Shown here: positions 1 through 24,024 of the stretch, piece after piece
How positions within the stretch are numbered: position 1 is the stretch's first letter
Layout: each line of letters begins with the position of its first letter
IMG/VR virus record: IMGVR_UViG_3300047557_000268
Location: 1 to 24,024 of that record
Source: a virus
Direction: 5' to 3' (one strand)
DNA: 24,024 nucleotides
Program-made: the position numbers and the translations under genes
The notes under the pieces: generated by a model
The model's database searches: none
What the model was told of the DNA's origin: nothing
Seen by the model: only the letters and a program-made list of their open reading frames with translations

Positions 1-2
1 AA

Positions 3-1676
3 GGCGTAACCGCCGACCTGACCAAGCTCAACGGAATCTCCTTCCAGGAGTTCTCCGAGCAGTTTCTGGAGACAAAACTTTTCCCCCACCAGCTCAACTG
101 GGTAGACCTGATTGAGGGTAGGGACCCGCGCTGGCTACACCCGGCGATGCAGTACGAGAAGAACAACGAGAACCGAGTACTTATCAATGTTCCCCCGGAG
201 CACGCCAAGTCCACGGTTATCACCATCAACTATGTGACCTACAAAATCGTGACCAACCCGAATGCTCGGGTCATCATCGTCTCGAAGACACAGGGTATGG
301 CTCGCAAGTTCCTCTCAGCTATTAAGACACGACTTTCCCACCCAAACTGGACAAGGATGCAGGTTGCCTTTGGTCCTAACGGTGGCTACAAGGCGGACGC
401 TAACACTTGGTCTGCCGACATGATTTATCTAGGAACGGGTCGAGACTCCGGTGAGAAGGACCCCACAGTTCAGGCCCTGGGATTCGGTTCTCAGATTTAC
501 GGTGCACGCGCCGACCTGATTATCCTAGATGATGTGGTGATGAACGCAAATGCCCACGAGTGGGAGAAGCAACTTGAATGGCTTCAGAAAGAAGTTATCA
601 CCCGTTTGGGACGGCACGGAAAACTACTAGTAGTAGGAACCCGTGTCGCTCCCGTCGATTTATACAAGATGATACGCGACGGCGACCAGTGGACTGGGGG
701 CAAGTCCCCGTTCACCTACATGTCTATGCCCGCGGTCTTGGAGTTTGACGAGAAACAGATTAACTGGAAAACGCTCTGGCCTAAGACCGACAGACCAGAA
801 AGCGATGTTGACCAACCAGATGAAGACGGCTTATATCCAAAATGGGACGGACCTGCTCTATTTGCCCGTCGCTCTGAAGTCGCTCCTTCGGTATGGGCTA
901 TGGTCTACCAGCAAGAGGATGTCCAATCCGACTCCATCTTCGCGCCCACCTGTGTTGCCGGTTCCACTAACGGAATGCGAAAACGCGGACCGCTCAAAGA
1001 GGGCGTCGCTGGACACCCAAAGAATGTTGATTCAACTTATACAGTTATAGGACTTGACCCCGCTATGACGGGGGCCACGGCAGCAGTGGTGGCTACGCTC
1101 AACAGGGCGGACAACAGGATTTACATCCTCGACTGCGCCAACATGACAGACCCGACGCCAATGAAGATTCGTGCCCTGATTGAAGAATGGGTCGAACGAT
1201 ACCGACCACAGGAACTACGGATTGAAATCAATGCCCACCAAAAAGCGTATGCTCTTGACGATGATTTGCGTAATTGGCTTGCTCAGTACGGCACGCAGCT
1301 TAACTCGCACTTCACGGGAAAGAATAAGTGGGATGTCGGTTTCGGAGTTGCTTCGATGGCTTCTCTTTTCGGAACTACCCGCGACGGCAGGTTCCAAGAT
1401 AACAACATTATCGAGCTTCCTTCGAACGAAGGCTCGGAAGGGCTAAAGGCCCTCACGCAACAACTGATTACATGGAAGCCGGATACCCGCAACCCGACTG
1501 ATACTGTGATGGCTTTATGGTTTGCCGTCATCCGCATCCGAGAGTTGATGCAACAGTCCAGCAAAATCGGTGGCTACCAGAACAACAGATGGGCCACACG
1601 AGCACAGAAGTACTCACGAGGCAGTATCAATCTAGACGAAGCGTTCGCCCAACAGTGGCAAGAAGAATACGGATAG
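3..1676 (+). CDS. terL: Terminase large subunit (5' partial)
   Basis: This is the ATPase-nuclease motor that pumps phage DNA into the prohead and cuts concatemers. The reading frame is open back to the window edge. The first in-frame ATG, at 147, would leave only about 17 residues before the Walker A-like loop (NVPPEHAKST, about 186-215), so the true start lies upstream. Walker B is the run LIILDD (about 516-533), followed by a likely coupling motif (LLVVGTRV, about 622-645). The C-terminal RNase H-like nuclease begins at VIGLDPAMTG (first acidic residue near 1057). It continues with RIEINAHQKA (near 1219) and ends with an aspartate in TDTVMALWFA (near 1500). The gene is followed at once by the portal gene, the usual packaging order. 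The family call rests on motif order and context. Confidence 0.93.
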   Translation, partial: GVTADLTKLNGISFQEFSEQFLETKLFPHQLNWVDLIEGRDPRWLHPAMQYEKNNENRVLINVPPEHAKSTVITINYVTYKIVTNPNARVIIVSKTQGMARKFLSAIKTRLSHPNWTRMQVAFGPNGGYKADANTWSADMIYLGTGRDSGEKDPTVQALGFGSQIYGARADLIILDDVVMNANAHEWEKQLEWLQKEVITRLGRHGKLLVVGTRVAPVDLYKMIRDGDQWTGGKSPFTYMSMPAVLEFDEKQINWKTLWPKTDRPESDVDQPDEDGLYPKWDGPALFARRSEVAPSVWAMVYQQEDVQSDSIFAPTCVAGSTNGMRKRGPLKEGVAGHPKNVDSTYTVIGLDPAMTGATAAVVATLNRADNRIYILDCANMTDPTPMKIRALIEEWVERYRPQELRIEINAHQKAYALDDDLRNWLAQYGTQLNSHFTGKNKWDVGFGVASMASLFGTTRDGRFQDNNIIELPSNEGSEGLKALTQQLITWKPDTRNPTDTVMALWFAVIRIRELMQQSSKIGGYQNNRWATRAQKYSRGSINLDEAFAQQWQEEYG

Positions 1677-1683
1677 GACCTAA

Positions 1684-3462
1684 ATGGCACTAAACATTGA
1701 ACAGGTAGCAGCACGAGTCAGTGCTTTGCGCTATCGCGCATCAGACCGTGAGAGTCGCAACCTAGATGTTCTCGCTGTCCGCAAGGGGCAGATTGCTAGT
1801 GTCTACCCTGACTTCTTCCCAGAAGGAGTAGATGCGAATGTCGTTGCGAACTTTGTTGACATTGTTGCTCGTGACCTATCCGAAGTCATGGCACCACTAC
1901 CTGCAGTTAACTGCTCGGCTGCCAACAATACGAAGGACCGCGCTCGCGCTTTTGCTGATAAGCGCACTCGCATTGCGAGCAATTACTTCAATCACTCGGA
2001 CCTTTCGGTACAGATGTACCAAGGAGCCGACTGCTATGTAACATATGGATTTACCGTCTTCATGGTTGAACTTGACCACGAGGCGGGATTGCCGCGAATC
2101 CGCATCGAAAACTCATTAGGGTGCTATCCCGAATTTGACCGATTTGGTCGCTGCGTTGCTATGGCTAAGCGATACATGTTGACTTTAGGCGAACTGGTTT
2201 CCCAGTTCCCAGAGTATGAGACCCAACTTCTTGGGGGACTTGGCTACAAGCAAGACTTAAATGCGGAAATCGAAATGGTTCGCTACTGGGATAATGAGCA
2301 ATCAGTAGTGTACCTACCAACAAAAGACAACATCGTGCTATCACGCGCCGAGAATCCAATCGGACGCATGATGTGTGTTGTCGCCCGTCGCCCATCTATC
2401 GATGGTGAGCTACGCGGTCAGTTCGATGACATCCTAGGAATCCAACTTCTACGCAACCGCTTCGCGTTGCTTGCCATGGAAGCTGCAGAGAAGAGCGTTC
2501 AAGCTCCTATCGTTCTTCCTCAAGATGTCCAGGAACTACAACTTGGTGGAGATGCTGTCATTCGTACAGCAAACCCAGCAGGAGTTCGTCGCGTTGAGCT
2601 GAGCATACCCCAGGGCGCATTCACCGAACAGACTTTGTTACAGCAAGAATTGCGAATTGGTGCGCGTTATCCTGAAGGACGGACAGGAAATATCGACGCA
2701 TCCATCGTTACTGGCCAGGGTGTACAGGCTCTTATGGGTGCATTCGATACCCAGGTAAAGAGCGCACAGGCGGTATTCGCTAGCGCATTGCGCGATGTGA
2801 TTAGCATCTGCTTCGAAGTAGATGAGAAGATTTTCTCTGATGAGAAGACAATTCGTGGCGTAGATGCTGGTTCGCCATACGAGATTACCTACAAGCCAAG
2901 CAAGGACATCAAGGGTGACTACTCTGCCGATGTTCGCTACGGCATGTTGGCTGGCTTGAACCCAGCACAAGGACTTATCTTTATGCTCCAAGCTCTTGGC
3001 GGTGGACTTATCTCCAAGGATTTGGCTATGCGTGAGTTGCCATTCGGCGTAAATGTCACGCAGGAGCAAGAAAAGATTGAGATTGAAAGAATGCGCGATT
3101 CACTTCTTGGCGCATTACAGGCCTACACACAGGCTATTCCACAAATGGCAGTTCAGGGTGGGGACCCAACGGATATTGTTCGCAAGGTAGCGGAAGTTAT
3201 CAAGGCACGACAAAACGGCAAACAAGTCGAAGATGTCATATCCGAGGTATTCGCACCCGAGCAACAAGTTCCTTCCGCTGGTGCTGGCTCTCCGGTTGAG
3301 CAACCGTCCCCTGCTCCCGTTCCCCCAGCGGAAGGCGCTCTTCCTGCGCCAGAAGCAGCACCCGCAGGACAGCCCGACATCCAGACGATACTCGCAAGTT
3401 TATCTGGAACAGGGGCAACAGGCGGAAGAGCAACGACAGTATCACGACGCAATGTAGGTTAG
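1684..3462 (+). CDS. Portal protein
   Basis: This 592-residue protein directly follows the terminase gene, and its size and position fit the portal, the dodecameric ring at one capsid vertex through which DNA enters and leaves. The body has mixed alpha/beta character. It includes a segment typical of portal cores where the chain aligns with the channel (about residues 330-360, TGNIDASIVTGQGVQALMG). The last 60 or so residues are a Pro/Ala/Gly-rich, probably disordered tail (SPAPVPPAEGALPAPEAAPA). The start ATG at 1684 lies eight bases after the terminase stop, and a weak AGGA overlaps that stop. No single diagnostic motif exists for portals, so the call combines length, composition and synteny. 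A different minor head protein is unlikely. Confidence 0.85.
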   Translation: MALNIEQVAARVSALRYRASDRESRNLDVLAVRKGQIASVYPDFFPEGVDANVVANFVDIVARDLSEVMAPLPAVNCSAANNTKDRARAFADKRTRIASNYFNHSDLSVQMYQGADCYVTYGFTVFMVELDHEAGLPRIRIENSLGCYPEFDRFGRCVAMAKRYMLTLGELVSQFPEYETQLLGGLGYKQDLNAEIEMVRYWDNEQSVVYLPTKDNIVLSRAENPIGRMMCVVARRPSIDGELRGQFDDILGIQLLRNRFALLAMEAAEKSVQAPIVLPQDVQELQLGGDAVIRTANPAGVRRVELSIPQGAFTEQTLLQQELRIGARYPEGRTGNIDASIVTGQGVQALMGAFDTQVKSAQAVFASALRDVISICFEVDEKIFSDEKTIRGVDAGSPYEITYKPSKDIKGDYSADVRYGMLAGLNPAQGLIFMLQALGGGLISKDLAMRELPFGVNVTQEQEKIEIERMRDSLLGALQAYTQAIPQMAVQGGDPTDIVRKVAEVIKARQNGKQVEDVISEVFAPEQQVPSAGAGSPVEQPSPAPVPPAEGALPAPEAAPAGQPDIQTILASLSGTGATGGRATTVSRRNVG

Positions 3463-3470
3463 GAGTAATC

Positions 3471-3704
3471 ATGGCAACACCTCGCAAGAAAAGAGTGAAA
3501 ACAGTTGCTGATGAGGGTTACTCCAAATTAGAGGAATACTGCATTTGGCTTAACGAGTTTTACAAATCCCTGCGTAAAGCGGGATTCAACAATGACAATG
3601 CCTTGTGGTTAATTGCCACCAAAGATGCTTTTCCTGAATGGATTAATGAAGCATCCAAGGAAGATATTCTTCGACACATTGAAGAAGAAGAGGATGACGA
3701 CTAA
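3471..3704 (+). CDS. Small acidic-tailed hypothetical protein
   Basis: This 77-residue protein is not one I recognise. It has a basic N-terminus (ATPRKKRVKT), a helical middle with aromatic residues (EYCIWLNEFYKSLRKAGF) and a very acidic C-terminus (EEEEDDD). That charge split suggests a small adaptor or a protein-binding helix. The start ATG at 3471 has a GGAG ribosome-binding site that overlaps the portal stop codon. Its stop overlaps the next start as TAATG, so the pair is probably translationally coupled. Its position just after the portal makes a minor head or assembly role possible, but nothing in the sequence proves it. Confidence 0.75.
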   Translation: MATPRKKRVKTVADEGYSKLEEYCIWLNEFYKSLRKAGFNNDNALWLIATKDAFPEWINEASKEDILRHIEEEEDDD

Positions 3705-4159
3705 TGGTTTCTGGCGGATATAGACCCACAGCACCGCAGAACAACACTGGTGTCTCAGCCACAGGTGGCAATGGTTCCAAGGACGGACAACCAAATCGTC
3801 CATATACAGGCTTCGGCTACGGCCAGAATCAGGAAATCAACATGCAACAAGCAGGTGCACCAATGGCAAGCGCACAGGGCGAGCAGATTACCCCTGATGT
3901 AATGCCACAAGATGTTGCCGACTTGACACTATTATCAGAATCACAACGCGACTACGAACCGATTACTACTGGTGTTGATGCTGGCGCAGGTGCAGGTTCT
4001 GAGGTTCTTCCACCACAATACCGCAGCGATTCCCGCAAGGTTGAGAACGAGCAGATTCTTGTTCAGTATTTGCCAGACTTAGTAGAGGCAGCTCGTATTC
4101 CTAACGCACCTGATTCATACAAAAACTTTGTTAACTACCTAATCGGGAAGTTAAAGTGA
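3704..4159 (+). CDS. Hypothetical protein, low-complexity N-terminal half
   Basis: This 151-residue protein has no family I recognise. The first 80 or so residues are rich in Gly, Asn, Gln, Pro and Thr and are probably disordered. The C-terminal 40 residues (EQILVQYLPDLVEAARIPNA and onward) look like a compact helical domain. The ATG overlaps the previous stop (TAATG) and the stop overlaps the next GTG start (GTGA). The gene therefore sits in a run of translationally coupled genes between the portal and the giant protein. A disordered arm plus a small helical domain would fit a virion accessory or assembly protein, but that is inference only. Confidence 0.72.
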   Translation: MVSGGYRPTAPQNNTGVSATGGNGSKDGQPNRPYTGFGYGQNQEINMQQAGAPMASAQGEQITPDVMPQDVADLTLLSESQRDYEPITTGVDAGAGAGSEVLPPQYRSDSRKVENEQILVQYLPDLVEAARIPNAPDSYKNFVNYLIGKLK

Positions 4160-4344
4160 AATGGCTTTACGGTTCTCTCTACGATAATATCGACAAGTTC
4201 GCCAACTCGCTTGGCTACGAGAACGCTGGCATAGCAATTACCCTTGCGATGGTTCCATGGAATTCACCAGAAGACCGTGACATATTCATTGAGGCTTTAA
4301 CTGGACGCACACCCTTGGGAGGCAATAGTGGCATTCTGGGATGA
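4156..4344 (+). CDS. Small hypothetical protein (GTG start)
   Basis: This 62-residue protein starts with GTG at 4156, overlapping the preceding stop by four bases (GTGA). Its last 17 bases overlap the start of the giant gene in another frame. I see one mostly hydrophobic stretch (NAGIAITLAMVPW, about residues 23-35), too short and mixed for a confident membrane span. No family is recognised. The exact chain of overlaps on both sides supports it being a real gene rather than a chance frame. Confidence 0.65.
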   Translation: MKWLYGSLYDNIDKFANSLGYENAGIAITLAMVPWNSPEDRDIFIEALTGRTPLGGNSGILG

Positions 4345-7300
4345 CTTCCTAGATAACATCAAGTCTCTCCCCGGCAAAGCAATCGGTGCTCTTGGTGATT
4401 ATGCTTCCACAGTTGTCGGTGCTGGAGCAAACATCGGTGTGGCTCAAGCCACGAAGACAATGGATATTAATGAAGTTGCTCGTGAGCAGATTGCCAAAAA
4501 CATTGCATTTGATGTTAAGAAAGATATAGTTAGCACTGACCCGTTGCTTAAAGCAGCAGTTGCTATAACAGATAATGTTATCTCACCATACATAGCTCGG
4601 CCAGTATCCACTCTTGGTTTGCTAACCGATGTAGAGTCTCCCTTGTATCAGGAGGGAGAGTATCAAAAAGGCTTCCAACTTAGCGACATCCGACGCGCAT
4701 ATAACCGCAGCGAAGATGTTTCACCGATGCAAGCTCTTACAAAAAGTGATTTAATTCCCTTTGCTGGCGCTTGGTCTAATACTATTCTTAAAACTGGAAA
4801 CATAGATACAGAGCAAGTAAATCTTTGGAATGATGAAGACATTCAAAAGAACTATGTTGAGAATGCAGTTGGACGCTGGTATACTGGTATCGGTGATTTT
4901 GTCGTAGGCAACTACGCTATTGCTGGTGCAATCAAGGGTGCAGCTGGAACTTTACGCGCCGGTGCGCGTGTTTCTGGTTTTTCCACTAAGCAAAAGACAG
5001 CAGAGCAATTCGAGCGTGACATCAATGAAGGTCTTCTCTACAAAGAAAGCAATGGAGCGCAGGGAAGAGCCACTGCTTCCGCAGAAGATATTGATGCAAT
5101 AGCACGAAGCACTGACATTAACTTTATTCTTCCGCGTGCACAACAGTACAGCACAAACGATTTGTTGCCAGATTTACTACTTAAGACATCAGAGCCAGCG
5201 GTTGTCCGCGACTTATTGCTTGCAGACAAGGGCTACCTACCAGCACTAGATAGGCTTTCTAAGAGTGCGCCAGATTATCTCTGGGAAATCTCGGACATGA
5301 ATGCCTATATGTCTTCTCTTTACGCACAAACTGGCAAAGTATTTACACCAGATGAGGTGTCGCTTCAGCGTATCAATGCTGCATTTGATGAGGCAATCAA
5401 GCGCAATCCGATTCACGAAAAGATTAAGAACGCATTCCTTACCCCGGAAGGCGAGATTAAACTTGCGGGAAATGAACGATACTTCCCAGCCGAACCTGTA
5501 GTAGGAGCACAACAGTTTGGCAGGGCAGCCACACGCGCTCGTGAGGTTGCAGCTGCAGCAAGAGTGCGCGACTTTAGTAAGGTTGGCGGATTTACACAGG
5601 TAGTTCTAGGTGGTGGGCTAAAAGCTCCAACCACTATATTGCTTCGCACATTCGGAACCCGTAAGCCAATGGGTATGGTGACATACTCTGGCGCACGCCC
5701 TCTGGATGGAGTCGCAGAACTTGATGCTTACTTCGACGACTTTGCTATATTCCGTGATGGAACTAAGCGCATCAACACATCACCGACTGAAAGCGTATCG
5801 GCAGCGGACTACCGTACTATGTGGAAGACTCGCTTTGCCGAGGCAAACACATCAGTCGAACGCAATGCTGTAATCGAAGAGTTTAATAATGTATTCGGTG
5901 AGCATGTCGCCCGTACATATGGCTATACCAATATGACAAAAGTGCGTGAATTTATTCAAGAACTTAAGTCTGAGATGTATGGATTCCATTCCGCAATAGC
6001 TAAGAATGGGTACGCGATGGACCAGTCTGGGCGAAGGATTATTACCGACGCTCAAACACAGCGTCAATTTGCTGAGAGTGCAAGACTACTCCCCTGGAAT
6101 CTTGTAGAAAAAGAACTTGTCAAGAGTAGTAAAAAGACTGGTAAACGAGTTGCAATAGCCACTAAAGAAAACATTAACGCGCTGTTTGAGATAGGTAATA
6201 AATGGTGGACTTTTGATGTTCTTGGCCGACCATCTTATATACCAAAGAATAGCTTGTTTGAGCCAATTCTTAGCGGAACGATGGCTCAGGGCGTATCATT
6301 TGTTACGGACAATGCTTACAATGCAGTAAGAAGTTTTACGGCAAACACAAGCAACCGAGTTATGGGTGCTGCATCCAAGATTTACAGGGGCAAAGAACTT
6401 GCTACTGTCAACAAAGCTGTTGATGATTTGATGGCCAAACTAAACAATGCCTACGCATTACTAGATGATGTGCATGTACAGTACTCAAAATTTCTCACTG
6501 ATGAAATGTCTCCATCTGCAAAGAGGCAAAATGGAGCAGCGATTCAACAAGACTTGAACCGCACTCAGAAGCTGGTTGAAGAGATTGAGATTGAAGTAGG
6601 CGACGCCTTGCGTCCGCTGGGATTTGATGTTCCCGATGTACCATCCATTGTTAACTTGGACGCTAGAATTGCTTTCTTAGAAAAGAATCTTCCGGCTGCA
6701 CAAAAAGCAAAACTTGGCTCTGCGATAGCCAATGCCAAGTCTGCTTCCAGCCAAGCCAAGGGAAGCATTTACTCCCTCAGTTCCAGCATTGATGAGATAA
6801 CGGCAATCAACAAGAATATTGAAAATGTCTACAAAGAAATCAATGACATCATCAAAGACTTGGGAGAATCCAGACTTCAACAAGCCAAGGTTCTTGGCAA
6901 GAGTGCTCGGTACAAAGAGCGTGTCTACGGAAACCAGAAAGATTCAGCCCGGTTCATTAATGGTGAATATGTTTCTGTATCTGGATTGTTTGATAAAAAT
7001 CAATTTGGTACTGCGTACAGACAAGAACTAAGCAACGCAAGAACTACAGAGATTAACTTCTTGGGAGAACTTAAGGTCGGCTCAAAGCAAGCCCTTCTTA
7101 CCCGCAAGGCTCCCCGTACAATTACCGATATTAATGAACCACAGTACTTTGAAGAATTGGCCTGGGTGGCAAATCGCACTATTCGAGGCGAAGTCTTCAT
7201 GGACCAGATTCTTGCTGGAGTACCAGAGCAAGAACTCATTCAGTGGGTTCTTAAGAACAGAGCATATGCTAAATCTTTCGGAGTTGAAAGTGTGGAGCAA

Positions 7301-9340
7301 ATCCCTACTTTCGTGCGCGACAAGATTGCCTTGGTTAATCGGTATTTTCCAGATGCAAACGCTCGTCAACTAATCCTTAATAAAGAAGTTACAAGCGTTG
7401 AACTCCAAGAAATTCTTGCCACCAAGATGGATAGGTTAATGCCCATCCATCCAAATGATTTTGATTATCTTAATGCTTCAGCACCACGCGGTGCTCAGGG
7501 CGTTGCTTGGTTTGATGACCAGTTCTCCCGCGCTGCTGGTTGGGTATGGAAGAAACTTACCGCACCCGAGAATCCAATTCGATGGGCATATGCTGATAAC
7601 TATTTCAGGGAAACAGTATTCCGTAAAGCTGAGGTTCTTGCCAAGCAGGATATAAAGTTAACCCCTGAAAGAATTAATGCTCTGCGTCAAGCAGCGGCTC
7701 GGGAAACAATTAAGGAAACCGAAAGAGTATTTTATACGATTCGTCGGCAGAATAGATTTCTCTTTGCAGCCCGCGTAGCAGTTGCGTTCCCCACATCTTC
7801 GATGAATGCTTTGTATCGGTACAGCCGACTAGCCGTAAAGAATCCTCAGCGAATTGGAGGATTCCTTTATTCATACCATGGATTGTTCTCAAACTTTGGT
7901 GTAGATAAGTACGGCAATCCCGTGGATGACCCGACGAAGGCAACACATATCGTTGTTCCTGGTACAAAAGAATTAGGTCTTAAGGGTGGACGGGGTATTG
8001 AGCTTGGCGCCCGCGGCATCGGCTTTCTACTCAACTATCCAAGCCCTGCAGTGTGGTCTGCTATTCCAGTTGGTCGGATACAAAAGTCTATGCCTAATGT
8101 TGAAGAGCAAATGATAGCAATTCTTGGCCAGGAAAGATATGACATGCTTTTCCCTTACGGACCACAAACAAGTCTTAAGGCAGCATTAACTCCGGTTTGG
8201 ATGCGCGACTTAGTTACTGGTCTATCTAGCGACAAGAACGATAAGAGATGGCGCGACACCTATATGTCTGTATGGGATGTACGCATGGCTCAATTCGAAA
8301 TGGGTATGGGCCCCGAGCCAACACTTGAGAGCGTGGAGAAAGAAGCCCGTTCGCTCTTCCTTGAAAAAGCTCGCTGGGGATTTGGCTCATTCTTTGGTGT
8401 ACCTGCAAAGGTTAACTTAAAGCCGTTTTCACTTATTGAAGACTACTACAACATTTTGGTCAATAAGCACAAGCGTGGATTTACCGACGCTAATGGAGTT
8501 GTCCACAAGCCACTAAATGACGAGGATGCTGCGAACGCAGCCGAGAAAGAACTTCTTGCACATATCCCCAAGATGCCTGTGGATAGAATCCGATTCAAGG
8601 GTAGCAACAGGGTTGCCAACCTTTATCCACAACAAGATGTGTATCAAAGAATATGGCAGGATTTTCCAGACCTAGCAAGTGACTTAGCAAAGCTAGACCC
8701 AGAAACAGTTTCTCTTATGACTGCCGACCTAGAGCGCGACCCTGAAAAGTTTAGCACCTCTATCTACAACTTCCTCAATGACCCAAAGACTGAACTTCCC
8801 AAGATTGGCATTAAGCTCAATAAGGAACTTCTCAGTCCAGAGGCGATTGAGCAGACCCTGCAGAATAACCGCACCTGGGAAAAGTATGTGGCATTCCGCG
8901 ATGCACTAGACGCTGAGGCTCGAAAGCGCGACAAGACTTCGTACCGTCAGATTCCCGAATTCGAAGAGGCGTTAGCTGCATACGCAGATGGCGAACTCAA
9001 AAAAGAAAATCAAATCTGGTGGGAAAAGAAGGAGTCAGGCGCTGGAGCTGAAGACGCTGCCTTTGTCCAGGCTCAATCTCTGTACAAGATTATCAAGAAT
9101 GATAAGTTCATAAGCAAGTACGGAGACCACCCATTCTGGCAGGATGTTCAAGACTTTCTAAGCAAGCGCCAAACATTTGCATTTGTGTACATGAACATGC
9201 CAGCAAATGACCCACGCAAATCAATGTTAAGAAAAGCGTATCTTCTTGAAACAGACAATGCCTTGGGCACATATCATCCAAGACTCCAACAAATAATCAA
9301 GCGATATTTCGACGATGACAATCTGAAAGTTGTAGGTTAA
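4328..9340 (+). CDS. Giant putative internal virion / DNA-ejection protein
   Basis: At 1670 residues this is by far the largest product in the window. It starts with GTG at 4328, inside the end of the preceding gene. I recognise no enzymatic motif. The N-terminal region (about 1-60) has an amphipathic, Gly/Ala-rich stretch (GKAIGALGDYASTVVGAGAN). Residues about 735-860 are Glu/Lys/Ala-rich and probably coiled coil. Residues about 1145-1190 combine basic and hydrophobic runs (FLFAARVAVAF, then NALYRYSRLAVKNPQRIGGF), as a membrane-active segment might. The C-terminal third is charged and helical. Very large helical proteins in phage structural clusters are often internal core, ejection or virion-associated proteins. 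That role fits the length and position, but its location between portal and capsid genes is unusual. The function is inferred, not shown. Confidence 0.6.
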   Translation: MAFWDDFLDNIKSLPGKAIGALGDYASTVVGAGANIGVAQATKTMDINEVAREQIAKNIAFDVKKDIVSTDPLLKAAVAITDNVISPYIARPVSTLGLLTDVESPLYQEGEYQKGFQLSDIRRAYNRSEDVSPMQALTKSDLIPFAGAWSNTILKTGNIDTEQVNLWNDEDIQKNYVENAVGRWYTGIGDFVVGNYAIAGAIKGAAGTLRAGARVSGFSTKQKTAEQFERDINEGLLYKESNGAQGRATASAEDIDAIARSTDINFILPRAQQYSTNDLLPDLLLKTSEPAVVRDLLLADKGYLPALDRLSKSAPDYLWEISDMNAYMSSLYAQTGKVFTPDEVSLQRINAAFDEAIKRNPIHEKIKNAFLTPEGEIKLAGNERYFPAEPVVGAQQFGRAATRAREVAAAARVRDFSKVGGFTQVVLGGGLKAPTTILLRTFGTRKPMGMVTYSGARPLDGVAELDAYFDDFAIFRDGTKRINTSPTESVSAADYRTMWKTRFAEANTSVERNAVIEEFNNVFGEHVARTYGYTNMTKVREFIQELKSEMYGFHSAIAKNGYAMDQSGRRIITDAQTQRQFAESARLLPWNLVEKELVKSSKKTGKRVAIATKENINALFEIGNKWWTFDVLGRPSYIPKNSLFEPILSGTMAQGVSFVTDNAYNAVRSFTANTSNRVMGAASKIYRGKELATVNKAVDDLMAKLNNAYALLDDVHVQYSKFLTDEMSPSAKRQNGAAIQQDLNRTQKLVEEIEIEVGDALRPLGFDVPDVPSIVNLDARIAFLEKNLPAAQKAKLGSAIANAKSASSQAKGSIYSLSSSIDEITAINKNIENVYKEINDIIKDLGESRLQQAKVLGKSARYKERVYGNQKDSARFINGEYVSVSGLFDKNQFGTAYRQELSNARTTEINFLGELKVGSKQALLTRKAPRTITDINEPQYFEELAWVANRTIRGEVFMDQILAGVPEQELIQWVLKNRAYAKSFGVESVEQIPTFVRDKIALVNRYFPDANARQLILNKEVTSVELQEILATKMDRLMPIHPNDFDYLNASAPRGAQGVAWFDDQFSRAAGWVWKKLTAPENPIRWAYADNYFRETVFRKAEVLAKQDIKLTPERINALRQAAARETIKETERVFYTIRRQNRFLFAARVAVAFPTSSMNALYRYSRLAVKNPQRIGGFLYSYHGLFSNFGVDKYGNPVDDPTKATHIVVPGTKELGLKGGRGIELGARGIGFLLNYPSPAVWSAIPVGRIQKSMPNVEEQMIAILGQERYDMLFPYGPQTSLKAALTPVWMRDLVTGLSSDKNDKRWRDTYMSVWDVRMAQFEMGMGPEPTLESVEKEARSLFLEKARWGFGSFFGVPAKVNLKPFSLIEDYYNILVNKHKRGFTDANGVVHKPLNDEDAANAAEKELLAHIPKMPVDRIRFKGSNRVANLYPQQDVYQRIWQDFPDLASDLAKLDPETVSLMTADLERDPEKFSTSIYNFLNDPKTELPKIGIKLNKELLSPEAIEQTLQNNRTWEKYVAFRDALDAEARKRDKTSYRQIPEFEEALAAYADGELKKENQIWWEKKESGAGAEDAAFVQAQSLYKIIKNDKFISKYGDHPFWQDVQDFLSKRQTFAFVYMNMPANDPRKSMLRKAYLLETDNALGTYHPRLQQIIKRYFDDDNLKVVG

Positions 9341-9341
9341 A

Positions 9342-10274
9342 GTGGCCGAAAAAGATAACACTCCTAAAACTGGCGGGGGCGATAGCCTACTGGTTGACCC
9401 AAGCGTTGCTGCTATTATCGCAACATTGCTATCAAGTATTAGCGGTGGTTCTGCCAAGAATGTCGAGTCGACCATAGTCGATGCAGATAAAGTACAGATT
9501 AACCCAGCAGCAGCCAGGGCTTTGCTTGATGCTTCAATGGCAGAGATTGGCTTTACTGGAAAACTTTCCCCGAAGGACCTAAACGAGTTTGTAAACCAGT
9601 TCAATGCTGAGGCTGCTCGTCAAATAGGGAAGGCTATCCGCACCACCAAGGAAGAGACTACTGGTGGAACAACTCCAGAGGAAGTACGCAAGAATAGAAC
9701 TCAATCTGTCACCACTAAAATTCTATCCTTCTTTGACCCAAAGCAGTTCGCCCGAGATTATCTCTGGGCAAAGGTTAACTTCAAGAAAGAAGAAGGTCTA
9801 CCTACTACTGCAACTGAGGTAATTGGCAAGGTCCGCAGTCTTGCTAAAGATTACAACTTGAATATGGTCAGCGATGTTGAGCTTCTCAACGAGGCAAAAA
9901 ATGTTGCAATGGGCAGGAAGAAACTAGAAGACCTACAGGTAGAGTTTGGCCAAAAGGCTGCCACCTACTATCCGTTGTATTCTGAGCGCATCAAGTTAAA
10001 TCCTAACGCAACTCTTCGGGAACTCAACCAGCCAGCAATCAACATTCTTGCTAAGACGCTTGAGATTGACCCAACACAGATTAGTTTAGATGACCCGCTG
10101 CTAGAGCGATTCGCTCGTCCAGATGGACTTATCGGTAAAGCGCAACAGCCTACCCTTGCCGAACTCCAGATGGCTGCAATGAATGACCCACGATTTGACA
10201 AGACATCTACTGCAATCAATATGGGTAGACAATCCGCAATCTCATTTGCCCGAGCGATGGGGTACAACATATAA
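9342..10274 (+). CDS. Helical virion-associated hypothetical protein
   Basis: This 310-residue protein begins with GTG at 9342, one base after the stop of the giant gene. Its stop overlaps the next ATG (TAATG), so it lies in the same transcriptional unit. It has a short hydrophobic patch near the N-terminus (SVAAIIATLLSSISGG, about residues 22-37). A largely helical body follows, with a repeated-looking pattern of acidic and Leu/Ile residues (ILAKTLEIDPTQISLDDPLL near residues 235-255). Proteins with this general pattern occur in actinobacteriophage structural regions as far as I recall, but I cannot name a family. A role beside the giant protein as a minor virion or ejection component is inferred from gene order. 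Confidence 0.6.
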   Translation: MAEKDNTPKTGGGDSLLVDPSVAAIIATLLSSISGGSAKNVESTIVDADKVQINPAAARALLDASMAEIGFTGKLSPKDLNEFVNQFNAEAARQIGKAIRTTKEETTGGTTPEEVRKNRTQSVTTKILSFFDPKQFARDYLWAKVNFKKEEGLPTTATEVIGKVRSLAKDYNLNMVSDVELLNEAKNVAMGRKKLEDLQVEFGQKAATYYPLYSERIKLNPNATLRELNQPAINILAKTLEIDPTQISLDDPLLERFARPDGLIGKAQQPTLAELQMAAMNDPRFDKTSTAINMGRQSAISFARAMGYNI

Positions 10275-11518
10275 TGGCACCAAAGAAAAAAGCGACTGCC
10301 AAAAAACCTACGGCCCAACAAGAGCTTGCTAGTGTGCAGAAGATGCTTGCTGACCTTGACAAGCAAGCGAAGAAGGCCGCAGCAAGTGTAGCCCCTGCCA
10401 CAGCCCCATCTCAACTACCACCAGCCATTGCTTTAGCTTTAGGTATTCCGCAAGCAGAGGGAACTCCTGGCGGTAGAATCACTCAGCAAGCAGAGCAAGT
10501 ACAGGCTGCTGCCGAAGTAGCGAAGAATGCTATTCAGGGATTTGCTAAGGCAACAGGAAGTGGTGTGCCATCAGACCTTAGACCAGATATGCCGCCACCC
10601 CCACCGGCAACAACTCCCCCTCCAGGGATGAGCGTAACTGGAACTGACGCATTCGATACTTTCCGCAAGACTCTTGCCCTTATCCTTGGCGAGAAAGAAG
10701 CTAACAAGGCTTATGTATCTTCTGTATTTAATAGATTCTTTGGGTATCAGAAGCAAGGCGTAGACCAAGATACGGCCCTAAATTTAGTGCTACGCGATGC
10801 TCGAGATGACCAAGCACTTGCCCCATTCCGCCAAAGATTCCGTGCAGTTCTTGCTCTGGAAGACATGAAGGCCGGTGGGAAGATTGTCGATGTTCCCACA
10901 ATCAAAGAGTACATCCAAGCAGAGCAACAGCTAGGCGAGGTTCTCAACCGTGCTGAATTAGGAGACCTGGCAACAGAAGATTTTATTGCAGATGTATTCT
11001 CGAAAGGCAAGTCGGTCAAAGAAGCAACAGACATTATCGGCACCGTTCAGAGTCGAGTAAAGAACGCTCCACTTTCAGTAAGACAGCAGTGGCAAGCTCT
11101 CTACCCAACAATGACTGATGCTCAAATTACTAAGGCAATTCTTCTCGGACCTGCTGGGGCAGCACAGCTCAAGCGACAAGCAGAAGGTCTTGATGTCCGA
11201 GCTGCAGCAGCAGAGGCTAAGAGTCTTATGCCGACTCAGGCCGAGGCGGAGGAATTGGCTTCCAGGGGTTACACCTTTGGAACATCTCTTCAAGGATTCC
11301 AGAATATCGCTGGCTTCTTCCCACAGACACAAGTAATTGCAGAGCGATTCAAGCGCCAACCATTCACCGCGCAACAGGCTATGGCCTTCCAGTTCGGTGG
11401 AGATGCTGCAGCCAAGAAAGAAATCGAGACCCTGCGTGGTCTTGAGTCAGGATTATTCCAAGCACGAACTGGTGCTTCAGGCACCGCCCTCGGAACGCAA
11501 ACCAAGGGCATTGTATAG
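10274..11518 (+). CDS. Ala/Gln-rich virion-associated hypothetical protein
   Basis: This 414-residue protein starts with an ATG that overlaps the previous stop. The N-terminal 30 residues are Lys/Ala-rich (MAPKKKATAKK), and a Pro-rich linker follows near residues 100-120 (DMPPPPPATTPPPGM). The remainder is helical. The C-terminal part has a pattern of 'AEAEELASRGYTFGTSL', then a 'GFQNIAGFFPQTQ' segment, then a Gly/Ala/Thr tail. I have the impression of having seen this arrangement in uncharacterised actinobacteriophage proteins, but that is recollection, not a search. With the two genes before it, it forms a three-gene block preceding the scaffold and capsid genes. It is the last gene before two intergenic stem-loops, so it may close a transcript segment. 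Confidence 0.6.
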   Translation: MAPKKKATAKKPTAQQELASVQKMLADLDKQAKKAAASVAPATAPSQLPPAIALALGIPQAEGTPGGRITQQAEQVQAAAEVAKNAIQGFAKATGSGVPSDLRPDMPPPPPATTPPPGMSVTGTDAFDTFRKTLALILGEKEANKAYVSSVFNRFFGYQKQGVDQDTALNLVLRDARDDQALAPFRQRFRAVLALEDMKAGGKIVDVPTIKEYIQAEQQLGEVLNRAELGDLATEDFIADVFSKGKSVKEATDIIGTVQSRVKNAPLSVRQQWQALYPTMTDAQITKAILLGPAGAAQLKRQAEGLDVRAAAAEAKSLMPTQAEAEELASRGYTFGTSLQGFQNIAGFFPQTQVIAERFKRQPFTAQQAMAFQFGGDAAAKKEIETLRGLESGLFQARTGASGTALGTQTKGIV

Positions 11519-11522
11519 ATTC

Positions 11523-11547
11523 CTGTCAGACCGACCAGCACTGACAG
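11523..11547. other. Intergenic stem-loop 1
   Basis: This is a perfect 7 bp inverted repeat, CTGTCAG (11523-11529) and CTGACAG (11541-11547), with an 11-base loop, five bases after the preceding stop codon. No T-run follows, so a classic intrinsic terminator is not supported. It could be an mRNA 3'-end stabiliser, a processing site or a protein-binding operator. Confidence 0.4.
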
Positions 11548-11573
11548 AGTAAAAGACTGGTAGCAGAAGCCGA

Positions 11574-11591
11574 CACAATTCCCCGATTGTG
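11574..11591. other. Intergenic stem-loop 2 upstream of scaffold gene
   Basis: CACAATT (11574-11580) pairs with GATTGTG (11585-11591) around a CCCC loop, with one G-T wobble. It lies 41 bases before the scaffold-like gene start and is not followed by a T-run. Together with stem-loop 1 it occupies most of the 113-base gap, one of only two sizeable gaps in the window. A promoter could sit here too, but I see no convincing -35/-10 pair. Confidence 0.35.
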
Positions 11592-11631
11592 CTTGAGGTC
11601 TGCGTAACTACAACGAAAGGGTGGAGTTGCT

Positions 11632-12105
11632 ATGAGCAACAACTACTGGGACGACGAAGACGAAGACGATGTAACCTCAGAAGCACAACTATCTGAAGGC
11701 GACTTGATTAAGAAGTTGCGTAAAGCAGAGCGTGCAAAAGAGAAGCGCATCAAAGAACTTACCGAGCAACTAGAGTCGCTCTCCAAGTCGCAGCGGGAAA
11801 GAACCGTCAAAGAAATCCTAGACAAGAAGGGTGTCAATCAAAAGGCAGCCCGATTTATCCTCAATGAAGTTACTGATTCCTCGGAAGAGGCAATCAATGC
11901 TTGGCTTGAGGAGAATGGTGATTTGTTTGGATTCAACACTGAATCTCAACCTAAGCCTAATGAGGCTAATTTAGCAGCATTAAGACAACAGGACATTATC
12001 ACCGAAGGTGCAATGACACCTGACAAAATGGAGGATGCAAGTCTGAAGATAGACAGTTTCAGCTCACAAGAAGAGCTTGTTAACTTCCTCCGTTCTCAAT
12101 CCTAA
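11632..12105 (+). CDS. Putative capsid scaffolding protein
   Basis: This is a 157-residue, strongly charged, mainly helical protein immediately upstream of the major capsid gene, the standard position for a scaffold. The scaffold guides prohead assembly and then leaves or is degraded. The N-terminus is acidic (YWDDEDEDDVTSEAQ). Residues about 22-60 form a Lys/Glu/Leu-rich probable coiled coil (KKLRKAERAKEKRIKELTEQ). A small helical domain follows (LDKKGVNQKAARFILNEV and INAWLEENGDLFGF). This layout matches scaffold-like proteins I know from actinobacteriophages. A good ribosome-binding site (AAGGGTGGAG, about 11617-11626) precedes the ATG. Scaffolds diverge quickly, so the identification rests on position, charge and predicted coiled coil. 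Confidence 0.75.
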   Translation: MSNNYWDDEDEDDVTSEAQLSEGDLIKKLRKAERAKEKRIKELTEQLESLSKSQRERTVKEILDKKGVNQKAARFILNEVTDSSEEAINAWLEENGDLFGFNTESQPKPNEANLAALRQQDIITEGAMTPDKMEDASLKIDSFSSQEELVNFLRSQS

Positions 12106-12114
12106 CAGTTCATA

Positions 12115-12130
12115 GTCACTTGGAGGTGAC
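12115..12130 (+). promoter_or_regulatory. Ribosome-binding site of capsid gene, in a small hairpin
   Basis: A strong Shine-Dalgarno sequence GGAGGTGA (12122-12129) lies seven bases before the capsid ATG at 12137. GTCAC (12115-12119) and GTGAC (12126-12130) can pair around a TTGGAG loop, so part of the Shine-Dalgarno sequence is in the loop and part in the stem. The site explains high capsid translation; the hairpin is short and may be chance. Confidence 0.5.
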
Positions 12131-12136
12131 GATTCA

Positions 12137-13090
12137 ATGGCAACAGTAAACTATACATCTACCTCTTCTTCTTCACTCGGAGGTACCGCTGGTGCTGCTG
12201 GTCTAGTTCAGAAGGCGTATGACCGTCTTCTTGAGTTCGCTCTCCGCTCCGAACCACTTATTCGTTCAGTAGCAGACAAGCGTCCAGCGCGTCAGGCAAT
12301 CCCAGGGTCAACAGTTGTTCTTCAACGCTATGTAGACCTTTCTGTAGCAACCACCGCTCTCACCGAGACCGATGATGTTGATGCAGTATCAATGTCAACC
12401 CCGACCTCTGTCACCATTACTCTTAACGAGTACGGTAACTCGGTCCTCGTAACCCGTGCGTTGGAACTCTTCAGCCTTGCTGATGTAGACCCAGCAATCG
12501 CAAACATCATTGCGTTCAACCTCGCCGATTCTATCGACACAGTTGCAATGACCACTCTTCGCGGTGGAAGCAATGTTATTTACTCGGGTTCAACCGCAAC
12601 CTCAACCGCAACCATCACTTCAACTGCAACCCTCACCTCGGCTAATATCCGTCGTGCGGTTGCTAAGCTCCGTGCCAACAAGTCTGTTGCTCGTAAGGGC
12701 AGCCTCTACTGGGCTGGTATCCACCCAGAGGTTTCACACGACCTTCGTGCCGAGACTGGTGCTGGCGGATGGCGTTTGCCACACGAGTACAACTCGAACG
12801 ATGCAATCTGGGCTGGTGAAATTGGTTCATATGAAGGAGCCTATTTCGTTGAGTCCCCTCGTATGTATGTTGCAACTGATGGTGCGTCTTCCATCAAGGT
12901 TTACCGCACAATCCTTGCAGGACAACAGGCTATGGCCGAGGCAGTGGCAGAAGAGCCACATGTCGTCATCGGACCTGTCGTTGACCGCTTGATGCGTCAC
13001 CGCCCAATGGGCTGGTACGGCGTACTTGGCTTCGCACGCTACCGTGAAGAGGCTTTGTACCGCATCGAGTCTGCTTCATCAATTGCTTAA
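12137..13090 (+). CDS. Major capsid protein (N4-gp56-like, HK97 fold)
   Basis: This 317-residue protein forms the icosahedral shell. The N-terminus is Ser/Thr/Gly-rich and probably flexible. Residues about 20-60 resemble an N-arm and early domain (AYDRLLEFALRSEPLIRSVA). The stretch at about residues 94-140 is the most telling. It has a beta strand, then VLVTRALELFSLADVDP, then a long helix (NIIAFNLADSIDTVAM), a pattern typical of the N4-gp56 family of major capsid proteins. The region near residue 195 (SLYWAGIHPEVSHDLR) is also typical of capsid P/A-domain sequences in that family. The gene follows the scaffold-like gene and has the strongest ribosome-binding site seen here. The codon use is richer in G+C than elsewhere (37 of 60 bases in the row from 12961), as expected of a highly expressed gene. 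Confidence 0.88.
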   Translation: MATVNYTSTSSSSLGGTAGAAGLVQKAYDRLLEFALRSEPLIRSVADKRPARQAIPGSTVVLQRYVDLSVATTALTETDDVDAVSMSTPTSVTITLNEYGNSVLVTRALELFSLADVDPAIANIIAFNLADSIDTVAMTTLRGGSNVIYSGSTATSTATITSTATLTSANIRRAVAKLRANKSVARKGSLYWAGIHPEVSHDLRAETGAGGWRLPHEYNSNDAIWAGEIGSYEGAYFVESPRMYVATDGASSIKVYRTILAGQQAMAEAVAEEPHVVIGPVVDRLMRHRPMGWYGVLGFARYREEALYRIESASSIA

Positions 13091-13100
13091 TTGATTGACG

Positions 13101-13132
13101 GTTAGGCAGAGGGTTTCGGCTCTCTGTCTAAC
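13101..13132. terminator. Strong stem-loop after capsid gene
   Basis: The arms 13101-13113 and 13120-13132 form a 13 bp stem with two G-T wobbles and a six-base TTTCGG loop, in the gap directly after the capsid stop codon. The following bases (AGTAAGTTC) are not a T-run. It is therefore either a weak or factor-assisted terminator that lowers expression of downstream genes relative to capsid, or an RNA structure protecting the capsid mRNA 3' end. This is the most stable hairpin I found in the window. Confidence 0.55.
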
Positions 13133-13154
13133 AGTAAGTTCATTAAGGAGAACT

Positions 13155-13424
13155 ATGCCAAACTATATCTTTTCAACACCATATGTAGAAGAAGGAATAG
13201 TCAGCCAAGAGCGTCTATTCACCTTCCGTAAGCGCCGTGTTGGAAAGTCCGTCATTAAGACAAATGGGACATATTCCGTCGTAAGATTCCCTGTAGACCC
13301 TGGTGCACAAAGTTACCAAGAGTTCTATCAGGGTGGCAAGAAGCACATTGTAGATGAGGCAACTAAGACTGCCCTTATCGCAGCAGGAATCGGTATCACC
13401 GAATCTAACTTCACAGCAGAGTAG
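13155..13424 (+). CDS. Small capsid-associated hypothetical protein
   Basis: This is an 89-residue protein. I place the start at the ATG at 13155, because a clear AAGGAG ribosome-binding site lies seven bases before it. An in-frame ATG at 13095 would put the first 20 residues across the stem-loop and gives an implausible N-terminus. The product has beta-rich character (YIFSTPYVEE, SVVRFPVDPG), then EFYQGGKKHIVDEATKTALI and a short Gly/Ile tail. Small proteins of this style often follow the capsid gene in actinobacteriophages as far as I recall. A capsid-bound or head-completion role is plausible but unproven. Confidence 0.72.
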   Translation: MPNYIFSTPYVEEGIVSQERLFTFRKRRVGKSVIKTNGTYSVVRFPVDPGAQSYQEFYQGGKKHIVDEATKTALIAAGIGITESNFTAE

Positions 13425-13429
13425 GGACG

Positions 13430-13741
13430 ATGGCAAAGCATTGGGAGTCACACCCCCAATATGTCGAAGGATGCTTCGGGTGCAAGGCACTCACCCTTCA
13501 GATGAATGCAGGGGACGCAGTAAGAGATGTGGCTGGCAAGAAGTGGGACTCAGAACTACAGGCCTACAGAGATGCCAGGGCACAGGGCATTCAGCCCGCA
13601 GGTACATCAAGACGGCATATCGAAGCAGCCTATGAGGCGTCAGCAAAGCTGAATCGCCCATATGATGCCGATGTAATGCCAAAGGCACAAAACATCACAA
13701 AAGGTACAGTCGAAGTAATGAAAGAGATAGGGATGGTCTGA
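13430..13741 (+). CDS. Conserved-looking CxxC hypothetical protein
   Basis: This 103-residue protein begins five bases after the previous stop, with a GGGA-type ribosome-binding site that overlaps that stop. The N-terminus carries two histidines and a CxxC pair (HPQYVEGCFGCKAL, residues about 8-21), which could bind zinc although only one Cys pair is present. A helical part follows (WDSELQAYRDARAQGIQPAG), then a second helix and a C-terminal segment. I recall similar short proteins in actinobacteriophage structural clusters, always without a known function. It is the first gene after the capsid pair and leads into the lysine-rich gene chain. Confidence 0.7.
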   Translation: MAKHWESHPQYVEGCFGCKALTLQMNAGDAVRDVAGKKWDSELQAYRDARAQGIQPAGTSRRHIEAAYEASAKLNRPYDADVMPKAQNITKGTVEVMKEIGMV

Positions 13742-13742
13742 T

Positions 13743-13892
13743 ATGCCAAAGGTAAACGGAAAGAAGTTCCCATACACCGCCAAGGGTAAGAAGCAAGCTA
13801 AGGCTTACGCAATGGGCGAGAAGATGGAATCCAAGAAGGAAAAAATGATGGAAGCCAAAAAAGGTATGAAGAAGATGGGCAAGAAGAAGTAA
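13743..13892 (+). CDS. Lysine-rich mini-protein 1
   Basis: This gene encodes 49 residues: MPKVNGKKFPYTAKGKKQ, followed by Met/Lys/Glu-rich helix and ending in GKKK. The KFPYTAKGKK-type start is one I recall from small proteins in marine and freshwater phages. It begins just after the previous stop (TGATATG), and its TAA overlaps the next ATG (TAATG). The high positive charge suggests nucleic acid or acidic-surface binding. No function is established. Confidence 0.65.
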   Translation: MPKVNGKKFPYTAKGKKQAKAYAMGEKMESKKEKMMEAKKGMKKMGKKK

Positions 13893-14056
13893 TGAAGAAG
13901 TCAAAGGGTTCCAAGAAGGTCGCCAAGGTTATGCGCGAATTCAAGGCTGGAACACTGCACTCAGGCAAGAAGGGTCCAGTAGTCAAGTCTAAGAAGCAAG
14001 CAGTTGCCATTGCCCTCTCTGAGGCAGGAATGGCCAAGAAAAAGAAGAAGAAGTAA
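13892..14056 (+). CDS. Lysine-rich mini-protein 2, DUF6496-like
   Basis: This gene encodes 54 residues. The pattern VAKVMREFKAGTLHSGKKG, then KSKKQAVAIALSEAG, matches the small family I know as DUF6496, found in phages and bacteria without a known role. It ends in a run of lysines. Both ends overlap neighbours through TAATG, so it is very probably translated by coupling. The KKQAVAIALSEAG segment looks like an amphipathic helix after a basic loop, which would suit DNA binding; that is inference. Confidence 0.7.
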   Translation: MKKSKGSKKVAKVMREFKAGTLHSGKKGPVVKSKKQAVAIALSEAGMAKKKKKK

Positions 14057-14193
14057 TGTCGTCGGGTCAGTATAAGAAACATCACGGCTTCAACAAATCG
14101 CTCATCAAAAATGGTATGATTGTGCGGATTGACAAGACTGGAAAGATTAAATCTATTACTGACCCAAAGACGGGGAAGGTTATCACCAAATGA
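14056..14193 (+). CDS. Basic mini-protein 3
   Basis: This gene encodes 45 residues: MSSGQYKKHHGFNKSLIKNG, then a beta-hairpin-like IVRIDKTGKIKSI and a TDPKTGKVITK tail. It is basic and not in a family I know. The ATG overlaps the previous TAA and the TGA overlaps the next ATG (ATGA). That chain of overlaps is the main support for it being real. Confidence 0.6.
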   Translation: MSSGQYKKHHGFNKSLIKNGMIVRIDKTGKIKSITDPKTGKVITK

Positions 14194-14450
14194 AAAAAGA
14201 CCCACGCCTAGCACGAGCTGGTGTTGCAGGATTCAACAAGCCAAAGCGTACACCAAATCATCCTACCAAGTCACATGTAGTTGTGGCAAAGGAAGGGGAA
14301 AAGGTCAAGACGATTCGGTTCGGACAACAGGGTGTCACTGGTGATAAGAAGCCAACCGCCCGCCAGAAATCTTTCAAAGCTCGTCATCGTAAGAATATTG
14401 CTAAGGGCAAGATGTCCGCAGCATACTGGGCAGATAAGGTGAAATGGTGA
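14190..14450 (+). CDS. Basic conserved small phage protein 4
   Basis: This gene encodes 86 residues. The motif series HPTKSHVVVAKEG, then KTIRFGQQGV, then KSFKARHRKN and GKMSAAYWADKVKW, is one I recall from many small proteins of tailed phages, always annotated as hypothetical. The KSFKARHRKNIAKGKMSAAY part is a basic helix. Stop and start overlap on both sides. Function is unknown; a DNA-associated role is possible from the charge. Confidence 0.72.
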   Translation: MKKDPRLARAGVAGFNKPKRTPNHPTKSHVVVAKEGEKVKTIRFGQQGVTGDKKPTARQKSFKARHRKNIAKGKMSAAYWADKVKW

Positions 14451-14611
14451 AGAAGAAGGCATTTTGGGACAAAAAGAATCCCAAGAAGAAGTCGACCAAG
14501 TTAACTGCAGACCAGAAGGCTGCTGCTAAGGCGAGAGCCAAGGCTGCGGGTAGACCTTACCCGAACCTTGTGGATAACGCTGCCGTACTAAAACAATCCA
14601 AGAAAAAATAA
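14444..14611 (+). CDS. Lysine-rich mini-protein 5
   Basis: This gene encodes 55 residues. I choose the ATG at 14444, which overlaps the previous gene by seven bases; an in-frame GTG at 14447 is the alternative. The product starts MVKKKAFWDKKNPKKKS, has a helical ADQKAAAKARAKAAG stretch and a defined PYPNLVDNAA segment, and ends in SKKK. The mix of a basic Ala/Lys helix and a short conserved-looking motif resembles histone-tail-like DNA-binding peptides. No function is known. Confidence 0.62.
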   Translation: MVKKKAFWDKKNPKKKSTKLTADQKAAAKARAKAAGRPYPNLVDNAAVLKQSKKK

Positions 14612-14626
14612 ATAGAGCAGGGGACA

Positions 14627-15358
14627 ATGAGCAAACAAGATTCTATCGCCCTCGTCTGGTGCGACAATGGAATGGTAGACGGAAAGTTTATGCAAGGCGT
14701 GACTGATGTACTACTTAAGTCAGGAATAGAATTCGCTTCCACGCTACGCAGTCAGGGCAACCAAATTGCCCGACAGCGACAAACAGTAATTGACTACTGG
14801 TATGACAAGACAGATTTTGAATGGCTCCTATGGGTTGACTCAGATGTGGTCATTAGCCCAGAGAAGTTTAAGTTGCTATGGGATAACAAAGACGCTGAGA
14901 AGCGCCCCATAATAACTGGAATATATTTTACCACGGACAACCCAGAGGAACCTCTGATGATTCCGATGCCAACAATCTTCAACTTTATAGTTGGGGATGA
15001 CGGTGGGTTCGGACTCACTCGGGTTCACCCAATGCCTGTCAACCAGCTTATTAAGGTTGATGCAGCAGGTATGGGCTTTGTGCTTATGCACCGAAGCATA
15101 GTACCCAAGGTTCGTGAAGCATCCGTTGAAGGACAAATCTTCATGGAGATGGGCAGAGGAAGCAAGTTTATCGGAGAAGATATTTTCTTCTTCGCTCTCT
15201 GTGACAAAGCTGAGATTCCTTTGTATGCCCACACCGGAGCACTTGCTCCGCATATGAAGCGATTCTCATTCGACGAACATTACTACCAAGCATTCTTTGG
15301 CAAGCCAAAGGAATCAAAACTTATTACCCCTGAAAAGAAAATCATTAAACCTAGATAG
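14627..15358 (+). CDS. GT-A-type glycosyltransferase 1
   Basis: This 243-residue protein probably transfers a sugar from a nucleotide-sugar donor, acting in the host cytoplasm. The metal-binding DxD motif is in LLWVDSDVVISP (Asp residues about 70-72). A GxGF-like acceptor loop (AAGMGFVLMH) lies near residue 147. A GED motif (near residues 183-185) gives the probable catalytic acid, with a following histidine in ALAPHM (near 209) as possible metal ligand. The last 15 or so residues are Lys-rich. The N-terminus lacks a membrane segment. A good GGGGA ribosome-binding site precedes the ATG. Its motif order is the same as in the glycosyltransferase at 22472, so the two are probably related. The substrate is unknown; virion protein modification is a candidate. 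Confidence 0.78.
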   Translation: MSKQDSIALVWCDNGMVDGKFMQGVTDVLLKSGIEFASTLRSQGNQIARQRQTVIDYWYDKTDFEWLLWVDSDVVISPEKFKLLWDNKDAEKRPIITGIYFTTDNPEEPLMIPMPTIFNFIVGDDGGFGLTRVHPMPVNQLIKVDAAGMGFVLMHRSIVPKVREASVEGQIFMEMGRGSKFIGEDIFFFALCDKAEIPLYAHTGALAPHMKRFSFDEHYYQAFFGKPKESKLITPEKKIIKPR

Positions 15359-15366
15359 GACACAAT

Positions 15367-15642
15367 ATGCCAACTGGTACCGCTGGTAGCACATTCTGTG
15401 CGGAGCTGAACCGCCTAGCAAATGGTGGCACATACCCGGCAATGACAGCATTCTTGGACGAACAAGGTGCTGCTAACAAATGGGCCGGAACCAGCGGACT
15501 CGGTGTTGTCGCTGCTTTGAATATTAAGGCAGAGGCTGGCCGCCAACCCGATGACTATAAAGGACTATGGGCAGTATGTAACGAGCTTGCCGGAACGACT
15601 GGCCAATCGGCCATCAATGCCTTAAGGAGCATGTCTTCATGA
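15367..15642 (+). CDS. Small hypothetical protein
   Basis: This 91-residue protein is compact, Ala/Gly-rich and helical, with sequence such as FCAELNRLANGGTYPAMTAF and GVVAALNIKAEAG. It has two cysteines far apart. It starts eight bases after the glycosyltransferase stop, and its stop overlaps the next ATG (ATGA). I recall similar short proteins near phage tail genes but cannot name a family. The coupling to the adaptor gene suggests a structural or assembly role. Confidence 0.65.
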   Translation: MPTGTAGSTFCAELNRLANGGTYPAMTAFLDEQGAANKWAGTSGLGVVAALNIKAEAGRQPDDYKGLWAVCNELAGTTGQSAINALRSMSS

Positions 15643-16562
15643 CAACAACGCTGTCGAACATGATGGACGAGGTAACGATTAGCCTCTCTGGATACACACT
15701 CACCCAAGACCGTGCTACTCACTTAGCATCTAATGTAAGCACCACCACATCTTCGATTGCTTCTCCTACTGTCTTAAGTCTTGGTTCGACTGACAACCTT
15801 GGCAAGGGCGTAGTAGAGATTGACGAAGAGTTGATGTGGGTTGACTCTTATGACCGACTATCAAACACGGCAACGATTTCCCCTTGGGGTCGTGGGTATC
15901 TCGGTACAACTGCAGCGACTCATACCGCTGGAACCAAAGTAACAGTCAGCCCAATCTTCCCACGCTATGTTATCAAGCGGGCAATCAATGACACCATTAA
16001 TGCCCTTGGTTCTGCGAACCTTCTTGCTATCAAGCAAACCACATTCACATGGAATGCAGCGCAGAGCACTTATGATTTTGATGGTCTAGGAATCCAGAAC
16101 ATCCTCACGATGAGCTGGCAAGAAGTTGGTCCATCACAAGACTGGATTCCCATCCGGCGCTGGACTTTCGACCCGAAGGCTGACACTGCAACTTGGGGCG
16201 CATCAGCGCAGACTGTCACCATCGGTGACTTCATTACTCCTGGCCGTACCGTCAAAGTTCTTTACACGGCCAACCCAACTACATTCACAACAAACTCTCA
16301 GGATTTTGCTACACAGACTGGACTCCCAGAATCAGCAAAGGATGTTGTTATCTATGGTGCTTGCTACCGACTTCTATCATTCCTTGACCCAGCTCGTGTA
16401 TCCATGGTAAGCCCACAAGCGGACGAGACAGACGCTCGTCGTCCAATAAGTGCAACAACAAATGCCGTACGACAAATCTTCGCACTTTACAATCAACGCC
16501 TCAATGAGGAAGTAAGTGCACAGCAAAGCCAATACCCAGTCCGCGTCCACTACAGCCGATAG
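15639..16562 (+). CDS. Putative head-tail adaptor / tail tube connector
   Basis: This 307-residue protein sits between capsid and fibre genes. It has three parts. Residues about 1-50 are Ser/Thr-rich. Residues about 55-105 form a beta module with IDEELMWVDSY, WGRGYLGTT and THTAGTKVTVSP. The C-terminal half has PRYVIKRAINDTINALGSAN, typical of small-adaptor helices, and ends with a helical segment (AKDVVIYGACYRLLSFLDP) and QIFALYNQRLNEEV. That helical end resembles head-tail connector proteins that dock under the portal. The 55-105 module has the same pattern as one in the fibre gene that follows. The start overlaps the preceding stop by four bases. A tail tube protein is the main alternative. 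Confidence 0.6.
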   Translation: MTTTLSNMMDEVTISLSGYTLTQDRATHLASNVSTTTSSIASPTVLSLGSTDNLGKGVVEIDEELMWVDSYDRLSNTATISPWGRGYLGTTAATHTAGTKVTVSPIFPRYVIKRAINDTINALGSANLLAIKQTTFTWNAAQSTYDFDGLGIQNILTMSWQEVGPSQDWIPIRRWTFDPKADTATWGASAQTVTIGDFITPGRTVKVLYTANPTTFTTNSQDFATQTGLPESAKDVVIYGACYRLLSFLDPARVSMVSPQADETDARRPISATTNAVRQIFALYNQRLNEEVSAQQSQYPVRVHYSR

Positions 16563-16569
16563 GTAGAAT

Positions 16570-19179
16570 ATGACAACACGCAAGTACTCATCCCGCTCAC
16601 AGCAGACAACACTGACCGCAGCAGTTACAGCTAATGCTGGTTCAATTACAGTTCAGTCTGCCACCGTTCTACTTGGTGGAACCACCGTACCTAATGGTAC
16701 GACATTTACCGTCGTCATCGACCCTGACACAGCACTCGAAGAAATTGTTGATGTTACCGCCGTCTCCGGTACGGCACCTGCGACTCTTACCATCACCCGT
16801 GGTGTAGAGAACAATGGAACTGGTTCGGCGCACAGTGCTGGTGCAGTTGTTCGCCACATGGCCATTGGTCGTGACTTCCGTGAAGCTAATCTTCACATCG
16901 AAGCAACTGAAGCGTATAACGATGGAACAGGAACACATACTCTTCACGGCATAGCATCGGGCGAAGGTTCCGTAGTGGGAACCGCGAAAGCTCAGACGCT
17001 TACCAACAAGACAATCGGTGCTGGAGGTTTGGCATTCGAGGGTGCAACAGATGATTCATTTGAAACAACACTTACTGTGGCAGACCCAACCGCTGACCGC
17101 ACTATCACCCTTCCAGATGTTAGTGGAAATGTGGTTACTACCGGAGATACTGGAACAGTAACCAACACAATGCTTGCTGGTTCTATTGCCGACACCAAGC
17201 TCAATACCATTTCAACTGCTAGTAAAGTAGCGAACTCTGCTACTACTGCTACCAGCGCAAACACGGCGAGCGCAATTGTAGCTCGTGATTCCAGTGGCAA
17301 TTTTTCTGCCGGAACAATTACTGGTGCTCTTACTGGAAACGCTTCAACTGCAACTACTCTTGCTACCGCGAGAGACTTCCAGATTGTTGGAGATGTAGAG
17401 GCTTCTGCCCAGTCCTTCAATGGCTCCGGCAATGTGACTCTCACCACACAAATTGGAACTGGTGTTATCGTCAACGCAGATGTCAATGCTTCTGCTGCTA
17501 TTGCCTATAGCAAATTAAACCTTGCTGGCTCTATCGTGAATGCTGATGTAGCAACTGGTGCAGCCATTGATAAGACTAAGATTTCTGGAACAGCAATTAC
17601 TGCTGCAGATACTGGCACTGTCACTTCGACAATGATTGCTAACGATACGATTGTCAATGCTGACATAAACTCAGCAGCAGCAATTGCTTACAGCAAGTTA
17701 AATCTTGGTGGAACGATTACCTCGGCTGACTTGGTAGATGGAACAATTGTTAATACCGACATCAGCGCAAGTGCAAACATTGCTCTCAGTAAGTTGGCAA
17801 CTGACCCACTAGCTCGCGCCAACCACACTGGCACTCAAACCGCAAGCACCATTTCTGACTTTGACACTCAAGTGCGAACCAACCGACTTGACCAGATGAC
17901 TGCACCTACAGCATCTGTTTCTATGAACAGCCAGAAGCTAACAAACCTAGCTAACCCAACCAGCAACGGTGATGCGGTTTCTCTTGGATACCTAAACAGT
18001 CAAAAGGGTGTAGCAAACGGTATTGCTGAACTTGATGGAAACGGCTTGGTGCCAACACATCACTTACCAGCACTGGCAATTTCAGAAACTTCTGTTGTCA
18101 ATTCCCAGGCAGCAATGCTTGCATTGACCGCACAAGTTGGTGATGTTGCGGTTAGAACAGATGTCAACAAGTCTTTTATTCTTACAGCCACTCCAGCATC
18201 CACGCTCGGCAACTGGCAAGAACTTCTTACCCCAACAGATTCAGTTCTTTCTGTTGATGGTAACACTGGTGCTGTTAGCCTTTCAGGAACCTATCTTAAC
18301 CGCACCACTGGTCAATTGCTTGGCAATCTTGATGCGAATAACTTCAAGGTTACTGGATTGGGAACTCCAACCAACAACGCAGATGCTGCTACCAAAGCAT
18401 ATGTCGATACAGTGGCTGGCTCTGCTGATGCCGCTGCAGCTAGTGCTGCTGCTGCTGCCACAACTTATGACAACTTTGATGACCGCTACCTAGGTGCTAA
18501 GTCATCTGCTCCAACCCTAGACAATGACGGCAACACGCTTCTTGTCGGTGCAATCTACTGGAACACAGTAACCAATGCTATGTACGCTTGGACTGGAACC
18601 GAGTGGGGAAGCATCTCGTCTACTGCTGATTTGTTCCGCTATCGCTATACAGCCACTGGTGGGGAAACCAGCAAGTCGGGCGTTGACGACAATGGAGTCA
18701 CACTCTCCTATATTCCTGGCAAAGAGCAGGTTTATCTCAATGGTGTATTGCTAGCTCGTGACTCTGATTATGTAGCAAGCAATGGAACTAGCATCTCATC
18801 TCTTGCTGCACTAGCAGCGAATGATGTTCTTGAGATTATCTCGTTCACCTCTTTTGAAATGGCAGATGCTGTTCAGCGTGCGGTGCTAGATGCCAAGGGT
18901 GACATCATCGTAGCCTCTGCTGCGGATACCCCAGGCAAACTATCTGTAGGTACTGACGGCTACTTCTTGCAAGCAGACTCGGCACAAGCCCTTGGAGTCA
19001 AGTGGGCTGCGGTGTCTGGATACAACGCGCCAACCTTAGGCTCAACCTCTATCGCCTCTGGAGCAACAGTAACAACCATCAATGGTTTGACCAAATTGGT
19101 CTCAACAACATACGCATCTCTTGATGCTAACGGATACGAACAAGACATCACGCTCATGAACATCATGGGCGCTTGGTAA
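16570..19179 (+). CDS. Tail fibre protein with Ala/Ser/Thr repeats
   Basis: This 869-residue fibre probably contacts the host surface and carries attachment. Residues about 1-110 form a beta module (DPDTALEEIVDV, LTITRGVENNGTG, HSAGAVVRHM) often seen at the base of phage fibres. The middle is a long repetitive shaft. The unit IVNADINSAAAIAYSKLNL occurs in variant forms near 17467, 17533, 17650 and 17749. Later segments are typical fibre pieces: KLTNLANPTSNGDAVSLGYL, then GLGTPTNNADAATKAYVD, then a domain with ATGGETSKSGVDDNGVTL. The C-terminus (GTDGYFLQADSAQ to LMNIMGAW) matches in style the separate 82-residue protein at 20674. The gene is eight bases after the adaptor stop. Fibre identity is strong; the exact tail type is not. 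Confidence 0.85.
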   Translation: MTTRKYSSRSQQTTLTAAVTANAGSITVQSATVLLGGTTVPNGTTFTVVIDPDTALEEIVDVTAVSGTAPATLTITRGVENNGTGSAHSAGAVVRHMAIGRDFREANLHIEATEAYNDGTGTHTLHGIASGEGSVVGTAKAQTLTNKTIGAGGLAFEGATDDSFETTLTVADPTADRTITLPDVSGNVVTTGDTGTVTNTMLAGSIADTKLNTISTASKVANSATTATSANTASAIVARDSSGNFSAGTITGALTGNASTATTLATARDFQIVGDVEASAQSFNGSGNVTLTTQIGTGVIVNADVNASAAIAYSKLNLAGSIVNADVATGAAIDKTKISGTAITAADTGTVTSTMIANDTIVNADINSAAAIAYSKLNLGGTITSADLVDGTIVNTDISASANIALSKLATDPLARANHTGTQTASTISDFDTQVRTNRLDQMTAPTASVSMNSQKLTNLANPTSNGDAVSLGYLNSQKGVANGIAELDGNGLVPTHHLPALAISETSVVNSQAAMLALTAQVGDVAVRTDVNKSFILTATPASTLGNWQELLTPTDSVLSVDGNTGAVSLSGTYLNRTTGQLLGNLDANNFKVTGLGTPTNNADAATKAYVDTVAGSADAAAASAAAAATTYDNFDDRYLGAKSSAPTLDNDGNTLLVGAIYWNTVTNAMYAWTGTEWGSISSTADLFRYRYTATGGETSKSGVDDNGVTLSYIPGKEQVYLNGVLLARDSDYVASNGTSISSLAALAANDVLEIISFTSFEMADAVQRAVLDAKGDIIVASAADTPGKLSVGTDGYFLQADSAQALGVKWAAVSGYNAPTLGSTSIASGATVTTINGLTKLVSTTYASLDANGYEQDITLMNIMGAW
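17467..17799 (+). repeat. Fibre shaft repeats (imperfect)
   Basis: Four imperfect copies of a segment beginning IVN[AT]D[VI] and ending in a Lys-Leu/Lys-Ile pair lie at about 17467, 17533, 17650 and 17749. Copies one and three are nearly identical at the protein level (AAIAYSKLNL). The copies are variably spaced, unlike a CRISPR array, and they are coding. Confidence 0.65.
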
Positions 19180-19195
19180 CGAAAGGTAGTAACTA

Positions 19196-19498
19196 ATGGC
19201 TACGACAACTAAAGTGCTCGCCAGAACGGCAGCAGCAACCTCAAGCACCACCCTATACACCACACCATCTGCCACTACTGCAGTAGTTACCAACATTGCT
19301 ATCTGCAACCCAACGGCAGCCAGCGTCACTGCATCAATCCTATTGAATGACATTGACCTACTTGGTGCAGTTTCTGTTGCAGCAAACTCTACGATTGTCG
19401 TAGACCTTAAGCAGGTTCTTCCTGCCACCCAGACAATCAAAGGCTTTGCCTCAAGCACATCTGTAGATTTTCACATTAGCGGAGTGGAGATAGCGTAA
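19196..19498 (+). CDS. Small beta-rich fibre-locus protein, copy 1
   Basis: This 100-residue protein is rich in Thr, Ala, Ser and Val, with alternating hydrophobic residues that suggest a beta sandwich (TTLYTTPSATTAVVTNIAIC). Its stop overlaps the next ATG (TAATG). It is clearly related to the 110-residue protein at 20935: both start M-x-T-T-x-KVL, contain TLYT-x-PSAT followed by VV, and end in SxVEIA/GSEIS. It may be a fibre-attached or chaperone-like component for the adjacent repeat protein, an inference from the paired arrangement. Confidence 0.68.
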   Translation: MATTTKVLARTAAATSSTTLYTTPSATTAVVTNIAICNPTAASVTASILLNDIDLLGAVSVAANSTIVVDLKQVLPATQTIKGFASSTSVDFHISGVEIA

Positions 19499-20664
19499 TG
19501 GGATTACAGTCAATTGGCGCAGCCCAACTGGTTGCTGCACAACCTATTGGTACTTCTGCAATTAGGTTTAGCGGTTATTCAAGTGTTGGAGCATATAACT
19601 ATACAACATCTTTACCAGCAGGAAGTTATTTATTAAATCTTTCTTCTGGAAAAGGAAATACGGAATATGTAATATTTGCTTCATCTAATAATAGGTATTA
19701 TTATTTTAATAACAATACAACAAATTTGGTTAAACTAACAACAACAGAATCAAATTTTAATATTTCTCAATATGCAATTTATTCAGCAAAACAAGTATTT
19801 TCTCCACTAGTTGGTGGAAATTTTTATGCTTCTGTATATGGAAATGGACTTTATGTTCTTGGAGGAAATCATCCATCATTAATTACTTCAACAGATGCTA
19901 TAACCTGGACAACAAGAAATCCAAATAATTTAGGTCAAGGAATTACAGCATTAACATATGGTAATGGGGTGTATGTTTTAGGAGATAATAATGGTCAAAT
20001 TCGTACCTCTACTGATGCTATAACTTGGACTTCAAGAACAAATCCTTTGGTTTCTGTTGTTCAAATTAACTGTCTTGCATATGGTAACGGAACATATGTT
20101 GCTGCAGCAGGAAATGGAAATTTAATTACTTCAACTGATGCAATAACTTGGGTAACTAGAAACTCTACTTTTGCTGGTTCTGGAATAAATAGTTTAGTAT
20201 ATGGTTCAGTTTGGCTTGCTGCTGGAAACAATGGAATTATTAGAACTTCTACTGATGCCATAACTTGGACAACAAGATTTAGTCAGTTTGGTACAACAGC
20301 AATTAATTCTGTAACATATGGCAATGGAACATTTGTTGCCGTTGGTGATGGTGGTACACTTCGTTCATCAACCGATGGTTTTACTTGGACTTCAAGAACA
20401 AGTGCAGCGGGAACTAACGCAATGTATTCGGTAACATATAATAATGGACTATTTTTTGCTAGTGGTCTTAACACTTTGTCATCTTCTACAGATGGCATTA
20501 CTTGGGTTACAAGAAATTCATTATTACCAACTGGCAATACAGGATTAACCATTATGTATGGAAATAGTGTTGTTGTTGGTGCAGTAAGTGATTATGTTTC
20601 ATCTTCTGCTATTGAAACTCAAATTGCTTTATACGATACCGCTAGTTCTGCAATTCTAAACTAA
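19498..20664 (+). CDS. AT-rich six-repeat putative receptor-binding protein, copy 1
   Basis: This is a 388-residue protein. Residues about 1-30 (AQPIGTSAIRF) form a short anchor shared with the protein at 21267. Residues about 30-105 form a beta domain with TTTESNFNISQYA. From about residue 130 there are six copies of a motif like STDAITWTTR, spaced 39-41 residues. Each is preceded by a YGNGxYV-type strand. This looks like beta-propeller blades of the sialidase/WD-like kind. The C-terminus (TQIALYDTASSAILN) is also shared. The coding DNA is AT-rich: 11 G/C in the 60-base row from 19681. A receptor-binding or tail-tip role is inferred from position and fold style. Carbohydrate-active activity cannot be judged; I see no catalytic residues. 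Confidence 0.72.
   Translation: MGLQSIGAAQLVAAQPIGTSAIRFSGYSSVGAYNYTTSLPAGSYLLNLSSGKGNTEYVIFASSNNRYYYFNNNTTNLVKLTTTESNFNISQYAIYSAKQVFSPLVGGNFYASVYGNGLYVLGGNHPSLITSTDAITWTTRNPNNLGQGITALTYGNGVYVLGDNNGQIRTSTDAITWTSRTNPLVSVVQINCLAYGNGTYVAAAGNGNLITSTDAITWVTRNSTFAGSGINSLVYGSVWLAAGNNGIIRTSTDAITWTTRFSQFGTTAINSVTYGNGTFVAVGDGGTLRSSTDGFTWTSRTSAAGTNAMYSVTYNNGLFFASGLNTLSSSTDGITWVTRNSLLPTGNTGLTIMYGNSVVVGAVSDYVSSSAIETQIALYDTASSAILN
19885..20517 (+). repeat. Six coding repeats (putative propeller blades), copy 1
   Basis: Motif copies lie at about 19885-19920, 20005-20040, 20128-20163, 20245-20280, 20365-20400 and 20482-20517, with a period of 117-123 bases. The consensus is ST-D-[AG]-x-TW-[TV]-[TS]-R. Codons differ between copies, so these are old repeats under protein-level selection, not a fresh DNA expansion. 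Confidence 0.75.
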
Positions 20665-20673
20665 GGATGATTA

Positions 20674-20922
20674 ATGACTAAATCAAGAACCAATGCAGAT
20701 AATGCTAATGCCGACATTACGGGCGTAACCGCCGGTACCGGCTTGACTGGTGGTGGCTCTAGTGGTGCTGTCACGGTATCCCTTGATACAACCAGCGCCT
20801 ATGTCATCCCAACCCAGACTGGCAACAGTGGTAAGTATCTGACTACCAATGGGACTGCAGCGTCCTGGGGTACAATTACAACAGACCCAACACCAACCGT
20901 GCTCATGCTCGGCGGAATGTAA
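20674..20922 (+). CDS. Short fibre-end-like protein
   Basis: This 82-residue protein consists almost wholly of pieces normally found inside longer fibres: ITGVTAGTGLTGGGSSGAVT, then QTGNSGKYLTTNGTAASWGT. It ends in LMLGGM, comparable in form to the end of the 869-residue fibre (GYFLQADSAQALGVKW, then LMNIMGAW). The start has an AGGATGA ribosome-binding site overlapping the previous stop region. It is either a detached fibre segment left after duplication of the locus or a real small tip or adaptor protein. The base composition matches the phage backbone, not the AT-rich gene before it. Confidence 0.7.
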   Translation: MTKSRTNADNANADITGVTAGTGLTGGGSSGAVTVSLDTTSAYVIPTQTGNSGKYLTTNGTAASWGTITTDPTPTVLMLGGM

Positions 20923-20934
20923 CTAAGGAGAATA

Positions 20935-21267
20935 ATGCCAACAACATATAAAGTACTGGGGCAGTCAGCGCCAGCAAACACCTCGGAAGCAACACTTTAT
21001 ACTGTTCCTTCCGCCACGCAAACGGTAGTGTCTACGATTGTCGTAAGCAACCTTACCGGAACTGCAGCTAACGCTTCAGTCAACATCTGTGTCAATGGTG
21101 CTGCATCATCTAATGCGAACAGTCTACTTAAGACAGCAGCGGTAGATGCTAATGGCAACATTGCGTTCACTCTTGGTATTACTCTTGGTGCTGCGGATGT
21201 AATCCGCGTCACATCTGGTACAGCAAATGCCCTATCCTTTCAAGCGTTCGGAAGCGAGATTTCCTAA
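20935..21267 (+). CDS. Small beta-rich fibre-locus protein, copy 2
   Basis: This 110-residue paralogue of the product at 19196 shares MPTTYKVLGQ-like start, TLYTVPSATQTVV and a GSEIS end. A region of about ten extra residues in the middle (NAIN-like NGAASSNANSLLKTAAVD) makes it longer. It has a good AAGGAG ribosome-binding site. The stop overlaps the ATG of the second repeat protein (TAATG), the same arrangement as in copy 1. The paired coupling suggests that each small protein works with its own large partner. Confidence 0.68.
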   Translation: MPTTYKVLGQSAPANTSEATLYTVPSATQTVVSTIVVSNLTGTAANASVNICVNGAASSNANSLLKTAAVDANGNIAFTLGITLGAADVIRVTSGTANALSFQAFGSEIS

Positions 21268-22454
21268 TGGCAATTAGTCGTTCTAAATCTACCCCAGTTG
21301 CTGCTCAGCCACTGGGCACATCATCTTTAATATTTGGTGGTCTTGCAAATAATGGTGGATATAACTATACCAGTTCGCTTTCAAGTGGCTCTTATTTGTT
21401 GTATTTGAATTCAACAAATACCAGCGCTCTTTATTCAGTAGAGGCACCAAATTCTAGAAGCACTGTTTATATAACACCAGTGTCAAATGGCAACTCCAAT
21501 GTAATTAGAATTACCACAACAGAATCTAATTTTGGAATAGCACAATATGCGGTATGGACTACTCAAGCAAGCGGTCTTACTGGTTCAATATATGGCTCTG
21601 CTGCTGGTAATGGAATTTATATGGTTGGAGCAACTGGTGGACAACTTTCTACTTCTACCGATGGTATTACCTGGACTACAAGAAATGCTGAATTTGGAAC
21701 AACTGCAATTTACGACATTGCTTTTGGCAATGGAGTTTTTGTAGCAGTTGGTGGTTCTGGTGCAACCGGAGTAGTTAGAACCTCTACAGACGGTATTACT
21801 TGGACAAGTAGAACAAACCCACTGCCCGCTGGTGGAAATTTAAGAAGGTGCAAATTTATTGAAGGAAATTTTTATTTATTAAATGAATCACTTTCAAATA
21901 TCGCAACATCAACAGATGGTATAACTTGGACTACAAGAGATTCAAAACAACTATATCCATATGGAATTGCATATGAAAAATCAATTGGTCTATACATGAT
22001 ATGCAACTTTGGAAACGCCGGGCAATACAGCACCTCAACTGATGGCATTACTTGGACTTCAAGGTCTATCTCTGGTGAAGGTGGTTATTTAACAGCAATG
22101 GACGCTGGTAATGGTGTTTTTGTTACCTTTTGGTATGGTTCAAGTGGTTTCTTGAGAACATCAACAAATGGAACTACTTGGACTGCTCAGATTTCTAGCG
22201 CTGGTTATCAGTTTAATGAAATTAAATATGCTAATGGAATCTTTGTTGCTGGCGGGACGAACCTTCTTACAACATCTACAAATGGAGTTAGTTGGACTAC
22301 AAGAAGTACGGCAGGTTTAGTTGCTGCAAATGTAAGAACTATTAGTTTTGGTAATGGTTTATTTATCGCAGGACAAGATTCTGGAAATCTTGTTACAGCG
22401 CCAGTGGCAACACAAATTGCTTTATATGCAACTGCTGGAGCAAGACTAAACTAA
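21267..22454 (+). CDS. AT-rich six-repeat putative receptor-binding protein, copy 2
   Basis: This 395-residue paralogue of the 19498 product has the same layout: an anchor (AAQPLGTSSLIF), a beta domain with TTTESNFGIAQYA, six STDGITWTTR-type motifs and a shared C-terminus (ATQIALYATAGARLN). The last two motifs have diverged to STNGTTW and STNGVSW. Some blades have unusual inserts, for example LRRCKFIEGNFYLLNES near residues 190-210, and this copy contains the two cysteines lacking elsewhere in the motif array. It is AT-rich after the first 60 or so bases, as in copy 1. The blade surfaces differ far more than the motif positions do, which fits receptor-binding diversification. A six-bladed propeller is an inference from the repeat number. 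Confidence 0.72.
   Translation: MAISRSKSTPVAAQPLGTSSLIFGGLANNGGYNYTSSLSSGSYLLYLNSTNTSALYSVEAPNSRSTVYITPVSNGNSNVIRITTTESNFGIAQYAVWTTQASGLTGSIYGSAAGNGIYMVGATGGQLSTSTDGITWTTRNAEFGTTAIYDIAFGNGVFVAVGGSGATGVVRTSTDGITWTSRTNPLPAGGNLRRCKFIEGNFYLLNESLSNIATSTDGITWTTRDSKQLYPYGIAYEKSIGLYMICNFGNAGQYSTSTDGITWTSRSISGEGGYLTAMDAGNGVFVTFWYGSSGFLRTSTNGTTWTAQISSAGYQFNEIKYANGIFVAGGTNLLTTSTNGVSWTTRSTAGLVAANVRTISFGNGLFIAGQDSGNLVTAPVATQIALYATAGARLN
21651..22308 (+). repeat. Six coding repeats (putative propeller blades), copy 2
   Basis: Motif copies end near 21686, 21815, 21940, 22066, 22192 and 22308, spaced about 116-129 bases. Four copies read STDGITW; the last two read STNGTTW and STNGVSW. The count of six equals that of copy 1, supporting a fixed fold rather than drifting repeat number. 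Confidence 0.72.
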
Positions 22455-22471
22455 ATAGATAAAGGGGACAC

Positions 22472-23128
22472 ATGCAACATGTTAATGTAATTATCGCCAC
22501 TCCGGGTCATTCTATGATGACCCCATATGTCAAGTCATTACTTGCCTTGACGGATAGACTAAACCAAGAAGGAAAGACTTGGGCTTGGTCTAGCGAGTAC
22601 TCATCCATGGTATCTGATGCCAGAGAGATGACCCTGAATGGTGATAATCAAAACAGCATTACAGAACAGCGACCCTTCAAAGGTCAACTGACTTACGACA
22701 CAATCCTGTGGATTGATTCGGATATAGCGTTTAGCCCAGATGATGCAATGAAACTTATCAACTCTGATAAGGACATAATCTCCGGCGCTTACCTTCTCTC
22801 TAGCGGAGAAGTAACGGCATACCCAGAGATGCTTAAGGGTGGCTATACCTATGACCAGGTATTAGAAATGAAGGAGCTTACCAAAGTTGCCGGTGTTGGT
22901 TTTGGATTCTTGGCTGTCAAGTCGGGAATCTTTGAACAACTTACCCGACCTTGGTTCCAAGCAGCAATGGCTACCACCGAGGATGGATTTACTTTCCCCC
23001 TTATGGGCGAGGATTTGTCCTGGTGCAAGCGTGTGACTGACCTTGGTTATGATATATGGTTTGACCCAACAGTAAGAGTCACTCATCACAAGATGATGAA
23101 ACTTACTTGGGAAGGAATCAGACCCTAA
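22472..23128 (+). CDS. GT-A-type glycosyltransferase 2
   Basis: This 218-residue enzyme is probably a nucleotide-sugar-dependent glycosyltransferase of the GT-A fold, acting in the cytoplasm. The N-terminus VNVIIATPGHSMM forms the first beta strand and donor loop. The DxD motif lies in LWIDSDIAFSP (about residues 79-85). VAGVGFGFLAVK (near 138-149) matches the loop of glycosyltransferase 1. GED (about 179-181) gives the likely catalytic residue, and VTHHK (near 204-208) a metal-binding histidine. No membrane segment is visible. The strong AAAGGGGA ribosome-binding site sets the start. The stop overlaps the next start (TAATG), so it is coupled to a third glycosyltransferase. Acceptor unknown; fibre or capsid proteins are candidates. 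Confidence 0.82.
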   Translation: MQHVNVIIATPGHSMMTPYVKSLLALTDRLNQEGKTWAWSSEYSSMVSDAREMTLNGDNQNSITEQRPFKGQLTYDTILWIDSDIAFSPDDAMKLINSDKDIISGAYLLSSGEVTAYPEMLKGGYTYDQVLEMKELTKVAGVGFGFLAVKSGIFEQLTRPWFQAAMATTEDGFTFPLMGEDLSWCKRVTDLGYDIWFDPTVRVTHHKMMKLTWEGIRP

Positions 23129-24024
23129 TGTATGAACCCTTTAACTATGTCAAGGATGTCTTTGGTGGCACCGAGTACATGGGTAGGGGTTGGCACCAGC
23201 ACATTGCTGACTCTGTACCTAAGTTCAAGGATTATCTCTCTATCATAATCCCAGGGGTTGTACCGCCTCCGGCTATCTTGTATTCAACAGACAAGAAGAT
23301 TATCTGCTGGATGCACAATACCCCACAGCAATTTGACCCAGATAAGTTAAGAATCCTACAGAACCCTAAGTTCTTAGAGCGCATCAAGTACTTTGTGGTA
23401 CCCAGCGAAGAGCACAAGAAACTTACTCTACAGGAAATTACTATAGACCCAGACTTAATTAAGGTAATACCTAATGCCATAGAGCCATTGCGGTATGACT
23501 ACAACAAGTTTGAGCATCCCAAGGTAGTTAAACTTATCCACACCTCCAGCCCTGATAGAGGGCTTGATGTGTTGCTTAATGCCGTCAGTCTTATTCAAGA
23601 AGACTTTAGACTAGAAATCTACAACAAGTTTAATCCAGACACAGACCCACGGCTCCCCAAGTTTGATAGGCGGATTAAGTTCTATGGGTTTACTCCCAAG
23701 GACACGGTGCGTGAGGCATATGAGAACTCGCACATCCACGCCTATCCATCTACCTACCCTGAGACATTCTGCATCTCTCAGATAGAAGCGATGAGCGCAG
23801 GTTTGCTCTGTGTCACCTCAGACCTTGGTGCAATACCCGAGGTATCTGGTGGCTATACGGCTATGTATCCATATGTAGAAGACCGCATGAAGCACGCAGA
23901 GGTATTTGCCGAACATTTGACTAAGGCAATTCAGACAGTAAAGAAACAGAATTGGTTTCCGCAGGAGCAGATAAAGTATGTTAACTCTGAGTTCTCCTGG
24001 GCTAAAGCCAAAGAGCGTTGGGTT
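23128..24024 (+). CDS. GT-B (GT4-like) glycosyltransferase 3, 3' partial
   Basis: The frame is open from the ATG at 23128, which overlaps the previous stop, to the window edge, giving 299 residues without a stop. It shows GT-B family 4 features. The N-terminal domain contains FGGTEYMGRGWH (residues 12-23), reminiscent of the acceptor-side GG loop, and ICWMHNTP near 59-66. The linker motif is VIPNAIEP (113-120), the counterpart of the usual 'PNGVD'. LIHTSSPDRGLDVLL (136-150) opens the donor domain. STYPETFCISQIEAMSAG (208-225) contains the EX7E pair at Glu212 and Glu220 that binds the nucleotide sugar. The enzyme probably adds a second sugar after glycosyltransferase 2, or builds a short glycan. 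The C-terminus lies beyond the window. Confidence 0.85.
   Translation, partial: MYEPFNYVKDVFGGTEYMGRGWHQHIADSVPKFKDYLSIIIPGVVPPPAILYSTDKKIICWMHNTPQQFDPDKLRILQNPKFLERIKYFVVPSEEHKKLTLQEITIDPDLIKVIPNAIEPLRYDYNKFEHPKVVKLIHTSSPDRGLDVLLNAVSLIQEDFRLEIYNKFNPDTDPRLPKFDRRIKFYGFTPKDTVREAYENSHIHAYPSTYPETFCISQIEAMSAGLLCVTSDLGAIPEVSGGYTAMYPYVEDRMKHAEVFAEHLTKAIQTVKKQNWFPQEQIKYVNSEFSWAKAKERWV

Follow-up and report, generated by a model that had tools for sequence, protein, structure and literature searches.

We propose, with a probability of roughly 0.6, that the region described here encodes a two-socket receptor-binding apparatus in which peptide plugs hold exchangeable bodies, in this case propellers. It lies in a stretch of 24,024 bases from an IMG/VR virus record, the whole of which we call the window. 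Each socket would have three parts: a fibre-type carrier whose C-terminus bears a class-specific peptide, a conserved jelly-roll protein (A) of the corresponding class, and a tip protein (X) translationally coupled to A, which would begin with a slot-specific N-terminal peptide of ~9-12 residues followed by an exchangeable body. A would join the carrier's C-terminal peptide to the N-terminal peptide of X, and the body, an N-domain plus a seven-bladed Asp-box propeller, would contact the host surface. Historically, a class-1 module would have entered an ancestral fibre gene of class 2, whose old end would survive as F2, and the propeller body would have been copied between the slots long ago. 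The features concerned are:

16570..19179, + strand: F1, 869 aa tail fibre, carrier of module 1 (open reading frame; phrog_38058)
about 19147-19176, + strand: F1 C-terminal peptide ITLMNIMGAW, class-1 type (class of C-terminal peptide)
19196..19498, + strand: A1, 100 aa jelly-roll protein, class 1 (phrog_1276; tree; model)
19498-20664, + strand: P1, 388 aa tip protein, whole gene (open reading frame)
19498..19530, + strand: P1 N-terminal peptide MGLQSIGAAQL, residues 1-11 (DNA match begins at 19531; slot profile)
19531..20664, + strand: P1 tip body (predicted model; fold match)
about 19558-19794, + strand: P1 beta-sandwich N-domain (predicted model)
about 19771-20616, + strand: P1 seven-bladed Asp-box propeller (predicted model)
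20674..20922, + strand: F2, 82 aa mini-carrier (match to the E7 fibre; C-terminal peptide)
20896-20919, + strand: F2 C-terminal peptide TVLMLGGM, class-2 type (class of C-terminal peptide)
20935..21267, + strand: A2, 110 aa jelly-roll protein, class 2 (phrog_1276; tree; 80% identity to L086)
21267-22454, + strand: P2, 395 aa tip protein, whole gene (open reading frame)
21267..21296, + strand: P2 N-terminal peptide MAISRSKSTP, residues 1-10, slot-2 type (slot profile)
21297..22454, + strand: P2 tip body, co-linear with the P1 body (59% DNA identity to 19531-20664)

All six open reading frames of the initial annotation are present in the order, spacing and sizes it gave; the distance of about 1.74-1.77 kb between corresponding starts is borne out by offsets of 1739 bp (A) and 1769 bp (P), and TAATG coupling is found at both A-P junctions. 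Each module runs from a fibre-type carrier through the ~100 aa jelly roll A to the coupled tip X. The two complete, diverged sets described earlier are likewise there, with 36% identity between A1 and A2 (pairwise protein alignment, E 3e-11) and 40% between P1 and P2 over nearly their full length. Relatives were collected by scanning viral contigs with A1 (136 related stretches) and A2 (326) and taking the best 80 of each. Among the matches listed, a gene X lies a short distance behind almost all A genes, the one-base TAATG overlap of A and X occurs in 119 of 200 distinct modules, and at least 27 distinct neighbouring module pairs are found, in both orders. Two receptor-binding sets had been presented as a departure from the usual single tip; two slots are not unusual in this phage group. 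In a quick tree based on few columns, the A proteins among the matches listed form two classes, of ~100-105 aa and of at least 106 aa, separated by a branch of length 1.44 (support 100; two long-branch rows excepted), with A1 in class 1 and A2 in class 2. Since A1 is 86% identical to the class-1 A of one relative (L006) and A2 80% identical to the class-2 A of another (L086), against only 36% between them, both module slots are old.

The left part of the window encodes, in order, terminase, portal and capsid protein, and then the fibre. Planktophila phages LanE43AprE7 and LanE43AprF5 (E7 and F5) have a capsid protein 82.7% identical to the window's; for Streptomyces phage FlowerPower (subfamily Beephvirinae) the identity is 55%. 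With E7/F5-like actinophages the window has the capsid and fibre backbone in common, in syntenic DNA blocks (66-80%) stretching between the capsid gene and the N-terminus of the fibre, and E7 and F5 were the sole matches in a near-DNA search of annotated phages. Judged by sequence, the window phage, a freshwater virus, is related to phages that infect freshwater actinobacteria. The acI actinobacteria are among the most abundant freshwater bacteria, and the first cultivation of their phages is only recent.

The best PHROG match of F1 is the tail fiber family phrog_38058 (E 1.9e-109), to which F2 also belongs by its match; some of F1's other PHROG matches carry the label head decoration. The earlier description of F2 as fibre-end-like holds through this common family and through 78% identity to the E7 fibre, and finds no support in a pairwise alignment of F1 with F2, which gave nothing significant. 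Among the matches listed, the protein encoded directly ahead of A mostly has a class-specific peptide at its C-terminus: 90 of 107 class-2 carriers end like FMLMGA, LMTMGA or LMLGGM and 45 of 77 class-1 carriers like LLLMGAL, IMNIMGAY or ILVLMGAI, by a loose pattern picked after examples had been seen and with a background of 6.7% that counts against the two-socket reading. Near-variants such as LMGVL and LLGGM are further carrier ends that the pattern missed. F1 (IMGAW, class 1) and F2 (LMLGGM, class 2) each adjoin the A of their own class. Carriers range from 33 to 869 aa among the matches listed, and in several other two-slot phages F2's place is taken by short carriers of 42-64 aa, often starting MTKAR or MSKAR. 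Because the codons of the carrier peptide vary synonymously and its distance to A varies, its conservation seems to be mostly at the protein level. A role as a mere ribosome-binding site for A was rejected for most carriers, given varying Leu, Gly and Ala codons and a wide spread of stop-to-start distances.

At the other end of the proposed joint, conservation of X among the matches listed is concentrated in the first 9-12 residues, which are MGISVFPAA-like behind class 1 and M(A/T)(V/I)S(S/R)(L/V)(K/S)-like behind class 2; the E7 tip starts with MSISSLKTG. In 21 two-slot phages among these matches, the first ~9 residues fit their own slot's profile better than the other in 39 of 42 cases, and the bodies align between slots in 19 of the 21 pairs, usually from residue 10-13. 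Bit scores between X1 and X2 of the same genome sum to 758 against 203 on shuffling (sd 73; 0 of 10,000 shuffles reach that sum), and to 583 against 200 (sd 64) when the window is left out, some of the genomes taken in being mutually related; tip bodies match across slots between different genomes too. In the window, the first ten residues of P1 (MGLQSIGAAQ) and P2 (MAISRSKSTP) are unlike each other. P2 fits the slot-2 profile (10.9 vs 5.5), and P1 fits the slot-1 profile weakly (3.2 vs -1.2), a poor match to the slot consensus that tells against the two-socket reading. From the class-specific conservation of carrier and tip peptides we infer that both may dock to A. Codons of the class-2 tip peptide show synonymous variation and those of class 1 little, the latter being a further observation against two sockets; given this scarcity, a DNA-level role is possible for the class-1 peptide, and part of its conservation could reflect a translation start or a recombination anchor.

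Behind these peptides, the resemblance of P1 and P2 exceeds the repeat motif, since the ~95 residues ahead of the repeats are 44% identical. The main DNA similarity between the two sets is one co-linear block (19531-20664 vs 21297-22454, 59%), which begins with residue 12 of P1 and residue 11 of P2 and continues to the gene ends; further matches are of repeat against repeat inside P, and none was found in A or the fibre parts. The proteins had been called six-repeat proteins, and each does carry six copies of the Asp-box motif S-x-D-G-x-T-W, but the fold predicted for P1 has seven blades. Its AlphaFold2 model consists of a beta-sandwich N-domain (moderate confidence) and a seven-bladed propeller, which matches virginiamycin B lyase 2z2o (Z 32.1, residues 91-374, 277 residues, rmsd 2.4), and YCF48 is also close to the P1 fold. 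DUF6242 is above cut-off in P1 and P2, and PSII_BNR (YCF48) is found in P2 below its own cut-off. Through its co-linear alignment with P1, the P2 body would likewise be a seven-bladed Asp-box propeller. A resemblance of P1 to PDB sequences of influenza haemagglutinin (E 4e-4 to 0.09) was set aside as chance or composition, involving one short stretch and a model with no common fold. Bodies of X in the relatives vary widely, being glycine-rich, propellers or others; neither the P1 model nor the P1 and P2 sequences are of the gp38 kind, a glycine-rich body with polyglycine helices. A search of the open-access literature found no paper on Asp-box propellers in phage tails.

The block of similarity strongly suggests that one propeller body was copied long ago from slot to slot. 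A different origin, in which the two-socket layout is kept but the propeller bodies were captured independently from a common pool of phage propellers, is possible, if distinctly less probable. The P1 propeller is 48-52% identical to propellers of other phages (L166/L167) against 39% to that of P2, although identities to regular repeats are inflated, and the movement of bodies between slots of different genomes also fits independent capture. Furthermore, the P1 (34%) and P2 (39%) genes are much lower in GC than their A genes (48%), a difference for which the window's modules fall in the lowest 0.5-2% of modules among the matches listed; this gap suggests a foreign origin of the body. The N-domain speaks for copying instead: beyond its 44% identity between P1 and P2, it has a weak match between P1 and one relative (L035, 28%, E 7e-4), and a scan with low-sensitivity patterns found no P1/P2 N-domain elsewhere. 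A scan of bacterial genomes with P1, also with low-sensitivity patterns, found no relative.

How the two-socket arrangement arose is indicated by E7, which has one module: a 559 aa fibre ending in TDPTPSVFMLMGA, a class-2 A and then several tip-like genes. The first ~240 residues of its fibre are 61% identical to the F1 N-terminus, and residues 464-526 are 78% identical to F2 over 63 aa. The DNA of the window matches that of E7 as far as base 17013, within the fibre gene, and again over 20809-21070, across F2 and A2, with the break in synteny exactly around module 1. Because the E7 fibre thus equals the N-terminal part of F1 plus F2, insertion of module 1 is the simplest reading: the comparison strongly suggests that the fibre gene of an ancestor resembling E7 took up a class-1 fibre end together with A1 and a tip, and F2 is probably the stranded end of the ancestral class-2 fibre, with its own socket. 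The E7 and F5 counterpart of this region has been called a hypervariable island, possibly connected with host recognition (PMC10202952), and the description suggests that the island comprises these genes. Together with the position of the tips, their variability and their coupling to the fibre, the published island argues for receptor binding by the tips, both of which would be present together on the virion.

The identity of A bears on two further alternatives. A1 (E 1.7e-5) and A2 (E 2.7e-8) match phrog_1276 over the whole protein, as do 42 of 43 A-family members, some of which have further matches in two tail fiber protein families, phrog_693 and phrog_11338. A PDB sequence search with A found no relative, and a Pfam search at E 0.1 or better gave no match in F1, F2, A1 or A2. 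The A1 model is an eight-stranded jelly roll (pLDDT 95.5). Among solved structures its fold comes closest to nucleoplasmins, Ena spore appendages, the trimeric cement protein of a phage and the turret of an archaeal virus; its matches among viral models include numerous uncharacterised phage proteins of 100-110 aa and some annotated as virion structural protein. The modules might accordingly be capsid decorations, in which A would be a jelly roll of the cement type and X a fibre displayed on the head, a reading that we regard as improbable. A1 does approach the cement proteins KHP40 and Pam1 and the HFTV1 turret at Z 7.5-8.7, although Z under 8 is a common level for jelly-roll-type folds, and the head-decoration label on some F1 matches points the same way; yet F1 and F2 both have tail fiber as their best PHROG match, some A relatives match tail fiber families, and the genes come directly after the fibre. 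That A resembles capsid cement proteins and the turret as much as anything tail-borne nonetheless weighs against the two-socket reading.

Fibre chaperones are often small, conserved and coupled to a variable gene. A has these properties, T4 gp38 offering a comparison (PMC12892980), but that it acts outside the virion as an assembly chaperone for X or the fibre is a shade less probable again: A-family proteins are labelled virion structural in several phages, labels that we took as given, and two consecutive genes of one relative (L172) have a propeller of the P1/P2 kind set into the A jelly roll, close to a loop that is longer in class 2 than in class 1. Such a joint chain is evidence that A can make up a unit with a propeller. 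Tandem duplication of the whole three-gene cassette within this lineage followed by divergence, as the initial annotation read the two sets, would match their common gene order, spacing, TAATG coupling and A and P identities (36% and 40%), but is very improbable given that A1 and A2 belong to two old classes, each with close separate relatives, that F1 and F2 differ in the class of their ends and cannot be aligned, that the DNA match is confined to the tip bodies, with none in A or F, and that the two-slot layout recurs in many relatives in both orders. Separate nearest relatives with no common flank are what A and the fibre part display and the tips do not; among the readings offered earlier, a dual tip fits best and a local duplication of the cassette falls away.

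More generally, the two-socket reading raises the prospect of a plug-and-socket code, in which A, in at least two classes, reads a fibre C-terminal peptide and a tip N-terminal peptide, tips of any fold are portable through a ~10-residue plug, and each virion bears two independently exchangeable tips; this we put forward tentatively, at somewhat less than even odds, and its being previously undescribed for phage tail tips is similarly short of an even bet. If the peptides are docking plugs, tip genes would be recognisable and assignable to a socket by sequence alone in many metagenomic phages, and the junction of tip exchange would be fixed to within a few codons. The cultured phages E7 and F5, with their host LanE-43, make a direct test of the idea feasible.

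Among known systems, the podophages K1-5/SP6, G7C, KP32 and KP34 carry two receptor-binding proteins per phage (PMC6872550), as the window carries two tips, and truncated partners occur in both. Their free receptor-binding proteins begin with a brief conserved stretch of 7-29 residues, behind which the bodies are swapped, a pattern found in the X family here, P1 itself fitting its slot weakly. In those phages a T4 gp10-like domain, borne by the adapter or by the first receptor-binding protein, forms the socket, whereas here it would be a separate ~100 aa jelly roll in two classes, and the carriers here also bear class-specific C-terminal peptides. Since no gp10-like domain was detected by Pfam or among the listed fold matches of A1, the two sources covered, we file the system as a variant, rather than a member, of the K1-5/G7C/KP32 type. 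In T2 and S16, a separate tip protein (gp38) encoded after the fibre (gp37) must match the fibre end with its N-terminus (PMC12892980), and the situation here is similar; moreover, gp38 is a glycine-rich sandwich and many relatives of the window have glycine-rich slot partners. However, T2 and S16 have one tip and no intermediate jelly roll, whereas the window has two propeller tips with A. The island of E7 and F5 (PMC10202952) occupies the same position after the same fibre N-terminus as the window's modules, and E7 has one socket, in which a class-2 carrier end is followed by A and by several tip genes, whereas the window has two. Finally, the P tips have fold and repeat motif in common with Asp-box and related seven-bladed propellers (YCF48, virginiamycin B lyase), but, unlike these, the window's propeller forms the body of a coupled phage gene.

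A second tip-like gene of the kind seen in Planktophila phage E7 is present in 17 of the 108 class-2 modules. In this cultured relative, a single gene for the ~100 aa jelly-roll protein A is followed by several tip-like genes (L267:8318-11647), the first three of which encode similar start peptides (MSISSLKTG, MAIRSLKTG and MAVISIKNK). Upstream of A in four related viral sequences (L109, L112, L113 and L118), a long fibre with a C-terminal DVFMMMGA is succeeded by a second, short carrier, so that a single A is preceded by two carriers.

Asp-box propellers, the fold predicted for the tip bodies in the window, are also found in other settings. Two consecutive genes of the related sequence L172 (2148-3335 and 3335-4546) each encode an A jelly roll with an internal propeller; after the pair come a normal A and then a propeller tip. 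Propellers of similar kind lie within quite different virion-type proteins or glycine-rich domains in L168, L169, L171, L173 (for example, L169:4686-5993) and L174 (1995-4691), with identical flanks in the virion-type proteins (MADKNFKVKNG... before and ...DISGSDVRLR... after). Judged from these sequences, the propeller looks as if it were a mobile domain. Two further relatives, L166 (1027-4306) and likewise L167, carry a tandem of three propeller genes (360-370 aa, with overlapping ends), near which no A gene was detected.

Glycosyltransferase-like genes flank the fibre region of the window on one side (14627-15358) and the other (22472-23128 and 23107-24024); the E7 relative of the first, 46% identical, directly follows the E7 tips. 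The capsid proteins of the window (12137-13090, 317 aa) and E7 (L267:2298-3497, 399 aa) align as two pieces, so one of the two carries an internal insertion or deletion.
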